From Phycicoccus sp. Root101 (GTDB taxonomy: Bacteria > Actinomycetota > Actinomycetes > Actinomycetales > Dermatophilaceae), in assembly GCF_001426245.1 (NCBI RefSeq), contig NZ_LMCM01000010.1, positions 1 through 64,000 of the forward strand: 64,000 nt of DNA. Reading direction: 5' to 3'. The notes below the pieces were generated by a model that saw only the letters and a list, made by a program, of their open reading frames with translations, did no database searches and was not told the origin of the DNA. Below are positions 1 through 64,000 of the stretch, piece by piece. Every line of letters begins with the position of its first letter. Position 1 is the stretch's first letter. The translations under genes were made by a program, and so were the position numbers.

Positions 1-141
1 CCCCCGGACCCGCGGACCCGACGCTACGCCCGACAGCCGCGCCCCGGAAGAGTCCTCGGGAGGGCCTCAAAGCGACCGCTTGACAACAGAAGGGTGCCGG
101 AGTGGGGAACCTGCTGATCGGCGGGCTTTCGCGCTGGCGGA

Positions 142-147
142 TAGCGT
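142..147 (+). promoter_or_regulatory. leaderless-type -10 box (TAGCGT)
   Basis: TAGCGT lies 6 nt before the ATG at 154. This matches the spacing seen before many genes in the window and supports 154 as the real start of the frameshifted epimerase gene. Confidence 0.5.
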
Positions 148-153
148 CGAGGC

Positions 154-1087
154 ATGCGCGTAGTCGTCATTGGCGGTACTGGACACATCGGAACCTACTT
201 GGCTCCCAGCCTGGTCGAGGCGGGCCACGCGACCCGTGGTGATCAGCCGGGGAACGCAGAAGGCGTACCGCGACGATGACCGCTGGCAAGACATTGAGAT
301 GGTCGTCTGCGACCGCGAAGCCGCCGAGCGTGACGGCACCTTCGGGGCCACGGTTGTCGACCTCAATCCCGACGCCGTCATGGACCTGACCTGCTTCACC
401 CCCGACCAGGCACGTCAGCTCGTCGAAGCCCTGGACGGCCAGCACCTCATCCACACCGGCACCGTCTGGTCCTACGGCGCGAGCGCCTTGGTCCCGACGA
501 AGGAAGACGCGCCCAAGCACCCATACGGCGAGTACGGCGTCAACAAGTTAGCCGTCGAGCAGTACCTCACGAGCCAGGACCGCGTCCGCGCCAGCGTCGT
601 GCACCCCGGCCACATCTCGGGTCCGGGCTGGATGGCGATCAACCCGCAGGGCAACCTCGACCCCGGCGTCATCGACCGTCTCCGCGAGAACGGCTCCTGT
701 CTGCTGCCCGACCGTGGCGGCGAGACGATCCACCACGTCCACGCCGAGGACGTCGCCGGCCTGCACCAGGCCTGCCTCGACCACCCGGACAAGGCAACAG
801 GCGAGAGCTTCAACAGCGTCTGCACCGAGGCGCTCACCCTACGCGGGTACGCCGAGCTCGTCGCCCGCCACTTCGGCCACGAGCCCAAGCTCGAGTTCGC
901 GCCGTGGGCCGAGTTCGGACAGCGCGTCCACGCCGAGGCAGCCCAGGCCACGATGGAGCACATCGGCCGCGCGCCCATGTTCTCGATGGCCAAGGCCAAG
1001 GACCTCCTCGGCTTCGAGCCGAAGCACAGCGTCGTCGACACGGTGCTGGAGTCCCTCGACGCCTGGGTCCCCACCAACCGCACCTGA
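154..1087 (+). pseudogene. NAD-dependent epimerase/dehydratase, frameshifted near its N-terminus
   Basis: Extended short-chain dehydrogenase/epimerase with a Rossmann fold. Reading from the ATG at 154 gives MRVVVIGGTGHIG, the dinucleotide-binding GGxGxxG-type motif, but this frame stops after about 40 codons. The rest of the protein (VVISRGTQKAYRDD onwards, with a YGVNK YxxxK-type catalytic pair and HPGHISGPGW) lies in the next frame and runs intact to 1087. Removing one C from the CCC run at 233-235 joins the frames into a normal protein of about 310 residues. Either the gene carries a +1 frameshift or the base call is wrong. An internal start in the second frame would lack the cofactor-binding loop, so it should not be functional. 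The substrate is not predictable from sequence. Confidence 0.75.
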
Positions 1088-1134
1088 CAGGCTTAGGTCA
1101 CCCGCCGAAAGACCACAGACACCAGGGAGATCCG

Positions 1135-1326
1135 ATGGCCACGCCCGTGGACGGACGGCCCCCACTGCAGCGCGCGCTCGACGCCACCGCGGCCATGAAG
1201 CCCGGCACGTGGGAGAGCGTCGAGACGTTGGCGGTGCTGGCGATCGAGGCCAAGGACCTGCCCGACGGCCCACGTCTGCTGGCCTCGGCGCATACGGCGG
1301 CCGACGGGGCCAAGCCCGGCACCTAG
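1135..1326 (+). CDS. small repeat protein interrupted by an amber codon (63 aa; open to 1392 after the stop)
   Basis: Unrecognised small soluble protein. A GGGAG ribosome site precedes ATG 1135. The reading frame contains the phrase KPGTWESVETLAVLA near residues 22-36 and meets TAG at 1324-1326. In the same frame the next 21 codons continue as ESIRALAWLARADRELGD and end at TGA 1390-1392. The two segments are an internal repeat, KPGT-W-ES.. and KPGT-stop-ES.., so the stop occupies the position of the repeat's conserved Trp (TGG in copy 1, TAG in copy 2). The intact ancestor was probably 85 residues with two helical repeats. It follows the frameshifted epimerase by 47 bp, so both may be decaying together. 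Confidence 0.5.
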   Translation: MATPVDGRPPLQRALDATAAMKPGTWESVETLAVLAIEAKDLPDGPRLLASAHTAADGAKPGT

Positions 1327-1453
1327 GAGAGCATCCGGGCCCTGGCCTGGCTCGCGCGGGCCGACCGCGAGCTCGGCGACACCCCCAGCTGAGCCCACTC
1401 ACACACCCGACCGCGGGCTCGACGACGCCGGACGCCAACGCCCGAGAGAGGCC

Positions 1454-1459
1454 TAGGGT
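1454..1459 (+). promoter_or_regulatory. leaderless-type -10 box (TAGGGT)
   Basis: TAGGGT ends 7 nt before ATG 1467 of the serine hydrolase gene. Confidence 0.5.
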
Positions 1460-1466
1460 CGCAACC

Positions 1467-2645
1467 ATGACCAGCCCCGCCGAGCCGTACGTCGCCGAGG
1501 GCTTCGGCCCCGTCGCCGACGCGTTCCGCCGCAACTTCACCGACCCCGGCGACGGCGCCGCGGCTGTGACCGTCGTGCACCGCGGCCGCACGGTCGTGGA
1601 CCTGTGGGGCGGCACCGACGTCGTCAACCAGCGGCCGATGCCCGCGGACGGGCTGATGATGGTCGCCTCGTGCAGCAAGGGCGTCACCGCGACCGTGCTG
1701 GCGATGCTCCTCGAGCGCGATGTCCTCGACCCCGAGGAACGCGTTGCGACCTGGTGGCCCGAGTTCGCCGCCGCAGGCAAGGACCACGTCACCCTCGGCA
1801 TGGTCGCCTCCCACACCGCTGGCCTGCCCTACCCGCCGCTGGGCACCGGCCTGCAAGGCCTCGACCTGCACCGTGGGCCAGCCGTGACCGCGGCCCTGGC
1901 CGGTGCGACTCCCCTCTGGCAGCCGGGGACCGCGATGGCCTACCACCCGGTGACCTACGGGACGCTGCTCGACGAGATCGTCAAGCGCGCCAGTGGGCAG
2001 TCCATCGCCCAGCACGTGCGCACCCTCATCGCCGAACCCCTCGGCGTCGATCTCTGGATGGGGCTGCCGCCCGAGCTCGTCCCCCGCGTGGTGCCCGGCC
2101 TCTGGGAGCAGCAGAGCCCGATGACCCCCGACGACGACTCGGCGCCAGACCCAAATTCGTATGCTGCGCAGCGGCAGGCGTTCCTGCGCGAGAACCCGCC
2201 CATGGACCCCGACTTCGACGACCCCGACGAGGTCCGCGAGCACTACGCCGCCGAACGTCCCGCCATCGGTGCCATCACCGACGCCCGCGCCCTGGCCACG
2301 ATGTATGCCGCGCTGCTCGGCCCCGTGGGCGGCGTCCGGCTCATCAGCAAAGAGACCCGGGCAACGGTGACCCGACCTCAGACCGACGGTGTCGAGACCC
2401 TGGTCGAGAGCGGCACGGCCGGCCCCGACATCCGGTTCGGCCTCGGCTACCAGCTGGCCTCGGCCAGCATGCCCGGCTTCGGCCCGACGTCCTTCGGGCA
2501 CACCGGCGCCGGCGCTCGTCTCGGCATCGCCGACCCGGAGCACGAGGTCGGGTTCGGCTACGTCACCAGCCTGATGCGCAACATCGGCCCGGACGGCGAC
2601 CCGCGCTGGAAGGCGCTCATCGACGCCATACGGGGCTGTCTCTAA
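1467..2645 (+). CDS. serine hydrolase, beta-lactamase/class C esterase family
   Basis: Predicted penicillin-binding-protein-like hydrolase (beta-lactamase domain family, often carboxylesterases) of 392 residues. The nucleophile motif SxxK is S68-C-S-K71 and a Tyr-containing motif, AYHP around residues 158-161, stands where the YxN/YxH base is expected. An FGHTG segment near the C-terminus fits the third active-site element. No signal peptide is visible, which favours a cytoplasmic esterase or peptidase over a secreted beta-lactamase. Start 1467 is supported by the TAGGGT box 7 nt upstream. The gene converges on the MBL-fold gene and their stop codons overlap by 4 bp. The substrate is unknown. 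Confidence 0.85.
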   Translation: MTSPAEPYVAEGFGPVADAFRRNFTDPGDGAAAVTVVHRGRTVVDLWGGTDVVNQRPMPADGLMMVASCSKGVTATVLAMLLERDVLDPEERVATWWPEFAAAGKDHVTLGMVASHTAGLPYPPLGTGLQGLDLHRGPAVTAALAGATPLWQPGTAMAYHPVTYGTLLDEIVKRASGQSIAQHVRTLIAEPLGVDLWMGLPPELVPRVVPGLWEQQSPMTPDDDSAPDPNSYAAQRQAFLRENPPMDPDFDDPDEVREHYAAERPAIGAITDARALATMYAALLGPVGGVRLISKETRATVTRPQTDGVETLVESGTAGPDIRFGLGYQLASASMPGFGPTSFGHTGAGARLGIADPEHEVGFGYVTSLMRNIGPDGDPRWKALIDAIRGCL

Positions 2646-3463
2646 CCGTCGACCTGCAGGACGAAGTCGTCGAAGACATGGCGGCCGAGTCGGTCACCGA
2701 CCTGCGCCACCGCCCGCTGGACGTCACGGAGCTGGTCGACGGTCATCTCCAGCGGCGGCTCGTCCGGCTGGAAAGTCGTGCGGATCGGGTAGTCGACGCC
2801 CGGAGTGGTGCTCATCTCGATGTGGCAGCCGACCACGTGGCTCACCGGGTGGGTGTCGGCGAACGCGACGAGCCGGTCGATGGTCTGCGCGAAGGCGACC
2901 CGGTCCTCGACGTAGAGCCTCCCCGGGTAGACCGTGTCGCCGGTCAGGAGGAACCCGGTCCGGGCGTCGAAGTACGTCACCGCTGCCGCGTCGTGGCCTG
3001 GGCTCGCGAGGCAGTCGACCACCCGACCACCGAGGTCGAGCCGGGCCGAGTGGTCCGGGTCCGAGGTCAGCCCGAGGAAGCCGTAGATCGACTCGCGGTC
3101 GGGGTCGACCACCGTGGTGTCGGGACGGTCGGCGAACTGACCGTCCCCCGCGACGTGGTCACCGTGCGAGTGCGTGTGCATTACCAGCAGCTCGTACCCG
3201 GGACGCGGATGGCGTTGCAGCCACTGGCCGACGAGCGCATCGACGATTTCGCGCAGCGGGAGCAGGGAGGCGTCGGCAGTGGCCCCGGTGTCCAGCAGCA
3301 GGGCGCGCTCGGCCCCGAACAGCAGGAACAGGAACGGCGCCTCGTAGTTGATCGCCTTGTTCTGCCGCAGGACCACCGTGGCGTCGTCGTGCCAGTGGAC
3401 CTGCAGGTCGGGGTCGGTGTTGTGCTTGGCCGACTCGGACCCGTGGATCCAACGGACCTGCAA
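2642..3463 (-). CDS. MBL-fold metallo-hydrolase
   Basis: Metallo-beta-lactamase-fold hydrolase of 273 residues. The metal-binding signature HTHSHGDHVAG lies near residues 96-106, followed by a second histidine site SPGHDAAA and an aspartate in LTGDTVYPG. The fold covers glyoxalase II-like, lactonase and general hydrolase activities and nothing here picks one. The start is TTG at 3463; no ATG or GTG is available between it and the stop of the upstream gene, only about 30 bp away, so the two minus-strand genes form an operon. The adjacent rhodanese hints at sulfur or thiol chemistry (persulfide dioxygenases are MBL proteins), but it is divergent and the link is inference. Confidence 0.82.
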   Translation of the reverse strand: MQVRWIHGSESAKHNTDPDLQVHWHDDATVVLRQNKAINYEAPFLFLLFGAERALLLDTGATADASLLPLREIVDALVGQWLQRHPRPGYELLVMHTHSHGDHVAGDGQFADRPDTTVVDPDRESIYGFLGLTSDPDHSARLDLGGRVVDCLASPGHDAAAVTYFDARTGFLLTGDTVYPGRLYVEDRVAFAQTIDRLVAFADTHPVSHVVGCHIEMSTTPGVDYPIRTTFQPDEPPLEMTVDQLRDVQRAVAQVGDRLGRHVFDDFVLQVDG

Positions 3464-3493
3464 CGGATCGGGGGTGGTCCACGGCGTCCGCGG

Positions 3494-3886
3494 TCAGGAG
3501 TAGGTGGGGCGGTCCGGGTGCTCGGGGTCGGCGGTCGCAGGGGCGGACGGGCGGTGAGCCGCAGCGGTCGCGTCCTCCTCGCCATACAGGAGCTGGTCCT
3601 TGTCGGTGATGATCGACAGCGGGGCGCCGCTGGCCTCGGTGAGCTGCTCGCCGAGCCGGTCGTAGGAGGTGGGCGGGAGCTGCACGCCGCCGGCCTCGAG
3701 GGCATCCTTGAGGCGCATGGCCAGGTCGGACGGGGAGGAGCCGTCGTTCGCCGCCTCACCCAGGGTGACGACGGTGCGGACGTAGTGGTCGAGCTGTTCG
3801 GGGCTGAGCGACTCGACGAACGGCGTGCTCAGGGTGATCGTGAGACCACGGTCCGGGGTGTGGCCGACAGGCACCTGTTCAGTCAT
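3494..3886 (-). CDS. conserved hypothetical protein (130 aa)
   Basis: Unrecognised protein of 130 residues with no membrane segment or signal peptide. The N-terminal two thirds look folded, with a segment PEQLDHYVRTVVTLGEAAN and a following helix-loop region, while the last 30 residues are rich in Ala, Pro, Asp and His and probably disordered. ATG 3886 is backed by a TAGGGT box 7 nt upstream. The gene leads the unit that continues into the MBL-fold hydrolase and is divergent from the rhodanese gene. Confidence 0.7.
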   Translation of the reverse strand: MTEQVPVGHTPDRGLTITLSTPFVESLSPEQLDHYVRTVVTLGEAANDGSSPSDLAMRLKDALEAGGVQLPPTSYDRLGEQLTEASGAPLSIITDKDQLLYGEEDATAAAHRPSAPATADPEHPDRPTYS

Positions 3887-3893
3887 GCGTCCG

Positions 3894-3899
3894 ACCCTA
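3894..3899 (-). promoter_or_regulatory. leaderless-type -10 box (TAGGGT on minus strand)
   Basis: Reads TAGGGT on the minus strand, 7 nt before ATG 3886. CAGGAT at 3946-3951 occupies the same position before the divergent rhodanese start at 3959. Confidence 0.45.
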
Positions 3900-3958
3900 G
3901 CCGCGGCCGCCCTGACATGCCTCGGCGAGCGTGGGGCGGCGGTGGCAGGATGGCGGCC

Positions 3959-4285
3959 ATGAACATCCCCCAGGTGTCCGTGTCCGAAGTCGCCGACGAC
4001 GCCGTCATGCTCGACGTCCGTGAGCAGGACGAGTGGGACGCCGGCCACGCCCCGGGCGCCGTGCACATCCCGCTGGGTGACCTCCCCGCCCGCCTCGACG
4101 AGCTGCCCGACACCGACGCCGGGACCCTCGCCGTCACCTGTCGCGGCGGTGGGCGCTCGGCCCGCGCCGTGGCCTGGCTGTCGCAGCAGGGCTTCGACGT
4201 GGCGAACGTGGACGGCGGCATGAAGGCCTGGGAGGCCGCCGGCAAGCCCCTGACCGCCGACTCCGGCACCGCGTCGGTCAAGTAG
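3959..4285 (+). CDS. rhodanese-like domain protein
   Basis: Single-domain rhodanese of 108 residues. The substrate loop is C61-RGGGRS, with the catalytic cysteine that would carry a persulfide; LDVREQDEWDAGH near residues 18-30 is the typical N-terminal signature. Such stand-alone domains move sulfane sulfur to acceptors in the cytoplasm. An in-frame ATG at 3950 exists, but CAGGAT sits 7 nt before 3959 and the shorter start begins where family members usually do. A DUF3806-like gene follows 6 bp after the stop, so the two are probably co-transcribed. Confidence 0.88.
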   Translation: MNIPQVSVSEVADDAVMLDVREQDEWDAGHAPGAVHIPLGDLPARLDELPDTDAGTLAVTCRGGGRSARAVAWLSQQGFDVANVDGGMKAWEAAGKPLTADSGTASVK

Positions 4286-4291
4286 CCGACG

Positions 4292-4807
4292 ATGGCCTGG
4301 TTCGGTCGCCGCAAGGACTCGGAGTCCGAGCCGGAGCCCGTGGGGGAGCTCGAGCTCGCCTCGGCCGGTGACCAGCTCGTCGACGACGGCGAGTCGCTGC
4401 GGCCGATCGTCAAGGGCCTCGGCCCCGACGAGAAGGCCCGCATCGACTCCGCACTCGCGGACCTCGAGGCGGAGGGCGTGGACGTCGACGACCTCTCCTC
4501 CCTGAGCGAGGGCCTCGACAAGGCGTATGCCGCGTGGGCGTCCGGCGACGAGGACAGCCGTCCCGACCATGCCGCCATCGTCGAGCGGTACGCCATCGGC
4601 ATCGGCTCCCACCTCGACCGCAAGACCGACCTCGACTGGCAGGTGGTCACCGATGTGTTCGGCACCGACCTGTCGCTGACCGAGGGGTTCAAGGGGTCGT
4701 TCGTCGTCGTGCCGCACAACCTCGTGGCAGGACGGTGGATGCGCGGCGAGACCGGCTGGATCCCCGCGGTCGTCGGCCACATCATCCGCCGCCGCACCCG
4801 CCGCTGA
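4292..4807 (+). CDS. DUF3806-like protein (171 aa)
   Basis: Cytoplasmic protein of 171 residues. The basic start (MAWFGRRKD) is followed by a strongly acidic region and a C-terminal domain with YAIGIGSHLDRKTDLDWQVV and WIPAVVGHIIRRR. The pattern resembles DUF3806 proteins of unknown function; this is recognition by eye. It is coupled to the rhodanese gene by a 6-bp gap. The next 145 bases (4808-4952) are less GC-rich, hold several GTATCG/GATATC-like words and act as the upstream region of the ATPase gene. Confidence 0.7.
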   Translation: MAWFGRRKDSESEPEPVGELELASAGDQLVDDGESLRPIVKGLGPDEKARIDSALADLEAEGVDVDDLSSLSEGLDKAYAAWASGDEDSRPDHAAIVERYAIGIGSHLDRKTDLDWQVVTDVFGTDLSLTEGFKGSFVVVPHNLVAGRWMRGETGWIPAVVGHIIRRRTRR

Positions 4808-4940
4808 TCTGACCGACAGGGCCTCGATCACGGGGTATCGGTGAGTATCGCGATGAGGCTAGACAGCGGCATACGCGGGCATCGAGCGCGACACGATCGG
4901 CACGTATCCGCGCCTCTCGGGATATCCCTAGACACACGCA

Positions 4941-4946
4941 TACCCT
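4941..4946 (+). promoter_or_regulatory. leaderless-type -10 box (TACCCT)
   Basis: TACCCT ends 6 nt before GTG 4953 and supports that start for the ATPase gene. Confidence 0.5.
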
Positions 4947-4952
4947 GCGATC

Positions 4953-6164
4953 GTGGACCCGATCCGTAACCCCTATGCCCCCGGCGCCGGCCAGCGCCCA
5001 CCCGAGCTGGCGGGGCGCGACGAGCAGCTCCAGGCGTTCGACATCGTGCTGGAGCGGATCGCGCGAGGCCGGCCCGAACGCTCCATCGTCCTCACCGGCC
5101 TGCGGGGCGTCGGCAAGACGGTACTGCTCAACGCGCTGCGCTCGGCCGCGGTCCGCGCGCACTGGGGCACCGGCAAGCTCGAGGCACGCCCCGACCAGGG
5201 CCTGCGCCGCCCGCTGTCGGCCGCGCTGCACGTCGCAGTCCGCGAGCTCGGCCACCCGCAGGGCGACGACGTCGACCACGTGCTCGGCGTGATCAAGGCG
5301 TTCGCCCAGCGCGACTCCGCTCCCGGCGCAAAGCTCCGCGAGAAGTGGAACCCTGGCATCGACGCCCCCGCCGTCACGGGCCGCGCCGACTCCGGTGACA
5401 TCGAGATCGACCTCGTCGAGCTGCTCACCGACGTGGGCGGGCTCGCCGCTGACGTTGGCAAGGGCGTCGCGATCTTCGTCGACGAGATGCAGGACCTCAC
5501 TCCCGAGGACGTCTCCGCGGTCTGCGCCGCCTGCCACGAGATCTCGCAGTCGGGCCTGCCGGTGATCGTCGTCGGCGCCGGCCTCCCGCACCTGCCTGCG
5601 GTCCTGTCCGCGTCGAAGTCCTACTCCGAGCGCCTCTTCCGGTACCAGCGCATCGACCGGCTCGACCGCAGCGCGGCTGACCTCGCGCTCGTCGCGCCCG
5701 CCGAGGACGAGGGCGCCGACTTCACCCCCGAGGCCCTCGAGGCGATGTATGCCGCGACGGCCGGGTACCCCTACTTCGTCCAGGCGTACGGCAAGGTCGC
5801 CTGGGACGTCGCCCCGCGCACGCCGATCACCGTCGAGGACATCAAGGTCGCGGCGCCCGAGGCGGAGGCAGAGCTGGCGGTCGGGTTCTTCGGGTCGCGG
5901 TTCGAGCGGGCCACGCCGGCCGAGCGGGAGTACCTGCGCGCCATGGCCGATGCCGCGGTGGCGATGGTCGAGTCTGGCGAGGAGGTCGACGAGACCGAGT
6001 CGGTGCCGACCTCAGCGGTAGCGACCCTGCTCGACCGCAAGCCGCAGTCGCTGTCGCCGGCGCGGGACGCCCTGCTCAAGAAGGGGCTCATCTACTCGGG
6101 CGAGCGTGGCCGGATCGCGTTCACCGTCCCCCACTTCGGCCGCTACCTGCGCGCCACCGGCTGA
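4953..6164 (+). CDS. AAA/ORC-like ATPase with C-terminal winged helix
   Basis: Predicted ATP-binding protein of 403 residues of the single-module AAA type found in many actinobacteria. Walker A is GLRGVGKT near residues 49-56 and Walker B is IFVDEMQDL in the centre; an arginine-rich segment (ERLFRYQRI) may provide the sensor region. The last 90 residues, with a proline/serine-rich turn (RKPQSLSPARDALLKKGLI), look like a winged-helix DNA-binding domain, as in archaeal-type ORC/Cdc6-like ATPases. It is the first gene of a short unit with a GNAT gene 6 bp downstream. No partner nuclease or toxin is adjacent, so a defence role is not supported. Confidence 0.85.
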   Translation: MDPIRNPYAPGAGQRPPELAGRDEQLQAFDIVLERIARGRPERSIVLTGLRGVGKTVLLNALRSAAVRAHWGTGKLEARPDQGLRRPLSAALHVAVRELGHPQGDDVDHVLGVIKAFAQRDSAPGAKLREKWNPGIDAPAVTGRADSGDIEIDLVELLTDVGGLAADVGKGVAIFVDEMQDLTPEDVSAVCAACHEISQSGLPVIVVGAGLPHLPAVLSASKSYSERLFRYQRIDRLDRSAADLALVAPAEDEGADFTPEALEAMYAATAGYPYFVQAYGKVAWDVAPRTPITVEDIKVAAPEAEAELAVGFFGSRFERATPAEREYLRAMADAAVAMVESGEEVDETESVPTSAVATLLDRKPQSLSPARDALLKKGLIYSGERGRIAFTVPHFGRYLRATG

Positions 6165-6170
6165 GCGATC

Positions 6171-6713
6171 ATGTCCGTCCTGCTGTCGACGGAGCGGCTG
6201 CTGCTGCGGCCCTGGCGGGTCGCGGAGGCGTTCGTCCAGCGGGAGCTGTGGACCGAGCGCGACCCGCGAGTCCCGCCGCACCGGCGCCTCAACAAGGAAG
6301 GCCACCCGACGCTCGCCGAGCTCGAGGAGTCGATCCGCACCGACGGTGTCTGGACGACCGGGCTGCTCGCCGTCGAGCGCCGGGTCGAGGGCGACGTCAT
6401 CGGCTACTGCGGCCTGGTCCACTCCGGGCGCGGTTCCGAGGGTGGGGACGAGGGTGGGGACAAGGGTAGGGACGAGCCGGAGCTGGCGTTCGAGCTGCTG
6501 CGCCGCGTCCACGGTCAGGGCTATGCGACCGAGGCCGCACTTGCCGTCATCGAGCACGCCCGGGCCGACGGACACCAGCGGCTCTGGGCCACGGTCTGGG
6601 ACTGGAACACCGCGTCGCGGCGAGTGCTGGCCAAGCTCGGGTTCACCGAGTCCGGGCGGACCGAGGTCGACCCCGAGCACGGCACGACCCTGTGGACCGT
6701 GCTCGACCTCTGA
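6171..6713 (+). CDS. GNAT family N-acetyltransferase
   Basis: RimJ/RimL-like acetyltransferase of 180 residues. It opens with the family signature TERLLLRPW and carries the acetyl-CoA loop RRVHGQGYATEAA and the DWNTASRRVLAKLGF motif near the C-terminus. The acceptor, probably a protein N-terminus or small amine, cannot be told. A loop between the central strands holds three copies of a four-residue EGGD-like unit coded by a 12-bp tandem repeat (6438-6473). The short remainder up to 6770 contains a 22-codon open stretch discussed under rejected items. Confidence 0.88.
   Translation: MSVLLSTERLLLRPWRVAEAFVQRELWTERDPRVPPHRRLNKEGHPTLAELEESIRTDGVWTTGLLAVERRVEGDVIGYCGLVHSGRGSEGGDEGGDKGRDEPELAFELLRRVHGQGYATEAALAVIEHARADGHQRLWATVWDWNTASRRVLAKLGFTESGRTEVDPEHGTTLWTVLDL
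6438..6473 (+). repeat. 12-bp tandem repeat, 3 copies, within GNAT gene
   Basis: Three consecutive 12-base units, GAGGGTGGGGAC twice and then AAGGGTAGGGAC. They encode EGGD-EGGD-KGRD in a surface loop between the two halves of the acetyltransferase. Copy-number change would stay in frame. Confidence 0.9.
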
Positions 6714-6770
6714 GCCCATGGGTGCAACGGGCCTGGGAGCTCTACGCGACCCTCGTGGAGCTGAGGAAGA

Positions 6771-7682
6771 TCACCGACCCGTTCGCGTGAGGGCGCGGTG
6801 CTCGGCGACGACGTCCCCCAGGATGCGCAGGTTGGCGTCGACGTCCCGGTCCAGGTCCACCGCCGACTTCCACACGGCCCAGCCGCGCGCCCGTGCCCAC
6901 GTGTCGGCGTCCAGCCCGATCGCGTCGCGGAAGACCTCGCGGGCCCGACCCGCCAGGAAGGTCCAGGCGATGACGAGGTCGCAGGCCGGGTCGCCGACAC
7001 CGCTCGTGCCGAAGTCGATGACGGCTGCGAGCCGTTCGTCGCGCACGAGCAGGTTGCCGGCGGCGACGTCGCCGTGGAACCACACCGGGTCACCGGTCCA
7101 CCGGGTCGTCAGTGCCGTCTGAAACACGTCGCGCGCGCCTGCCGCGAGGCCCCGTTCGAGGCGGCCGAACGCCTCCTCGGCCTCCTCGGCGTAGACCCCG
7201 AGGTCACCGCCGCGGTGGAACGAGTGCTCGCCGGCCAGGGGACCGCCTGCGGCGGGAGCAGCCCGCAGCGCCCCCAGGAAGTCGGCCAGATCCTGCGCGA
7301 ACCGCGTCGACGCAGACCCCTCCGGGACCGTCGACGCCGAGGCGGTCGCCCCCTCGACCCACCGGCGCACCGACCACGGGTGCGGGTACCCCGGTCCCGG
7401 TCGACCGTTCGCGACGACCTCCGGGACCGGCAGGGGCAGGTATGGCGCCAGCACGGGAAGCCAGCGGGCCTCCTTCGCGACGCCCGCGACATACCGCTCG
7501 TGGGTGGGGAGGCGGACGGAGAGGTCCTCGCCGAGCCGGTAGGTGCGGTTGTCCCAGCCGTCGACCGGGACCGGCCGGACGGGCAACCCGGCCCACTGCG
7601 GGAACTGCTCGTCGACCAGCCGGCGGACCACGGAGGCGTCGATGCCTGCCCGGCCGTCGGGACCCGTGTCACCGGACGACAT
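6771..7682 (-). CDS. aminoglycoside phosphotransferase-family kinase
   Basis: APH/choline-kinase-like phosphotransferase of about 303 residues. The catalytic loop reads WFHGDVAAGNLL (Brenner motif HxDxxxxN) and the metal-binding segment is VIDFGTSGVGDPACDL; the N-terminal lobe has GWDNRTYRLG. The family phosphorylates small hydroxylated compounds; antibiotic resistance is possible but not implied. I chose ATG 7682. The frame also stays open to a TTG at 7751, and the extra N-terminal residues look non-domain. The gene converges on the GNAT gene. The 170 bases between 7682 and 7856 serve both this gene and the divergent DUF427 gene. Confidence 0.85.
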   Translation of the reverse strand: MSSGDTGPDGRAGIDASVVRRLVDEQFPQWAGLPVRPVPVDGWDNRTYRLGEDLSVRLPTHERYVAGVAKEARWLPVLAPYLPLPVPEVVANGRPGPGYPHPWSVRRWVEGATASASTVPEGSASTRFAQDLADFLGALRAAPAAGGPLAGEHSFHRGGDLGVYAEEAEEAFGRLERGLAAGARDVFQTALTTRWTGDPVWFHGDVAAGNLLVRDERLAAVIDFGTSGVGDPACDLVIAWTFLAGRAREVFRDAIGLDADTWARARGWAVWKSAVDLDRDVDANLRILGDVVAEHRALTRTGR

Positions 7683-7855
7683 CGGCGGGGCGGACTGGTC
7701 CAGGCGGTCGGGCACGCAGTCCACCTTGGTGGGCGCGGCGACCCGGCTCAACCGGTTTGTTCACGGCCGGGGAACACGGTGGGGCTGTGCGAGGTTCGAC
7801 CTGTCGACAGTCCGGCACTGCCGCGAGGGCCGTGCCACCAGCGAAGGAGCAGGGC

Positions 7856-8137
7856 ATGCGCGCGATCTGGAACGACACCGTCATCGCCGAAAGTGACGAC
7901 ACCGTCGTCGTCGAGAACAACCACTACTTCCCGCGCTCCTCGGTGCGCGAGGACCTGCTGCAGGACTCCGACACGACGAGCGTGTGCCCGTGGAAGGGCA
8001 CGGCGTCCTACCAGTCGATCGAGGTCGACGGGCAGGTCAACAAGGACGCCCTGTGGTTCTACCCCGAGCCCAAGGACGCGGCGAAGGAGATCACCGACCG
8101 GGTCGCCTTCTGGAAGGGCGTCACCGTCACGCCGTGA
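7856..8137 (+). CDS. DUF427 domain protein
   Basis: Small cytoplasmic protein of 93 residues with the DUF427 pattern: MRAIWNDTVIAESDDTVVVENNHYFP, a CPWKGTASY motif in the centre and ALWFYPEPKDAAKEI near the end. The biochemical function is unknown for the family. A clear ribosome site, GAAGGAG, lies about 6 nt before ATG 7856, so this gene is not leaderless. It stands alone between a divergent kinase gene and the DUF421 gene. Confidence 0.88.
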   Translation: MRAIWNDTVIAESDDTVVVENNHYFPRSSVREDLLQDSDTTSVCPWKGTASYQSIEVDGQVNKDALWFYPEPKDAAKEITDRVAFWKGVTVTP

Positions 8138-8232
8138 CGGCCAGCTGAACGCCGGCTGAGCTCGGGGCCCGACTCCGGCGCGCGGGCCGCTCGACGCGAT
8201 TACGTTGAGCGGGACCGACCCGAGGAGCCCCG

Positions 8233-8853
8233 ATGATCGAGCACGTCCCCGCAGTCCTGAGCCACACCCTCGCCGCCGTGCCGACCGGGGTGGGGAGCGA
8301 CCTGTTCGACCTCCAGATGCCGGTGCTGGAGAAGGTGATCCGCACCGTCGTCATCTACCTCGGCATCGCGCTGATCATCCGTGTCGCCGGCAAGCGCCTG
8401 ATGGCGCAGATGAACTCGCTCGACCTCGTCGTCGTCCTGCTCCTGAGCAACGTCGTGCAGAACGCCATCATCGGTGAGGACAACTCGCTGGTCGGAGGGC
8501 TGATCGGAGCCGTGGTGCTCGTCGCGTTCAACGCCGTCCTCGACCACTGGTCGATGCGCAGCCCCCGGCTCGCCTGGCTGTTGAGCGGCAAGGCGACGCA
8601 GGTGGTCACGGACGGAGTGGTCGACCACCACCAGCTGCGCCGCCTGGGCATGACCGAGGCGGAGCTCACCAACTCGATCCAGCAGCAGGGCGCCACCACC
8701 CTGTCCGAGGTGCGCCACGCAGCGCTCGAGCCCGGAGGTTCGGTGACCGTCGAGCTGCGTCCGGACGCCCACACCGCGACCATCGCCGACCTGCGCCGGG
8801 CCGTCGACGCCCTCACCGCCCAGCTCCAGCAGGGCCGGCCGGAACGCCCGTGA
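8233..8853 (+). CDS. DUF421/YetF-like membrane protein
   Basis: Membrane protein of 206 residues with three predicted N-terminal helices (around residues 36-50, 62-80 and 87-103) and a cytoplasmic C-terminal domain of the YetF/DUF421 type. The typical phrases GKRLMAQMNSLDLVVVLLLSN and LTNSIQQQGATTLSEVRHAALEPGGSV are present. Bacillus YetF relatives have been linked to membrane or spore physiology, but the function is not settled. ATG 8233 follows a GAGGAG ribosome site. A short GC hairpin with three T residues follows the stop. Confidence 0.88.
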   Translation: MIEHVPAVLSHTLAAVPTGVGSDLFDLQMPVLEKVIRTVVIYLGIALIIRVAGKRLMAQMNSLDLVVVLLLSNVVQNAIIGEDNSLVGGLIGAVVLVAFNAVLDHWSMRSPRLAWLLSGKATQVVTDGVVDHHQLRRLGMTEAELTNSIQQQGATTLSEVRHAALEPGGSVTVELRPDAHTATIADLRRAVDALTAQLQQGRPERP

Positions 8854-8856
8854 TGG

Positions 8857-8874
8857 CGCGCCTTCTGCGCGTTT
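8857..8874 (+). terminator. weak hairpin after DUF421 gene
   Basis: CGCGC and GCGCG form a 5-bp stem over a 5-nt loop, followed by TTT, immediately after the stop codon at 8851-8853. The stem is short, so this is a weak candidate. Confidence 0.35.
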
Positions 8875-8997
8875 GACCCCATACCGGTCGTATGCCGTGG
8901 CTGGACCCCGGATGCGTCCGTTCATGTATCAGGGGGGCACGGCCTCCGCTCCTCTCCCCGTCCGGTCACCCGACCGGGCACGGGGGAAGGAACAGGC

Positions 8998-9609
8998 ATG
9001 ACTGACATCAGGTTCGACGGGGACTGGATCCTCCTGGAGGGGGCCGTCACGAAGTCCGCGACAAGCGACTTCATGCTCGACACGGCGGGGCGTCGCTCGA
9101 CGAACACGCCCTACCGGCGGGCGCTCGTCCACGACTTCACCGACGGGTTGACCGTCAACTGGGACCGGGACTACCCGGGGGGCGTCACCATCAACGACAC
9201 CAAGACCCTCAAGGGGGCGACCAACGGCGACTGGATCGTCGTGCAGTCGCGGGTCACCCAGCACCTCGGCACCGACATCATGCTCGACGGTGGCGCCGAG
9301 CGACGCAGGACCACGACGATCTTCCGGCCGCGGGGCACCAAGTCCAGCCCGTACCGCCGCGCCCTGGTGCACGCCTGGGAGGACCAGCTCGTCGTCAACT
9401 TCAACCGCGACTACGTCGGCGGCGTCCTCATCGACGGCTCGGTCACGGTGCCGGGCTCGCTCTCGGTCGCCGGGCAGGACGTCGCCACCGTGCTGGCCTC
9501 GCTGCAGGCGCAGGTCACCGCGCTGACCGGTCAGGTCACGACGCTCACCACCCAGGTCACCGACCTGACGGCCCGCGTCACCGCGCTCGAGACGCCGGTC
9601 GGGCCATGA
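8998..9609 (+). CDS. duplicated-domain protein with C-terminal coiled coil
   Basis: Unrecognised protein of 203 residues. Two copies of one domain are plain: residues 8-65 and 78-145 share GDWI, a D-x-MLD element, PYRRALVH and a (V)NxxRDYxGGVxI ending. After a short linker comes a heptad coiled coil (about residues 164-198, rich in V/L at a and d with Thr/Gln between), of the sort that trimerises tail fibres and needles. There is no signal peptide or membrane segment. GGGGAAGGAA gives a strong ribosome site before ATG 8998. It is the first of three tightly packed genes (4-bp overlap with the metalloprotease). A structural or carrier role for the cassette is inference. Confidence 0.7.
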   Translation: MTDIRFDGDWILLEGAVTKSATSDFMLDTAGRRSTNTPYRRALVHDFTDGLTVNWDRDYPGGVTINDTKTLKGATNGDWIVVQSRVTQHLGTDIMLDGGAERRRTTTIFRPRGTKSSPYRRALVHAWEDQLVVNFNRDYVGGVLIDGSVTVPGSLSVAGQDVATVLASLQAQVTALTGQVTTLTTQVTDLTARVTALETPVGP

Positions 9610-10367
9610 CCGTCCTCTCGGTCCGGGAGGCCATGAACGCCATGGGGCTGGGAGGCGTGGGGAACCTCTCGGTGATGCGCGAGGTGATGGGGTTCTGGCA
9701 GGGCAAGGCGCCCAACGACCCGACGACGAGCACCCCGGTGGTCGTCAGCCTCGGGCAGGCCTTCACCGGCCTGAGCGGCCCCCACATCAACGTCAACATC
9801 ATCAAGGTCGGGTACGACGTGCTGTCCGCCGGCGCTCTCGACACCGAGGAGGCCGCGGTCGACTACGGCATCCACCGGACCCGCCAGATCTACGGCGGGA
9901 TCGGTCTCGGTGTCGGCCGGGTCGGCTACTACTGGATCACCGCGGCTGCCTCCAACGGGCGCGACGACCTCGGCAGCGACTCGGAGTCCGACACCCTGTC
10001 CGACGAGTGGAGCGTGCCGAACGACGGCCTCGACGTCTTCTGCGTCCGGACCATCACCTACGACAACGTCCTGGGCGTCTCACCGAAGCCCGGCGACTGC
10101 AGCAAGGGCGGCAAGAGCGACGGCATGATCGGCGGCGAGACCGGTCGGGGCGACCCCGACGGCTGGTCGCGCACGCTGGCGCACGAGATGGGCCACTACC
10201 TCGACCTGCCGCACAACCACGGCGACACCTGCCCGACGGCGACCACCGCCCGGGAGAACCTGATGGCCCAGACCCGGTGCTGCGTCACGACGCGCTCCTC
10301 GGTGCTCCTCACGAGCAGCCAGGGATCGACGATGCGTGGCCGGTGCCAGGTCAGGGCCGGGAGCTAG
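9606..10367 (+). CDS. zincin metalloprotease (M43-like HExxH)
   Basis: Predicted zinc metalloprotease of 253 residues. The zinc site is H193-E-M-G-H197 with further histidines at 203 and 205, and LMAQT around residue 219 serves as the Met-turn; together these suit the metzincin/pappalysin-like group. Several cysteines (146, 165, 209, 225, 226, 247) suggest disulfides, which would need an oxidising place, yet no signal peptide is seen. About 190 residues precede the zinc site. The gene overlaps the preceding one by ATGA and is followed after 8 bp by the HEAT-repeat gene, so the three are surely one operon. The target is unknown. Confidence 0.78.
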   Translation: MTVLSVREAMNAMGLGGVGNLSVMREVMGFWQGKAPNDPTTSTPVVVSLGQAFTGLSGPHINVNIIKVGYDVLSAGALDTEEAAVDYGIHRTRQIYGGIGLGVGRVGYYWITAAASNGRDDLGSDSESDTLSDEWSVPNDGLDVFCVRTITYDNVLGVSPKPGDCSKGGKSDGMIGGETGRGDPDGWSRTLAHEMGHYLDLPHNHGDTCPTATTARENLMAQTRCCVTTRSSVLLTSSQGSTMRGRCQVRAGS

Positions 10368-10375
10368 GAGCGACC

Positions 10376-11386
10376 ATGCCCACCTACACACCCGTCGACC
10401 AGCGGCCGGACGCCGAGCTCGGCCGGTTGGCCCGGGCCATCCGGCCCGATGTCGCCAGGCAGAGCCTCGCGGTCCTCGCCCTGCGCGAGTCCGCGTCCCT
10501 GCCGGGCCTGTCCCAGGAGCTCGTGCTCGGTCACGGCGACGACCGCGTCAGGGCGCTGTCGGCCGTCATCCTCGGCCGGATCCCCGGTGCCGCGTCCCAG
10601 GAGGCGCTCCTCACCGCGCTGGGGGACCCCGAGCCGACCGTCCAGCGACGCGTCGCCCAGGCCCTCGGCCGGGTCGGCGACAGCCAGGCGCTCGAGACCC
10701 TCGCGCGCCTCCAGCCACCGGAGGACACCCCCGTCGGGAGGGACGTCCGTATGGCGCGCGTGCTGCTCAGCCACCGGCTGGGCGTCGCGGACAGCCTCGT
10801 CCAACCCGTCGAGATGAGCACCTTCACCCGCACGCGGGGGGTCCCGATCGCGTGGAAGACCCGGTCCCGGCTGGGCAAGGCGGCCGTGGTCGCCTCGGCC
10901 GAGCGGGAGCTGCCGGGGATCGCGTTGACCACCCGCAGCGTCCAGACCTTCACGTGCGGGGACACCCCGGGCGCGCTGGCCGTGGACGCGGGCCTGCGGG
11001 GGCAGGCGCAGGAGGGCCGCGACCTGTTCGCCAGTCCTCGCCTGGTCGGGGCCCTGCTGCGGGAGCGGGCCTGCTCCGAGCGCTACACGCTCGACGGGTA
11101 CGTCCTCACCGACGACCGGGACGGCACGGGTGGTGCCGACGTCCACGTCTGGGTGGTGCGCCCGGACGGGACGGTCGTCCACGAGGGCCGGGCCACGGTC
11201 GAGGGCACCTCGGTGCGGTTCTCGGTGGACCGGTCGCAGGCGCCGTACGGGAGCCCGGTGCGCGTGAGCGGCACCTACGACACGGCGACCGGGGCGCTCT
11301 CGGTCGACGAGGCGATCGTCGGGCTGCCGAACGTGCGAGCGGCCCAGGCCGCCGCACCGTCACCCCAGGTGCCGGCCGGCGGCTGA
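10376..11386 (+). CDS. HEAT-repeat protein with C-terminal beta domain
   Basis: Protein of 336 residues. The first 130 residues are PBS-lyase/HEAT-like helical repeats (ALSAVILGRIPGAASQEALLTALGD, VQRRVAQALGRVGDSQALETLARL). The rest is unrecognised; the last 90 residues (VHVWVVRPDGTVVHEGRATVEG, VRVSGTYDTATGALSVDEA) look beta-rich, like an adhesin or Ig-type fold. There is no signal peptide. It is the third gene of the cassette and probably a scaffold for the metalloprotease or its substrate. A perfect 15-bp hairpin lies directly after the stop. Confidence 0.72.
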   Translation: MPTYTPVDQRPDAELGRLARAIRPDVARQSLAVLALRESASLPGLSQELVLGHGDDRVRALSAVILGRIPGAASQEALLTALGDPEPTVQRRVAQALGRVGDSQALETLARLQPPEDTPVGRDVRMARVLLSHRLGVADSLVQPVEMSTFTRTRGVPIAWKTRSRLGKAAVVASAERELPGIALTTRSVQTFTCGDTPGALAVDAGLRGQAQEGRDLFASPRLVGALLRERACSERYTLDGYVLTDDRDGTGGADVHVWVVRPDGTVVHEGRATVEGTSVRFSVDRSQAPYGSPVRVSGTYDTATGALSVDEAIVGLPNVRAAQAAAPSPQVPAGG

Positions 11387-11391
11387 GTGAG

Positions 11392-11425
11392 GGGGCAGCC
11401 GACCGGCTACCCGGTCGGCTGCCCC
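11392..11425. terminator. perfect 15-bp hairpin between convergent genes
   Basis: Bases 11392-11406 are exactly complementary to 11411-11425 across a 4-base loop. It lies 6 bp after the HEAT gene and contains the stop codon of the methyltransferase gene in its loop (minus-strand TAG at 11407-11409), so one arm codes for the enzyme's last residues. No T-tract is present. It probably terminates both genes. Confidence 0.75.
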
Positions 11426-12030
11426 GTCTGCTGCGCTGTCGGCTGCCCGGCCTCGAGGTCGAGGAGGAAGCGCTTGGCGGCCAGCCCACCGGCATACCCG
11501 GTCAGGGAGCCGGACGACGCGACCACCCGGTGGCACGGGAGGACGACGCACAAGGGGTTGGCGCCGAGGGCGGCCCCGACGGCGCGGGCGGCCTTGGGGC
11601 GATCCACGCGCGCGGCCAGCTCGCCGTACGTCGCCTTCGTGCCGTACCCGACCGAGGAGGCGAGGGTGGGCAGGACGATCCGCTGGAAGTCCGACGCCAG
11701 TGCCAGGTCGGTGTGCAGCGTGAACCCGCGCGTGCGCCCGGCCAGGAAGTCGTCGAGCTGGCGACGCGCCTCGTCGAGCTCGCGGGGGTGGCGCAGCACC
11801 CGCGGGGAGACCTTCGACGCGAGCCGGGCCAGGACGACGTCCTCGTCCTCGGTGGAGGGGACGAACGTCGAGGCGACCAGAGCGCCAGAAGCGTTGCGGG
11901 CCAACAGCATCCGGCCGACAGCGGTGTCCTCGACGACGTACGACACGTCGCTGGGCTCGAGCGTCGGGGGTCGCAGGTCCGGTGTCCACCCGGTCAGGGC
12001 GGCGGCGGGATCGGTGGACAGGGTGTTCAT
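11407..12030 (-). CDS. ogt: methylated-DNA--[protein]-cysteine S-methyltransferase
   Basis: O6-alkylguanine-DNA alkyltransferase of 207 residues, a suicide repair protein that takes the alkyl group onto the active-site cysteine. That residue is C166 in VVLPCHRVVASSG, followed by the GYAGGLAAKRFLL element. The DNA-binding helix-turn-helix precedes it (ATYGELAARVDRPKAARAVGAALGANP). The N-terminal 110 residues form the usual ribonuclease-like domain. Its ATG overlaps the stop of the sigma factor gene (ATGA), so translation is coupled. The C-terminal tail repeats GQPT and is coded by one arm of the terminator hairpin. Confidence 0.93.
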   Translation of the reverse strand: MNTLSTDPAAALTGWTPDLRPPTLEPSDVSYVVEDTAVGRMLLARNASGALVASTFVPSTEDEDVVLARLASKVSPRVLRHPRELDEARRQLDDFLAGRTRGFTLHTDLALASDFQRIVLPTLASSVGYGTKATYGELAARVDRPKAARAVGAALGANPLCVVLPCHRVVASSGSLTGYAGGLAAKRFLLDLEAGQPTAQQTGQPTG

Positions 12031-12515
12031 GGCAGGTCCTTTCGCAGTGTCGCGAGGGCGTCGCTGACGAGGCGGCGGCTCATCGCGGGCGAACAGCCCA
12101 GCGCGGCCGCGATGGTGGGGTGGTCGAGGTCGGCGACGTACTTGAGCACCACGGCCTCCCGCTGCCGCGGTGGCAGGGCGTCGACCGCGGACCACAGCGG
12201 TCCGTCGGGCAGGTGGGCGTCGGCGGCCGGTGCTGCGGGTGTGCGGGTGACCAGCGACGCGGGGTCGTCGTGGGGGACGGCCCGGCGGCCGCGACCGCGG
12301 TGGGCGTCCATGGCGCAGCGGTGGGTGATGGTGAGCAGCCACCCGCGCAGGTTGGTCGCCGAGCGCAGCGACGGGTAGGCCGCCAACGCCTGGGTCCACG
12401 CCTGCTGGGCCACGTCGTCGCCGTCCACCGGCCCGGCCAGGGCGTGGGCGAGGCGGGCGACGTCACGCCAGTGCGCGTCGACGAGGTGCTGGAAGGCGGG
12501 GAGGTTCACAGCCAT
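12027..12515 (-). CDS. ECF-type RNA polymerase sigma factor
   Basis: Sigma-70 family factor of 162 residues with only regions 2 and 4, as in extracytoplasmic-function factors. Region 2 spans about residues 9-75 (DVARLAHALAG, DDVAQQAWTQALAAYPSL, NLRGWLLTITHR) and region 4 the last 55 (LPPRQREAVVLKYVADLDHPTIAAALGCS). ATG 12515 is preferred over an upstream GTG at 12527, since GAGGAGGGG is well spaced only for the ATG. It directly overlaps ogt, so alkylation or other DNA damage may be the signal. No anti-sigma gene is adjacent. Confidence 0.87.
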   Translation of the reverse strand: MAVNLPAFQHLVDAHWRDVARLAHALAGPVDGDDVAQQAWTQALAAYPSLRSATNLRGWLLTITHRCAMDAHRGRGRRAVPHDDPASLVTRTPAAPAADAHLPDGPLWSAVDALPPRQREAVVLKYVADLDHPTIAAALGCSPAMSRRLVSDALATLRKDLP

Positions 12516-12640
12516 GGAACGCGCCACCCCTCCTCGGTGTGAGCCCTGCCTTGAGCCTGCCGGTGCGCCCGACGTGCGAGCCGCTGACGGGTCTCGTGGG
12601 TCACCGGCGCGACCGTGTCCGGGTATGGAACCATGGTGAC

Positions 12641-13477
12641 GTGCTCGACGACGCCGTCTCCGCGCGGCCCGCTGCTGTCCCCCGGCGTACCCCGCTGGTG
12701 ATCGCCCACCGAGGTTCGAGCCTCGCCGAACCCGAGCACACGCTCTCCGCCTACCGGCGCGCGATCGTCGAGGGGGCCGACGCGCTGGAGTGCGACGTGC
12801 GGCTCACGGCCGACTCCCACCTGGTCTGCGTCCACGACCGCCGGGTCAACCGCACCTCCAACGGTCGGGGCAGCGTCTCGACGCTGGAGCTGGCAGAGCT
12901 CGAGGGGCTCGACTGGGGTTCGTGGAAGGAGGAGCACCGCGGCGACCTCGAGATGCCCGACCGCGACCGCAACATGCTCCTCACGCTGCGCGCCCTGCTG
13001 ACCATGGTCACTGCCAGCGACCACCCCATGGGGATGGTCATCGAGACCAAGCACCCGACGCGGTACGCCGGGCTGGTCGAACGGCAGCTCGCCAAGGTGC
13101 TCAAGGAGTTCGGGCTCGACGGGCCGAGGAAGCCGGGCGAGCACTGGGTGCGCGTGATGTCGTTCTCCCAGCTCGCGGTCCAGCGGATGCGCCAGCTGTG
13201 TCCGGACGTGCCGGCGGTGCTGCTCGTCGAGGACTCCGTGCCCCTGCGCTTCCGCGACGGGTCGTTGCCCCGAGGGGTCCACGCGGTCGGCCTCGACATC
13301 CAGATCGTCCGCAAGTGGCCGCAGACCGTCGCCCGCCAGCACCGCCACGGGCACGAGGTCTACGTCTGGACCGTCGACGAACCGGCCGACGTGCAGCTCT
13401 GCCTCGACCTCGGCGTCGACGCCATCATCAGCAACCACCCCGCCGCGGTACTCGACGCTGTGCGTGCAACTCGATAG
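12641..13477 (+). CDS. glycerophosphodiester phosphodiesterase
   Basis: GDPD-family enzyme of 278 residues that would hydrolyse glycerophosphodiesters to glycerol-3-phosphate and an alcohol. The catalytic elements are H23-R24-G, E50 and D52 in ALECDVRLTAD, and H65 in VCVHD; later VIETKHPTR, VMSFSQLAVQRM and VYVWTVDEPADV fit the barrel. No signal peptide, so cytoplasmic. The frame opens earlier at 12539; GTG 12641 is favoured by an AACCAT hexamer 6 nt before it and by where the domain begins. It is divergent from the sigma-ogt pair. Confidence 0.9.
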   Translation: MLDDAVSARPAAVPRRTPLVIAHRGSSLAEPEHTLSAYRRAIVEGADALECDVRLTADSHLVCVHDRRVNRTSNGRGSVSTLELAELEGLDWGSWKEEHRGDLEMPDRDRNMLLTLRALLTMVTASDHPMGMVIETKHPTRYAGLVERQLAKVLKEFGLDGPRKPGEHWVRVMSFSQLAVQRMRQLCPDVPAVLLVEDSVPLRFRDGSLPRGVHAVGLDIQIVRKWPQTVARQHRHGHEVYVWTVDEPADVQLCLDLGVDAIISNHPAAVLDAVRATR

Positions 13478-13521
13478 TCTCCGTCCCTAATCGCCCGCAA
13501 ACGATGGGATCTGGGCACGGC

Positions 13522-14001
13522 ATGAGCGCAGGACCCCACCCCGACCGCCCCGTGCGGTCCGTCCCGGCTGCTGCCCGCAAGAGCAGCGGCACGGACTCCT
13601 CGCGAACCGTCCGCGTCCCGTGGCGTGCGACGAGCGTCGCCCAGGTGCGCCGGACCCTCGTGGAGGACCTCGAGTCCCGCGATGTCGAGTCCGACGTCGT
13701 CGACGAGGCCGAGATCGTCATCTCCGAGCTCGTGTCCAACGCCGTGCGTCACGCCCGACCCCTCTCCGACGGCAACCTCCGGGTGCACTGGAAGGTCAAG
13801 TCCGGGGTCGTCGAGGTCGAGGTCACCGACGGCGGTGGCGACAGCACGCCCCGTCCCGCTCCGCGCACCATCTGGGCCCCCTCGGGCCGCGGCCTGCGGA
13901 TCGTCCGCTCCCTCGCCCACGAGTGGGGTGTCACCGAGGACCGCGCCGGCTGCACCGTGTGGGCATCGGTCGGCGGCCCGTCCCGCCGCCGCAGCCGCTG
14001 A
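13522..14001 (+). CDS. RsbW-like histidine-kinase-type ATPase (anti-sigma/regulator)
   Basis: Protein of 159 residues with a single HATPase_c domain. The N box is EIVISELVSNAVRHARP (around residues 73-89), the G1 box VTDGGGDSTP and the G2-like element SGRGLRIVRSL. Such stand-alone domains in actinobacteria are anti-sigma kinases or Ser/Thr phosphorelay partners. The first 35 residues are basic, serine-rich and likely disordered, and the C-terminus is an Arg/Ser tail. An alternative in-frame ATG lies at 13504; neither has a strong ribosome site. The cognate sigma factor is not identified; the ECF gene 1 kb away is an unlikely partner for an RsbW-type protein. Confidence 0.82.
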   Translation: MSAGPHPDRPVRSVPAAARKSSGTDSSRTVRVPWRATSVAQVRRTLVEDLESRDVESDVVDEAEIVISELVSNAVRHARPLSDGNLRVHWKVKSGVVEVEVTDGGGDSTPRPAPRTIWAPSGRGLRIVRSLAHEWGVTEDRAGCTVWASVGGPSRRRSR

Positions 14002-14081
14002 CGCCACGTCGTCCGGCCGCTCCACCCCCGACCCCGGCGCCCACACCCCGCCGCCCCGGCCCCGCGGCTCGGAGCGCCCAC

Positions 14082-14087
14082 TAGGGT
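14082..14087 (+). promoter_or_regulatory. leaderless-type -10 box (TAGGGT)
   Basis: TAGGGT ends 7 nt before ATG 14095 of the DUF5926 gene. Confidence 0.5.
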
Positions 14088-14094
14088 TTGCGCC

Positions 14095-14997
14095 ATGGGT
14101 AAGGCATCACGCCGCCGCAAGCACGGCGCAGACCAGGGTTCCACCGACGCGGCACGCACGAAGGTCGCCCCCGCACCGTTCGTCGCCCGCCCCTTCGAGG
14201 GCCTGCCGAACGAGACCGACTGGGTGGCGATGCGCGAGATCCTCCCGGCCGCCACGGCATCGGTGTCGTTCGCGAAGGGCAAGGCCCCCGAGGGTTCCCC
14301 CACCGACGTGACCGTGGCGACCGTGCTGCCGATGGCCTGGCCGGGCCTGCACCGCGCCGACGGCACCGTGTTCTTCGGCACCCAGTCCGGGTCGGTCTCC
14401 GGCGACGCCTCCCGCGACCTGGCCCTGTGCCTGCTCGCCGCGGCCGCCGCCGAGCAGGGCACCCCGATCACCAGCACGCCCGCCGCCACCGAGGAGAGCC
14501 CGCGCCTCCAGGACCTGCTCGACCCCGCGACGCCGTTCGAGGTCACGGTCCACGAGGGCTTCGACTTCTGGGTCGGCGACAGCGAGCTCGACGACGACGC
14601 CAGGTCGTCGCTGGAGCGGGCCAACGAGTCGGTCATCCCCACGGTCAAGATGGACGCCGCCGCCTCGGCCTACTGGTGCCGGATCGGCGAGCGGACCCAC
14701 ATCCGCCTCGTGCTTCCCGAGGACGAGGACACCGCGACCGACGCCCTGGCCCGGCTGCACGCCGCGGGCGAGAGCGGCCTGGGTGACCCGACCCGCCTCC
14801 TCGGCGCCTTCCGTGCCTGCGGCCTGCTGGTGCCGGTCTGGGACCTCGAGCCCGACAAGACCTCGGCCGACTACGAGGGTCCCCTGGGTGACTTCATGAC
14901 GCGCTACGCCAAGGCCGTCGCCTCGACCGACTCCCTCACCGCGGAGGAGCGCCGGGCGAAGTCCGGGCTGCTCAGCCGCCAGGTCACCCTCCGCTGA
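14095..14997 (+). CDS. DUF5926 family protein
   Basis: Actinobacterial protein of 300 residues and unknown function. The start MGKASRRRKHG is highly basic, followed by PFVARPFEGLPNETDWVAMREILPAA, a pattern I know from DUF5926 proteins, which are sometimes mislabelled as SecA-like because of the basic tip. No membrane segment is present. The rest alternates acidic helices with a central FEVTVHEGFDFWVGD strand region. ATG 14095 is supported by TAGGGT 7 nt upstream. The glycosyltransferase gene starts 12 bp after its stop. Confidence 0.85.
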   Translation: MGKASRRRKHGADQGSTDAARTKVAPAPFVARPFEGLPNETDWVAMREILPAATASVSFAKGKAPEGSPTDVTVATVLPMAWPGLHRADGTVFFGTQSGSVSGDASRDLALCLLAAAAAEQGTPITSTPAATEESPRLQDLLDPATPFEVTVHEGFDFWVGDSELDDDARSSLERANESVIPTVKMDAAASAYWCRIGERTHIRLVLPEDEDTATDALARLHAAGESGLGDPTRLLGAFRACGLLVPVWDLEPDKTSADYEGPLGDFMTRYAKAVASTDSLTAEERRAKSGLLSRQVTLR

Positions 14998-15009
14998 CGG
15001 CTCGCTGAG

Positions 15010-15753
15010 ATGACGTCCCCGGGGAACGCGTCCGGCGTCGCGACGCACGTCGCGGCGATCCTGCCCGCCAAGGACGAGGCGGAGCGGATCGGGGCCACGG
15101 TCGCGGCCGTCCGCGCCATACCGGGGGTGGACCTCGTCGTCGTCGTCGACGACGGGAGCAGCGACGCCACGGCGGAGCTGGCCGCGGCAGCCGGTGCCGA
15201 GGTGGCCAGGCACGCGCGCAACCGCGGCAAGGCCGCCGCGATGACCACCGGCGCTGCGTACGTCGCCCGCCACGAGGGCATCGAGGGCGGCGAACACCCG
15301 CGGCCGCTGCTGTTCGTCGACGGAGACCTCGAGGGCTCGGCCGCGAACCTCGGCGTGCTCGTCCCGCCCGTCCTCGAGGGCCGCGCCGACATGACGATCG
15401 CCACCCTGCCGCCGCAGAGGACCGCGGGGGGCGGCCACGGGTTCGTGGTCCGGCTGGCGCGCAAGGGGATCGAGGACCTCACCGGATTCTCCGCGGTCCA
15501 ACCCCTGTCGGGTATGCGGTGCATCTCCCGGGCCGCCTTCGACGCGGCCACCCCGCTCGCCCGGGGCTGGGGGGTCGAGGTCGGCCTGACCGTCGACGTC
15601 CTGCTCGCAGGGCTCCGGGTCGAGGAGGTCCCCTGCGAGCTGCACCACCGGGTCAGCGGCAGGGACTGGCGCGGCCAGCTGCACCGGGCCCGGCAGTACC
15701 GCGACGTGGCCCTGGCCCTGGCGCGTCGTCGGGCGCGACGCGGCCTGCGCTGA
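15010..15753 (+). CDS. family 2 glycosyltransferase
   Basis: GT-A glycosyltransferase of 247 residues. The N-terminal nucleotide-sugar site reads ILPAKDEAERIGATV and VVVVDDGSSDATAEL (around residues 17-56), and the metal-binding DxD is in LLFVDGDLEG. It lacks C-terminal membrane helices, so it is a cytoplasmic, membrane-peripheral enzyme like dolichyl-phosphate mannose synthase relatives or GpgS-type enzymes. Downstream, 15 bp on, lies a polyprenol-phosphate-sugar-dependent mannosyltransferase, so supply of a lipid-linked sugar donor is a reasonable inference. Confidence 0.85.
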   Translation: MTSPGNASGVATHVAAILPAKDEAERIGATVAAVRAIPGVDLVVVVDDGSSDATAELAAAAGAEVARHARNRGKAAAMTTGAAYVARHEGIEGGEHPRPLLFVDGDLEGSAANLGVLVPPVLEGRADMTIATLPPQRTAGGGHGFVVRLARKGIEDLTGFSAVQPLSGMRCISRAAFDAATPLARGWGVEVGLTVDVLLAGLRVEEVPCELHHRVSGRDWRGQLHRARQYRDVALALARRRARRGLR

Positions 15754-15768
15754 ACCACACTGCACCTC

Positions 15769-17298
15769 ATGGGGAACTCGGTGCGCGCGCGGGCGGGTGC
15801 TGCCGCTGTCGCCCTGTCCTTCGCCCTGCTGCTCCTCGTGGGGGTCGCCGGCCCCAATGCGGCCAAGCCCGGCCTCGGACCCCGGGGGTGGGCGCCGGGT
15901 GACCTGGCGTGGGCCCCGTCACCGGCGCTGGTCACCGCCCTGCTGTGGACGGCATACCTGCTCGGTGGTGGCGGGGTCGCGCTCCGGCTGGTGACCGCCG
16001 GCCGGACCGCCGCAGCGCGGGCGGCCACCCACGCCGGGGACCACGCCGGGGACCGCGCGGGGACCCTCGGCGGGGCCCTCGCCGCACAGGCAGCCGCCCG
16101 GTGGCCGGGCTGGCGCTGGCCCCTGCTGCTGGCTGTCGGTGCCCTGCTGACCGGCCCCTTCGGGTCGGCCGACCACACGAACTACGCCGCGTACGGGCGG
16201 ATCGCGGCCCAGGGCGGCGACCCCTACCTCACCGCCCCGGACGCCTGGCCCGGCTCCGACCCCGTGACCAGCGCGGTCGAACCGCCGTGGAGGGGGACGG
16301 TGAGCATCTACGGCCCGTTCGCGACCGCGCTGCAGGCGCTCGCCTCCCTGGTCGGCGGGGCCAACCTGCGCCAGACGGTGTGGGTGTGGCAGCTGCTGGT
16401 CGTCGTCGCGTGGCTGCTCGTGCGCTGGCTGCTGCTGCGGGCCGGTGCGGCGCAGCAGCGCGTCGACACGCTGTGGACGTTCAACCCCCTCGTCTTCGGC
16501 ATCGGCGTCCTCGGCGCCCACGTCGACCTGCTGGCGGCAGCGCTGGCGCTGGCTGCGATCGTGCTCGCAGCGCGGAACCCGTGGCTGGGTGGGCTGGTCG
16601 GCGGCCTCGCGGTCTCGACGAAGGTGACGTTCGGCATCGCGGGGGTGGCGCTGCTGGTCGCGTGGTGGGGCCACGAGCGGAGCGGGTTCGCCCGCAGGGC
16701 CGTCGCCCTCGTGGTGGGTGCGGTGGTCGTCGTCGTGCCGCTGCACCTGTGGGCCGGGCCGCACGTGTTCGACCAGCTCGACCGGGCCCGGCGGTCCATC
16801 TCGCTCGCGACGCCGTGGCGGCTGGTGTTCGAGTGGCTCGCCGGAGGGCCGATGGCCGCGAGCACCGCCCGAGACCTGGTGTCGGTGGCCTCGGTGGTGC
16901 TCGCCGTGGTCTTCGTCGTCCTGCTCGCGCGGCTGACCCGCGGCCTCGCGCCCGACACCGCCACCGGGACGGCCGCGCGCTGGGTCGTCGTCCTCAGCGC
17001 CGCCTACACGCTGGCCGCGCCCTACTCGCTCCCCTGGTACGACCTGTTGGCCTGGGTCGCCCTCCCCGTGCTGGCACCGGGTGTCGTCGACCTGCTGCTG
17101 CTCGGCCGGCTCACGGCGATGGCCGTCGCCTACGTCCCCGGACGCGTGGTCGGGATGACGCGGACCGTCCAGGACCTCACCCTCGGGGTCCGTCGACGAG
17201 TGGTGCCGTACGCCGTGCTGGCCGTGTGGGGGTGGCTCACCCTCGCCGCGACGCGCGCGTCTTCGCGAGCGAGCGCGCCTCGTCCTCCAGCACCCTGA
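15769..17298 (+). CDS. MptA/MptB-like alpha-1,6-mannopyranosyltransferase
   Basis: Polytopic GT-C enzyme of 509 residues with about twelve hydrophobic segments. It would use polyprenyl-phosphate-mannose on the outer membrane face to extend lipomannan-type alpha-1,6 chains. The first loop after helix 3 carries FGSADHTNYAAYGRIAAQGGDPY, where the acidic catalytic residue of GT-C enzymes sits; TLWTFNPLVFGIGVLGAHVDLLAA is another family phrase. Its last 21 codons overlap, in convergent orientation, the end of the 735-residue membrane protein gene by 62 bp, and both frames look genuine. Confidence 0.83.
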   Translation: MGNSVRARAGAAAVALSFALLLLVGVAGPNAAKPGLGPRGWAPGDLAWAPSPALVTALLWTAYLLGGGGVALRLVTAGRTAAARAATHAGDHAGDRAGTLGGALAAQAAARWPGWRWPLLLAVGALLTGPFGSADHTNYAAYGRIAAQGGDPYLTAPDAWPGSDPVTSAVEPPWRGTVSIYGPFATALQALASLVGGANLRQTVWVWQLLVVVAWLLVRWLLLRAGAAQQRVDTLWTFNPLVFGIGVLGAHVDLLAAALALAAIVLAARNPWLGGLVGGLAVSTKVTFGIAGVALLVAWWGHERSGFARRAVALVVGAVVVVVPLHLWAGPHVFDQLDRARRSISLATPWRLVFEWLAGGPMAASTARDLVSVASVVLAVVFVVLLARLTRGLAPDTATGTAARWVVVLSAAYTLAAPYSLPWYDLLAWVALPVLAPGVVDLLLLGRLTAMAVAYVPGRVVGMTRTVQDLTLGVRRRVVPYAVLAVWGWLTLAATRASSRASAPRPPAP

Positions 17299-19444
17299 CG
17301 CTGACCGCGATGATCAGGGGGACGGCGATGATCGCGCCGTTGGCCGGGATGGCCACGCCCGAGTCGTTGATCGCGAACCCGATCGTGAGCATGACGAGCA
17401 GTGCGATCAGCCCCGGACGCAGGGTGGGGCACGCCTCGTACGACCGCTCCAGGGCCCGCGAGCCCCACGAGGTGGGCCGGGCGAGGATGTAGATGACGAA
17501 GACGAGCGCGATGGGGACCAGCAGCGCCAGGCGGTAGTTGCCGAACAGGATCGAGATGTTCTGCTCGAGCTTGCGGCTGACGATGTCCCACGCGCCACCG
17601 GTGAACAGGGTGTCGAAGAAGCGGCCGAGGTGGGACTGGTTCTCCACCGCCCGCAGCGAGTCGATGAACCCGACGAGCAGGAACAGGCCGACGGTGACCC
17701 CACCGATGAGGGCGCCGCGCCGCCAGGTCATCCGGATGCCGAGGATCGCGAGGACGAGGTAGGCGAGGCCGGGCAGGAGGGCGGGTGGTCCGCCGCCGTC
17801 CGCACCCCACCCGGGGTAGCCGTCGACGACGACCGCGGCCAGGCCGATGACGAGGGTGGCCAGGGCGGCGCGTCGCTGCTCCCCGCGCTTGACGTAGTAG
17901 CTGGAGACCGCGATGCACAGCAGGAGCGCGGAGGTCGCGAAGAGCGCGAACGTCACGTTCCCCATGCCGTAGAACCGGCCGCCCACCACGGGCTGCAGGC
18001 CCATGAGCGAGGAGATCTGCAGGCGGCCACCGAGCATGACGTCGCCGCCCAGGACGAGCATCGTCGCCAGGGACACGACGGCCAGGGGGCCGGTCAGGCG
18101 CCGCCCCCACGGCCCGAGGAACGCGATCGCCGAGATGATCGCGACGAAGAGCCCGACCGAGGCGACGATCGCCAGCAGCGGCACGGGGAAGCGCCACCAC
18201 GGGATGAGGTTGGCGAGGAAGGTCGAGGCCGGCACGGTCGACGCGACGATGGCGACCCGCCGGGTGATCCGCAGCAGGCGCAGGCGCAGCGCGGTCGAGC
18301 CGAAGTCGCGGCGCCACACGATGGCAGTGAGCAGGTAGATCGCGAGCTGCGTGTAGACGACCCCGTTGAAGAAGGTCGGCACCAGCGGGTGCACCTCGTG
18401 GCTCGCCTCGTCGAAGTCGACCAGCGCCCGCAGCCGGTCCCGCGCTGCCTCGGCGGAGTTCGCGCCGGCCGAGCCGCGGGTCAGGGTGGCCCCGCCGAGC
18501 GAGCCGGGCACCGGGACCGCGGCGGCGCTGAGCAGCGTCACGGTGAGGTCGGCCGACTGCACGAGGCCCGGCTGGCGGGTCGACTTCGAGGTGAGGGTGC
18601 CGGGTCCGTAGCTGGGGCCCTTGGCGGCGATGAGGCGCAGGCGCTCGCTCGACCCGGCGTCGGAGAGGCTGGCGACGATGACGTCCGACCCGCTCGGTGC
18701 CGCCTGCAGGACCTCGCCGATGCGGGTGTCGATGGCGCCGGCCTGCCGGGCGCGGTCGCCGGCCCCCTGCGGCGCGGCCTCACCCTTCGGCAGGTCCGAG
18801 GGGTCGCGCAGCGCGCCCACGTCGACGAGCGTCACCCGGCACGCGGACAGCAGCCCGGTGAGCTTCCCCGCGTCGTAGTCGGCGTAGCGCGGCACCGCGC
18901 CGGAGGAGTAGGCCGCGCCCACCCCGGCACCGGGCCCGACCGCCTGGACGCACTGCTTGTTGGAGGCGAGGGTCTCGCCGAGGGTGCCCAGCGTCGAGTC
19001 GAACTTCTTGTCGGTCGCCGACTTCACGTAGCCGTTCCAGCCGGGCACGACCCCGCTGTCGACGGTCGGCACGGGCGGGCACGGGTCGGTGGTGCTGCGG
19101 GCGCCGTTCTTGCCCGGCCCGTCGGCTGCGGCACGGTTGCCCGCCGAAAGGCTCAGCCAGCCGTCGATCGGGCAGGTGTTGGTGAACACCGAGCGCACCG
19201 AGATCGCTGCCGTCGAGCCGTCCCGCAGCAGCGACCACAGGGCGGGGGTGGACTTCTCGCTGACGTCGCTCCACGTGAGGCCGCCGGTGCCGACGAGGAT
19301 GACGGGCTTCGCCGCGGGGAGCGGTGCCGCCGCCGAGAATGACGGGGCTGTGGTGCCGGCGGCGCTGCTGGTGGCGACGGGGACGAGCACGGCCGACACG
19401 GTGGCGAGCAGGCCGACGAGGCAGAGCAGGGCGCGGCGGGTCAC
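17237..19444 (-). CDS. large membrane protein with exported alkaline-phosphatase-like N-terminal domain
   Basis: Protein of 735 residues of a conserved actinobacterial type without an assigned role. A signal peptide (residues 1-28, ending around SSAAG) leads to an extracytoplasmic domain of about 330 residues whose order (VILVGTGGLTW, STPALWSLLRDG, DVIVASLSDAG, LTVTLLSAAAVPVPG) resembles a degenerate alkaline-phosphatase/sulfatase fold, but a metal site is not clear. From residue 365 on there are about ten membrane helices. GTG 19444 has TAGCCT 6 nt upstream. It is divergent from a GT87 gene and convergent with the MptA/B-like gene, so a role in envelope glycan assembly is inferred. Confidence 0.78.
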   Translation of the reverse strand: MTRRALLCLVGLLATVSAVLVPVATSSAAGTTAPSFSAAAPLPAAKPVILVGTGGLTWSDVSEKSTPALWSLLRDGSTAAISVRSVFTNTCPIDGWLSLSAGNRAAADGPGKNGARSTTDPCPPVPTVDSGVVPGWNGYVKSATDKKFDSTLGTLGETLASNKQCVQAVGPGAGVGAAYSSGAVPRYADYDAGKLTGLLSACRVTLVDVGALRDPSDLPKGEAAPQGAGDRARQAGAIDTRIGEVLQAAPSGSDVIVASLSDAGSSERLRLIAAKGPSYGPGTLTSKSTRQPGLVQSADLTVTLLSAAAVPVPGSLGGATLTRGSAGANSAEAARDRLRALVDFDEASHEVHPLVPTFFNGVVYTQLAIYLLTAIVWRRDFGSTALRLRLLRITRRVAIVASTVPASTFLANLIPWWRFPVPLLAIVASVGLFVAIISAIAFLGPWGRRLTGPLAVVSLATMLVLGGDVMLGGRLQISSLMGLQPVVGGRFYGMGNVTFALFATSALLLCIAVSSYYVKRGEQRRAALATLVIGLAAVVVDGYPGWGADGGGPPALLPGLAYLVLAILGIRMTWRRGALIGGVTVGLFLLVGFIDSLRAVENQSHLGRFFDTLFTGGAWDIVSRKLEQNISILFGNYRLALLVPIALVFVIYILARPTSWGSRALERSYEACPTLRPGLIALLVMLTIGFAINDSGVAIPANGAIIAVPLIIAVSVRVLEDEARSLAKTRASRRG

Positions 19445-19450
19445 CGGTAC

Positions 19451-19456
19451 AGGCTA
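19451..19456 (-). promoter_or_regulatory. leaderless-type -10 box (TAGCCT on minus strand)
   Basis: Reads TAGCCT on the minus strand, 6 nt before GTG 19444. The divergent gene at 19486 has AAGAAT (19474-19479) in the same position, so the two promoters share a 41-bp gap. Confidence 0.5.
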
Positions 19457-19485
19457 CGGGTCGACACACGCGCAAGAATGGGGGC

Positions 19486-20967
19486 GTGACCACGACGACC
19501 CGCCCTGCGGCACCTCCCGGCAGCCGCGACGTGCGGTGGTGGTCGTCGTTGGCCCGTGCCGCCGGACGCCTCGGCTCCGCCGTCGCGGGCCCCGCGTCGC
19601 GCGCCGCCGCCCGGTATGCCGCGTGGTCGCCTGCCGTCCGCTGGTCAGTCGCCACCCTGGTGATCGCCCTGGCCGCCTCGATCCCGGTGCTGCGGTACCT
19701 CGTCTTCTGGCCGATGGACCAGTGGCAGGTCGACGTCGAGGTGTACCGCGAGGCCGGGGTGTCGATCCTCACCGGTCGGCCGGTCTACTCGGCGATGACC
19801 GAGGCGCCCCAGCTCCTGCCGTTCACCTACCCGCCGTTCGCGGCGATCATCGCGATCCCGTTGGCACTGCTGCCCTTCGGGGTGATCGGGTGGCTGTGGA
19901 CCATCGCCCAGGTCGCGGCGACGACCGCCATCGTCTGGTACGCCGGGTGGCGCCTGATCCACCGCACCGGCTCCCTCGCCCCCCTCACCCTGGCGCTGCT
20001 CACGGCGCCGATGCTGTGGCTGCACCCGGTGTCCGACGGCCTGCGCTTCGGGCAGGTCAACGCGTTCATGGTCCTGGCGTGCCTGATGGACCTGCGCCGG
20101 CCGCGCCCGGGGGTGCTGCGCCGCATACCGCCGGGGGTCCTCGTCGGGCTCGCCATGTCGATCAAGCTCACCCCGGGCGTGTTCGTCGTGCACTACCTGG
20201 TCAACCGGCGCTGGAAGGAGGCCGCGACCGCGGTCGGCACCGCCGTCGCGGTGACCGTCGGGTCGTGGCTGCTGCTGCCCGAGGCGTCCTTCGCGTTCTG
20301 GGGAGGCGCACTGCAGGACCCGGCCCGGCTCGGCCCCAACGCCGGCACGTCCAACCAGAGCATCCGTGGGTTCCTCCTGCGGGTCGGGCCCGACGGCCTC
20401 GCCGGCAACGTCCTGTGGCTCGTCCTCGTCGCGGTCGTCGGGGTCATCGGCTACTCGCTGGCCCGCCGGGCGTACCGCGCGGGCGACTCGATCAGCGAGG
20501 TGGCCGCCGTCGGGCTGATGGCCGTGCTGCTCTCGCCCGTGGCCTGGATCCACCACCTGCACTGGATGGTCGTCGTCGTGTTCGCCGTCCTCGGTGCCGA
20601 CCCGCTGCGCGACCGCCGACGGGTCTGGGCGGCGGCCGCGATCACCGGGTTCTTCCTCTGCCGGATGCCGTGGTGGGGGATCTCCTGGCTCAACCAGCGC
20701 AGCTGGCCGCAGTGGCCCGGCCGGATCCTGCAGAACGCCGACACGTTCGGGTCGCTGCTCGCCCTCGGCCTGCTCTGGTGGGCCCTGCACCTTCCGGCAG
20801 CAGCCCGTCGCTCCGACGCTGACGTGGGTGCCGGCGGGGCCTCTGAGGTGGGCACCGACGGCGCTGACGGCGCTGACGGTGCGGACCCGGGTCTCTACGG
20901 CGCCGACCTGGGCGCGGCCGGCGCCGGCTCACCGGCCAGCGACCGCTCGGCGGTGGACGCACGATGA
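19486..20967 (+). CDS. GT87/DUF2029 family polyprenol-phosphate mannosyltransferase
   Basis: Polytopic glycosyltransferase of 493 residues with about nine to ten helices, related to PimE and other alpha-1,2-mannosyltransferases. The first extracellular loop holds MDQWQVDVEVYREAGVSILTGRPVY, with the catalytic aspartate region, and TYPPFAAIIAIPLALLP follows. A segment AMSIKLTPGVFVVHYLVNRRWK matches the family's central motif. The last 60 residues form a hydrophilic Gly/Ala/Asp tail with a GAD tripeptide repeated from about 20869. Its stop overlaps the ATG of the dehydrogenase gene (ATGA). Confidence 0.83.
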   Translation: MTTTTRPAAPPGSRDVRWWSSLARAAGRLGSAVAGPASRAAARYAAWSPAVRWSVATLVIALAASIPVLRYLVFWPMDQWQVDVEVYREAGVSILTGRPVYSAMTEAPQLLPFTYPPFAAIIAIPLALLPFGVIGWLWTIAQVAATTAIVWYAGWRLIHRTGSLAPLTLALLTAPMLWLHPVSDGLRFGQVNAFMVLACLMDLRRPRPGVLRRIPPGVLVGLAMSIKLTPGVFVVHYLVNRRWKEAATAVGTAVAVTVGSWLLLPEASFAFWGGALQDPARLGPNAGTSNQSIRGFLLRVGPDGLAGNVLWLVLVAVVGVIGYSLARRAYRAGDSISEVAAVGLMAVLLSPVAWIHHLHWMVVVVFAVLGADPLRDRRRVWAAAAITGFFLCRMPWWGISWLNQRSWPQWPGRILQNADTFGSLLALGLLWWALHLPAAARRSDADVGAGGASEVGTDGADGADGADPGLYGADLGAAGAGSPASDRSAVDAR

Positions 20968-21923
20968 GGGTCGCCGTGCTCGACGACTACCAGGCCGCCT
21001 TCGGCCAGCTGGAGGCAGCGCGCCGTCTCGCCGAGGCCGGCCACGAGGTCGTGACGTTCGCCGACTCGGTGTCGGGCCCGGCGTTGGCGGGACGGCTCAG
21101 CGGGTTCGACGCGGTCGTGCTGCTCCAGCAGCGCACGGCCCTGCCGCGTGAGGTCGTCGACCACCTCGACACCGTCCGCCTCGTCAGCCAGACCGGCCGC
21201 AACACCGGTCACCTCGACCTCGCCGCACTGGCCGAGCGGGGCATCACCGTGAGCGCCGGCGGTGCCGGGTCGGCGTCGACGACCGCCGAGCTGACCTGGG
21301 GCCTGATCCTCGCCTCGCTGCGCCACCTGCCCGCCGAGGTCGCCCGCCTCCGCGCCGGCCAGTGGCAGGGTTCGGTGGGCACCTCGGTCGCCGGGAAGAC
21401 CCTCGGCATCTACGGTCTCGGACGGATCGGCAGCCAGGTCGCCGTCGTCGGCAGCGCCTTCGGGATGCGGGTGCTCTGCTGGGGTCGAACGGGTTCGCAG
21501 GAGCGCGCGCGGGAGGCCGGGTTCGAGGTGGCAGGGAGCCGCGAGGAGTTCTTCTCGTCGGCCGACGTCCTGTCGCTGCACCTGCCCCTCAACGACGACA
21601 CCCGCGGCATCGTCACCGCTGCGGACCTCGCCCTGATGAAGCCGGGCGCCCTGCTGGTCAACACCTCGCGCGCCGGCCTGATGGAGCCGGGCGTCCTTGC
21701 TGCCGCCGTGTCCGCGGGACGCCCCGGCCGCGCCGCGGTGGACGTCTTCGAGGACGAACCCGTCCTCGACGCGTCCGACCCGCTGCTCGCCCTGCCCGCC
21801 GTGACGGCGACACCCCACCTCGGCTACGTCGAGTGGGACGTCCTCGACAGCCTCTACACCGCTGCCGTCGACCAGGTCCTCGCGTTCGCCGCCGGCGAAC
21901 CGATCAACCTCGTCACCCCCTGA
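20964..21923 (+). CDS. D-isomer-specific 2-hydroxyacid dehydrogenase
   Basis: NAD(P)-dependent dehydrogenase of 319 residues in the D-2-hydroxyacid family. The nucleotide-binding motif GIYGLGRIGSQVA lies near residue 150, followed by the catalytic arginine in NTSRAGLMEPG, the glutamate in DVFEDEPV and the histidine in TPHLGYVE. It is 4-bp coupled to the GT87 gene, which looks like a housekeeping arrangement rather than a pathway link. The substrate (glyoxylate, hydroxypyruvate, phosphoglycerate-like) is not decided by the sequence; it is too short for SerA and lacks an ACT domain. Confidence 0.9.
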   Translation: MRVAVLDDYQAAFGQLEAARRLAEAGHEVVTFADSVSGPALAGRLSGFDAVVLLQQRTALPREVVDHLDTVRLVSQTGRNTGHLDLAALAERGITVSAGGAGSASTTAELTWGLILASLRHLPAEVARLRAGQWQGSVGTSVAGKTLGIYGLGRIGSQVAVVGSAFGMRVLCWGRTGSQERAREAGFEVAGSREEFFSSADVLSLHLPLNDDTRGIVTAADLALMKPGALLVNTSRAGLMEPGVLAAAVSAGRPGRAAVDVFEDEPVLDASDPLLALPAVTATPHLGYVEWDVLDSLYTAAVDQVLAFAAGEPINLVTP

Positions 21924-21935
21924 CCCGGCCGGGCG

Positions 21936-22556
21936 TCAGCCGCCGAAGACGCCGGCGATCTCGAGGGCGGTGACGGCTGCGAGCAGGAGGCAGACCCCGC
22001 CACCGACGCGGCGGATCGTCGCGAGCTTCACCCGCGACAGCAGGACGCGACCGATGATCGTCGCCAGGCCGGAGATGGTGACCAGCGCGAGGAACGCACC
22101 CACGAACACCGAGATCGGGTCGTGGTAGCGCAGCACCAGGGTCGCCGTGAGGATCTGGGACAGGTCGCCCCACTCGGCGAGGAACAGCACCCCGAACGAC
22201 ACCCCGATGGCCTTGAGCCCGACCGCGGTGGCCGCGCCCTTGTGCGAGAACTCCTCCTCCGCCTCGGCCTCCTCCTCGTCGGCCTTGGACGCACCGCGCA
22301 GCAGCAGCACCCCGCCGATGAGGAACATCGCAGCAGCGAAGACCTCGACCGGGGTGCGTGGCAACCGGGCGAGCAGCCCACCCACCGAGACGGCCACGAG
22401 GGTCTGGACGAGGAACGCCAGCGACACCCCGATCCACACGAACAACGGCCGGAACCGGGTGGCCAGCACGAGGGTGGCGATGAAGGTCTTGTCGGGGAGC
22501 TCCACGAGGAAGATCGCGCCGAAGACGATGGCGGCGGTGACGAGGCTCAATTCCAT
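21936..22556 (-). CDS. TMEM165/GDT1 family cation transporter
   Basis: Membrane protein of 206 residues of the UPF0016/GDT1 family. The two signature motifs ExGD(K/R)(S/T) appear as ELPDKTFIAT near residue 20 and EWGDLSQILTA in the second half, forming the duplicated cation-binding core; six helices are predicted with a central acidic loop (EEEAEAEEEF). Relatives export manganese or exchange Ca/Mn with protons. Note that Gly of the first motif is Pro here. ATG 22556 faces the DUF4446 gene across 42 bp that contain a 6-bp dyad, a candidate operator. Confidence 0.88.
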   Translation of the reverse strand: MELSLVTAAIVFGAIFLVELPDKTFIATLVLATRFRPLFVWIGVSLAFLVQTLVAVSVGGLLARLPRTPVEVFAAAMFLIGGVLLLRGASKADEEEAEAEEEFSHKGAATAVGLKAIGVSFGVLFLAEWGDLSQILTATLVLRYHDPISVFVGAFLALVTISGLATIIGRVLLSRVKLATIRRVGGGVCLLLAAVTALEIAGVFGG

Positions 22557-22560
22557 ATCG

Positions 22561-22577
22561 CGTCGACTGTATCGACG
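22561..22577. promoter_or_regulatory. dyad in divergent intergenic region (possible operator)
   Basis: CGTCGA and TCGACG flank a 5-base spacer, 5 bp upstream of the GDT1 start and just upstream of the -10 box for DUF4446. The size and place suit a repressor site, but the words are GC-rich and could arise by chance. Confidence 0.3.
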
Positions 22578-22586
22578 TCGCGCCAA

Positions 22587-22592
22587 TACGCT
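22587..22592 (+). promoter_or_regulatory. leaderless-type -10 box (TACGCT)
   Basis: TACGCT ends 6 nt before GTG 22599 and helps to fix that start for the DUF4446 gene. Confidence 0.5.
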
Positions 22593-22598
22593 TCCGGG

Positions 22599-23012
22599 GT
22601 GTCCGACTCCGCCCTGACCCTCGTCGCGCTGGTCGTCGCGGTGCTCGCCCTGGCCGTCGCCGCGCTCGCCGTCGCGCAGGCCGGTCGGGCCCGTGCCCAG
22701 GTCCGGGTCCTCGAGACCCAGCGACCCGTCGGTGCCGGCGACCTCGCGGCCCTGCGGGCCGACATCGCCCAGGCGCTGCGCCACGTGGCGGTGGTGCGCT
22801 ACGACGCCTTCGGCGACATGGGCGGACGGCTGTCCTTCAGTGCGGCCGTGGTCGACGACCGCGGCGACGGCCTCGTCTTCTCCGCCATCCACGCACGCGG
22901 CGAGTCCCGCACCTACGCCAAGGGTGTCGTCGGTGGAGGCTCGGACGCGACCCTGACGCCCGAGGAGCAGCAGGCGCTCGCCGCTGCCCGCACCGGATCC
23001 CAGAAGGCCTGA
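22599..23012 (+). CDS. DUF4446 family protein
   Basis: Protein of 137 residues with one N-terminal membrane helix (about residues 5-26) and a short coiled region before a beta-rich cytoplasmic domain: RYDAFGDMGGRLSFSAAVVDDRGDGLVFSAIHARGESRTYAKGV. This is the DUF4446 pattern; the function is unknown. GTG 22599 is supported by TACGCT 6 nt before it. pheA starts 2 bp after its stop, and this pairing is common in actinobacteria as far as I recall. Confidence 0.85.
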   Translation: MSDSALTLVALVVAVLALAVAALAVAQAGRARAQVRVLETQRPVGAGDLAALRADIAQALRHVAVVRYDAFGDMGGRLSFSAAVVDDRGDGLVFSAIHARGESRTYAKGVVGGGSDATLTPEEQQALAAARTGSQKA

Positions 23013-23014
23013 CG

Positions 23015-23965
23015 ATGACCGAGACGACCGACGCCGGCTCCCGCACCTACGCCTACCTCGGGCCCGAGGGCACTTTCACCCAGATGGCCCTCGCCGCCTG
23101 GGCCCCGTCCGCAGGCGCGCAGCACCGCCCGTGCGGCTCGGTCGACGCAGCCCTCGCCCTGCTGCGGGCCGGGGAGGTCGACGGCGCGATGGTGCCGATC
23201 GAGAACTCCGTCGAGGGCGGTGTCAGTGCCACGCTCGACGCCCTCGCCAGCGGCGACCCGCTCGTGGTGGTCGCCGAGGTGCTCGTCCCCATCACCTTCG
23301 TGCTCGCCGCCCGCCCCGGTATGGCGCTCGCCGACGTCCGTGCGGTCGGCACCCACTCGCACGCCTGGGCGCAGGTCCGCGGCTGGATGGACGCGAACCT
23401 CCCCGACGCGACCTACGTCCCCACGCTGTCGACCGCCGCCGCGGCGGCGGGGCTGGTCGGGACCGCCGGCGAGCAGGCGGCATACCAGGCGGCGGTCTGC
23501 GCGCCGGTGGCGGCGAGCAACCACGGGTTGGAGGTCCTGGCCGAGGACATCGGTGACAACGCGGCGGCGGTGACGCGGTTCGTCCTCGTCGCGCGGCCGG
23601 GCGACCTCCCCGAACGCACCGGAGCCGACAAGACGACGCTGGTGCTGTTCCAGCGCGACGACCACGCCGGTGGCCTGCTCGAGCTGCTGGAGCAGTTCGC
23701 CGTGCGTGGGATCAACATGTCGCGCCTGGAGTCACGCCCCACGAAGGCGTCGATGGGCAGCTACTGCTTCTCCATCGACATCGAGGGCCACGTCCTCGAC
23801 GAACGCGTCGGCGAGGCGCTGCTGGGGCTGAAGCGGGTCTGCGCGGAGGTGCGGTTCCTCGGCAGCTACCCGGCGGCCCACGGCACGGCGGTGCGCGTCA
23901 CGCCGCACACGACCGACGAGGCGTTCGGCGAGGCCCGCACCTGGCTCCACTCCCTGCGCGCCTGA
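23015..23965 (+). CDS. pheA: prephenate dehydratase
   Basis: Monofunctional prephenate dehydratase of 316 residues that converts prephenate to phenylpyruvate in phenylalanine synthesis. The catalytic triad motif T187-R188-F189 is present, as is the N-terminal YLGPEGTFTQMA and the PIENSVEGGV segment. The C-terminal ACT domain carries the phenylalanine-binding ESRP motif at 239-242 and a GALV-like equivalent, so feedback inhibition by phenylalanine is expected. The gene is co-transcribed with DUF4446 and ends before a long inverted repeat that separates it from the convergent zwf gene. Confidence 0.96.
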   Translation: MTETTDAGSRTYAYLGPEGTFTQMALAAWAPSAGAQHRPCGSVDAALALLRAGEVDGAMVPIENSVEGGVSATLDALASGDPLVVVAEVLVPITFVLAARPGMALADVRAVGTHSHAWAQVRGWMDANLPDATYVPTLSTAAAAAGLVGTAGEQAAYQAAVCAPVAASNHGLEVLAEDIGDNAAAVTRFVLVARPGDLPERTGADKTTLVLFQRDDHAGGLLELLEQFAVRGINMSRLESRPTKASMGSYCFSIDIEGHVLDERVGEALLGLKRVCAEVRFLGSYPAAHGTAVRVTPHTTDEAFGEARTWLHSLRA

Positions 23966-23991
23966 GCGCGCCACCCCGCCCCCACCCCATC

Positions 23992-24062
23992 CGCAAAGCG
24001 GGTGTCCTTCGGGAAACCCGGCACAAATAAGTCCCGTGTTGCACAACGACACCCGCTTTGCG
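23992..24062. repeat. 71-bp element with 15-bp perfect terminal inverted repeats
   Basis: Bases 23992-24006 pair perfectly with 24048-24062 around a 41-base centre. The centre is notably AT-richer (CACAAATAAGT) and has a smaller CGGGA/TCCCG dyad. It fills the gap between convergent pheA and zwf, so it may serve as a bidirectional terminator. Its composite layout is also like a small dispersed intergenic repeat; other copies would have to be sought outside this window, as I found none inside. Confidence 0.7.
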
Positions 24063-24088
24063 CGAGTAAGCGCGAGCCGGGGGTGCGG

Positions 24089-25591
24089 TTACTTCTCTCG
24101 CCAGACGCGTTCGAAGGGCAGGCGCCAGGCGTGCGGGGCGATGAGCTGGTGGATGGCGTTCGGGCCCCAGGTGCCGGGCGGGTAGGACTTCACCTCGGGC
24201 GGGTTCTCCAGCAGCGGCGCGGACCGCTCCCACAGCGACTCGATGCCCTCGGCCGTCGTGAACAGGGTGTGGTCGCCGCGCATGGCGTCGAGGATGAGCC
24301 GCTCGTACGCCTCGAGGACGTCGCCGGCGCGCTCGGTCTCCTGGGTGGAGAACTGCATCGACAGCTTCTCCAGCCGCATGCCCGGCCCGGGGCGCTTGCC
24401 GTAGAACGACAGCGACACCTTGGACTCGTCGGCCAGGTCGAAGGTCAGGTGGTCTGGTCCGGCGTTCCCCACCCCGGAGTGCGCGGGGAACATCGACCGC
24501 GGCGCCTCCTTGAACGCGATCGAGATGATGCGCGCGCCCTCGGCCATCTTCTTGCCGGTGCGCAGGTAGAACGGGACGCCTGCCCAGCGCCAGTTGTCGA
24601 GGCCGCACTTGAGCGCGATGAAGGTCTCGGTGTCGGAGTCGCGCGGCACCCCGTCGAGGGCGGTGTACCCGGCGAACTGGCCGCGCACGACGTGCTGCGG
24701 CTCGATCGGCAGCAACGACCGGAAGACCTTGTTCTTCTCCTCGGAGATGGCCCGGGGCTCCAGCGCGGTGGGCGGCTCCATCGCCACGAACGCCATGACC
24801 TGGAACAGGTGCGTGACGACCATGTCCTTGTAGGCGCCGGTCGCCTCGTAGAAGTTGGCCCGCTGGTCCAGCCCGAGCGTCTCGGGGATGTCGATCTGGA
24901 TGTGGTCGATGAAGTTGCGGTTCCAGATCGGCTCGAACAACCCGTTGGCGAAGCGGAAGGCGAGGATGTTCTGGGCCGCCTCCTTGCCGAGGAAGTGGTC
25001 GATCCGGAAGACCTGCCGCTCGTCGAACGTCTCGTGCACCTGGTCGTTGAGCGCGATCGCGCTGGCGAGGTCGGTGCCGAACGGCTTCTCCATGACCACT
25101 CGTGAGCGGTCCACCAGGTCGGCCTCGCGCAGCATCTTGATGACGGCGATCGCCGCCTTGGGCGGGACCGACAGGTAGTGCAGTCGCAGGGCGTTCGGGC
25201 CGAGGTGCTCCTCGGCGCTGGCCACGGCCGCGGCCAGCGGTCCGGGGCCGGCGGACTGCGGGACGTAGACGAGGTGGTCGTCGAAGGCATCCCACTGCTC
25301 GGGCGTGAGCCGGTGGCTGCCGAACTCCTCGACCGCCGTCCGCGCGAACTCGCGGAACTCCTCGTCGCTCATCTCCTCCAGCGACGTCCCGACCACCCGG
25401 ATCGCCGGGGCGAGCTCGGAGGCGGCGAGGTGGGCCAGGCCGGGGAGCAGCTTGCGGCGGGCCAGGTCTCCCGTCGCCCCGAACAGGACGACCACGTGCG
25501 GGTCGGCCCGCTCCAGCGCTCCTCGCGAGGCCCGCGCGTCGGAGGCCGGGTAGGAGATCGTCTGCGCACTGGACGGCGTGGGGTCGGACAC
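24089..25591 (-). CDS. zwf: glucose-6-phosphate 1-dehydrogenase
   Basis: Enzyme of 500 residues that oxidises glucose-6-phosphate to 6-phosphogluconolactone and supplies NADPH. GATGDLARRKLLPGL (around residue 39) is the nucleotide site, RIDHFLGKEAAQNI the active-site signature with the catalytic His, and MEKPFGTD the substrate lysine segment. GTG 25591 is chosen over earlier in-frame codons because a GAGTAT hexamer ends 6 nt before it and the upstream residues are not family-like. No opcA or tal lies beside it, so this is a solitary copy outside the usual pentose-phosphate cluster. Confidence 0.95.
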   Translation of the reverse strand: MSDPTPSSAQTISYPASDARASRGALERADPHVVVLFGATGDLARRKLLPGLAHLAASELAPAIRVVGTSLEEMSDEEFREFARTAVEEFGSHRLTPEQWDAFDDHLVYVPQSAGPGPLAAAVASAEEHLGPNALRLHYLSVPPKAAIAVIKMLREADLVDRSRVVMEKPFGTDLASAIALNDQVHETFDERQVFRIDHFLGKEAAQNILAFRFANGLFEPIWNRNFIDHIQIDIPETLGLDQRANFYEATGAYKDMVVTHLFQVMAFVAMEPPTALEPRAISEEKNKVFRSLLPIEPQHVVRGQFAGYTALDGVPRDSDTETFIALKCGLDNWRWAGVPFYLRTGKKMAEGARIISIAFKEAPRSMFPAHSGVGNAGPDHLTFDLADESKVSLSFYGKRPGPGMRLEKLSMQFSTQETERAGDVLEAYERLILDAMRGDHTLFTTAEGIESLWERSAPLLENPPEVKSYPPGTWGPNAIHQLIAPHAWRLPFERVWREK

Positions 25592-25663
25592 GTGCCGATA
25601 CTCCCACCGCCACCGGCGCCGTGCACCCGGGTTCGGAGCGCGGGCCAAGGGGCGGGGACCGAC

Positions 25664-25695
25664 TTGACGTCATGCCTTAGGGAAGGCTTACCTTA
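25664..25695 (+). promoter_or_regulatory. efeUOB promoter with IdeR/DtxR-type iron box
   Basis: The 19-bp word at 25677-25695 (TTAGGGAAGGCTTACCTTA) matches 16 of 19 positions of the DtxR/IdeR consensus with its TTAGG and CCTWA ends intact. A TTGACG -35-like element sits at 25664-25669, and a TTACCT at 25688-25693 gives an 18-bp spacer, so the iron box overlaps the promoter. Repression by iron-loaded IdeR is expected. Confidence 0.8.
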
Positions 25696-25736
25696 GTCTT
25701 AATACGCAACGTCCCCATGCCGGAAATCAGGTCACC

Positions 25737-26594
25737 GTGCTCGTCAGCAACGCGCTCATCGGACTCAGGGAGGGCCTCGAGGCCGCCCTCGTCGTCGTCA
25801 TCCTCGTCGCGTTCCTCGTGAAGACCGACCGGCGGTGGGCCCTGCGGCAGGTGTGGACCGGCGTCGCGGTGGCGGTCGCCCTCTCGGTCGGCATCGGAGC
25901 GCTGCTCACGTATGGCACGCGCCAGCTCTCGTTCGAGGCGCAGGAGCTGATCGGGGGGACCGCGTCGGTCGTCGCCGTCGCCTTCGTCACCGCGATGGTC
26001 TTCTGGATGCGCACAGCTGCCCGCACCATCTCGGGCGAGCTCAAGGGGCGCCTCGACCAGGCCCTGTCGGTCGGTGGCTGGGCTGTCGCGCTCGTCGGCT
26101 TCCTCGGTGTCGGACGCGAGGGCCTCGAGACCGCCCTGTTCTTCTACGCCAGCGTGCAGACCGCCGGGGCCGGGACGACGCAGCCGCTCGTCGGGTTCGT
26201 CATCGGCCTCGCCGTGGCGGTCGCCCTTGGCGTCCTCATCTACCGCGGAGCCGTGCGGATCAACCTGTCGAGGTTCTTCCGGTGGACCGGGATCGCGCTC
26301 GTCGTGGTCGCCGCCGGCATCCTGTCCTACGGTCTGCACGACCTGCAGGAGGCAGCCCTCCTGCCCGGCCTGAACAGCCTCGCGTTCGACGTGAGCGGGG
26401 CCGTGCCACCCGACTCCTGGTACGGGGTGCTCCTCAAGGGCACGGTCAACTTCACGCCGAACACGACGTGGCTGCAGGCGGTCGCGTGGACCCTCTACAC
26501 CGCCACGGTCCTCACCCTCTTCCTGCGCCCGCAACGCAGCGCTGCCGCCGCATCCTCCTCGCAGGCAGTCACCCCTGCCGCGACCGCACACTGA
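25737..26594 (+). CDS. efeU: iron permease, FTR1 family
   Basis: Membrane permease of 285 residues with seven helices, the transport part of the EfeUOB ferrous iron system. Both family motifs REGLE are present: LREGLEAALVVV near the N-terminus and GREGLETALFFY in the fourth helix. GTG 25737 lies 41 bp after the IdeR-type box. The C-terminal 25 residues are a Ser/Ala-rich cytoplasmic tail. efeO follows after 19 bp. Confidence 0.95.
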   Translation: MLVSNALIGLREGLEAALVVVILVAFLVKTDRRWALRQVWTGVAVAVALSVGIGALLTYGTRQLSFEAQELIGGTASVVAVAFVTAMVFWMRTAARTISGELKGRLDQALSVGGWAVALVGFLGVGREGLETALFFYASVQTAGAGTTQPLVGFVIGLAVAVALGVLIYRGAVRINLSRFFRWTGIALVVVAAGILSYGLHDLQEAALLPGLNSLAFDVSGAVPPDSWYGVLLKGTVNFTPNTTWLQAVAWTLYTATVLTLFLRPQRSAAAASSSQAVTPAATAH

Positions 26595-26613
26595 CCCCAG
26601 GAGCACCCGCACC

Positions 26614-27747
26614 ATGCGCACCCCCACCCTCACCGTCGCCCTCACGGCGCTCGTCCTGGCCGCGACGGCTGCCTGCAGCTCGGAACCGACGGAGGGGAAC
26701 GCCGCCGTCGTCGGTGGCCCGATCACCGTCGAGGCGACCGACACGTCCTGCACGGTGGCGCGCACGAGGGCGGCCGCCGGCACCATCGAGTTCACCGTGC
26801 GCAACACCGGCTCCAAGGTCAACGAGTTCTACGTCTACGGCGAGGGCGACCAGATCCTCGGCGAGGTCGAGAACCTCACGCCGGGCCTGACCCGCAGCTT
26901 CCACGTCGAGGTCGCCACCCCCGGCACCTACCAGACCGCCTGCAAGCCCGGGATGAAGGGCGACGGGATCCGCGGCGACTTCACGGTCACCGGCGCGACC
27001 TCGAGCCAGGCGCCCGACGCCGCCATGGCCACTGCCGTCGCCGACTACCAGGAGTTCGTGTCGGCCCAGGCCGACGCGCTGCTGGCTCGCACCACCGAGT
27101 TCGTCGACCTGGTGAAGGCGGGGAAGGTGGCCGACGCGAAGAAGGCCTACCCGCTGGCCCGCGGTCCGTGGGAGCGGATCGAGCCCGTGGCCGAGTCGTT
27201 CGGCGACCTCGACCCGAAGATCGACGGGCGTGAGGACGTCGTCGAGGAGGGCATGCAGTTCACCGGGTTCCACCGTCTCGAGAAGGACCTGTGGGCGAGC
27301 GGCCTGCAGCCTGACACCTCGGTGGTGGCCGACCAGCTGCTCGTCGACGTGAAGGAGATCGTCGCGAAGGCCAAGGCCGTGACCCTCAACCCCCTCCAGC
27401 TGGCCAACGGCTCCAAGGCCCTGCTCGACGAGGTCGCGACCGGCAAGATCACTGGCGAGGAGGACCGTTACAGCCACACCGACCTCTACGACTTCGACGA
27501 GAACGTCAAGGGATCCAAGGCTGCGATCGACGCGTTGCGTCCGGTCCTCAAGGCTCGTGACGCCGCGCTCCTCGCGACGATCGACAGCCGCTTCGCCGCC
27601 CTCGACACGGCTCTGGACGCCCACCGCACCGACACCGGGTTCGAGTCGTACACCGCCCTGAGCCCGGCCGAGGTCAAGGCGCTCGCCGTGGCGCTGGACG
27701 CCGTGAGCGAGCCGATCTCCAAGGTCGCCGCCGTGGTCGCGAAGTGA
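26614..27747 (+). CDS. efeO: iron uptake lipoprotein EfeO (cupredoxin + M75 domain)
   Basis: Exported protein of 377 residues. The signal ends in a lipobox, LAATAACSS, so Cys21 or its neighbour would be lipidated and the protein held on the outer membrane face. Residues 35-130 form a cupredoxin-like domain (VNEFYVYGEGDQILGEVENL), and residues 135-377 the M75 peptidase-like domain with the metal-binding HxxE in GFHRLEKDLW and the YSHTDLYDFDENVKG segment. It binds ferrous or ferric iron for EfeU. A GTGA overlap couples it to efeB. Confidence 0.93.
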   Translation: MRTPTLTVALTALVLAATAACSSEPTEGNAAVVGGPITVEATDTSCTVARTRAAAGTIEFTVRNTGSKVNEFYVYGEGDQILGEVENLTPGLTRSFHVEVATPGTYQTACKPGMKGDGIRGDFTVTGATSSQAPDAAMATAVADYQEFVSAQADALLARTTEFVDLVKAGKVADAKKAYPLARGPWERIEPVAESFGDLDPKIDGREDVVEEGMQFTGFHRLEKDLWASGLQPDTSVVADQLLVDVKEIVAKAKAVTLNPLQLANGSKALLDEVATGKITGEEDRYSHTDLYDFDENVKGSKAAIDALRPVLKARDAALLATIDSRFAALDTALDAHRTDTGFESYTALSPAEVKALAVALDAVSEPISKVAAVVAK

Positions 27748-29009
27748 CCGACCTGACCCGACGCAGCTTGCTCGGCGTGGGTGCCGGGGCAGCAGCGCTG
27801 GGGGCCGTCGCCGGCGTCGGTGGCGCGTATGCCGCGCAGCGAACGGACGGGTCGGGTCCCGCGACTCCTTCGGTGGACGACCAGGTGGTCGCCTTCCGCG
27901 GGGAGCACCAGGCCGGTATCACCACCCCGGCGCAGGACCGCATGCACTTCGTCGCCCTCGACGTGACGACGACCGACCGCGACGAGCTGCGCGACCTGCT
28001 GAAGACGTGGACGCGGGCCGCCGAACGCATGACCGCCGGCGCCGAGGCGGCTCCGGGCGGGGTGGTCGGCGGGGGGCCGTACGGCGTGCCCGAGGACACC
28101 GGCGAGGCCTACGACCTCGACGCGGCGGACCTCACCATCACCATCGGGTACGGGCCTTCCCTGTTCGACGGACGCTTCGGTCTGGCGGACCGGCGACCGG
28201 AGGGCCTGCGCGAGCTGCCGGCCTTCGTCGGCGACGACCTGGACCCCGCACGCAGTGGTGGCGACCTGTGCATCCAGGCCTGTGCGAACGACCCGCAGGT
28301 GGCCGTGCACGCGGTGCGCAACCTCGTGCGCCTCGGGTTCGGGGTGGGGTCGGTGCGCTGGAGCCAGCTCGGGTTCGGCCGGACCTCGTCGACCTCACGC
28401 AGCCAGACGACCCCGCGGAACCTGTTCGGGTTCAAGGACGGGACGAACAACGTGAAGTCCGAGGACGGCGCCGCCCTCGACGACCACGTCTGGGTGCAGC
28501 CCGAGGACGTGCCGGGCGCCACCTCCTGGCTGGCCGGGGGCTCCTACCTCGTCGCCCGCCGGATCCGGATGCACGTCGAGGTCTGGGATCGGACGACCTT
28601 GCAGGAGCAGGAGCAGGTCGTCGGCCGCACCAAGGGCGAGGGTGCGCCGCTCGGCCAGAAGGCCGAGTTCGACACCCTCGACCTGACCACGCCGGGTGCC
28701 GACGGCCAGCCGGCCATCCCGGCCGACGCGCACGTCGCGCTCGCGCACGAGAGCCGGCTCGGCGGCATACGGATCCTGCGCCGGGGGTACAACTTCACGG
28801 ACGGGTCGGACGGGCTCGGGCACCTGGACGCAGGGCTGTTCTTCGTCGCCTTCATGAGGGACGCGCACAGGCAGTTCGTGCCGATGCAGAAGGCGTTGGC
28901 CGCCAAGGACAGGCTCAACGAGTACATCGAGCACACCGGGTCGGCGGTCTTCGCGTGCCCGCCCGGGCTGACCGCCGACGAGCACTGGGGCCAGCGGCTG
29001 TTCAGCTGA
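27744..29009 (+). CDS. efeB: Dyp-type peroxidase/deferrochelatase EfeB
   Basis: Heme peroxidase of 421 residues. The Tat signal is plain: TRRSLLGVGAGAAALGAVAG. The Dyp motif GFKDGTNN (GxxDG with the distal Asp) lies around residue 230, and the proximal His and Arg region is in VALAHESRLGGIRILRRGYNF. It oxidises ferrous iron or substrates in the EfeUOB pathway, outside the membrane. GTG 27744 overlaps the efeO stop. Its end overlaps the convergent PAP2 gene by 8 bp. Confidence 0.93.
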   Translation: MTDLTRRSLLGVGAGAAALGAVAGVGGAYAAQRTDGSGPATPSVDDQVVAFRGEHQAGITTPAQDRMHFVALDVTTTDRDELRDLLKTWTRAAERMTAGAEAAPGGVVGGGPYGVPEDTGEAYDLDAADLTITIGYGPSLFDGRFGLADRRPEGLRELPAFVGDDLDPARSGGDLCIQACANDPQVAVHAVRNLVRLGFGVGSVRWSQLGFGRTSSTSRSQTTPRNLFGFKDGTNNVKSEDGAALDDHVWVQPEDVPGATSWLAGGSYLVARRIRMHVEVWDRTTLQEQEQVVGRTKGEGAPLGQKAEFDTLDLTTPGADGQPAIPADAHVALAHESRLGGIRILRRGYNFTDGSDGLGHLDAGLFFVAFMRDAHRQFVPMQKALAAKDRLNEYIEHTGSAVFACPPGLTADEHWGQRLFS

Positions 29010-29691
29010 CGGCGGCCCTTGCGCGGTCGGTGACCTTGCGGCGGCTGGTGAACCGCCACCAGCCCCACGCCAGCAGCGCGCAGGCGATCCCGTTGAGCAT
29101 CCCGACGGAGACGTCCGTGACGTGGTGCATGCCGCGGTAGAGGCGGGCGAAGGTCACGAGCAGCGGGAGGGCCAGGCAGACCACGGTCGTGAGGACCCGC
29201 AGCCACGTGCGCTCGATGCGCGCGGCGAGGAGGGCGAGCGAGAGGTACAGGGCGGTCGAGGCGCCGACGTGGCCGCTGGGGTAGCTCGACGTCGGAGGCG
29301 CCGGGTCGAGGTGGGGGACGGTGGGCCGCGGGCGTCCGACCACGAGGGTGGCCAGGACGAAGATGGTCGCCTGCAGCGAGATCGCGATGACGGGGACGAT
29401 GCTGAACAACCAGTCGCGCGTGCGCCACAGCAGGATCAGGCTGATGAGGATGCACACCGCGATGACGTACTCGGTGTTGCCGACGTGCGACCAGAGCATC
29501 GTGATCTGGTTCCACGTGGGCGTGCGGTCCGAGGCCAGCGTCTTGTTGACCGACTCCTCGTCCTTGGACAGCCCGGTGAGTGGGCCGGTGATGAGCAGGC
29601 CGAAGCCCACGATCGCCCCCCACACGACGACGCCGGGCGCGATGGCCCGGACGAGGAGGTCGGTGAGGTTTTCCTTGTGAACGCTGGCCAT
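29002..29691 (-). CDS. PAP2-family phosphatase (copy A)
   Basis: Integral membrane phosphatase of 229 residues with five to six helices. The three PAP2 active-site motifs are recognisable: RPRP in the first, YPSGHVGAS in the second, and RLYRGMHHVTDV in the third, with the catalytic histidines on the outer face. It is a close paralogue of the next gene (ITGPL, SHVGNTEYVIA and LLWRTRD-like phrases occur at the same places), evidence of a tandem duplication. It is the last gene of the dagK-PAP2 unit, 55 bp after its neighbour. Confidence 0.88.
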   Translation of the reverse strand: MASVHKENLTDLLVRAIAPGVVVWGAIVGFGLLITGPLTGLSKDEESVNKTLASDRTPTWNQITMLWSHVGNTEYVIAVCILISLILLWRTRDWLFSIVPVIAISLQATIFVLATLVVGRPRPTVPHLDPAPPTSSYPSGHVGASTALYLSLALLAARIERTWLRVLTTVVCLALPLLVTFARLYRGMHHVTDVSVGMLNGIACALLAWGWWRFTSRRKVTDRARAAVS

Positions 29692-29746
29692 GAGGCGAAG
29701 GTAGTGGCCCCGGTGCAGATCTGCGCGGGTCGTTCTCAGGGTCCGT

Positions 29747-30442
29747 TCAGGTGGCGAGCGCGGCCTTGGCCCGCCCGGTGGCGGTCTGCGTGCGGGTGGC
29801 CTTCCACCAGTGGAACGCCAGCAGGGCGCACGCGATGCCGTTGAGCATCGCGACGACGACGTCGGAGATGTGGTGGGCACCGCGGTAGAGCCGGGCCAGG
29901 CCGACCAGGACCGGCAGGACGGCGCAGACGCCGATCACCAGCCGGCGCAGGCCGGCGCGCTCGATCCGGGTGGCCGCCATGAGCAGCAACGAGACGTAGA
30001 GCGCCGTCGAGGCCCCGGTGTGCCCGCTCGGGAAGCTGGAGGTCGGCGGTGAGGCGTCCATCGGGATGGCCGGGGGCCGCTGGCGCCCGACGGCCATGGT
30101 CGCGAACAGGAAGATCAGGGCCTGCAGGGAGATCGCCACCAGCGGGACGACCGACCAGCGCAGGTCACGCGTGCGCCAGTACAGGATCCCCACGGCGACC
30201 AGGCAGATCGCGATGACGTACTCGGTGTTCCCCACGTGCGAGAACACCGCGCTCACCGGGTCGAGCGCATCGTTGCGGAACCGGTTGAAGTCCGCGGAGA
30301 TGCGGTCCTCCTTGTGGTCGATCACCGCCAGCGGCCCGGTGATGAGCAGCCCGAGGGCGACCACCACCGCGAAGACGCCTACGCCGGGGACGACGGTCCG
30401 GGTGAGGAGGTCGCGGCCTTCTTGCCAATGAATCCGAGCCAT
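29747..30442 (-). CDS. PAP2-family phosphatase (copy B)
   Basis: Membrane phosphatase of 231 residues, paralogous to copy A throughout. The motifs are VGRQRPPAIP, FPSGHTGAS and RLYRGAHHISDV. Its ATG at 30442 lies inside the 3' end of the third PAP2 gene (64-bp overlap), so it is read in the same transcript. Substrates could be phosphatidic acid, phosphatidylglycerophosphate or undecaprenyl pyrophosphate. Confidence 0.88.
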   Translation of the reverse strand: MARIHWQEGRDLLTRTVVPGVGVFAVVVALGLLITGPLAVIDHKEDRISADFNRFRNDALDPVSAVFSHVGNTEYVIAICLVAVGILYWRTRDLRWSVVPLVAISLQALIFLFATMAVGRQRPPAIPMDASPPTSSFPSGHTGASTALYVSLLLMAATRIERAGLRRLVIGVCAVLPVLVGLARLYRGAHHISDVVVAMLNGIACALLAFHWWKATRTQTATGRAKAALAT

Positions 30443-31089
30443 GAGGAGAACGTAGTGCCCACGCCGAGGATCCACCCCGCGAGCACGTCCGACGCGAAGT
30501 GCACACCGAGGAAGATCCGGTCCAGGCCGACGAGCACCACCACGACGACGGCCACCGTGGTGGCCACGCGGCGCCCGGCGTGCGACAGCAGCGGCCACAG
30601 CAGGAACACCATCGCCGTGGCGATGATCGCGGCGTTGGATGCGTGACCCGACGGGAACGAGTACCCCGGGGCGTGCGAGATCGGGTCGTCGACGACCGGT
30701 CGGGCCCGCTGCACCAGGAGCTTGGCGTCCAGGGCGAGGTTCCAGCCGATCATCATGGTGACGAAGGCCCACAGTGCGCGGTTGCGCAGCTTCTTGACCA
30801 ACCACGCCCACAGGCAGACGAGCGTCGCCGCGATGTAGAGCACCCACGGCTGGCTGATCGCCTGGAGCGCGATGAGCGCGTCCGCCGCGCCGATCGACCG
30901 CGTGATGTCGGTGGCCCGGTCGGCCATGGCCTCGTCGAAGCGGATGAGCGGGCCGAACTGCTGGCGCACGGCGAACCCGATGAGCACGAACGGCACCGCG
31001 AACAGCACCATCGCGATGACCCCGCGACCGAGCCGGGCCAGTCGGGTCCGGCCGCCGGAGCGCGACGGCGCCTGTGCGTGGCCCGCCAT
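30379..31089 (-). CDS. PAP2-family phosphatase (copy C, divergent)
   Basis: Membrane phosphatase of 236 residues with six helices. Motifs: KLLVQRARPVVDD, YSFPSGHASNAA and RIFLGVHFASDVLAG, the last being closer to the undecaprenyl-pyrophosphate/phosphatidylglycerophosphate phosphatase type than copies A and B. It starts at ATG 31089, sharing one base with the stop of the diacylglycerol kinase gene (TGATG), so re-initiation coupling is likely. Confidence 0.88.
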   Translation of the reverse strand: MAGHAQAPSRSGGRTRLARLGRGVIAMVLFAVPFVLIGFAVRQQFGPLIRFDEAMADRATDITRSIGAADALIALQAISQPWVLYIAATLVCLWAWLVKKLRNRALWAFVTMMIGWNLALDAKLLVQRARPVVDDPISHAPGYSFPSGHASNAAIIATAMVFLLWPLLSHAGRRVATTVAVVVVVLVGLDRIFLGVHFASDVLAGWILGVGTTFSSWLGFIGKKAATSSPGPSSPA

Positions 31090-32201
31090 CAGTCGGGGGA
31101 GCCCACGCGGACGACGAGGGCGCCGGGGACGATCTCTGCGTTGACGGCGCGGGCCTTGCCGAGGACATCACCGTCGATCTGGACCTCCTGCGGGCGGTCG
31201 GCGCGGATGCGGATCGTGTCGTGGGTGTAGTGGTCGACGCGACTGTGGCCCTTGCGCTTCTTGGAGGCGAGGCGCGCGGCGACGGCGGCCCAGCCGACGA
31301 CGCCCTGCGGGGACAGCACCACGGTGTCGAGCTTGCCGTCGTCGAGCTCGGCCTCCGGCATCAGCACCAGCCCGCCGAGGAGCTTGCCGCAGTTGCCGAT
31401 GATGACCGTGCGCGCGCGACGGGTGAACTCCTCCTGGTCGTCGATCTTCATGCGGACCTTGAACTGCGGGCCGCGCAGGTTGCGGGCACCCGAGACGACG
31501 TAGGCAGCCGGACCGACCTTGGCCTTGAGCCCCTCGGGGGCGTCGGCCATGATCGCCGCGTCGAAGCCGAGCCCGGCCATGACGAGGAAGACGTGCTGGG
31601 CGGGCCGCTCGTGCTCGCCGGACTGGTCGATGGTGAGGCGGCCGACGTCGACGCGCTTGTTCTGTCCGGTGAGGGCGACCCGCAGCGCGTCCCCGAGGTC
31701 GTCGACGGGCAGGTCGAGGTTGCGGGCCAACAGGTTGCCGGTGCCCCCGGGCAGCAGCCCCATCGGGGTGTCGGTGCCCACGAGCACCTCTGCGACCGCG
31801 CGGACCGTGCCGTCGCCACCGAGCGGGCAGATGAGGTCGACCTGGCGCTCGAGCGCCTCGCGGGTCTGGCCCTGACCGGTGTCCTCGGCCGTGGTCTCGA
31901 TGAACAACGGCTCGGTCCAGCCGAGGGCCTGCGACTCCTCGGTGATCTGCTTCTTCACCGCCGGCAGGTCGTCGAACTTGGTGGGGTTGATGATGATCGC
32001 TGCGCGACGCGTGGGTGTCTCGGACACGGTGCCCTCCGGGCGGAACTCGTTGCGGTGCGGGCGGCGCCCCCACCGGCGTCCTCGGTGGGCACCTCCGGAG
32101 CTGTTGACCCGCATCCCTGCCCAGCCGGCGATGCCGAGGGCGAGGAGGATGACGAGGACGATCGCCGCGAAGGCGATCCAGCCGGAGTGTTCGTGGAGCA
32201 C
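31089..32201 (-). CDS. diacylglycerol kinase family lipid kinase
   Basis: Lipid kinase of 370 residues. An N-terminal membrane helix (residues 8-29) and a basic linker precede the DAGK catalytic domain: NPTKFDD at 72, PLGGDGTVRAVAE with the G128-G-D-G-T132 nucleotide motif, LLPGGTGNLLARNL and the C-terminal IDGDVLGKARAVNAEIVPGALVV. It would phosphorylate diacylglycerol or a related lipid at the inner face. GTG 32201 has TAGCGT 6 nt upstream. With three PAP2 phosphatases downstream, the operon contains opposing kinase and phosphatase steps. Confidence 0.92.
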   Translation of the reverse strand: MLHEHSGWIAFAAIVLVILLALGIAGWAGMRVNSSGGAHRGRRWGRRPHRNEFRPEGTVSETPTRRAAIIINPTKFDDLPAVKKQITEESQALGWTEPLFIETTAEDTGQGQTREALERQVDLICPLGGDGTVRAVAEVLVGTDTPMGLLPGGTGNLLARNLDLPVDDLGDALRVALTGQNKRVDVGRLTIDQSGEHERPAQHVFLVMAGLGFDAAIMADAPEGLKAKVGPAAYVVSGARNLRGPQFKVRMKIDDQEEFTRRARTVIIGNCGKLLGGLVLMPEAELDDGKLDTVVLSPQGVVGWAAVAARLASKKRKGHSRVDHYTHDTIRIRADRPQEVQIDGDVLGKARAVNAEIVPGALVVRVGSPD

Positions 32202-32207
32202 GGGGCG

Positions 32208-32213
32208 ACGCTA
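32208..32213 (-). promoter_or_regulatory. leaderless-type -10 box (TAGCGT on minus strand)
   Basis: Ends 6 nt before GTG 32201 of the lipid kinase gene. Confidence 0.5.
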
Positions 32214-32237
32214 CCGGCTCCCGTGGGCGTTCGCGTC

Positions 32238-32243
32238 TACGGT
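32238..32243 (+). promoter_or_regulatory. leaderless-type -10 box (TACGGT)
   Basis: Ends 6 nt before ATG 32250 of the DinB-like gene. Confidence 0.5.
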
Positions 32244-32249
32244 GTCGTC

Positions 32250-32807
32250 ATGGGAGCAGCGGACGACGCGGTCGAGCCGGACACCAAGGACTGGACCTGG
32301 ACGCTGGAGCGCGCCTGCCCCGAGTGCGGGTTCGAGGCGGCCGCCGTCGCGGCCGAGTCCGTCGCCGGGCTGACGGTCGAGCTCACGGTGCCGTGGCAGC
32401 AGGTGCTCGCCCGCGATGACGTCGCGAACCGTCCGGGCCCCGGGGTCTGGTCGCCGCTGGAGTACGCCTGCCACGTCCGTGACGTGTGCCGGGTGTTCGG
32501 AGGACGGGTCCGGCTCATGCTCGACGAGGACGAGCCGACGTTCCCCAACTGGGACCAGGACGAGACCGCCCTGGAGGAGGGGTACGGCGCGCAGGACCCG
32601 CTGCTCGTCGGGCGCCAGCTGGCCGAGGCCGCGGACGCGGTGGCGGCCTCGTTCGCCGGCGTCGAGGGCGACCAGTGGGCACGACGCGGACTGCGCAGCA
32701 ACGGGTCCGCGTTCACGGTGGAGTCGCTGGGTCGCTACTTCCTGCACGACCTCGCCCACCACCTCGTGGACGTGGGGGCGGTCAGGCCCTGGTCGGGTGA
32801 CCGGTGA
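32250..32807 (+). CDS. DinB-like protein
   Basis: Four-helix DinB/mycothiol-transferase-fold protein of 185 residues. The helix phrases are WSPLEYACHVRDVCRVFGGRVRLML and LGRYFLHDLAHHLVDVG, whose histidines would make the metal site typical of the fold. A short N-terminal CPECGF motif could bind metal or form a disulfide. Actinobacterial members use mycothiol as a cosubstrate, but the reaction is not known. ATG 32250 is supported by TACGGT 6 nt before. The 3' end overlaps the convergent LysE gene by 26 bp. Confidence 0.85.
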   Translation: MGAADDAVEPDTKDWTWTLERACPECGFEAAAVAAESVAGLTVELTVPWQQVLARDDVANRPGPGVWSPLEYACHVRDVCRVFGGRVRLMLDEDEPTFPNWDQDETALEEGYGAQDPLLVGRQLAEAADAVAASFAGVEGDQWARRGLRSNGSAFTVESLGRYFLHDLAHHLVDVGAVRPWSGDR

Positions 32808-33420
32808 GGGCGGCCGCCCCACCCATGACGAGGAAGATCGACCCGGAGACGTACTTCTGCCGCTCGACGGCCCGCGGGTGCCGGCCGAGCCACCGGCCGA
32901 TGGAGCCGGCACTCAGGGCGTAGACGCTGTCGAACACGGCGCCGATGACGACGAAGACCGCCCCCAGCACGAGGACCTGCGACCAGATCGGGCCGGCCTC
33001 GCGGTGCAGGAACTGCGGGAAGAACGCGACGAAGAAGACCGCAGTCTTCGGGTTGGAGATGCCGACGAGGAACGCGTCGCCGAACGCGCGGCCGGTGTTC
33101 GTGACCGGTGCCCGGTCGAGGGCGAAGTGCCCCTTGCTGCGGAACTCCCGGACCGCCAGCCAGACGAGGTATGCCGCGCCGGCGTACTTCACGACGGAGA
33201 AGGCGAGCACCGACGAGCTGATGACCGCGGACAGCCCGAACGCCGTCGCGACCACCATCACCGCGGTCGCCGTCTCGATGCCGGCCATCGACGCGACGGC
33301 CAGCCGACGGCTGCCGTGGCCGATGCCGCGCGAGATGAGGAACAGCATCGCCGGCCCCGGCAGGAGGATCAGCGCGGTGGCGGCGACGGCGAAGGCACCC
33401 AGGGTGGCGGCGGACGGCAT
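32782..33420 (-). CDS. LysE/RhtB family exporter
   Basis: Membrane exporter of 212 residues with five to six helices, related to amino-acid exporters. It opens with the family phrase ILLPGPAMLFLISRGIGHGSRRL and contains GDAFLVGISNPKTAVFFVAFFPQFL. The exported compound (threonine/homoserine, lysine or other) cannot be assigned. ATG 33420 was chosen; it has CATCCT 6 nt upstream, while an extension to 33456 adds non-family residues. Confidence 0.9.
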   Translation of the reverse strand: MPSAATLGAFAVAATALILLPGPAMLFLISRGIGHGSRRLAVASMAGIETATAVMVVATAFGLSAVISSSVLAFSVVKYAGAAYLVWLAVREFRSKGHFALDRAPVTNTGRAFGDAFLVGISNPKTAVFFVAFFPQFLHREAGPIWSQVLVLGAVFVVIGAVFDSVYALSAGSIGRWLGRHPRAVERQKYVSGSIFLVMGGAAALTGHPTRA

Positions 33421-33482
33421 ACGGGAAGGATGGGCGGGGAGGGCGTCGGGAGGCAACGGAAAATCGGATGGCGGACGCTCGG

Positions 33483-33488
33483 TAGGCT
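33483..33488 (+). promoter_or_regulatory. leaderless-type -10 box (TAGGCT)
   Basis: TAGGCT ends 6 nt before GTG 33495 of serS. No T-box or other leader can fit, so regulation by an uncharged tRNA leader is excluded for this promoter. Confidence 0.5.
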
Positions 33489-33494
33489 GACGCC

Positions 33495-34760
33495 GTGATC
33501 GACATCAAGCTCCTGCGCGAGGACCCGGACCGCGTCCGCACCTCGCAGCGCGCCCGTGGTGAGGACGAGGGGATCGTCGACGCGATCCTCGCTGCCGAGC
33601 AGACGCACCGCTCCTCCCTGACGGAGTTCGAGCAGCTGCGCGCCCAGCAGAAGTCCCTCGGCAAGCAGGTGGCGCAGGCGCAGGGTGACGAGAAGCAGGC
33701 GCTGCTCGCGCGGACCAAGGAGATCTCGGCGCGGGTCAAGCAGCTGCAGGCCGACGCCGACACTGCTCAGGCCACCCTCGGCGACCTCATCCGCCAGATC
33801 GGCAACATCGTCGAGGACGGCGTGCCCGTCGGCGGCGAGGACGACTACACGCTGCTCGAGACCGTCGGCGAGATCCCGGAGTTCGACTTCGAGCCCAGGG
33901 ACCACCTCGCCCTCGGTGAGTCGCTCGCGGCCATCGACATGGAGCGCGGCGCCAAGGTCGGCGGCTCGCGGTTCTACTTCCTCACCGGTGTCGGTGCTCG
34001 GCTCGAGCTGGCGCTGCTCAACATGGGCATCGCGCAGGCCGTCGAGCACGGGTTCACCCCGATGATCACGCCGACCCTGGTCAAGGCCGACGTGATGGCC
34101 GGGGCCGGGTTCATCGACAAGCACGGCGACGAGGTCTACCGCCTCGAGGCGGACGACCTCTACCTCACCGGCACCTCCGAGGTGGCGCTCGCCGGCTACC
34201 ACGCGGACGAGATCCTCGACCTGTCCGCGGGCCCGAAGCGGTATGCCGGCTGGTCGGCCTGCTACCGCCGCGAGGCCGGGTCGCACGGCAAGGACACGCG
34301 GGGGATCATCCGCGTGCACCAGTTCCACAAGGTCGAGATGTTCACCTACTGCCGCGTCGAGGACGCCGCAGCCGAGCACCAGCGGCTGCTCGGCTGGGAG
34401 AAGGAGATGCTCGCCAAGATCGAGGTGCCCTACCGCATCATCGACACGGCGGCCGGCGACCTCGGTGGCCCGGCGGCGCGCAAGTTCGACTGCGAGGCGT
34501 GGGTGCCCACCCAGGGCCGCTACCGCGAGCTCACCTCCACCTCGAACTGCACGACCTACCAGGCCCGACGGCTCAACACGCGTGAGCGTGACCCCAACGG
34601 CCAGGGCACCCGCGCCGTCGCCACGCTCAACGGCACGCTCGCCACCACCCGCTGGATGGTCGCCATCCTCGAGAACCACCAGCAGGCCGACGGCTCGGTG
34701 GTCGTGCCCAAGGCGCTCCAGCCGTTCCTCGGCCTCGAGGTGCTGCGTCCCGTCGCGTGA
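33495..34760 (+). CDS. serS: seryl-tRNA synthetase
   Basis: Class II aminoacyl-tRNA synthetase of 421 residues. The N-terminal coiled-coil arm that grips the tRNA variable loop covers about residues 25-100 ([19 protein letters not shown]). Class II motif 2 is in the [32 protein letters not shown] segment (split here by position 252-285), and motif 3 near the end has [21 protein letters not shown]. The usual [14 protein letters not shown] seryl-adenylate segment is present. This is the single essential housekeeping copy by appearance. Confidence 0.97.
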
Positions 34761-34781
34761 GGGCGGCTGCACTCCCGAAGG

Positions 34782-34805
34782 GCCGATGGTCTTACGACCA
34801 TCGGC
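34782..34805. terminator. perfect 10-bp hairpin after serS
   Basis: GCCGATGGTC and GACCATCGGC pair over a TTAC loop, 21 bp past the serS stop. No T-tract follows. It could end serS transcripts or be a repeat or operator upstream of the small gene at 34865. Confidence 0.6.
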
Positions 34806-34864
34806 GTGGAAAGGGGCCCGGGTGGGCCATGGATTCCGCGGCCCGACGGGTCGAACCTGAGGGG

Positions 34865-35065
34865 ATGGGCACACCGCTCGACGACCGAGACCTCGCTGCC
34901 GAGATCGCTCTTCTCGGTGAGGTCATGGCTGCGGTCGCAGCGGCGGCGGACGAGCTCAGCGACTCCGAGGTCGACGACGTCCTGGGTGTGTCGCCGGCCG
35001 CTGGGACCGGCGCGGACGAGCCCGTAGGGGGCCGGCAACCGGCCCAGGACCAGCTCAACCGGTAG
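34865..35065 (+). CDS. small hypothetical protein (66 aa)
   Basis: Acidic soluble protein of 66 residues. The core is LAAEIALLGEVMAAVAAAADELSDSEVDDVLGV, a helical pair with the look of a conserved domain, followed by a flexible Gly/Asp-rich tail. I recall similar small proteins in related genomes but cannot name a family. ATG 34865 has a GAGGGG ribosome site directly before it with little spacing; an in-frame ATG at 34829 is an alternative. It lies between serS and the lactate-type dehydrogenase, and its stop codon falls in a 6-bp dyad (35057-35076). Confidence 0.55.
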   Translation: MGTPLDDRDLAAEIALLGEVMAAVAAAADELSDSEVDDVLGVSPAAGTGADEPVGGRQPAQDQLNR

Positions 35066-35081
35066 CCCACCCGGTTAGGTT
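35057..35081 (+). promoter_or_regulatory. dyad plus leaderless-type -10 box for lldD-like gene
   Basis: AACCGG and CCGGTT (35057-35062, 35071-35076) form a dyad with an 8-base centre; TAGGTT at 35076-35081 ends 6 nt before ATG 35088. A dyad touching the -10 box is a plausible repressor site for a lactate-responsive regulator. Confidence 0.45.
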
Positions 35082-35087
35082 GGACCG

Positions 35088-36299
35088 ATGAGTGATCGAC
35101 AGCTGCCCAGGTGGTCCGAGCTCAAGCCACTCCTTCGACCCAAGCCGCTCGAGCTCGACGCCCGCAAGCGCCGCCTCGACGCGGCCCTGACGATCGCCGA
35201 CCTGCGACGGGTCGCCAAGCGCCGCACGCCGACCTCGGTGTTCGACTACACCGACGGCGCGGCCGAGGGCGAGATCAGCCTGCGGCGGGCCCGGCAGACC
35301 TTCGCGGGCCTGGAGTTCCACCCGGCGATCCTCCAGGACGTCTCCGAGATCGACCTGTCCACGAGCTTCCTCGGCCGGCCGTCGCAGCTGCCCTTCTCGT
35401 TCGCCCCCACGGGGTTCACCCGGATGATGCAGCACGAGGGCGAGCGGGCGGTGGTGCGCGTCGCCGACCGGATCGGCATCCCCTACGCCCTCTCGACCAT
35501 GGGCACGACCTCGATCGAGGACGTGGCCGCCGCGGCCCCGAACGCCCGGAAGTGGTTCCAGCTCTACGTCTGGAAGGACCGCAGCGCCGGGGAGGACCTC
35601 ATGCGCCGGGCCGAGGAGGCCGGGTACGAAGCGCTCATCCTCACGGTCGACGTCCCGGTCGCGGGGGCCCGGTTGCGCGACGTGCGCAACGGGTTCTCGA
35701 TCCCGCCGGCCCTGACGGTGAAGACGGTCGCCGACGCGGCCCTGCACCCCACCTGGTGGGGCAACCTGCTCACGACCGAGCCCCTGACCTTCGCCTCGCT
35801 GGCGTCGTGGGACGGCACCGTGGCCGAGCTGCTCAACACGTTGTTCGACCCGACGATGACCCTGGCCGACCTGGAGTGGGTGCGCTCGTTCTGGAAGGGC
35901 CCGCTCATCATCAAGGGCGTCCAGACCGTGCACGACGCGAAGATGGTCGTCGACGCAGGGGTCGACGCGATCGTGCTGTCGAACCACGGCGGGCGCCAGC
36001 TCGACCGCGCGCCGGTTCCGTTGCGGCTGCTGCCCGACGTCCGCGAGGCGCTGGGTGACGATGCCGAGATCATGATCGACACCGGGGTGATGTCCGGCGC
36101 CGACGTCGTGGCGGCGGTCGCTCTCGGTGCCAGCAGCGTGATGGTCGGCCGCGCCTACCTCTACGGGCTCATGGCCGGTGGCGAGGCCGGGGTGCAGCGG
36201 GCCGCCGACATCCTCACCGCCGAGGCGCGGCGCACCATGGCCCTGCTCGGCACGCGCCAGATCTCGGACCTGGGGCCGCAGCACGTGCGCCTTCCGTAG
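35088..36299 (+). CDS. lldD: FMN-dependent alpha-hydroxy-acid dehydrogenase (L-lactate dehydrogenase type)
   Basis: Flavoprotein of 403 residues. It has the FMN-dependent hydroxyacid dehydrogenase signature [13 protein letters not shown] with the catalytic histidine, the N-terminal [13 protein letters not shown], and PTGFTRMM. It would oxidise L-lactate or a similar 2-hydroxyacid to the keto acid and pass electrons to quinone or oxygen; the 50-residue N-terminal extension before the barrel is typical of the actinobacterial lactate type. No lldE/F/G or permease genes are near, so the substrate is inferred from similarity only. Confidence 0.85.
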
Positions 36300-36302
36300 G
36301 CT
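36297..36302 (+). promoter_or_regulatory. leaderless-type -10 box (TAGGCT)
   Basis: TAGGCT overlaps the stop codon of the lldD-like gene and ends 7 nt before ATG 36310 of the HAD gene, suggesting an internal promoter. Confidence 0.45.
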
Positions 36303-36309
36303 CGGGCCC

Positions 36310-37104
36310 ATGGCCCACCCCCACCTCGTCGCCCTCGACGTCGACGGCACGACGATCAACCACGCCGGAGAGCTGTCGCCTGCCGTGCGTGATGCCGTCC
36401 ACGCCGTGGTCGCCGCCGGTCACCACGTGATCATCGCGACGGGGCGCTCCATCCCTGCCACCACCTCCATCCTGGAGGAGCTGGGGATCACGACCGGGTA
36501 TGCCGTGTGCTCCAACGGCGCGGTCACCCTCGAGCTGGATCCCGCTGAGGACAAGGGGTTCCGGATCATCGAGGCGGTGACGTTCGACCCCGCGCCGGCG
36601 CTGACCCTGCTCCGGGGCGAGTGGCCGGACGCCGTGATCGCCGTGGAGGACCTCGGCGTCGGGTTCAAGCTGAGCGCGCCGTTCCCCGACGGCGAGCTGC
36701 AGGGCGAGCTCACGGTGGTCTCGTGGGAGGAGCTCGTCGCCGAGCCGGTCACCCGCGTGACCTTCCGCTCGCCGACCGGCACCGCGGAGGACTTCCTCGC
36801 CCTGACCGAACGGATCGGCCTGCACGGCGTCAACTACGCCGTCGGCTTCAGCGCCTGGCTCGACCTCAACCCCGAGGGTGTCTCGAAGGGTTCGGCGCTG
36901 GAGATCCTGCGCCGCCACCTCGAGGTCGACCCGCAGTTCACGGTCGCCGTGGGCGACCAGCGCAACGACCTCGAGATGCTGCAGTGGGCCGCTCGGGGAG
37001 TCGCGATGGGGAACGCCCCCGACGAGGTGAAGTCCGCCGCCAACGAGGTCACCGGCGACGTCGACGACGACGGCCTGGTGCCGGTCCTGCGCTCACTGCT
37101 CTGA
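36310..37104 (+). CDS. HAD-superfamily Cof-type phosphatase
   Basis: Phosphatase of 264 residues with the HAD motifs: D10-V-D12-G-T (nucleophile and acid/base), TGRS in motif II, lysine in GVSKGSAL (motif III) and GDQRNDLEML (motif IV). The C2B cap domain of about 90 residues is in the middle. Such enzymes dephosphorylate sugar phosphates or cofactors (for example FMN, PLP). Its ATG is 10 bp after the preceding stop, and 116 bases follow before the histidine kinase gene, holding only a -10-like box near the end. Confidence 0.9.
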   Translation: MAHPHLVALDVDGTTINHAGELSPAVRDAVHAVVAAGHHVIIATGRSIPATTSILEELGITTGYAVCSNGAVTLELDPAEDKGFRIIEAVTFDPAPALTLLRGEWPDAVIAVEDLGVGFKLSAPFPDGELQGELTVVSWEELVAEPVTRVTFRSPTGTAEDFLALTERIGLHGVNYAVGFSAWLDLNPEGVSKGSALEILRRHLEVDPQFTVAVGDQRNDLEMLQWAARGVAMGNAPDEVKSAANEVTGDVDDDGLVPVLRSLL

Positions 37105-37208
37105 CGCCGCACGCGCCATACCGAATCGGCGTGACCGCGCCATGGCGATCGGCGCGACGGCGCCGGATCTCCGACTCGAGGGGGAGGACCGCCGGGTGGC
37201 GTCCGACC

Positions 37209-37214
37209 TAGGGT
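37209..37214 (+). promoter_or_regulatory. leaderless-type -10 box (TAGGGT)
   Basis: Ends 6 nt before GTG 37221 of the sensor kinase gene. Confidence 0.5.
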
Positions 37215-37220
37215 GGAGCG

Positions 37221-38642
37221 GTGACCGCCGAACCTGCCACCACGGTGCGATCACGGCTCGCCGCGTTCTTCGCCGTCGACGACCCGTGGTTCCGGGGTGC
37301 CGAGGTGTCCCGCTGGGACGTGGTCGTGGGCGTGGGGACGTTCGGGCTGTCGGCGGTGACGTTCGAGATGTCCCGCAGCATGGGCGCCCTCGAGAGCATC
37401 GGCGAACCCGTCTGGCTGCAGTACCTCGCCGTCGCGCTCGGCGCCCTCCTGCTCGTCGGCCGCCGTCGCTGGCCGCTCACCGTCGCTGTGCTCGCGGCGC
37501 TGCACATGTTCGTCGTCGGGGTCACCATGCCGGCGGTGATGGGCCAGCTGGCCCTGCAGATCGTGTACTTCGTCGCCATCTTCAGCGGGGTCGCCTGGAG
37601 CCGCAGCCGCCGCGACATGCTGGTCGTCATGGGTGGCGTGGTGCTGTTCATGTTCGTCTGGCTCGCGTGGACGTTCGCCATCGGGAGCGGCATCGACAGT
37701 ATCCGCGAGAGCCTCGGCGAGGACGCGTCGCGCCGACCGGGACTGGTCAGCCCGGTGGCCGCGAGCGTCGTCGTCACCGCGGTCGTCAACGCCCTCTACT
37801 TCGGTGGCGCGATCATCGGGGGCCAGGTCGCCTGGCGCGGTGCCCGCCAGCGGGCCCGGCTCGCCGACCAGGCGCGGACCATCGGGGAGCAGAGCGCCGA
37901 CCTCCAGCAACGGGCCGTGCTGGGCGAGCGGCTGCGCATCGCGCGCGAGCTGCACGACGTCGTGGCCCACCACGTGTCCGTGATCGGGATCCAGGCGGCC
38001 GGGGCACGGCGACTGCTCACCAGGGACCCCGAGGCGGCGGCCCGCGCGCTCGCCTCGGTCGAGGGGTCGTCCCGGGAGGCCGTGCACCAGATGCGCTCGC
38101 TGGTGGGTGCCCTGCGCGAACCCACCGACGCCCGGGGCGCCGGCGCGGGCGACCCGACCCACCGCGCCCCCGAGCCGGGGCTCGGGGACCTGCCTGCCCT
38201 GGTCGGCGAGGTGTCGGCGCCGGGGCTGCGCGTGACCTACCAGCTCGTCGAGTCGCCCGAGGGGGCGGCGGCCGCCCTGCCCGCCGCCCTCGGTCTGTCG
38301 CTCTACCGCATCGCCCAGGAGGCGCTGACCAACGTCCGTCGTCACTCCACCGCCGCCAACGCCTCGGTGGTGCTGCGGGTCGAACGCTCCGCGCGGACGC
38401 CCTTCGTCGAGGTCGAGGTGACCGACGACGGCCGCCCCGTGCCGGGTTCGTCGGGCTCCGGGCTGGGCCTGCTGGGGGTGCGCGAACGAGCCGCCTCCCG
38501 TCGGGGTCAGGTCGACATCGGCCCGCGCGTCGGTGGTGGGTTCCGGGTGCGGGTGCGCTTCCCGCTGCAGGACGTCCCGACCGGTGACGTCGTGGCGCAG
38601 GACGAACCCGCGAGCGGGGCCGCCGTGGGAGGTCCGCGGTGA
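37221..38642 (+). CDS. sensor histidine kinase (NarL-type, HisKA_3)
   Basis: Membrane sensor kinase of 473 residues. Residues 35-205 hold five to six helices with short loops and no large external domain, as in DesK-like or membrane-sensing kinases. The dimerisation and phosphoacceptor region is LRIARELHDVVAHHVSVIG with H245; the ATPase domain has the N box ALTNVRRHS and G box GSGLGLLGVRERA. It is GTGA-coupled to the response regulator gene and stands upstream of an ABC exporter, so sensing envelope stress or a toxic compound is inferred. Confidence 0.92.
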   Translation: MTAEPATTVRSRLAAFFAVDDPWFRGAEVSRWDVVVGVGTFGLSAVTFEMSRSMGALESIGEPVWLQYLAVALGALLLVGRRRWPLTVAVLAALHMFVVGVTMPAVMGQLALQIVYFVAIFSGVAWSRSRRDMLVVMGGVVLFMFVWLAWTFAIGSGIDSIRESLGEDASRRPGLVSPVAASVVVTAVVNALYFGGAIIGGQVAWRGARQRARLADQARTIGEQSADLQQRAVLGERLRIARELHDVVAHHVSVIGIQAAGARRLLTRDPEAAARALASVEGSSREAVHQMRSLVGALREPTDARGAGAGDPTHRAPEPGLGDLPALVGEVSAPGLRVTYQLVESPEGAAAALPAALGLSLYRIAQEALTNVRRHSTAANASVVLRVERSARTPFVEVEVTDDGRPVPGSSGSGLGLLGVRERAASRRGQVDIGPRVGGGFRVRVRFPLQDVPTGDVVAQDEPASGAAVGGPR

Positions 38643-39364
38643 GCGACCCGTTGCGGGTGCTCATCGTCGACGACCACCAGCTCGTGCGGTCGGGGTTCGC
38701 GATGATCCTGTCCGTGGAGGACGACCTCGAGGTCGTGGGTGAGGCGGCCGACGGCGCGGCCGCGGTCGCCCAGGCCCGTGCCCTGCGCCCGGACGTCGTG
38801 CTCATGGACGTGCAGATGCCCGGCACCGACGGGATCGAGGCGACCCGTCAGGTCGTCGCCGAGGACCTGGGCCGGGTCATCATCCTCACGACGTTCGACC
38901 GTGACGACTACCTCTTCGACGCGCTCGAGGCGGGTGCGAGCGGCTTCCTGCTCAAGAACTCCGACGCCGACACCCTCGTCGACGCCGTCCGCGCCGCGGC
39001 CGGGGGCCACGCCCTGCTCGCCCCCGAGGTCACCCGCCGTGTCATCGAGCGGATGACCGCTGCCCCCCGCCCCTCCGCCCCCGGTATGCCGCCCGCTCCG
39101 GACCGCGGCGGCCCCACCTCCGCGGCCGCTCGTGAGGGCGTGGCCGGTGACCCCGGCTACGCCCTGCTCACCGAGCGCGAGCGCGAGGTGGTGGTCCTGG
39201 TCGGGGAGGGGCTGAGCAACGCCGAGATCGCCACCAGGCTCTTCGTGGGGGAGGCCACCGTGAAGACCCACGTCTCGAACTGCTTGGCCAAGCTCCACCT
39301 GCGCGACCGGGTCCAGGCCGTCGTCTGGGCCCACCGGGCCGGCCTCATCCCCCAGGGGGAGTGA
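38639..39364 (+). CDS. NarL/LuxR-type response regulator
   Basis: Response regulator of 241 residues. The receiver domain has the acidic pair D11-D12, phosphoacceptor D57 (VVLMDVQMPG), the TT at the switch and lysine K105 region (FLLKNSDAD). After a 45-residue Pro/Ala linker, the LuxR helix-turn-helix reads LTEREREVVVLVGEGLSNAEIATRLFVGEATVKTHV. It pairs with the overlapping kinase gene and likely controls the ABC genes just downstream. Confidence 0.93.
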   Translation: MSDPLRVLIVDDHQLVRSGFAMILSVEDDLEVVGEAADGAAAVAQARALRPDVVLMDVQMPGTDGIEATRQVVAEDLGRVIILTTFDRDDYLFDALEAGASGFLLKNSDADTLVDAVRAAAGGHALLAPEVTRRVIERMTAAPRPSAPGMPPAPDRGGPTSAAAREGVAGDPGYALLTEREREVVVLVGEGLSNAEIATRLFVGEATVKTHVSNCLAKLHLRDRVQAVVWAHRAGLIPQGE

Positions 39365-39381
39365 GTACCACCGTCCACGTC

Positions 39382-39399
39382 CGCCCCGAACCCGGGGCG
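39382..39399. terminator. 7-bp GC hairpin after response regulator
   Basis: CGCCCCG and CGGGGCG pair over an AACC loop, 17 bp after the stop. GCACACCTGTGC at 39404-39415, just beyond, is a further imperfect dyad that could be an operator for the ABC genes. Confidence 0.45.
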
Positions 39400-39458
39400 C
39401 TCCGCACACCTGTGCACATCTCCTCCTCCAGAGGGATGTCCCGCCCGGCCCCCCTGCC

Positions 39459-39464
39459 TAGCGT
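39459..39464 (+). promoter_or_regulatory. leaderless-type -10 box (TAGCGT)
   Basis: Ends 6 nt before ATG 39471 of the ABC ATPase gene, so the transporter has its own promoter downstream of the two-component genes. Confidence 0.5.
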
Positions 39465-39470
39465 GGAGGC

Positions 39471-40370
39471 ATGGACACAGGGGACACGATGCTCGAGACG
39501 CGGGGACTGACCAGGCGGTTCGGGGAGAACACCGCCGTCGACGGGGTGGGCTTCCCCGTGCCGGGGGGTGCGATGACCGGGTTCGTCGGGGGCAACGGCG
39601 CCGGGAAGACCACGACGATGCGGATGGTCATGGGGGTGCTCGGCATCCACGCGGGGGAGGTCCGCTGGGACGGGCGGCCGATCACCGCGGCAGACCGTCG
39701 GCGGTTCGGCTACATGCCGGAGGAGCGCGGGCTGTACCCCAAGCAGCCGATCGTCGACCAGCTCGTCTACCTCGCGCAGCTGAGGGGGATGGACGCGGCA
39801 GCCGCCCGGACCTCGGTGGTGGAGCACCTGGAGAGGTTCGGGCTCGGTGACCGGCAGCGCGACCCGGTGGAGAAGCTGTCGCTCGGCAACCAGCAGCGCG
39901 TGCAGATCATCGCCGCCCTGGTGCCGACGCCGGTGGCGCTCGTCCTGGACGAGCCCTTCTCCGGCCTCGACCCGACGGCGGTCGACTCGATGGCCGACCT
40001 GCTGCGCGAGCACACCCGGCGCGGGACGCCGGTGCTGTTCTCCTCGCACCAGCTCGACCTCGTCGACCGGCTGTGCGACCGGCTCGTCGTCATGGCGCGC
40101 GGCAAGGTCGTCGCGCAGGGCTCGGCCGACGAGCTCCGGTCCGGTGGTCCCGTGCGCTACCGCCTCGTCGTCGGCGGCGACGCCGGCTGGACCCGCGACC
40201 AGCGCGGTGTCCACGTGGCCGACGTCGACGGGGGCACCGCCCTCATCGAGGTCCTCGAGCCCGGCGCCGAGCAGCACGTCCTCGGCGAGGCGGCCGCGCG
40301 CGGCCCGGTGCACGAGTTCCGGCGCGTGGTGCCCAGACTCAGCGAGATCTACCAGGAGGTGACGGCATGA
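39471..40370 (+). CDS. ABC transporter ATP-binding protein (NatA-like)
   Basis: ABC ATPase of 299 residues. Walker A is GGNGAGKTT (40-48), the signature is the altered KLSLGNQQRVQ, Walker B is ALVLDEPFSGLDPTA and the switch histidine is in LFSSHQLD. The LSxGNQQ form and the C-terminal extension of about 80 residues are typical of NatA/CcmA-like exporters. Another in-frame ATG at 39489 is a possible start. The permease gene overlaps by ATGA. Confidence 0.93.
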   Translation: MDTGDTMLETRGLTRRFGENTAVDGVGFPVPGGAMTGFVGGNGAGKTTTMRMVMGVLGIHAGEVRWDGRPITAADRRRFGYMPEERGLYPKQPIVDQLVYLAQLRGMDAAAARTSVVEHLERFGLGDRQRDPVEKLSLGNQQRVQIIAALVPTPVALVLDEPFSGLDPTAVDSMADLLREHTRRGTPVLFSSHQLDLVDRLCDRLVVMARGKVVAQGSADELRSGGPVRYRLVVGGDAGWTRDQRGVHVADVDGGTALIEVLEPGAEQHVLGEAAARGPVHEFRRVVPRLSEIYQEVTA

Positions 40371-41623
40371 GCACCCGGACGGACGCACTGGCGCAGCAGC
40401 CGGTGCAGGACACGACGACCGGGCAGGGTCCGGCCCGGCTGCCGGCCCGAGCCTCAGGGGGGAGCGCCTGGACGTTGGTGGCCCGCCGTGAGGTGATGGT
40501 CAAGCTGACCGACAGGTCCTTCCTCGTCGGCACGGCCGTCACCCTCGCCCTCATCGTCGGGGGGCTCGCCCTGCAGGTCGTGCTGAGCGGGCACACGAGC
40601 ACCTCGAAGATCGTCGCCTCGTCGCCCGCCGCGGTGACGATGGTCGACAAGCTCGCCGGCCAGGCCAGCACCCTGGACAAGTCGGTCAAGGTCGAGCTCG
40701 TCCGGTCACCCTCGGACGCCGCGGCCAGGGCCGCCGTCCAGGACGAGGACGCCGACGCGTGGCTGCGGCAGACGTCGAGCGGCTGGGAGCTCACCACGAA
40801 GGAGAGTGCCGACACCTCGCTCCTCACCGTCGTGCAGCAGGTCGTGCGCGCCGACACGATCGACCGCAACGCCGACGCGGCGGGCACGACCCTGGCCGCG
40901 CTCGAGCAGGGCAGCACGGTCGCCACCACCCAGCTGGTCGGCGACGCCAAGGAGTCGCAGCTGAGCCAGCTGATGGGGTTCGCCTTCGCCTTCCTCTTCT
41001 ACATCGCCGCTCTGACCTTCGGGATCACGCTGGCCAGCAGCGTCGTCGAGGAGAAGCAGTCGCGGATCGTCGAGATCATCGCCGGCGCGATCCCGTTGCG
41101 GCAGCTGCTCGCCGGCAAGATCGCCGGCAACACGGTGCTGGCCGTCGGGCAGATGGCGATCTACGTCGGGGTGGCCATGGTGGGGCTCGCGTTCACCGAC
41201 TACAGCGGCCTCATCGCGGGGGTGTCGGGGACGGTCGGCTGGTTCCTGGCGTTCTTCCTGGCCGGGTTCGTGGCGCTGTCGTGCCTCTGGGCGGTCGCCG
41301 GTGCGCTCGCCTCGCGGACCGAGGACCTGCAGTCGACCCAGATGCCGGTGACCATGCTCGTCATGCTGATGTTCTTCGGTGGCATGTTCCTCGACGGGAC
41401 GTTCCGCACCATCGCGTCGTTCGTGCCGCCGGTCTCCGCGCTGCTCATGCCGATCCGCATGCTCGACGGCGGGGTGGCCTGGTGGGAGCCGGTGCTGGCG
41501 ATGGTGCTGCTGGTCGGGTTCGCCCTGCTGCTGGTGCTGGCGGCCGAGCGGGTCTACCGCCGCGCGCTGATGCAGACCGGCGGCAAGCTCAGCCTCAAGG
41601 AGGCCTGGCGCCTCGAGGACTGA
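40367..41623 (+). CDS. ABC-2 type permease (NatB-like)
   Basis: Permease of 418 residues. One N-terminal helix (around 52-70) is followed by a 140-residue external domain and then five helices near the C-terminus, the NatB layout. VVEEKQSRIVEIIAGAIPLRQLLAGKIAGN is the ABC-2 coupling helix region. The short cytoplasmic tail KLSLKEAWRL closes it. With the ATPase it forms an exporter, in other bacteria for sodium, drugs or peptides; the adjoining two-component system suggests an inducible detoxification role. Confidence 0.92.
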   Translation: MSTRTDALAQQPVQDTTTGQGPARLPARASGGSAWTLVARREVMVKLTDRSFLVGTAVTLALIVGGLALQVVLSGHTSTSKIVASSPAAVTMVDKLAGQASTLDKSVKVELVRSPSDAAARAAVQDEDADAWLRQTSSGWELTTKESADTSLLTVVQQVVRADTIDRNADAAGTTLAALEQGSTVATTQLVGDAKESQLSQLMGFAFAFLFYIAALTFGITLASSVVEEKQSRIVEIIAGAIPLRQLLAGKIAGNTVLAVGQMAIYVGVAMVGLAFTDYSGLIAGVSGTVGWFLAFFLAGFVALSCLWAVAGALASRTEDLQSTQMPVTMLVMLMFFGGMFLDGTFRTIASFVPPVSALLMPIRMLDGGVAWWEPVLAMVLLVGFALLLVLAAERVYRRALMQTGGKLSLKEAWRLED

Positions 41624-41636
41624 GCCCGGTCGTCGG

Positions 41637-42245
41637 TCAGCGGGACTGCAGGGCGTCCAGGGCGACGGCCATCGCGAGGCCGACCCGCCAGTCGAGCTGC
41701 CAGCCGTTGCTGGCCTGCGGCAGGTGGATGTCGTAGCGGTCGCGCAGGGAGCGCTTGCGCTCCGAGGTCAGGACGACGCTGCCGTCGGAGGCGGTGAAGT
41801 CGAAGTGGAACAGGAACGGCAGCGGGATCTCTCCGACGTAGGGCACGAACTCCCAGACGCGACGCGCGATGGCGACGTTCTTGTTGCGCTCGGTGCCGAA
41901 CGCAGCGAGTCCGTCCGGGGTGCCGAGGTGCCACGAGGAGCGCAGCAGCGACTTGCCGAAGTCCTTGCGGAACCAGCCGATCGGCGCGCCGCCTGCGTCG
42001 AACACGTCATACGTCGCACCGAGGTCCATCCGCTGGCGGGCCTTGAACGAGAAGACCGGCTGCTTGCGCGCCTCGTCGGCGTAGAAGGTGACCTGCTCCT
42101 TGAACGCCATCCGCTTCTGCTGGGCGACGGCGATGACGGCGCCCTCGTTGCCGGCCGCGTCGACGGTCCGGATCTCGTAGCGGTTCACCATCATGGTGAT
42201 CTTCTGTCGGAGGGCGTAGCGCTCGGTCACGGCAGGATGGCTCAT
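41637..42245 (-). CDS. LURP-one-related/scramblase-like protein
   Basis: Protein of 202 residues with a tubby/LURP-one type beta-barrel look: YALRQKITMMVNRYEIRTVDAAGNEGAVIAVAQQKRMAFKEQVTFY, repeated strands ending in FGTERNKNVAIARRVW and a C-terminal hydrophobic helix (LDWRVGLAMAVALDAL). The family assignment is by pattern. No catalytic residues can be named. It ends 13 bp from the convergent permease gene. Confidence 0.7.
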   Translation of the reverse strand: MSHPAVTERYALRQKITMMVNRYEIRTVDAAGNEGAVIAVAQQKRMAFKEQVTFYADEARKQPVFSFKARQRMDLGATYDVFDAGGAPIGWFRKDFGKSLLRSSWHLGTPDGLAAFGTERNKNVAIARRVWEFVPYVGEIPLPFLFHFDFTASDGSVVLTSERKRSLRDRYDIHLPQASNGWQLDWRVGLAMAVALDALQSR

Positions 42246-42286
42246 GGCGGACAGTGTGCACGACGGGCCCGTGCCATCATGCCGGG

Positions 42287-43243
42287 GTGCTGGAAGTGCC
42301 CGACCCCGAGTACCTCGCCTTCGCGCGCGGCCAGGCGGCCGGTTCGTCCCCCACCTACGAGCGCCTGGCGTATGCCGTGGCCTCCGATCCGCAGGCACAG
42401 CAGGCGCTCGCGTCGGTGCCCGTGGCCAAGCGGCAGCCCAACCTCCTGTTCGGCACCGCCCGGCTGCTCGGCGCCCCGGTCGACGACCCGACGGCGTTCC
42501 TCACCTGGCTCGCCGGGAACTGGACCCGGGTCCGTGCCGAGCTGCTGACCCGGTCCACCCAGACGAACGAGGCAGGCCGCTGCGCCACCCTCGTCCCGGC
42601 GCTGAACCTGCTGCCCGGGCCGCTGGCCCTCCTCGAGGTCGGCGCCAGCGCAGGGCTGTGCCTCTACCCGGACCGCTACCGCTACGACTGGGGTGACGGC
42701 GTGGTCGGCGACGGTCCCGGGCCGGTGCTGGCCTGCACCTGGTCCGGTGATGCTCCGACCCCCACGGCGGTGCCCGAGGTGGTCTGGCGGGCCGGTCTCG
42801 ACCTGCACCCGCTCGACCTCACCGATCCCGAGGACCTGGGCTGGCTCGAGTGCCTCGTCTGGCCGGAGCACGACGAGCGCCGTCGTCGGTTGCAGGCGGC
42901 TGCCGGGCTCGTCGCCGCAGAGCCGCCCCTGCTCGTCACCGGCGACCTCGTCGACGACCTGCCCCGGCTCGCTTCCCTGGCTCCCGCGGGGGCGACGCTC
43001 GTCGTGATGCACAGCGCGGTCCTCGCCTACGTCGACGCGCAGACGCGGGCGCGGTTCGTCGAGGTGGTCCGGTCCCTCGGGGCGCACTGGCTCGCCAACG
43101 AGCACCCGAGCCTGATCGACCTGCTGGTCGCCGCACCCGAGCCGCCGGACGTCGTGGGGCCGCAGCCGTTCCTCACGGCGCTCGACGGCACGCCTATCGG
43201 CTGGTCCGGGCCGCACGGGCAGTCCTACCGTGCGCTGACCTGA
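42287..43243 (+). CDS. DUF2332 family protein
   Basis: Protein of 318 residues matching DUF2332: LLFGTARLLGAPVDDPTAFL, NEAGRCATLVPALNLLPGPLALLEVGASAGLCLYPDRYRYD and the closing HGQSYRALT. The glycine-rich LLEVGASAGL stretch suggests a methyltransferase-like SAM fold, unproven. The frame is open from GTG 42254, but GTG 42287 has CATCAT 6 nt before it and begins where the domain begins. Confidence 0.85.
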   Translation: MLEVPDPEYLAFARGQAAGSSPTYERLAYAVASDPQAQQALASVPVAKRQPNLLFGTARLLGAPVDDPTAFLTWLAGNWTRVRAELLTRSTQTNEAGRCATLVPALNLLPGPLALLEVGASAGLCLYPDRYRYDWGDGVVGDGPGPVLACTWSGDAPTPTAVPEVVWRAGLDLHPLDLTDPEDLGWLECLVWPEHDERRRRLQAAAGLVAAEPPLLVTGDLVDDLPRLASLAPAGATLVVMHSAVLAYVDAQTRARFVEVVRSLGAHWLANEHPSLIDLLVAAPEPPDVVGPQPFLTALDGTPIGWSGPHGQSYRALT

Positions 43244-43274
43244 CCGGGCGATGACCTGACACACTGATCCGGCC

Positions 43275-44102
43275 ATGGCTGACCTCCACATCACCTCGCC
43301 GTCCAACCCGAGGCTCAAGTCACTTGCCGCGCTGCGCCGTCGCCGCACGCGCGAGGAGACGGGGCAGACGCTCATCGAGGGGTACGAGGAGCTGACGCTG
43401 GCCCTCGACGCCGGGGTGCTCCCCGAGGCCCTGTACTACTGCCCCGACCTCATGCTCGACCCCGCGGCGCAGACCGGGGTGGTGGACCAGGTGCGCCGCT
43501 CGGGGGTCGACACCGTGCTCGTCTCGCGGGCGGCCTTCGAGAAGGCCGCCTACCGCGAGGGCCCCGACGGCTTCATCGCCGTCGTCCCCGCCGTGGCCCG
43601 CACCTGTGCCGACCTCGTCGTCGGCCCCCACGCCCTCACCGTCCTGTGCCAGGGCGTCGAGAAGCCGGGCAACCTCGGCGCCATGCTCCGGACCGCCGAC
43701 GCCGCGGGCGTCGAGGCCGTCATCGCCGCCGACCCGGTCACCGACTGGGGCAACCCCAACCTCGTCCGCGCCTCCAAGGGCACGGTCTTCTCGGTGCCGG
43801 TGGCCAGCGACTCGACAGCGGCGACGCTGGCCTGGCTCGACGCCCACGGCATCGCCCTGGTCGCGACGACCCCGGACACCGACGTCGACTACACGGACGT
43901 CGACTACACCGGCCCGGTGGCCGTGGCGGTGGGTGCGGAGAAGTACGGGCTCACCGACGAGGTGCTCGCCCACGCTGCTCACAAGGTCCGAATCCCCATG
44001 GTGGGCAAGGCAAACTCCCTCAACGTGGCGACATCAGCAGCAATCGTCATCTACGAGGCCGTCCGCCAGCGCGCGGCACTGGGAGCACCGCTGCCCCACT
44101 GA
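43275..44102 (+). CDS. TrmH/SpoU family RNA 2'-O-methyltransferase
   Basis: SPOUT-class RNA methyltransferase of 275 residues. The N-terminal substrate-binding domain starts with SPSNPRLKSLAALRRRRTREETGQTLIEGYEEL. The knotted catalytic domain has EKPGNLGAMLRTADAAG (motif 1 with the RNA-binding Arg), VAVAVGAEKYGLTDEVL (motif 2) and VRIPMVGKANSLNVATSAAIVIYE (motif 3, SAM knot). It most likely methylates rRNA or tRNA ribose. A 15-bp tandem duplication in the gene adds DVDYT before motif 2. Confidence 0.93.
   Translation: MADLHITSPSNPRLKSLAALRRRRTREETGQTLIEGYEELTLALDAGVLPEALYYCPDLMLDPAAQTGVVDQVRRSGVDTVLVSRAAFEKAAYREGPDGFIAVVPAVARTCADLVVGPHALTVLCQGVEKPGNLGAMLRTADAAGVEAVIAADPVTDWGNPNLVRASKGTVFSVPVASDSTAATLAWLDAHGIALVATTPDTDVDYTDVDYTGPVAVAVGAEKYGLTDEVLAHAAHKVRIPMVGKANSLNVATSAAIVIYEAVRQRAALGAPLPH
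43881..43910 (+). repeat. 15-bp tandem duplication inside TrmH-like gene
   Basis: GACGTCGACTACACG is followed at once by the same 15 bases with the last G changed to C. It encodes DVDYT-DVDYT in a loop of the methyltransferase and keeps the frame. Confidence 0.9.
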
Positions 44103-44150
44103 CCACACCCGTGTCAAGAGCACTCCCCGGGGTGTGCCACGATGTCGGGT

Positions 44151-44786
44151 ATGCGAGTTGACCATGTTTCGTATGCAGCTGAGCACGACGGTTTGAAGGC
44201 CACCGCTGCTCGCTTGGCGAAGGTCATCGGGGTGGACGCAGTCGACGGGGGCATCCACCCCCGCTTCGGCACTCGCAACGTGATCCTCCCGTTGGCCCAC
44301 GAGCGGTACGTCGAGGTCGTCGAGGTGCTCGACCACCCGGCCTCCGACAAGGCCCCGTTCGGCCAGGCCGTCCGTGCGCGCTCCGAGGCCGGCGGTGGCT
44401 GGCTCGGCTGGGTCGTCGCGGTCGACGACCTCGCGCCGTACGAGCAGCGCATCGGCCGCGAGGCGGTCGTCGGCAACCGGCACCGCCCCGACGGTGTGGA
44501 GCTGCGCTGGCGCCAGCTCGGCGTCAAGGGCCTCATGTCCGACCCGCAGCTGCCGTTCTTCATCAAGTGGGACGACCCCGCCCTGCACCCCTCGACCGCG
44601 GCCCACACCCAGGTCACCATCGACGGCCTGCAGATCGCCGGGGACCCGGCCCGGGTCCGCGAATGGCTCAACATGAAGGCCGACGACACGTCCTCGGTCA
44701 TCGACTTCACCTTCGTCGCCCCGCACGGCACCCCCGGGCTGCTGTCGGTCACGTTCGACACCCCCACGGGCAAGGTCACCGTCTGA
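44151..44786 (+). CDS. VOC/glyoxalase-like domain protein
   Basis: Protein of 211 residues with a vicinal-oxygen-chelate-like fold (Glyoxalase_3 type). It begins MRVDHVSYAAEHDGL, then GGIHPRFGTRNVILPLAHERYVEVVEVLDHP and PFFIKWDDPALHPS. A complete set of metal ligands cannot be assigned. ATG 44151 is preferred over 44142 because CACGAT ends 7 nt before it. The gene converges on the YjbR gene with two candidate hairpins between. Confidence 0.83.
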   Translation: MRVDHVSYAAEHDGLKATAARLAKVIGVDAVDGGIHPRFGTRNVILPLAHERYVEVVEVLDHPASDKAPFGQAVRARSEAGGGWLGWVVAVDDLAPYEQRIGREAVVGNRHRPDGVELRWRQLGVKGLMSDPQLPFFIKWDDPALHPSTAAHTQVTIDGLQIAGDPARVREWLNMKADDTSSVIDFTFVAPHGTPGLLSVTFDTPTGKVTV

Positions 44787-44797
44787 CGGCCCCTTCC

Positions 44798-44862
44798 AGC
44801 GGCTCGACCCACCCGGGGAGCCGCTCCGCTCACGCCTCGTCGAAGAACTTCTCGACGAGGCG
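44798..44862. terminator. pair of hairpins between convergent genes
   Basis: An 8-bp stem (44798-44805 with 44818-44825) lies in the gap. An 11-bp perfect stem (44833-44843 with 44852-44862, 8-base loop, then TTT on the plus strand) is formed by the last codons of the YjbR gene. The second is the stronger terminator for plus-strand transcripts. Confidence 0.55.
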
Positions 44863-45231
44863 TTTGGGCGCCTTGGCGGCCCACGCGTCGGTGATGACCT
44901 CCTCGAGCTCGCGCCGGGTCAGCTTCCCGAGATCGCGCTCGCGCACGAGGATCGCGTTGTAGCCGTCGAAGTGCGGTGTGGTGAACCACGGTCCGTCCGA
45001 GGCGACGAGGGCGTCCTTGTCGTTCTGGTCCGCGACGCTGAGCAGGATGACGTCCTGCATGCGTTCGCCGGTGTCCGGGTCGATGGCATCCGGTCGCGGT
45101 TCACGGAAATGCAGGAACGACTTCTTCCGCACGACGTAGGCCGGGCGCCCCCAGGACGTGCCCTCCTCCACCTCGGGCAGTGCCAGGGCGATCTCGGCGA
45201 GGTCGGCCAGTCGGGCCTTGCGTGCCGTCAT
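44830..45231 (-). CDS. MmcQ/YjbR family protein
   Basis: Protein of 133 residues of the MmcQ/YjbR (DUF419) type: LADLAEIALALPEVEEGTSWGRPAYVVRKKSFLHF, ILLSVADQNDKDALVASDGPWFTTPHFDGYNAILV. The fold resembles double-wing DNA-binding proteins but the role is unknown. TAGCGT (45240-45245) lies 8 nt before ATG 45231. The 199 bases up to purB have no gene and hold a 17-bp direct repeat (45291-45307, 45315-45331) and a 21-bp inverted repeat. Confidence 0.88.
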   Translation of the reverse strand: MTARKARLADLAEIALALPEVEEGTSWGRPAYVVRKKSFLHFREPRPDAIDPDTGERMQDVILLSVADQNDKDALVASDGPWFTTPHFDGYNAILVRERDLGKLTRRELEEVITDAWAAKAPKRLVEKFFDEA

Positions 45232-45347
45232 ACCTCGCCACGCTAGCCGTGCCCACCGACGAGCGCGACGGTATCGCGCCCACGCCCGACCGCCGCTCGA
45301 CCGCCCCGCGCGCCCGCCGCTCGACCGCCCCCGCCCGCCCGACCACG

Positions 45348-45405
45348 CGAAGGGTGGGAGGTTTCCGCCTCAGGTGGCCGGAACGCGGCAACCACCCACC
45401 CTTCG
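45348..45405. repeat. 21-bp inverted repeat downstream of purB
   Basis: Bases 45348-45368 pair with 45385-45405 at 19 of 21 positions over a 16-base loop. It lies 26 bp past the purB stop, so it should act as the purB terminator, though its arms are much longer than needed. Confidence 0.7.
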
Positions 45406-45430
45406 GCGACAGGTTTGCGGGGGTGAGGGG

Positions 45431-46840
45431 TCAGTCGAGGTAGTCGACGAGCTCAGGCGCAGCGCCGATGTAGGTCGCCGGCGTCATCGCGGCGAGCCGG
45501 GCGGCGACGTCGTCGGGCAGGCCGAGGCCGCCGACGAACTCGCGCAGGTCGTCGCCGGTGATCCGGCGGCCGCGGGTGAGCTCCTTGAGGCGCTCGTAGG
45601 GGTTCTCCATCCCGGCCACGCCCTGGGCGCCCAGCGCCCGCATCGCGGACTGGACCGCCTCGCCGAGGACCTCCCAGTTCCGGTCGAGGTCGGCGGCCAT
45701 CGCGGCGGGCACGGCGTCCAGGCCGGCCAGGCCCCGCTCGGCGTTGTCGATGGCGAGCAGCGAGTGGCCGAACGCCGACCCGATGTTGCGCTGCATCGAG
45801 GAGTCGGTGAGGTCACGCTGGAGGCGGCTGTTGACCAGGGTCGAGCCGAGGACGTCGAGGAGCGCGTTGCTCACCTCGAGGTTGGCCTCGGCGTTCTCGA
45901 ACCGGATCGGGTTGACCTTGTGCGGCATCGTCGACGAGCCGACGGTGCCCTGGCCGCGGACCTGGGCGAAGTAGCCCATGGAGATGTAGGTCCACACGTC
46001 TGTGCAGAGGTTGTGCAGGATGCGGTTGAACCGCGCGACGTCGGCGTACAGCTCGGCCTGCCAGTCGTGGCTCTCGATCTGGGTGGTGAGAGGGTTCCAC
46101 TCCAGGCCGAGGGACTCGACGAACCCACGGCTCAGCGCGGGCCAGTCCGCCTCAGGGACGGCGGCGAGGTGCGCGCCATACGTGCCGGTGGCGCCGTTGA
46201 GCTTGCCGAGGAAGTCGGCGCCCTCGATGCGGCGCAGCTGGCGGCCGAGGCGGTGGGCGAGCACCGCGAGCTCCTTGCCCATCGTCGTCGGCGTCGCCGG
46301 CTGCCCGTGCGTGTGGGCGAGGAGGGGCACGTCGCGCAGGTCCGAGGCCATCGTCGCGACGGCCTCGACCAGGCGGGTCGCGCGGGGGAGCCAGACCTGC
46401 TGGACGGCGCCCTGCACCATGAGCGCGTAGGACAGGTTGTTGATGTCCTCGCTGGTGCAGCAGAAGTGGATGAGCTCGGCGAGGCCGGCGTCCTCCTCGG
46501 CGGGGGCGATCGTGGTGAGGCGGCGCTTGAGGAAGTACTCGACGGCCTTGACGTCGTGCAGCGTCTCGCGCTCGATCGTCGCGAGCTCCTCGATCTCGTC
46601 GGCCCCGAAGTCCGCGACGACCTGGCGCAGCTCGTCCTGCTCCTTCTCCGTGAGCGAGCGGACCCCCGGGACGACCTGGTGGGTCGTCAGCCAGATCAGC
46701 CACTCGACCTCGACCCGGACACGGGCCCGGTTGAGGGCCGGCTCGGACAGGTGGTCGACCAGCGGGGCCACGACACCGCGGTAGCGGCCGTCGAGGGAAC
46801 CGAGGGCGATGGAGGGGGTCGCGTCAGCAAGCGAAGCCAT
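45431..46840 (-). CDS. purB: adenylosuccinate lyase
   Basis: Fumarase/aspartase-superfamily lyase of 469 residues acting twice in purine synthesis (SAICAR to AICAR, adenylosuccinate to AMP). The signature GSSTMPHKVNPIRFEN is intact with its flexible serine loop, and LAHTHGQPATPTTMGKELAVLAHRL carries the catalytic histidine. IHFCCTSEDINNLSYALM is the substrate-binding segment. The length and pattern match the longer enterobacterial-like PurB class. ATG 46840 has GAGACT 6 nt upstream. Confidence 0.96.
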   Translation of the reverse strand: MASLADATPSIALGSLDGRYRGVVAPLVDHLSEPALNRARVRVEVEWLIWLTTHQVVPGVRSLTEKEQDELRQVVADFGADEIEELATIERETLHDVKAVEYFLKRRLTTIAPAEEDAGLAELIHFCCTSEDINNLSYALMVQGAVQQVWLPRATRLVEAVATMASDLRDVPLLAHTHGQPATPTTMGKELAVLAHRLGRQLRRIEGADFLGKLNGATGTYGAHLAAVPEADWPALSRGFVESLGLEWNPLTTQIESHDWQAELYADVARFNRILHNLCTDVWTYISMGYFAQVRGQGTVGSSTMPHKVNPIRFENAEANLEVSNALLDVLGSTLVNSRLQRDLTDSSMQRNIGSAFGHSLLAIDNAERGLAGLDAVPAAMAADLDRNWEVLGEAVQSAMRALGAQGVAGMENPYERLKELTRGRRITGDDLREFVGGLGLPDDVAARLAAMTPATYIGAAPELVDYLD

Positions 46841-46846
46841 GGCCCC

Positions 46847-46852
46847 AGTCTC
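46847..46852 (-). promoter_or_regulatory. leaderless-type -10 box (GAGACT on minus strand)
   Basis: Ends 6 nt before ATG 46840 of purB. Confidence 0.35.
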
Positions 46853-46912
46853 CCAGAGGAACCGACCCCTCCCGCACACCCGTCCAGTCGAGCGGCGCCC
46901 GGCCGCGCGGCA

Positions 46913-46918
46913 TACGGT
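46913..46918 (+). promoter_or_regulatory. leaderless-type -10 box (TACGGT)
   Basis: Ends 7 nt before ATG 46926 of the aldo/keto reductase gene. Confidence 0.5.
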
Positions 46919-46925
46919 GGAAGGC

Positions 46926-47948
46926 ATGCGCTACACCACACTCGGATCCACCGGCACCGTCGTCTCCACCCAGTGCCTCGGCACGATGACCTTCGGGGCG
47001 GAGGCCGACGAAGCCACCTCCGGCGACATCATCACGGCCTACGTCGAGGCGGGCGGCACGTTCCTCGACACGGCCGACGTCTACTCGGCAGGCGTCTCGG
47101 AGGAGATCATCGGCCGCTGGCTCAAGGCCCACCCCGACGACGCCAAGAACCTGGTCATCACCACCAAGGGAAGGTTCCCGATGGGCGAGGGGCGCAACGA
47201 CCTCGGCCTCTCCCGTCGGCACCTGCGCGAGGCCCTCGACGCCTCGCTGACGCGCCTCGACGTCGACCACATCGACCTCTACCAGATGCACGCCTGGGAC
47301 GCGGTGACCCCGCTCGAGGAGACGCTGCGCTTCCTCGACGACGCGATCAGTGCCGGCAAGATCTCCTACTACGGCTTCTCCAACTACCTCGGCTACCAGG
47401 TGACCAAGGCGGTGCACACCGCCCGCGAGCACGGGTGGACGCCGCCGGTGACGCTGCAGCCGCAGTACAACCTGCTGGTCCGCGACATCGAGCACGAGGT
47501 CGTCCCGGCCTGCCTCGACGGTGGCCTCGGGATGCTGCCGTGGTCGCCGCTGGCCGGTGGCTGGCTGACCGGCAAGTACCAGCGCGACACCACGCCGACG
47601 GGCGAGTCCCGCCTCGGCGAGGACCCGGAGCGCGGCATGGAGGCGTGGGGCCCGCGCAACAAGCAGGAGCGGACCTGGGCGGTCATCGACGCCGTCGGCG
47701 AGGTTGCTGAGGAGGCCGGCGCGACGTCGGCGCAGGTCGCCCTCGCCTGGGTTGCCGCCCAGCCGGCCGTCACCTCGGTCATCCTCGGCGCGCGCAACGT
47801 CACCCAGCTCGCCGACAACCTCGCGGCTGCCGACCTGGACCTGACGGCGGAGCAGCTCGACCGGCTCTCCGAGGTCAGTGCCCCGCAGATGGACGACTAC
47901 CCCTACGGCACCGCCGGCATCGGCCAGCGCCACCGCTCGATCAGCTGA
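46926..47948 (+). CDS. aldo/keto reductase
   Basis: NADPH-dependent oxidoreductase of 340 residues with a TIM barrel. The catalytic tetrad is seen as Asp and Tyr in FLDTADVYSAGVSEEIIG, Lys in VITTKGRF and His in YQMHAWD. The C-terminal NADP-binding segment is TSVILGARNVTQLADNL. The carbonyl substrate is unknown. Its 3' end overlaps the convergent LLM-hemerythrin gene by 8 bp. Confidence 0.92.
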   Translation: MRYTTLGSTGTVVSTQCLGTMTFGAEADEATSGDIITAYVEAGGTFLDTADVYSAGVSEEIIGRWLKAHPDDAKNLVITTKGRFPMGEGRNDLGLSRRHLREALDASLTRLDVDHIDLYQMHAWDAVTPLEETLRFLDDAISAGKISYYGFSNYLGYQVTKAVHTAREHGWTPPVTLQPQYNLLVRDIEHEVVPACLDGGLGMLPWSPLAGGWLTGKYQRDTTPTGESRLGEDPERGMEAWGPRNKQERTWAVIDAVGEVAEEAGATSAQVALAWVAAQPAVTSVILGARNVTQLADNLAAADLDLTAEQLDRLSEVSAPQMDDYPYGTAGIGQRHRSIS

Positions 47949-49464
47949 AGCCGTGGCGGGAGAGGGCGGGGATGAGCTCCCGCTCCTCGTAGGACAGGTG
48001 TGACAGCAGGGTGGCGCCGAGGAGGTCCACGGCGTCGCGTACGACCGATGTGCCCTTCTCGCCCGAGACCATCTGGACGAGTGCGTGGTCGACCTGCTCG
48101 AGGACGTCGTGGATGACGTGGTGCTCCGCCTCGAGCCGGTCGATCACCGGGGCCAGCTGGGGGTCGCTGTGCCGCAGGTGCGGGAAGACCGAGCGGTCCT
48201 CGAGCGTGTGGTGACCGGTGACGACGCGGCAGTACGACGCGCAGTAGGCACCCAGCGTCCAGTTGTTCTGGCGCATCGTCAGCTCGTTGATGATGTTGCG
48301 CGCCCGCCCGGCGTCGGTCTCGCCGGCGGCGACCTGCTCGACGACGTCGCGGAGGCGTTCGAGCTCGCCGCGCAGGTGGTCGTGGACGTCCACGAGGTGC
48401 TGCCCGGTCGCCTGCTGGGTGGCGGTGAAGCGCTCGTCCGGGTCGACCGGCGCGCTGGGTCGGGTCGACTCGTCCCACACGTCGGCCGGCACGTTGGTGC
48501 GCGGGGCCTGCGTGGCCCGGACCTCGAGCGTCTCCCCTCGGGTCGGTGCCGCCGCCTCGGGTGCCTCCGGCTGGACAGCGGCGCGGGCGCGCTCGGTGTC
48601 GACGAGCTCGCGGGTCAACGGAGCCACCTCGGCGGCGAACCGCTCGACGTCGTCGAGGCTGCTCACGGCGAGGATGTAGGTGCTCATTCCTTGGTCGAGG
48701 GTGATCTCGGCGAGCTGCTCGGCCCAGTCCCGCGGCTGGCCCTCGAGCAGGCCGCCGCCGGACCCGAACCGGCCGTGGATGTTGTAGAGGCGACGGATGT
48801 CCACGGGCGACCGGCCGGCCTTCTCCGCTGCCTCGTCGATCGTGGCGTTCATCGCCGAGAGGGCCTCCGGCGCGGCATACCCCAGGCTCGGGAGCCAGCC
48901 GTCGGCGAGGCGACCGGTGACGCGGAGCATCCGCGGCTTGTACGCGCCGACCCAGATCCCCACGTCGTGCGCCGGGACCGGGCCCGCGTGCAGGCCCCTG
49001 ACCGGGTAGTGGTCGCCGTCGAGGGTGACCGAGCCCCGCCCCGACCAGAGGGCACGGATCACCGCGATCGCCTCCTCGAGGGCCTCGACCGCCTCGCCGG
49101 GGGTCCGGCGGGGGCCGCCGGCGGCGACGATCGCGTCCCAGAACGCCCCGGTCCCCAGACCCAGCTCGGCCCGCCCGCCGCTGAGCTGGTCGAGCGTCGC
49201 GACGCTGCGCGCGAGGACGACAGGTGGGCGCAGCGGCAGGTTCGCGACGTTGGGGGCGACCCGGACCGAGGTCGTGCGGGCCGCGATCACCGACAGCAGG
49301 GTCCAGGCGTCCAGGTGCTTGGCCTGGTACGGGTGGTCCTGGATCGTCACGAGGTCGAGGCCCCCGACGTCGGCGGCCTCCGCCATCGCGAGGGTCTCGT
49401 GGAGGCGGTCGGCGTCCGGGCTCGGGAAGATGCCGAACTCCAGCTCGTGTCCGTAGTCGGTCAT
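47941..49464 (-). CDS. LLM-class flavin/F420 oxidoreductase fused to a hemerythrin domain
   Basis: Two-domain protein of 507 residues. Residues 1-290 are a luciferase-like monooxygenase domain (FGIFPSPDADRLHETLAMAEAADVGGLDLVTIQDHPYQ, with LGLGTGAFWDAI) of the type that uses F420 or FMN. A 55-residue Ala/Pro/Glu linker follows. Residues about 350-505 form a hemerythrin/HHE domain whose iron-ligand pattern is plain: VDVHDHLRGE, TGHHTLEDRSVF, EHHVIHDVL and LLSHLSYEERELIP. The fusion suggests oxygen or NO sensing coupled to flavin chemistry. A small TPR-like gene is upstream by 23 bp. Confidence 0.88.
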   Translation of the reverse strand: MTDYGHELEFGIFPSPDADRLHETLAMAEAADVGGLDLVTIQDHPYQAKHLDAWTLLSVIAARTTSVRVAPNVANLPLRPPVVLARSVATLDQLSGGRAELGLGTGAFWDAIVAAGGPRRTPGEAVEALEEAIAVIRALWSGRGSVTLDGDHYPVRGLHAGPVPAHDVGIWVGAYKPRMLRVTGRLADGWLPSLGYAAPEALSAMNATIDEAAEKAGRSPVDIRRLYNIHGRFGSGGGLLEGQPRDWAEQLAEITLDQGMSTYILAVSSLDDVERFAAEVAPLTRELVDTERARAAVQPEAPEAAAPTRGETLEVRATQAPRTNVPADVWDESTRPSAPVDPDERFTATQQATGQHLVDVHDHLRGELERLRDVVEQVAAGETDAGRARNIINELTMRQNNWTLGAYCASYCRVVTGHHTLEDRSVFPHLRHSDPQLAPVIDRLEAEHHVIHDVLEQVDHALVQMVSGEKGTSVVRDAVDLLGATLLSHLSYEERELIPALSRHGFS

Positions 49465-49487
49465 CGTCGTCCTCTCACGCGGGTGGA

Positions 49488-49877
49488 TCAGGCCGATCGG
49501 CGGGTGCTCGCCTCACCGTAGGCGGTGGGGCGTTCGTGGTCGCCGAGGATGCTGGCCAGGGCCAGGTGGCGGCGGGCGTCGTCGTGGCGGCGCTGACGCT
49601 GCAGGGTGCGGCCGAGCAGGAGGTGCAGGTAGCCGTCGTCCGGCGCCTGGTCGACCAGCTCGCGCAGGACGGCCTCGGCCCGGCCGAGCTGGGCGGAGCC
49701 GAAGTAGGCGCGGGCCAACTCGGTGCGCAGGGCCGTGGTGCCGTGGCCCATGTCCTCGCGGGTGGTCTCCTCGACGAGCTCGGCGTAGGCCGTGGCCGCC
49801 GCCGCGTGGTCACCGCGGTCGGCGAGCCCTTCGGCGAGGGCCAGACGGAGGCTGAACGGCGTCGTCATCGTGGTCAT
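49488..49877 (-). CDS. tetratricopeptide-repeat protein
   Basis: Cytoplasmic protein of 129 residues made of three TPR-like helical pairs: LRLALAEGLADRGDHAAAATAYAELV, LRTELARAYFGSAQLGRAEAVLRELV and LHLLLGRTLQRQRRHDDARRHLALA. It should act as a binding scaffold. ATG 49877 is taken; a second ATG three codons later and a TTG at 49904 are possible. It precedes the LLM-hemerythrin gene in the same direction and is probably in its operon. Confidence 0.8.
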   Translation of the reverse strand: MTTMTTPFSLRLALAEGLADRGDHAAAATAYAELVEETTREDMGHGTTALRTELARAYFGSAQLGRAEAVLRELVDQAPDDGYLHLLLGRTLQRQRRHDDARRHLALASILGDHERPTAYGEASTRRSA

Positions 49878-49925
49878 GCCACCACAACATCGTTTCAATT
49901 TCAACTATTCCGGGAGGTTGGCCGC

Positions 49926-49975
49926 CGAGTTTGAAGCGGCAGCACAGCCCAGGCGTCGCTGCTGCTTCAAACTCG
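49926..49975. repeat. 12-bp inverted repeat in AT-richer gap
   Basis: CGAGTTTGAAGC (49926-49937) is matched by GCTTCAAACTCG (49964-49975) over 26 bases that hold further GCAGCA/TGCTGC complementarity. It separates the phosphatase gene's end from the TPR gene's start on the same strand, so it fits a terminator or a small repeat. Confidence 0.55.
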
Positions 49976-50000
49976 CGAACGAGGGTCGGTGGACCGGCGG

Positions 50001-50522
50001 TCAGTTGCGGCGGGAGGTGAGCTCTCGCCGGACGTGCTCCACGACGCCGTCCGCCGCGGCCGTGACCTCGGCGTAGGTCTGGTCGAAGGCGCTGTCGTCG
50101 CCGTACCAGGGGTCGTCCATGTCGAGGTCGTCGGTCTCGGCGGAGACGGGGTCGAAGGACCGGAACATCCGCACCTTGGCCCGCTGCTCGTCGGTGCGGG
50201 CGAGCTTGGTCAGCTCGCGGTGGTGGCCGGCATCGGCGGCCAGGACCAGGTCGACCTCGTCGAACCACGACCGCTCGAACCTGCGGGCCACGTGGTCGCT
50301 GCCGCCGAGGTCGTCGTGGCCGTTGCGGGCGAGGACCGCCAGCGTGCGTGGGTCGGCCGGGTTGCCGACCTCCCACGAGTGCGTCCCGGCGGAGTCGACG
50401 ACCACCTCGTCCTCGAGCCCGGCGTCGGCGAACCGCTCGCGCAGCAGGAACTCGCCCATGGGGGACCGGCAGATGTTGCCGGTGCAGACGACGGTGACGC
50501 GGTAGGGCCGGTTGGTGCTCAT
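50001..50522 (-). CDS. low-molecular-weight protein-tyrosine phosphatase
   Basis: Phosphatase of 173 residues. The P-loop C13-TGNIC-R19-S (CX5R) is at the N-terminus, as the class requires, and the general-acid aspartate is in MDDPWYGDDSAF near the end. These enzymes reverse tyrosine phosphorylation, often of polysaccharide export kinases, or act on arginine phosphate. ATG 50522 is backed by TTGAAT 6 nt upstream. Not linked to a kinase here. Confidence 0.92.
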   Translation of the reverse strand: MSTNRPYRVTVVCTGNICRSPMGEFLLRERFADAGLEDEVVVDSAGTHSWEVGNPADPRTLAVLARNGHDDLGGSDHVARRFERSWFDEVDLVLAADAGHHRELTKLARTDEQRAKVRMFRSFDPVSAETDDLDMDDPWYGDDSAFDQTYAEVTAAADGVVEHVRRELTSRRN

Positions 50523-50546
50523 GCGGCCATTCAACCCTGCCGCGGT

Positions 50547-51467
50547 TCAGCCCAGTGCGACGGCCAGCAGCGCCACGGGCGTGGTGAGCACCAGCGCTGC
50601 GAACGCGAGCATCGCCATTCGAAGGGCGGGGCTGGCGTCGGGTTCGGTGAGCAGCAGCATGCGGTCGCGGGTGGCCGACGACGCCCCGGCAGACCTGTCG
50701 GCGGCGCCCCCGTCGCCGGCGCTCCCGCCCACGGCACCGCCGTCGGCAGCGTCTCCGTCGGTCGTGCCGTCGGTGGCTCCCAGGGCCGTGTCCGGGTGCG
50801 CGCCCCTGGCCAGCGACACGAGGGCGCGGGCGAGCGGAACCGGTCCGGCGACCTTGCGGGCGGCCCGGTCGGCCAGCACCTCGACGAGCAACCGGACCTC
50901 GCGCAGCGCCTCGACCGCCCGCAGCCGCGACGGCACCGCCTCGTGCAGCACCGCGAAGAACTCCAGCACCAGGTCGTGCCTCGCCCGCAGGTGCGCCCGT
51001 TCGTGCGCGAGGACCGCGGCGAGCTCGTCGGCGGGCAGGGCCAGCAGGGTGCCCTCGGTGAGGACCACCCGTCGTCGCCGCCCGGGCAGGCAGTATGCCG
51101 TCGGCGTGGGGTGCGCGAGGACGCGCACCTCGCCCCCGGCCAGGCCCGCGGTGCGGCTGTCATGGGTCCCGAGCGCGTCGACCAGCTCGCCGTGGCGACG
51201 GCGCTCGCTGCGCAGCCGGGTGCCGACCCGGTGACCGGACCACAGCACGCGGGCGAGCATGCCGCCGCTGAACAGGAGGGCGACGACCGTGGCCCACCCC
51301 GGCAGCGTGGTGCTCGCGACAGCCGCCGGCGCCACGGCGAGGGCGGCCACGACCCCGGCCAGCGACACGCACTGCCACACGACCAGCGCCTCGAACGGTG
51401 CCCGCCTGAACCGCGTCAGCCCGGCCATGACCCGCGGACCCGGCCCGGCCAACGACCCGGCGGCCAC
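50547..51467 (-). CDS. M56-family (BlaR1/MecR1-like) membrane peptidase
   Basis: Membrane zinc peptidase of at least 306 residues. The zinc site is H155-E-R-A-H159 with upstream helices at about 25-50 and 58-75, and a final C-terminal helix. A 40-residue Gly/Ala/Asp linker separates the protease core from that helix. It lacks the penicillin-sensor domain of BlaR1, so the inducer is not necessarily a beta-lactam. The annotated GTG 51467 is the only standard start, but hydrophobic residues continue in frame upstream to about 51518, where a CTG overlaps the blaI stop, so the start is uncertain. By family analogy it inactivates the BlaI repressor encoded just upstream. Confidence 0.85.
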   Translation of the reverse strand: MAAGSLAGPGPRVMAGLTRFRRAPFEALVVWQCVSLAGVVAALAVAPAAVASTTLPGWATVVALLFSGGMLARVLWSGHRVGTRLRSERRRHGELVDALGTHDSRTAGLAGGEVRVLAHPTPTAYCLPGRRRRVVLTEGTLLALPADELAAVLAHERAHLRARHDLVLEFFAVLHEAVPSRLRAVEALREVRLLVEVLADRAARKVAGPVPLARALVSLARGAHPDTALGATDGTTDGDAADGGAVGGSAGDGGAADRSAGASSATRDRMLLLTEPDASPALRMAMLAFAALVLTTPVALLAVALG

Positions 51468-51514
51468 GGCCAGCGCGACGGTGGCGGCCGGAGCAGCGGA
51501 GGCGAGCTCCCCGG

Positions 51515-51934
51515 TCAGGGTCGCGGGCCCTCGGAGTGCCGCTGCTCCACCTCGGCGAGGGCCGCCTTGAGGTCGGCGATCTCCTCTGCCGTGGCATCCC
51601 CGAGGAAGTGCAGCATCGCGGTCCGTCGGTCGGGGGCCGCCATGCCGCTCAGCTGGGCCCGCATCGAGGTGGCGGTGAGCTCCTCGCGGGAGTCGGCCGC
51701 GGCATACAGGTAGGCCCGTCCGCTGCGCTCCTGCGTGAGGAGCCCGCTCTCGGCAAGGCGCCCCATGACGGTCATGACCGTCGTGTAGGCGAGGTCGCGG
51801 CTGCGGCTCAGCTCGTCGTGCACCTCGCGGACCGAGAGGGGGGCGCGACCGTCGGCCCCGGCCGCCCAGACGGCGTCCATCACCGCACGCTCGAGCTCGC
51901 CGAGCTTGTTGATCGCCTTGTGCGGCATCGTCAT
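51515..51934 (-). CDS. blaI: BlaI/MecI/CopY family transcriptional repressor
   Basis: Repressor of 139 residues. The winged helix covers residues 8-80 (LGELERAVMDAVWAA, LSVREVHDEL, LAYTTVMTVMGRLAESGLL) and the C-terminal part is the dimerisation and cleavage region. Such proteins bind dyads with TAC..GTA cores and are removed by proteolysis through an M56 partner. Here it is the fifth gene of the cytochrome bd operon, overlapping cydC by ATGA, with the M56 gene following. The tandem TACTACG dyads upstream of cydA are its likely sites. Confidence 0.92.
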   Translation of the reverse strand: MTMPHKAINKLGELERAVMDAVWAAGADGRAPLSVREVHDELSRSRDLAYTTVMTVMGRLAESGLLTQERSGRAYLYAAADSREELTATSMRAQLSGMAAPDRRTAMLHFLGDATAEEIADLKAALAEVEQRHSEGPRP

Positions 51935-53592
51935 CCCACCTGTCCCACGAGCCCGACCTCCGGGCTCGTCAGGTCCATGATGCCGTCCGCGTCCGTGAGC
52001 CCCTCGGGCCGGTGGCTGACGACGACCACGGTGCGCCCGCCGCGGGACCGGACGAGGTCCCGCAGGACCGCGACGGCGGTGGGGTGGTCGAGGTGGGCGA
52101 CGGGCTCGTCGAGCAGCACCACGGGTCGGCCGGACAGCAGCGCGCGGGCGATGGACAGCCGGGCACGTTCGCCGCCGCTGACGCCCTGTCCGCCGCTGCC
52201 CAGGACCGTGTCGAGACCGTTCGGGAGCGACGCGAACCACTCGCCCAGCCCGGCGTCGTCGAGCGCCTGCCCGACGGCCCGGTCGTCGGCACCCGGTCTG
52301 GCGAGTCGCAGGTTCTCGCGCAGGGTCGTCGCGAACACGTGCGGCTCGTCGTCGACCACGGCGACGAGGTCGCGGACCGTGGCGGCAGGCAGGTCACGGA
52401 CGTCGACCCCGTCCACGAGGAACCGCCCGTCCGACGGGTCGAGCTGTCGCGCGAGGACGGCGAGGAGGGTCGACTTGCCGCAACCGCTCGGCCCGACGAC
52501 GGCCTGCACGGTCCCGGCCGGCAGGTCGAGGTCGGTCGTGGGCAGGTGGGTGCGGGTGCCGTCCCAGGTCGCGCTGACCCCGCGCAGCTCGAGGTGGGGC
52601 GTGCCGCCCGGCCGGCGCGGGCGCAGCCGACCGGACAGGGGCTGCGGGTGGTCGACGACGGCGGGTTCCGCGTCGAGCAGGAAGTCCAGACGCGTCGCGC
52701 TCGCCTGCGCGCGGGCCCATGAGCGGGCGACGTCCGGCAGGGAGCCGAACACCTCGGCCAGGGCGAACGGCGCCAGCACCAGGAGGGCCGTCACGGGGTC
52801 GGAGTGCCCACCGCGACGGGCGACGACGGCGCACGCGACCGTGGCCAGCGCGGTCGCGAGCGGGAGGGCGGCCGCGGCGAGGGCGCGGCCGACGGCCTGG
52901 CGTCGCGTGCTCGCCGCGACGGCTGCGTGGGCCTCGTCGACCCGGGCCAGCGCAGCGGCCGTGGCCCCGATGGCCTGCAGCTCGTCGACCTGCGAGGCCA
53001 CCAGCTCGGTCACCCGGGTCAGCTCCTCCCGGGCCGTGCCGAGCTCGACCTGGCTTCGTGCCTCCACCCGCCAGGCGACCATGGTGACCGCCGCGACGGT
53101 GGCGAGGAGGCCAGCGACGACGATGCCGGCCGCGGGTTCGACGAGGGTGCACAGCACCAGGGCACCGGCGCCGGTCAGGGTCACCGCGAGCACGGGCACC
53201 GTCACCCGGACCTGCGCCTCGACCCGGTCGGTGACGTCGTCGACGACGCCGCGCAGCGACGCTGCCCGACCCCGGCGGGGCAGGCGGGCGGGAGTCAGCG
53301 GCACCAGCGCGGCATACACGTCGGTGCGCGCCCGGGCCAGGTCGTCGAGGGCGGCGTCGTGCGAACGCAGCCGCTCGCGGTACCGCAGCACCGGCCTCGC
53401 CATCCCGAACGTCCGGACGGCCACGATCGCGGTGAGCAGGGTGAGGATGACGGGGCGCTCGCTGGCGCGGACGATGAGCCAGCCGGAGGTCGCGGTGAGC
53501 GCCACCCCCGACCCGAGTGCGCCGGCGCCGATGACCCCGGCGAGGACGACGCGGGGCGAGGCCACGCGCCGGCCGACCCGGGGGCTGCTCAT
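51931..53592 (-). CDS. cydC: thiol reductant ABC exporter subunit CydC
   Basis: Half-transporter ABC protein of 553 residues, one half of the CydDC heterodimer that exports cysteine or glutathione-type thiols needed for assembly of cytochrome bd. Six helices cover residues 15-300. The nucleotide domain has VVGPSGCGKST, signature GVSGGERARLSIARA and Walker B VVLLDEPVAHLD. ATG 53592 overlaps the cydD stop (ATGA). Confidence 0.93.
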   Translation of the reverse strand: MSSPRVGRRVASPRVVLAGVIGAGALGSGVALTATSGWLIVRASERPVILTLLTAIVAVRTFGMARPVLRYRERLRSHDAALDDLARARTDVYAALVPLTPARLPRRGRAASLRGVVDDVTDRVEAQVRVTVPVLAVTLTGAGALVLCTLVEPAAGIVVAGLLATVAAVTMVAWRVEARSQVELGTAREELTRVTELVASQVDELQAIGATAAALARVDEAHAAVAASTRRQAVGRALAAAALPLATALATVACAVVARRGGHSDPVTALLVLAPFALAEVFGSLPDVARSWARAQASATRLDFLLDAEPAVVDHPQPLSGRLRPRRPGGTPHLELRGVSATWDGTRTHLPTTDLDLPAGTVQAVVGPSGCGKSTLLAVLARQLDPSDGRFLVDGVDVRDLPAATVRDLVAVVDDEPHVFATTLRENLRLARPGADDRAVGQALDDAGLGEWFASLPNGLDTVLGSGGQGVSGGERARLSIARALLSGRPVVLLDEPVAHLDHPTAVAVLRDLVRSRGGRTVVVVSHRPEGLTDADGIMDLTSPEVGLVGQVG

Positions 53593-55190
53593 GCGGTCAC
53601 CCCGACCGGCTGCAGGTGCACGTGCTGGTCGGCGAGGGCGACGAGCTCGGGGCGGTGGGTGACGACGATGACGCAGCGGCGTTCGGCGAGGGTGGCGATG
53701 ACCTCGTGGGTCAGGGCGGCGGTGGCCTCGTCGAGGTGGGCGGTGGGTTCGTCGAGGAGCACGACGGTGGCCCGGCTGAGGGTGGCCCGCGCGAGGACGA
53801 GGCGGGCCCGCTGCCCGGCCGACAGCCCGCGGCCGTCGTCGCCGAGCGGGGTGTCGAGACCTGCGGGCAGGGCGGCGACGGGGCCCTCGAGGCCCACCTC
53901 CCGCAGCGCCGCCCACAACGACTCGCCCGGTGTGCTGGAGTCGCCTCCGAGGGTGAGGTTGCTGCGGATGCTCTCGGTCGTGAGGAACGGGCGTTGCGTC
54001 ACGAGGTGCGTCGCCGGCGCCGTGACCGTCCCCCGGGAGGGTGTCCGCAGGCCGGCCACCAGCGCGAGCAGGGTCGACTTGCCGACGCCCGACGGACCCG
54101 TGACGACGGTGAGGCCGACGCCGGCGGCGAGGTCGAGGTCGTCCAGGACCGGGTGCGTGGCTCCGGGGTGGGTGTACCCGAGCCCGTGCACCTCGACCCG
54201 GGCGGCCTTGGGCACCGTGTGGACGAGGACGCCGTGGTCCTGTCGTTCCTGCGCCCCGTCGCCGAGCCGGGCGGTGACCTCGGCCAGGGCGGCGGCACCG
54301 TCGGCGGCGCTGTGGAACTCCGCGCCCACCCGTCGCACCGGCCAGTAGGCCTCGGGCGCCAGCAGGATCGCGACCAGGGCCGTCCCGAGCTCCAGGCCGC
54401 CGTGCGACAGCCGCAGCCCCACGATGACGGCGACGATCGCGACACAGATCGTCGCGAGCAGCTCGAGCGCTGCCGAGCTCAGGAAGGCCAGCCGCAGGGT
54501 GGCCATGGTGGTCCGGCGGTGCCGCTGGCTGACCTCGCCGATGACGGCGGTCTGTCGCTCGGCCCGACCGTAGGCCGCCAGCGTCGGCAGCCCGCGCACC
54601 ACGTCGAGGAAGTGCCCGGACAAGGAGGCCAGTGCCTTCCAGCGCTGCTGGGTCGCGTCGCGGGTCGTGGCCCCGATCAGGGCGGCGAACACCGGGAGCA
54701 GCGGCAGGGTGAGCACGACCACGAGGGCGCTGCGCCAGTCGACGACCGCGAGGACCACGACGGCCAGCGGCGGGACGACGCAGGCGGTGACGAGGGCGGG
54801 CAGGAACCGTGCGACGTACGGCTCGATGCTCGTCGCTCCCTGGTCGGCGAGGACCAGGGCGGTCGCCGGGTCGGGGCGCCGCTCGGCCGGGGCGGCGGCC
54901 CAGTGGCGCAGGAGGCGGCTGCGGGCCCCGGCGCTGACCGCGGCACCCGCCGACGCCGCCACGCGTTCGCCGGTCAGGGCGAGCAGCCCGCGGACCACGA
55001 ACAGTCCGAGCAGGTATGCCGCGGGGGCGCCGAGCGGCACACCCCTCACCGCCGCGACCACCACGGCGGACAGGGCGAACGCCGTGGCGACGGTCGCGAT
55101 GCCCTGGGCCACGCCCACGGCGCCGAGGGTGGCGAGCGGGCGTCGGGCCTCGGGCAGCGTGCGCAGGACCTGCGGGTCGAACGGACGCAT
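53589..55190 (-). CDS. cydD: thiol reductant ABC exporter subunit CydD
   Basis: Half-transporter ABC protein of 533 residues, partner of CydC. Membrane region to about residue 310, then VVTGPSGVGKST, signature GLSAGQRARLVLARA and Walker B VVLLDEPTAHLDEATAAL. Divided cydD and cydC genes directly after cydB are typical of gram-positive bacteria. ATG 55190 shares a base with the cydB stop. Confidence 0.93.
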   Translation of the reverse strand: MRPFDPQVLRTLPEARRPLATLGAVGVAQGIATVATAFALSAVVVAAVRGVPLGAPAAYLLGLFVVRGLLALTGERVAASAGAAVSAGARSRLLRHWAAAPAERRPDPATALVLADQGATSIEPYVARFLPALVTACVVPPLAVVVLAVVDWRSALVVVLTLPLLPVFAALIGATTRDATQQRWKALASLSGHFLDVVRGLPTLAAYGRAERQTAVIGEVSQRHRRTTMATLRLAFLSSAALELLATICVAIVAVIVGLRLSHGGLELGTALVAILLAPEAYWPVRRVGAEFHSAADGAAALAEVTARLGDGAQERQDHGVLVHTVPKAARVEVHGLGYTHPGATHPVLDDLDLAAGVGLTVVTGPSGVGKSTLLALVAGLRTPSRGTVTAPATHLVTQRPFLTTESIRSNLTLGGDSSTPGESLWAALREVGLEGPVAALPAGLDTPLGDDGRGLSAGQRARLVLARATLSRATVVLLDEPTAHLDEATAALTHEVIATLAERRCVIVVTHRPELVALADQHVHLQPVGVTA

Positions 55191-56245
55191 CAGCGGGTGG
55201 CCGGGCTGGGCTCGGCGTGGTCGTGCCTGGTGGCGCCCGGGATGTGCTGCGTGCCGATGCGCTTGCGGAAGATCCAGTACGTCCACGACTGGTAGAGCAG
55301 CACGATCGGCGTGAACACCACCGCCACCCACGTCATGATCTTGAGCGTGTAGGGCGTGCTCGAGGCGTTGGCGGTCGTCAGCGACCACGCGGCGTCGAGG
55401 GTGCTGGGCATGACGTTCGGGAAGAGCAGGAGGAAGTACGTCGTCACGGCCATCGCGATGGTCACGAAGGTGCCGACGAAGGCCCAGCCCTCGCGGCCCC
55501 GCAGGTTGGCCGCCAGGGAGGCGACGAGGGCGCCGGCGGCGACCACGGTCGACACCCACGAACCGATGTTGCCGTCAGCGGCGCCGAGGATGGCGAGGAG
55601 GGCGACGGCGAGGACGGCGGTGACGACGCCGGTGCGGGTGGCGACGCCCCGGGCGTCCTCACGGATCGGGCCGGTGGTCTTCAGGGCCACGAACAACGCG
55701 CCGTGGGTGAGGAAGAGGCCGACGGTGACGAGGCCACCGAGCAGCGAGACCGGGTTGAGCAGGGTGAACAGGTTGCCGGTGAACTCCTTGCTCGCGTCGA
55801 TCGGCAGGCCCCGCACGACGTTGGTCAGGGCGACGCCCCAGAGCAGGGCCGGCACCGCCGAGCCGACGATGATCGCGGCGTCCCAGCGGGCCCGCCACGT
55901 GGCGTCATCGCGCTTGCCGCGGTAGTCGAACCCGAGGTTGCGCACGATGAGGGCGACGAGGATGAGCAGCAGGGGGAGGTAGAACGCGCTGAACATGGTG
56001 GCGTACCAGTGCGGGAAGGCGGCGAAGGTGGCCCCACCCGCCGTCAGCACCCAGACCTCGTTGCCGTCCCACACCGGGCCGATCGTGTTGATCATGACCC
56101 GGCGGCGCTTCTCCGTGGTCTCGTCGTCCTCGCCCCGTCCGAGGACGGGGAGCAGCATGCCCACCCCGAAGTCGAAGCCCTCGAGGACGAAGTAGCCGGT
56201 CCACAGGACGGCGATGATGATGAACCACACGGTGCTGAGTTCCAT
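55190..56245 (-). CDS. cydB: cytochrome bd ubiquinol/menaquinol oxidase subunit II
   Basis: Membrane subunit of 351 residues with eight to nine helices. It starts MELSTVWFIIIAVLWTGYFVLEGFDFGVGMLLP, the family's opening, and holds IGPVWDGNEVW, the conserved loop. An AAGGA ribosome site is 10 nt before ATG 56245, immediately after a tetranucleotide microsatellite in the 61-bp gap from cydA. It joins CydA in oxygen reduction with high affinity. Confidence 0.95.
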   Translation of the reverse strand: MELSTVWFIIIAVLWTGYFVLEGFDFGVGMLLPVLGRGEDDETTEKRRRVMINTIGPVWDGNEVWVLTAGGATFAAFPHWYATMFSAFYLPLLLILVALIVRNLGFDYRGKRDDATWRARWDAAIIVGSAVPALLWGVALTNVVRGLPIDASKEFTGNLFTLLNPVSLLGGLVTVGLFLTHGALFVALKTTGPIREDARGVATRTGVVTAVLAVALLAILGAADGNIGSWVSTVVAAGALVASLAANLRGREGWAFVGTFVTIAMAVTTYFLLLFPNVMPSTLDAAWSLTTANASSTPYTLKIMTWVAVVFTPIVLLYQSWTYWIFRKRIGTQHIPGATRHDHAEPSPATR

Positions 56246-56262
56246 TGCGGTGCAATCCTTTT

Positions 56263-56297
56263 CAGTCAGTCAGTCAGTCAGTCAGTCAGTCAGTCAG
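56263..56297. repeat. tetranucleotide microsatellite, nearly 9 copies of CAGT
   Basis: An uninterrupted run of CAGT (CTGA-type on the coding strand) of 35 bases, 8.75 copies, in the gap between the cydA stop and the cydB ribosome site. It is the only such tract in the window, and it is striking in so GC-rich a sequence. Confidence 0.97.
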
Positions 56298-56306
56298 CGA
56301 CGGCGG

Positions 56307-57740
56307 TCAGTAGGCGAAGGCGAGGGGGGCGTCCTCGTCCTGGTCGGCGGCGACCACGGGGTCCTCGAACGGCGGCGCCCCGGCGCGCAGGTAGGTGAGG
56401 AAGAGCTTCACCTCGATGACCGCGAGCACGCCGTAGAGCAGCGTGTAGACGACCATCGACGTGACCACCTCGCCGGCCGAGACCGACGGTGAGACCCCGG
56501 TGCTGGTCGACATCACGCCGAACACCAGCCACGGCTGGCGACCGGCCTCGGTGAAGATCCAGCCGAAGCTGTTGCCGAAGATGGGCAGCAGCGGTGTCGC
56601 GATGACGACCCAGTGCCACCAGCGCGCGCGGGGAACGCGACCGCCGCGAGTCGTCCAGAGGACCGCGAGGGCGATGAGGCAGGCGGCCATGCCGACGCCG
56701 ATCATCAGCCGGAAGCTCCAGTAGGACAGCGGGATGTTGGGCGTGTAGGTCGCGTCCGCGGTGAGCGGGTTGCCGGTGCCGTACTTCTGCGCGTACTCCG
56801 CCTTGAGCTCGTTGATGCCCTGGACGCTGCCGTCGAAGTGCCCGGTCGCCAGGAAGCTCAGCAGCCCGGGGACGGTGACCGCGAACTTCTCCTCGCTGCC
56901 GTCGAGCGAGCCGATCGTCAGCAGCGAGAAGGGGGCGTTGCCGTCGGAGCTGTCGTACAGCGCCTCTGCCGCAGCCATCTTCATCGGCTGGACGTCGGTC
57001 ATGATCTTGCCCTGGATGTCGCCGGTCACGGCGAGGGCGAGACCCGCGACGAGGGTGACGACGGCTCCCAGGCGGGTCGCGCGCCGGTACATCCCCTCGT
57101 CCGTGCCCACGTCGACCCGGCGCAGGTGCCACAGCGCGACGGCCATGACGACCGCGCCCCCGACGAGGTAGGCCGCCGCGACGACGTGGGGGAACGTCAC
57201 GAGCTGCACCTTGTTGGTGAGGACCGCGCCGAAGTCGGTCAGCTCGGCCCGCTTGGTCACCGGGTTGAGGCGGTAGCCGACGGGGTTCTGCATGAACGAG
57301 TTGGCGCTGAGGATGAAGTACGCCGACAGCAGCGTGCCCACGTGCACGATCCACATGCAGGCTGCGTGCAGCTTCTCGGGGATGCGGCCCCAGCCGAAGA
57401 TCCACAGCCCGAGGAAGGTCGACTCGAGGAAGAACGCGAGGAGCGCCTCGATCGCCAGCGGTGCGCCGAAGATGTCTCCGACGAACCGGCTGTAGTCCGA
57501 CCAGTTCATGCCGAACTGGAACTCCTGCACGATGCCCGTGACGAGCCCGAGCGCGAAGTTGATCGTGAAGAGCTTGCCGAAGAACTTGGCGAGCCGCAGG
57601 TCGTCCGGCCGGCGGCGCCGCACCCACGAGGAGTGGTACCAGGCCACGAGGGCGGACAGGCCGATTGTCACCGGCACGAACAGGAAGTGGTAGACGGTGG
57701 TGATGGCGAACTGCCACCTGGCCAGGTCGAGGTTGTCCAT
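56307..57740 (-). CDS. cydA: cytochrome bd ubiquinol/menaquinol oxidase subunit I
   Basis: Heme-bearing subunit of 477 residues. The family motif GRQPW (EAGRQPWLVFG) is present, as are the N-terminal histidine ligand segment TVYHFLFVPVTIGLSALVAW and the FFLESTFLGLWIFGW helix. The Q loop appears to be the short form. It starts at ATG 57740 in a region with two tandem dyads 37-72 bp upstream. It begins the operon cydA-cydB-cydD-cydC-blaI-M56. Confidence 0.96.
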   Translation of the reverse strand: MDNLDLARWQFAITTVYHFLFVPVTIGLSALVAWYHSSWVRRRRPDDLRLAKFFGKLFTINFALGLVTGIVQEFQFGMNWSDYSRFVGDIFGAPLAIEALLAFFLESTFLGLWIFGWGRIPEKLHAACMWIVHVGTLLSAYFILSANSFMQNPVGYRLNPVTKRAELTDFGAVLTNKVQLVTFPHVVAAAYLVGGAVVMAVALWHLRRVDVGTDEGMYRRATRLGAVVTLVAGLALAVTGDIQGKIMTDVQPMKMAAAEALYDSSDGNAPFSLLTIGSLDGSEEKFAVTVPGLLSFLATGHFDGSVQGINELKAEYAQKYGTGNPLTADATYTPNIPLSYWSFRLMIGVGMAACLIALAVLWTTRGGRVPRARWWHWVVIATPLLPIFGNSFGWIFTEAGRQPWLVFGVMSTSTGVSPSVSAGEVVTSMVVYTLLYGVLAVIEVKLFLTYLRAGAPPFEDPVVAADQDEDAPLAFAY

Positions 57741-57776
57741 CGTTGCTCCGGGGTTCTCTGCACGACTGCGGGGCAC

Positions 57777-57812
57777 TACTACGGTTCGTAGTACATACTA
57801 CGCCGCGTCGTA
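57777..57812. promoter_or_regulatory. two tandem 17-bp dyads (BlaI-like operator) upstream of cydA
   Basis: The first dyad is TACTACG-gtt-CGTAGTA (57777-57793, perfect). The second, 2 bp on, is TACTACG-ccg-CGTCGTA (57796-57812, one mismatch). Their centres are 19 bp apart, about two helical turns, as for cooperative dimers. TAC..GTA cores suit BlaI/CopY-type repressors, and a blaI gene ends the operon that starts here. Confidence 0.8.
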
Positions 57813-57879
57813 GACCTGGTGACAGGGGCGAAGGTCCCGACCACCCGTGACTCGCGTCTCACCGCCCGCTCCGGCTGGT

Positions 57880-57885
57880 TAGGGT
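57880..57885 (+). promoter_or_regulatory. leaderless-type -10 box (TAGGGT)
   Basis: Ends 7 nt before ATG 57893 of the C26 peptidase gene. Together with the cydA operators, it lies in the 152-bp divergent gap. Confidence 0.5.
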
Positions 57886-57892
57886 CCTGCGT

Positions 57893-58600
57893 ATGCCGCG
57901 TCCGCTCGTCCTCGTGCCCGCTCGCTGGGCGGGGCAGATCGAGGGACGCCCGCGCCCGGGCGTCTTCGCCCCGCGGTCCCTGGTGGACGCCATCGTCCGC
58001 GCCGGCGGGGAGCCGGTGCTCGCCTGGCCCGAGTCCGTCGAGCGGGCGAGGGACCTCGTGGCCCACGCCGGCGCCGTGGTGCTCCAGGGAGGCGAGGACC
58101 TCGACCTCCGACCGTTCGGTGTCCCGGACGTGCACCCGCGCGAGACGCACCCACCGGCCGAGCAGGACGCCGCGGACGTGGCCGTGACGCGTGCCGCGGT
58201 CGAGGCAGGGCTGCCCGTGCTGGCCATCTGCCGCGGGATGCAGGTGCTCAACATCGTCCTCGGCGGGACGATCCACCAGCACCTCGAGGAGACTTCGGTC
58301 GCCCACGCCGACAACTCCCACGCCGTGGACGTCGTTCCGGGGACCCTGCTCGAACGCGTCCTGGTCCGCGACGGTGGTGGGCTCCGGCGTGACGGCTGGT
58401 CCAACCACCACCAGGCCTGCGACCGGCTGGCCGACGGCTACCTGCTGTCAGCCACCACCCCCGACGGCTGCGTCGAGGCGATGGAGTCGTCCGACGGTCG
58501 CGTCATCGCCGTGCAGTGGCACCCCGAGGTGGACGCTGCCACCGTGCCGCACCAGCAGGCGCTGTTCGACTGGGTCGTCGAGGCCGCTCAGTCCGGGTAG
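57893..58600 (+). CDS. gamma-glutamyl-gamma-aminobutyrate hydrolase-like (peptidase C26)
   Basis: Class I glutamine-amidotransferase-like hydrolase of 235 residues. The nucleophile elbow is VLAICRGMQVLNI, and the His-Glu pair is in VIAVQWHPEVD; LQGGEDLDLRPFG is the substrate loop. PuuD-type enzymes split gamma-glutamyl-GABA in putrescine breakdown, and others act on gamma-glutamyl peptides. No puu genes are beside it. Its last 13 bp overlap the convergent galE. Confidence 0.88.
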   Translation: MPRPLVLVPARWAGQIEGRPRPGVFAPRSLVDAIVRAGGEPVLAWPESVERARDLVAHAGAVVLQGGEDLDLRPFGVPDVHPRETHPPAEQDAADVAVTRAAVEAGLPVLAICRGMQVLNIVLGGTIHQHLEETSVAHADNSHAVDVVPGTLLERVLVRDGGGLRRDGWSNHHQACDRLADGYLLSATTPDGCVEAMESSDGRVIAVQWHPEVDAATVPHQQALFDWVVEAAQSG

Positions 58601-59604
58601 CCGACCGGGTTCTCGCGCTGCCAGCGCCACTGGTCGGCGCACATGTCCTCGATCGTGCGGGTGGCCTTCCAGCCCAGCTCGGCCTCGGCCCGGCTGGGGT
58701 CGGCGTAGGACGCGGCGATGTCGCCGGCGCGGCGCCCCACGACCTCGTGCGGCAGCTCGTGGCCGCAGGCCTTCTCGAACGCGTGCAGCACCTCGAGGAC
58801 GCTGGTCCCGTGCCCGGTGCCGAGGTTCCACGTGGAGACGACCTCGTCGGTGGTGCCGAGCCTGGTCAGGGCGGCGAGGTGGCCGGCGGCGAGGTCCTCG
58901 ACGTGGATGTAGTCCCGCAGGGCGGTGCCGTCGGGCGTCGGGTAGTCGTCGCCGAAGACGCTCAGCTTCTCGCGCGTGCCGACCGCGACCTGCGCGATGA
59001 ACGGCATGAGGTTGTTGGGGATCCCCTGCGGGTCCTCGCCGATGGTGCCCGAGGCGTGGGCCCCGACCGGGTTGAAGTAGCGCAGCAGCGCGATCCGCCA
59101 GCGCTCGTCGGTGCGTGCGACGTCACGCAGCACCTGCTCGATCATCACCTTGGTCCAGCCGTACGGGTTGGTGGCCGAGGTCGGGAACTCCTCCTTCATC
59201 GGGACCGGGGCGTTCTCGCCGTACACGGTCGCGGAGGAGGAGAAGACGAGCCGGAAGCAGCCGTGGCGCTGCATCGCCCGCACCAGGGCGAAGGTTGAGT
59301 CGAGGTTGTTCTGGTAGTACTCCAGGGGCACCTCGACGCTCTCGCCGACGGCCTTGAGCCCGGCGAAGTGGATGACCGCGTCGAACTTCCGCTCGGCGAA
59401 CAGGTTCTCGGTCTTGTCGCGGTCGGTCAGGTCGAACGCGTGCACCTCGAGCGGCCCACCGATCAGGGCCTCGAGCCGCGGCACCACCGTCGGCTTGGAG
59501 TTGGCGAAGCTGTCGATGACGACGACCTCGTGCCCGGCCGCCACGAGCTGGACGACGGTGTGGGATCCGATGTAGCCGGCACCGCCGGTGACCAAGACGC
59601 GCAT
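58588..59604 (-). CDS. galE: UDP-glucose 4-epimerase
   Basis: Short-chain dehydrogenase-type epimerase of 338 residues that interconverts UDP-glucose and UDP-galactose. The NAD motif is VTGGAGYIGSH and the catalytic YxxxK is YGWTK after SSSATVYGE. The segment LRYFNPVGAHASGTIGEDPQGIPNNLMPF is characteristic of true GalE. ATG 59604 has TACGGT 6 nt upstream (59611-59616 on the minus strand). It feeds cell-wall or glycan synthesis. Confidence 0.95.
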   Translation of the reverse strand: MRVLVTGGAGYIGSHTVVQLVAAGHEVVVIDSFANSKPTVVPRLEALIGGPLEVHAFDLTDRDKTENLFAERKFDAVIHFAGLKAVGESVEVPLEYYQNNLDSTFALVRAMQRHGCFRLVFSSSATVYGENAPVPMKEEFPTSATNPYGWTKVMIEQVLRDVARTDERWRIALLRYFNPVGAHASGTIGEDPQGIPNNLMPFIAQVAVGTREKLSVFGDDYPTPDGTALRDYIHVEDLAAGHLAALTRLGTTDEVVSTWNLGTGHGTSVLEVLHAFEKACGHELPHEVVGRRAGDIAASYADPSRAEAELGWKATRTIEDMCADQWRWQRENPVGYPD

Positions 59605-59610
59605 GCCCTC

Positions 59611-59616
59611 ACCGTA
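59611..59616 (-). promoter_or_regulatory. leaderless-type -10 box (TACGGT on minus strand)
   Basis: Ends 6 nt before ATG 59604 of galE. Confidence 0.5.
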
Positions 59617-59620
59617 TTGC

Positions 59621-59676
59621 GTGCCGCCGGCTCCCAGCCACGGGTACCCGAGTGGTGGGCCGGGAGCCGGCGGCAC
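59621..59676. terminator. perfect 15-bp stem with structured loop
   Basis: Bases 59621-59635 are exactly complementary to 59662-59676. The 26-base loop contains a further CCAC/GTGG pairing. It follows the cyclophilin stop by 9 bp on the minus strand and precedes galE, so it probably ends the cyclophilin transcript. Confidence 0.7.
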
Positions 59677-59684
59677 GGACCGGC

Positions 59685-60461
59685 TCAGCGGCCGTGGTGC
59701 CCGCTGAGCCTGGCGCGCTCGATCTCGGTGCGCAGGGCCGGCATGCCGTCCTCCGGGGTGCCGTCGGTGCCGGGGTCGATGCCACCGGCCGCGATCGCGT
59801 CGAGGACCTTCATGCCCTTCTCGGTGACGTGGCCGAAGACCGTGTAGTCGGGGCGCAGCCGCGAGTCCCGGTAGACGAGGAAGAACTGGCTGCCGTTGGT
59901 GTCCGGCCCGGCGTTCGCCATGGCCAGGGTGCCGCGCGGGTAGACCTTGCGGCTGCCGTCGGGGAATCCGGGCCAGTTCTGCAGGGCCTTGGCGGAGTCG
60001 AGCTCGTCCTTGAAGGAGTAGCCGGGGTCTCCGTACCCCGTGCCGAGCGGGTCGCCGCACTGCAGGACCGACAGGGCCGCCGGCGGGGTCGTGTACGAGG
60101 TGAGGCGGTGGCAGATGGTGTCGTCGAAGTACTTGGCGCGTGTGAGGAACGCGAAGCTCTGCACGGTGCAGGGTGCCGCCGCGCGGTCGAGCACCAGCGG
60201 GATGTCGCCATGGTTCGTCTTCAGCGTGACGCCCAGGCTGCCCCGGTCCGGCGTGTGCCGCGGGTCCTTGGGCAGCCCCACGAACGTGGAGTAGGTGGTG
60301 TCCTCCATCGGCGTGTACGCACACGGACCCTTGGTGGGCTGCGTCGGTACGGCCGGGGGTCTGCCGTGGTGGTCGGTGCCGGCGGTCGCCGACGTGGTCG
60401 GCGCGAGGGCGACGGCTGCGGTGACTGCCGCGACGGCGGCGAGGCTTCTCAGTGGGCGCAT
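59685..60461 (-). CDS. secreted cyclophilin-type peptidyl-prolyl isomerase
   Basis: Exported PPIase of 258 residues. The signal peptide (LRSLAAVAAVTAAVALAPTTSATAG) is classical. The cyclophilin domain follows from about residue 75 with the usual order VTLKTNHGDIPLVLDR, FAFLTRAKYFDDTICHRL, GTLAMANAGPDTNGSQFFLVY and DYTVFGHVTEKGMKVLDAI, although the family RxxxxFxxQGG step reads HRLTSYT-AALSVLQCGDP. It would help folding outside the membrane. A strong GGAGGAA site lies before ATG 60461. Confidence 0.93.
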   Translation of the reverse strand: MRPLRSLAAVAAVTAAVALAPTTSATAGTDHHGRPPAVPTQPTKGPCAYTPMEDTTYSTFVGLPKDPRHTPDRGSLGVTLKTNHGDIPLVLDRAAAPCTVQSFAFLTRAKYFDDTICHRLTSYTTPPAALSVLQCGDPLGTGYGDPGYSFKDELDSAKALQNWPGFPDGSRKVYPRGTLAMANAGPDTNGSQFFLVYRDSRLRPDYTVFGHVTEKGMKVLDAIAAGGIDPGTDGTPEDGMPALRTEIERARLSGHHGR

Positions 60462-60561
60462 GGTTCCTCCGGTGGTCGGGGGTCGACACGGTCGGTGCCG
60501 ACCTCCTCGGACCCTAGGGACAAAACGGACGCCACGCTCGGCGAGATCCAGCGCCCGCGAG

Positions 60562-60984
60562 CTACCGGGGCGGGAGGCTGCGCGACCGGCCACGGAACTC
60601 TGCGACGACCGCCCCGTCGGCCTCCCGCGTGACGGTGACGTCGGTGAGACCGCTGCGGGCGAACGTCCGGCGCTGGTGGGCCTCCGCGACCAGGACGTCG
60701 CCGAGCCGCCCGGCGGACACGAACGTGATGTCGGCCACGGCGGCCACGGTCAGCGTGCCACCGCTGTTGCAGGCCAGCGCGAAGGCCGAGTCGGCCAGGG
60801 TGAAGACGAACCCGCCGTGCGCGATCGCGTGGCCGTTGACCATGGCCGGGGTCACCTCCATGCGGACCACGGCGTGGTCGAGCTCGATGACCAGCGCCTC
60901 CATGCCGAGTCCCCGCGAGGCCTCGTCGTCCGCCCACATCCGCTGCACGTGCCCCAGGTCCGTCTCGGCCGCCTCGTCGCTCAC
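60562..60984 (-). CDS. paaI: hotdog-fold thioesterase, PaaI type
   Basis: Thioesterase of 140 residues. The family signature NGHAIAHGGFVFTLADSAFALACN contains the active-site HGG-x4-LAD pattern, and VTVTREADGAVVAEFRGRSR ends the fold. PaaI removes CoA from stalled phenylacetate-pathway intermediates. GTG 60984 is chosen since CATGAT ends 6 nt before it; GTG 61008 would add eight residues. It is divergent from paaN at a distance of 52 bp. Confidence 0.88.
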   Translation of the reverse strand: MSDEAAETDLGHVQRMWADDEASRGLGMEALVIELDHAVVRMEVTPAMVNGHAIAHGGFVFTLADSAFALACNSGGTLTVAAVADITFVSAGRLGDVLVAEAHQRRTFARSGLTDVTVTREADGAVVAEFRGRSRSLPPR

Positions 60985-61024
60985 CCGCCCATCATGACCG
61001 GTCGGCACGAGCAGCGCCCGCGCC

Positions 61025-61030
61025 TACGAT
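61025..61030 (+). promoter_or_regulatory. leaderless-type -10 box (TACGAT)
   Basis: Ends 6 nt before ATG 61037 of paaN. Confidence 0.5.
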
Positions 61031-61036
61031 GACGCC

Positions 61037-62800
61037 ATGACCCAGGCAACGGCGCCCACGCAGCCCACCGAGCCCCACGAAGGCCCCGGCGGCACCCCCC
61101 ACCCCCTCGTCGCGAAGCACGCGGACGTCCTCGAGCAGGCCACCGCCGCGCTCGCCGCCCGCTCGTACTTCTCCCGCTACCCCGAGTCCCCCTCGCCGCG
61201 CGTCTACGGTGAGTCGGCCGCGGCCGACGGCCAGGCGGCATACGAGTCGTTGCTGGACAAGGCGTTCGGCGCCCTCGGTGCCGTGGCCACGGACGGGTCG
61301 TGGGTCGGCGAGGAGACCTCGCCGTACGGCCCGGCGCTGGGGATCACCTACCCCCACCTCGGCCTCGACGCCGCCATCGCCGCGGCGCAGGAGGCCCTCC
61401 CGGTATGGCGCGACGCCGGCGCCCGCACGCGTGCGGCCGTCTGCGTCGAGGTGATCGAGGGCATCAACCGCCGGTCGTTCGAGATCGCCCACTCGGTGAT
61501 GCACACGACGGGACAGCCGTTCGTCATGGCGTTCCAGGCGGCCGGTCCGCACGCGCAGGACCGTGCCCTCGAGGCCGTCGTCGCGGGACTCGTCGAGCAG
61601 GAGCGCGTGCCCGCGTCCGTCGTCTGGGAGAAGCCCGGGAAGGACCGCCAGGGGAACCCCGCGCCGCTGCGGATGCAGAAGGACTACCGGATCGTGCCGC
61701 GAGGCCTGGCGCTCGTCATCGGGTGCAACACCTTCCCGACGTGGAACGCCTACCCGGGGATCTTCGCCTCGCTCGTCACCGGCAACCCCGTGATCATCAA
61801 GCCGCACCCCCACGCGATCCTGCCGCTGGCGATCTCGGTCGCCGTGGCCCGCGAGGTGCTGGCTGCCGCCGGGTTCAGCCCCGACCTCGTCCAGCTCGCC
61901 CCGGAGGCCGAGGGTGAGGGCCTCGCGAAGGTGCTCGCCGAGCGCGACGAGGTGCGGATCATCGACTACACCGGCGGCCCGTCGTTCGGGACCTGGCTCG
62001 AGGAGGCCGGCGCGGCGAGCGGCAAGCTCGTCTACACCGAGAAGGCCGGGGTGAACTCGATCGTCGTCGACTCGACCGACGACCTGCGCGGTGTCCTCGG
62101 CAACCTGGCGTTCTCGCTCACGCTCTACTCCGGCCAGATGTGCACGACCCCGCAGAACCTGTACGTGCCGCGCGACGGCATCAGCACCGACGAGGGACCG
62201 GTGTCGTTCGCGGAGTTCGGTGAGAAGCTCGCGGCCGCGGTCGGGAGGCTGACCGGCGACGACGCCAAGGCGGTCGAGCTGCTCGGTGCCACCGTCAACG
62301 ACGGCGTCCGCGAGAACGCGGGCGGTCTGGCCGACCTCGCCGCGGAGGCCGGCGGCACGGTGGTGCTGGACTCCCGAGCCGTCACCCACCCGACCTGGCC
62401 CGACGCCGTGGTCCGCGCCCCGGGGCTGGTCAGCCTCGACGCGAGCCGCGAGGACGTCTACACCCAGGAGTGCTTCGGACCGGTCACGTTCCTCATCGCG
62501 ACCTCGGGCACCGACCAGTCGCTGGCGCAGTTCCGCGACACCGTGCGCGAGCACGGTGCCATGACGGCTGCGGTCTACTCGACCGACGAGGCCGTCCTCG
62601 AGGCGGCCCGGGACGCTGCAGCCGACGCCGGGGTCGCCCTCTCGGAGAACCTCACCGGCCAGGTCTTCGTCAACCAGACGGCGGCCTTCTCCGACTTCCA
62701 CGGCACCGGCGCCAACCCGGCGGCGAACGCGGCCTACACGGACGCCGCGTTCGTGGCGAGCCGCTTCCGCGTCGTCACCAGCCGACGGCACGTGGCCTGA
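61037..62800 (+). CDS. paaN: phenylacetic acid degradation protein PaaN (aldehyde dehydrogenase family)
   Basis: Aldehyde-dehydrogenase-superfamily protein of 587 residues resembling the PaaN type of phenylacetate catabolism. The N-terminal 100 residues (YFSRYPESPSPRVYGESAAADGQAAYESLLDKAF) are specific to this family. ALVIGCNTFPTWNAYPGIFASLVTGNPVIIKPHPHAILP is the cofactor-binding core, and TLYSGQMCTTPQNLYVP holds the catalytic cysteine. It should oxidise the ring-opened semialdehyde-type intermediate. Other paa genes are not in the window apart from divergent paaI. Confidence 0.88.
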   Translation: MTQATAPTQPTEPHEGPGGTPHPLVAKHADVLEQATAALAARSYFSRYPESPSPRVYGESAAADGQAAYESLLDKAFGALGAVATDGSWVGEETSPYGPALGITYPHLGLDAAIAAAQEALPVWRDAGARTRAAVCVEVIEGINRRSFEIAHSVMHTTGQPFVMAFQAAGPHAQDRALEAVVAGLVEQERVPASVVWEKPGKDRQGNPAPLRMQKDYRIVPRGLALVIGCNTFPTWNAYPGIFASLVTGNPVIIKPHPHAILPLAISVAVAREVLAAAGFSPDLVQLAPEAEGEGLAKVLAERDEVRIIDYTGGPSFGTWLEEAGAASGKLVYTEKAGVNSIVVDSTDDLRGVLGNLAFSLTLYSGQMCTTPQNLYVPRDGISTDEGPVSFAEFGEKLAAAVGRLTGDDAKAVELLGATVNDGVRENAGGLADLAAEAGGTVVLDSRAVTHPTWPDAVVRAPGLVSLDASREDVYTQECFGPVTFLIATSGTDQSLAQFRDTVREHGAMTAAVYSTDEAVLEAARDAAADAGVALSENLTGQVFVNQTAAFSDFHGTGANPAANAAYTDAAFVASRFRVVTSRRHVA

Positions 62801-62817
62801 TCTGGAAGGATCGAGCC

Positions 62818-63201
62818 ATGAACTTCATCATCAAGGTCGCGGTCAACGCGGTCGCCCTCTGGGTGGCGGCGTGGCTGCTCCCCGGCATCTCCTTCGGCGA
62901 CGGCAAGTTCGGGTCCAAGTTCGCGACCGTGCTGCTCGTGGCGGTCGTGTTCGGCATCGTCAACGCCATCGTCAAGCCCGTCGCGAAGTTCCTGAGCTTC
63001 CCGTTCATCATCCTGACGCTGGGGCTGTTCACGTTCATCGTCAACGCCTTCATGCTCCAGCTCACCGAGTGGATCGCCGACCCGCTCGGCCTGAGCTTCA
63101 CGATCAACGAGTTCTTCTGGGACGCGGTCCTGGGTGCCCTCGTGGTCACGGTCGTCTCGATGGTCCTCAACTGGGTCCTGCCCGACGGCGACGACGACTG
63201 A
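62818..63201 (+). CDS. YvlD/phage-holin-4-2-like membrane protein
   Basis: Membrane protein of 127 residues with four helices, of the family once called mycobacterial four-helix phage holin (Phage_holin_4_2) though mostly chromosomal. The phrases GIVNAIVKPVAKFLSFPFIILTLGLFTFIVNAFML and the acidic end DGDDD are typical. GGAAGGA lies 9 nt before ATG 62818. There is no prophage context, so the holin label should not be read as lysis. A strong hairpin follows 19 bp after the stop. Confidence 0.88.
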   Translation: MNFIIKVAVNAVALWVAAWLLPGISFGDGKFGSKFATVLLVAVVFGIVNAIVKPVAKFLSFPFIILTLGLFTFIVNAFMLQLTEWIADPLGLSFTINEFFWDAVLGALVVTVVSMVLNWVLPDGDDD

Positions 63202-63220
63202 CGCCGGCGCCACCACGACG

Positions 63221-63255
63221 ACGAGGCCGCACCCCTTGGAGGGGTGCGGCCTCGT
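63221..63255. terminator. perfect 16-bp hairpin, 3-base loop
   Basis: Bases 63221-63236 pair exactly with 63240-63255 over TGG. It stands 19 bp after the YvlD-like gene and is the strongest terminator in the window. No run of T follows, as is usual in actinobacteria. The next 173 bases to 63428 contain only a small 7-bp dyad (63392-63407). Confidence 0.85.
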
Positions 63256-63391
63256 GACGTGTGCGGACCCGCCACCTGCCCCTGCACGGAAGTGGTCTGC
63301 GGGTCCCCGACGACATCCGTCCCCCCGGAGGAAGTCGCCGAGGCAAACTCTGACAGGACGATCTCGCCCGTGCCAGCCGACCGCGCTCCTT

Positions 63392-63407
63392 TTGCGTGAA
63401 CACGCAA
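63392..63407. terminator. 7-bp dyad near the end of the LuxR-type gene
   Basis: TTGCGTG-AA-CACGCAA, 21 bp past the stop of the regulator gene and preceded by TT on the plus side (AA(A) on the other). It may be a weak terminator or an operator. Confidence 0.35.
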
Positions 63408-63428
63408 CTGCGGGACCGATCGCCCCGT

Positions 63429-64000
63429 TCAGGCGCGGGCGCGTCCCCTGCGCAGGATGAGGACGGCGTCGACGCGGCTGTTGGCACCGAGCCGCGCGAC
63501 CAGCTGGGCGATCTCCGACACGACGGTGCGCACGGAGACACCGAGCTCGCGGGCGATGCTGGCGTCCTTGGCCCCGCGGGCCAGCAGGATCGCGGTCTGC
63601 ACCTGGCGCGGGGTGAACGGTGGGGCCTCACCCTCGGCCAGGGCGGGGCGCGAATCCGCCAGCACGAGGTCCCACAGCTCGAGGGCCGGGTCGACCACGT
63701 CCGGTGTCGTCGCTCTGTAGAGGGTCGGGGAGCCGTCGAGCTCGAGCGGGCCGGGCAGCACGACGCAGGAGCGGTCGATGACCCACATCGTGGTGACGGC
63801 GTGGCCCACCCGGGCGGTGGGGTCCAGCGAGGTCAGGAGCGGGTTCACGCGGAAGGCCCGCTCGCTGAAGATCGAGATCAGCTCGATCCCACGGTCACGC
63901 GACCGCCGGTCCAGCTCTGGTCCCGTGTCCCACGGTTCGAAGGGGATCACGGGCATGAGGCTGCCCATCTGCGTCGTGCAGGAGGCCTCGAGCGCGGCGA
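63429..64000 (-). CDS. LuxR-type helix-turn-helix regulator (5' part beyond the window)
   Basis: Regulator seen for its last 190 residues. The frame stays open to the window end, and the residues before the internal ATG 63968 (ALEASCTTQMGSLMPVIPFEPW) continue naturally, so the gene begins outside. The C-terminus is a LuxR helix-turn-helix (FTPRQVQTAILLARGAKDASIARELGVSVRTVVSEIAQLVARLGANSRVDAVL). The N-terminal part resembles the TrmB-like/phospholipase-D-like sensor region of actinobacterial LuxR proteins (DRRSRDRGIELISIFSERAF). The ligand is unknown. Confidence 0.82.
   Translation of the reverse strand, partial: AALEASCTTQMGSLMPVIPFEPWDTGPELDRRSRDRGIELISIFSERAFRVNPLLTSLDPTARVGHAVTTMWVIDRSCVVLPGPLELDGSPTLYRATTPDVVDPALELWDLVLADSRPALAEGEAPPFTPRQVQTAILLARGAKDASIARELGVSVRTVVSEIAQLVARLGANSRVDAVLILRRGRARA

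What the first reader, a model, noticed from the sequence alone, without database searches (positions are those of the whole stretch)
50547..57812. Cytochrome bd operon ending in a BlaI repressor and M56 peptidase, with tandem BlaI-like operators upstream of cydA
Seen: cydA, cydB, cydD, cydC, blaI and an M56 peptidase run on one strand with 1-4-bp overlaps from cydB to blaI, and two 17-bp TACTACGnnnCGTAGTA dyads lie 37-72 bp upstream of cydA. Known: BlaI/MecI/CopY repressors bind TAC..GTA dyads and are destroyed through an M56 partner (BlaR1/MecR1). Inference: the pair autoregulates the respiratory oxidase and responds to a membrane or redox cue, as the peptidase lacks the penicillin-sensor domain. 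This would link beta-lactam-type sensing machinery to respiration.
Basis: partly seen in the sequence, partly recalled or inferred. Interest (0 to 1): 0.78.

Follow-up and report, generated by a model that had tools for sequence, protein, structure and literature searches.

The report
BlaI-type repressor controlling cytochrome bd oxidase
A repressor and a membrane protease of the kind best known from penicillin resistance sit in the operon of a bacterial respiratory oxidase and almost certainly control it; gene order and DNA sites across actinobacteria suggest that guarding this oxidase, not antibiotic defence, may be the old job of this pair.

Summary
In detail: cydA-cydB-cydD-cydC-blaI-peptidase form one operon, with tandem dyads TACTAC-N5-GTAGTA 37-72 bp before cydA. 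"BlaI represses this oxidase operon" is strongly supported. In the family sample (149 genomes) 95 of 95 readable BlaI-linked cydA genes carry a dyad of at least 10/12; 1 of 27 in genomes without a BlaI hit does, on a contig that ends before blaI would lie. In other families blaI is divergent from cydA with dyads between. In 12 genomes of mycobacteria and kin with blaI elsewhere, 10 keep a site at cydA and five show one before ATP-synthase genes.

The link is not new in kind: a 2017 paper, citing 2009 work, says M. tuberculosis BlaI binds the cytochrome bd and ATP synthase promoters and that mycobacterial BlaR lacks the beta-lactam sensor. New, as far as I found: the operon-embedded, cyd-only form and its breadth, suggesting that oxidase control is ancestral. 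I found nothing for a beta-lactam role. The label M56 fails in Pfam (M48 instead). What the protease senses is unknown.

The parts
56307..57740 (-). cydA, cytochrome bd oxidase subunit I
   Evidence: Pfam Cyt_bd_oxida_I 532.6 bits
55190..56245 (-). cydB, cytochrome bd oxidase subunit II
   Evidence: Pfam Cyt_bd_oxida_II 359.6 bits; TIGR00203 334.2 bits
53589..55190 (-). cydD, half of an ABC exporter (role in oxidase assembly recalled)
   Evidence: TIGR02857 CydD 462.9 bits over cut-off 435
51931..53592 (-). cydC, other half of the ABC exporter
   Evidence: TIGR02868 CydC 441.8 bits over cut-off 329
51515..51934 (-). blaI-type repressor (139 aa), same orthologue group as M. tuberculosis Rv1846c
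   Evidence: Pfam Penicillinase_R 90.9 bits; profile hit to 2g9w E 7.6e-45; tree
50547..51518 (-). membrane zinc protease (gluzincin, M48/M56-like), BlaR-type without sensor domain; start CTG 51518 inferred (GTG 51467 the next choice)
   Evidence: HExxH and ExxxD invariant in 29 sequences; Pfam M48 41.8 bits; model pLDDT 87
57777..57793 (-). operator 2: TACTACGAACCGTAGTA, perfect dyad
   Evidence: dyads co-occur with BlaI
57796..57812 (-). operator 1: TACGACGCGGCGTAGTA, 11 of 12 dyad positions
57795..57800 (-). possible -10 element TAGTAT, shared with the end of operator 1
   Evidence: read by eye; TAGTAT or TAGCAT seen by eye in many relatives; the strict promoter scan finds no promoter
57825..57838 (-). 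GGGACCTTCGCCCC box, DosR/DevR-like (consensus recalled), just upstream of the operators
   Evidence: exact or one-mismatch boxes also before two universal stress protein genes and a GAF-kinase gene in this genome

Best explanation
A dimeric BlaI-type winged-helix repressor binds two adjacent TACTAC-N5-GTAGTA operators that cover the -10 element and start of the cydA promoter, and so represses the whole operon, its own gene included. The membrane gluzincin encoded next to it is the likely antirepressor: on a signal from the membrane or respiratory chain it cuts BlaI in its dimerisation arm and lets cytochrome bd be made. Shown by sequence: operon, operators, their co-occurrence with BlaI, family of the repressor, catalytic motif of the protease, no sensor domain. 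Inferred: binding, repression, cleavage. Guessed: the signal (respiratory block, low oxygen or NO).
For: Dyads of at least 10/12 within 150 bp of cydA: 95/95 BlaI-linked against 1/27 without BlaI hit, Fisher 1e-25, not corrected for kinship; letter-shuffled upstreams reach 10/12 in 5 of 4900. Linkage: BlaI within 12 kb of cydA and on the same strand in 96 of 149 genomes. Other families: at least 35 genomes with blaI divergent from cydA; dyads in 21 of 21 BlaI-bearing loci read and in 0 of 15 loci with cydA only. Named loci: 41 of 80 hold cydA, all 41 with a dyad of at least 10/12 within 260 bp; 77 of 80 hold a peptidase match. Unlinked genomes: TACKAC-N5-GTAGTA site at cydA in 10 of 12. One orthologue group with the mycobacterial BlaI, for which a paper reports binding to cyd and atp promoters and another EMSA on the Rv1303 promoter. 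Protease: invariant H172-E-x-x-H176, E213-x3-D217 and R286; H-to-E spacing 37, as in BlaR1 H205 to E242. BlaI residues H109-F110, both invariant in 22 sequences, align with Asn101-Phe102, the S. aureus cut site. The peptidase profile finds nothing at E <= 1e-6 in 6 of 6 genomes searched that lack the orthologue.
Against: No binding, expression or cleavage data exist for this organism. P1 is His here, not Asn. Three BlaI-bearing genomes have no peptidase match at E <= 1e-6 anywhere (G025, G043, G049), so it may be dispensable; and one of the six orthologue-less genomes (G131) does show a distant peptidase-like gene beside its BlaI paralogue by tblastn. Foldseek matches to BlaR1, Ste24p and ZMPSTE24 all have E > 0.001. 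Kinship inflates the co-occurrence statistics. No full promoter is found by the consensus scan.
Confidence: 0.78

Rival explanations
1. BlaI represses cyd through the dyads, but derepression does not need the peptidase: BlaI itself or another factor senses the cue, and the peptidase does something else, such as membrane protein quality control like HtpX.
For: Closest Pfam family is M48, closest NCBIfam models are HtpX, under their cut-offs; three BlaI-bearing genomes lack any detectable copy; in some genera the peptidase gene is on the other strand, kilobases away or on another contig.
Against: 77 of 80 named BlaI loci, unlinked mycobacterial ones included, hold a peptidase match, and the profile finds none in six genomes that lack the orthologue; an invariant HF lies at the position of the known cut site.
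Confidence: 0.17
2. The pair is a beta-lactam sensor that happens to control the oxidase, as the family name suggests.
For: Homology to BlaI/MecI; in M. tuberculosis the pair is reported to control blaC as well (passages).
Against: No search for beta-lactamase genes was made.
Confidence: 0.04
3. The dyads belong to another regulator and the BlaI neighbourhood is coincidental.
For: No direct binding data for this protein.
Against: Dyads come and go with BlaI, also where BlaI is divergent or unlinked; 26 of 27 genomes with cydA and no BlaI hit have no exact TACTAC-N5-GTAGTA match anywhere.
Confidence: 0.03

Closest known systems
M. tuberculosis BlaI-BlaR (Rv1846c-Rv1845c) and its respiratory targets
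   Same: Orthologous repressor (2g9w; tree), peptidase without beta-lactam sensor, same kind of operator at blaI, cydA and atp genes in non-tuberculous mycobacteria and kin; binding to cyd and atp promoters stated in PMC5473688 (passages).
   Different: There the pair is reported to control blaC too, and in the mycobacteria read here it lies apart from cyd; in the window it is the tail of the cyd operon and the only close operators in the genome are at cydA.
S. aureus BlaI/MecI with BlaR1/MecR1
   Same: Repressor family, TAC/GTA-type dyads (recalled), gluzincin signature with the same H-to-E spacing, Phe at the P1' cut position.
   Different: No extracellular penicillin-sensor domain, no Pfam M56 match, target is a respiratory oxidase; sequence similarity to BlaI/MecI is weak (E 3e-10 and 2e-9).
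HtpX/Ste24 (M48) membrane proteases
   Same: Best Pfam, NCBIfam and Foldseek neighbours of the peptidase.
   Different: No match over an HtpX equivalog cut-off; Foldseek E above 0.001; genetic coupling to a BlaI repressor.

Membership tests
BlaI/MecI/CopY repressors (Pfam PF03965) | Profile match over the curated cut-off | tested here: met
   90.9 bits against 22.6
BlaI/MecI/CopY repressors (Pfam PF03965) | Dyad operators at the target promoter | tested here: met
   95/95 linked against 1/27 without BlaI hit
BlaI/MecI/CopY repressors (Pfam PF03965) | Binds the operator and represses | not testable with these tools
   needs a binding assay and expression data
BlaR1/MecR1 sensor-proteases (M56) | Pfam Peptidase_M56 match | tested here: not met
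   no genome match at E <= 1e-3; only M48
BlaR1/MecR1 sensor-proteases (M56) | Membrane gluzincin with HExxH and ExxxD | tested here: met
   invariant in 29 sequences, spacing 37 as in BlaR1; membrane insertion inferred from the helices
BlaR1/MecR1 sensor-proteases (M56) | Extracellular penicillin-binding sensor domain | tested here: not met
   323 aa, no such domain in Pfam scan or model
BlaR1/MecR1 sensor-proteases (M56) | Overall BlaR1 fold | tested here: inconclusive
   Foldseek 8exp/8exr prob 0.95/0.84 but E 0.41/0.71; second aligner not available
BlaR1/MecR1 sensor-proteases (M56) | Cleaves the partner repressor | not testable with these tools
   cut-site alignment N101-F102 to H109-F110 only
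Actinobacterial BlaI-BlaR respiratory regulon (Rv1846c type) | Orthologous repressor | tested here: met
   E 7.6e-45 to 2g9w; one group in the midpoint-rooted tree, deep supports low
Actinobacterial BlaI-BlaR respiratory regulon (Rv1846c type) | Operators at cydA | tested here: met
Actinobacterial BlaI-BlaR respiratory regulon (Rv1846c type) | Operators at ATP synthase genes | tested here: not met
   in this genome only the cydA sites have at most one mismatch; looser sites were not read

The most novel reading that the evidence does not exclude
Regulated proteolysis of a BlaI repressor by a sensor-less membrane protease is an old actinobacterial device for sensing the state of the respiratory chain and switching on cytochrome bd. 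The repressor of M. tuberculosis, named after a beta-lactamase, descends from this oxidase regulator, and BlaR1-type antibiotic receptors are a later elaboration of such a protease by fusion to a penicillin-binding domain.
Probability: 0.33. Interest if true: 0.8.

Novelty: new variant of a known kind. Interest (0 to 1): 0.52.

Why it matters
Cytochrome bd is an oxidase that keeps actinobacteria respiring under low oxygen and respiratory inhibitors, and what induces it is incompletely known. This operon offers the simplest form of the circuit: one promoter, two operators, one repressor and one protease, in a family with many environmental genera. It turns the open question of what a BlaR without a sensor domain senses into a tractable experiment. 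It also suggests that 'BlaI' in this phylum is first a respiratory regulator.

Tried and rejected
Beta-lactam sensing as main function: rejected for lack of support (no sensor domain, no other close operator in the genome). M56 label: tested and not met in Pfam; 'M48/M56-like membrane gluzincin' kept. Chance dyads: rejected. A gene-order accident in one species: rejected. Second structural aligner: not available. Literature searches; one search was too loose and gave nothing useful; ('BlaI family' with 'cytochrome bd' and 'regulon') found no paper; the one paper (PMC7771538) was seen in the listing only. The primary paper of 2009 is not held; I saw it only as cited.

Full report
What is there. 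The minus strand of 50547-57812 carries cydA, cydB, cydD, cydC, a BlaI-type repressor and a membrane protease gene. Overlaps of 1 to 4 bp join cydB through blaI; 61 bp separate cydA and cydB. The protease gene has no ATG, GTG or TTG in frame upstream of GTG 51467. A CTG at 51518 overlapping the blaI stop keeps the first predicted helix, so it is my preferred start, by inference. Two 17-bp dyads lie before cydA at 57777-57793 and 57796-57812, 19 bp apart. A TAGTAT that could serve as -10 element overlaps the end of the first dyad, which would put the transcription start inside the second; the strict promoter scan finds no complete promoter.

More than chance. The genome has one protein over the PF03965 cut-off, this BlaI, and one partial match just under it (22.2 against 22.6 bits).

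Family survey. In 149 genomes of the family (an even sample of a larger group, drafts included; 53 genera) 114 genomes, from 41 genera, give a BlaI hit and 138 a CydA hit. In 96 a BlaI lies within 12 kb of cydA, always on the same strand: 89 downstream (88 of them 5.1 to 6.5 kb after the cydA start; G082 has only a cydA fragment 1.2 kb before blaI) and 7, all of one genus, upstream in the order blaI-protease-cydA. I scored the best TACTAC-N5-GTAGTA match (12 fixed positions) in the 150 bp before cydA. Of the 96, 95 were readable (not G082) and all 95 score 10 to 12. Of 27 genomes with cydA and no BlaI hit, 26 score 5 to 8 and one (G046) scores 12. The G046 contig ends before the place where blaI would lie, so this exception is not informative. 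Ten further genomes have a BlaI hit not near cydA: five score 11 (G022, G064, G066, G068, G134), five score 5 to 8 (G002, G055, G084, G107, G108), and the BlaI hits of the latter five are weak, E 2.8e-14 to 7.5e-6. One short upstream (G093) was dropped. Fisher's test gives 1e-25, and letter-shuffled upstreams reach 10 in 5 of 4900. The genomes are related, so the P-value is not to be taken at face value. Exact dyads anywhere in the genome: 68 of 96 linked genomes against 1 of 27 without BlaI hit.

Beyond the family. In 198 genomes of the order, 67 genomes of other families have a BlaI hit at E <= 1e-10; in at least 35 of these, from six families, blaI is divergent from cydA with 101-302 bp between the matches. 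All 21 such loci that I read have dyads of at least 10/12 in the 260 bp before cydA, two of them from one family with the variant TTCTAC-N5-GTAGAA. The 15 loci from other families with cydA but no BlaI, whose genomes are also without a listed BlaI hit, score at most 7. The named loci tie the family to Nostocoides, Phycicoccus, Knoellia, Janibacter, Serinicoccus and Flexivirga (contig lengths agree with G handles, for example G001 with Nostocoides sp. Soil756); NCBI places Phycicoccus in the Intrasporangiaceae. The window's own genus was not named by any search. Of 80 named loci, 41 contain cydA: 30 divergent (Nocardioides, Kribbella, Actinoplanes, Kineosporia, Actinomycetospora and others), 10 operon-type and 1 with blaI upstream; all 41 have a dyad of at least 10/12 within 260 bp. 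The operon-type ones largely repeat genomes of the family survey. I chose 12 genomes from the other 39 loci (five Mycobacterium, two Gordonia, one each of Nocardia, Williamsia, Tomitella, Lolliginicoccus, Aldersonia) and searched them for TACKAC-N5-GTAGTA. All 12 have matches; in 10 of 12 one lies 18 to 78 bp before the cydA reading frame as called. The two without are Tomitella and Aldersonia. Others lie before blaI, 213 to 256 bp before AtpI- or AtpB-type ATP synthase genes in five genomes (G333, G334, G341 and G343 checked with Pfam, G337 by likeness only), and before a flavohaemoglobin gene. Some matches fall inside genes or beside unrelated ones, and the reversed control pattern gives nearly as many rows (47 against 58, both strands summed). 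Single matches there are therefore weak evidence; the recurrence at cydA is what counts.

Repressor. The 22-member alignment matches M. tuberculosis Rv1846c (2g9w) at 7.6e-45 and staphylococcal BlaI and MecI at 3e-10 and 2e-9 (that 2g9w is Rv1846c is recalled, the listing calls it a conserved hypothetical protein). A FastTree of 179 BlaI sequences, midpoint-rooted, puts operon-type, divergent and unlinked (mycobacterial) copies in one group apart from six paralogues (0.97), with 28 unlinked ones together (support 0.999) beside divergent ones (0.886); two family members group with divergent Nocardioides copies, and deeper supports are low. This fits, but does not prove, an origin of the mycobacterial gene from a cyd-linked one.

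Protease. H172-E-x-x-H176, E213-x3-D217 and R286 are invariant in 29 sequences. The published BlaR1 signature is H201EXXH and E242XXXD, with Asp246 paired to Arg294 (PMC9834060, passages); the H-to-E spacing of 37 is identical. The model (pLDDT 87) is mostly helical. Foldseek ranks Ste24p, ZMPSTE24, an M48 peptidase and BlaR1, all above E 0.001. There is no penicillin-binding domain. S. aureus BlaI is cut between Asn101 and Phe102; in the profile alignment that pair faces His109-Phe110 here, both invariant in 22 sequences. Of 80 named loci 77 hold a peptidase match. In the family survey ten BlaI-bearing loci showed none: seven of these genomes have one elsewhere (five about 3 to 12 kb away, two on other contigs), three have none at E <= 1e-6. 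Of six genomes that lack the orthologue (five without any BlaI hit, G131 with a weak paralogue only) none has a match to the peptidase profile at that cut-off; G131 shows a distant peptidase-like neighbour of its paralogue.

Wider targets in some relatives. Forty further exact sites in eleven genomes, chosen from the cut list, were read; by a crude gene caller 32 of 40 are intergenic, many 20-100 bp before a gene. Recurrent neighbours: an HtpX-type M48 protease (6 loci), a 198-aa membrane protein often divergent from it (8 loci), a 195-aa membrane protein without Pfam match (7 loci), NAD synthase with a pyridoxamine-oxidase-like gene, pyruvate phosphate dikinase, universal stress proteins, and a flavoprotein of the Pyr_redox_2 family that I would call sulfide-quinone-reductase-like. 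In the window's genome the close sites are confined to cyd.

A second input. A GGGACCTTCGCCCC box lies at 57825-57838; the name of the box (DosR/DevR) is recalled. Such boxes precede cydA in five genomes of the window's genus, two of another genus and G096, with or without BlaI. In this genome there are five exact places: a pair beside a universal stress protein gene, this one, and two others, one of them inside a gene. One-mismatch forms lie by another universal stress protein gene and by a GAF-domain histidine kinase gene, but most one-mismatch forms are inside genes and the reversed control gives 18 matches against 27. A hypoxia activator plus a BlaI repressor is a plausible promoter logic, untested.

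What is known. A paper of 2017 states, citing Sala et al. 2009, that M. tuberculosis BlaI binds the promoters of cytochrome bd and ATP synthase and that mycobacterial BlaR lacks the sensor domain (PMC5473688, passages). A 2025 paper reports EMSA with the Rv1303 promoter (PMC12565901, passages). A review names BlaI as regulator of the atp operon (PMC5874750, passages). The 2009 paper is not held and was not read. So the regulatory link is published. I found no paper on the operon-embedded form or on its spread through the phylum (searches; open-licence papers only).

Verdict. A dedicated, self-regulated, cyd-only form of the actinobacterial BlaI circuit: a new variant of a known kind. The repressor-operator part is close to certain by comparative evidence, the protease step is likely, the signal is open.

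Noticed in passing
57825-57838: GGGACCTTCGCCCC box resembling DosR/DevR sites (recalled), next to the BlaI operators; same kind of box near two universal stress protein genes and a GAF-domain sensor kinase gene in the genome.
   Followed up: partly
L187-L226: Extra exact operator sites in some relatives before HtpX, a 198-aa membrane protein, a 195-aa membrane protein, NAD synthase, PPDK, USP and a Pyr_redox_2 flavoprotein gene: a possible wider BlaI regulon.
   Followed up: partly
L369, L376, L395: Operator-like sites before a flavohaemoglobin, a DUF4383 and a DUF3817 gene in Tomitella, Mycobacterium and Williamsia.
   Followed up: no
L089, L100, L117, L124, L133, L140, L153: In some genera the protease gene is next to or near blaI but on the opposite strand.
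   Followed up: no
L268, L276: Two loci of one family use the operator variant TTCTAC-N5-GTAGAA between blaI and cydA.
   Followed up: no
L321: A contig labelled Bifidobacterium breve MAG carries a BlaI with peptidase and an operator upstream as in the mycobacterial loci; possibly a mis-binned contig.
   Followed up: no
50001-50534 and 57893-58600: Neighbours, read by eye only: a low-molecular-weight phosphatase-like gene after the protease and a class I amidotransferase-like gene divergent from cydA.
   Followed up: no
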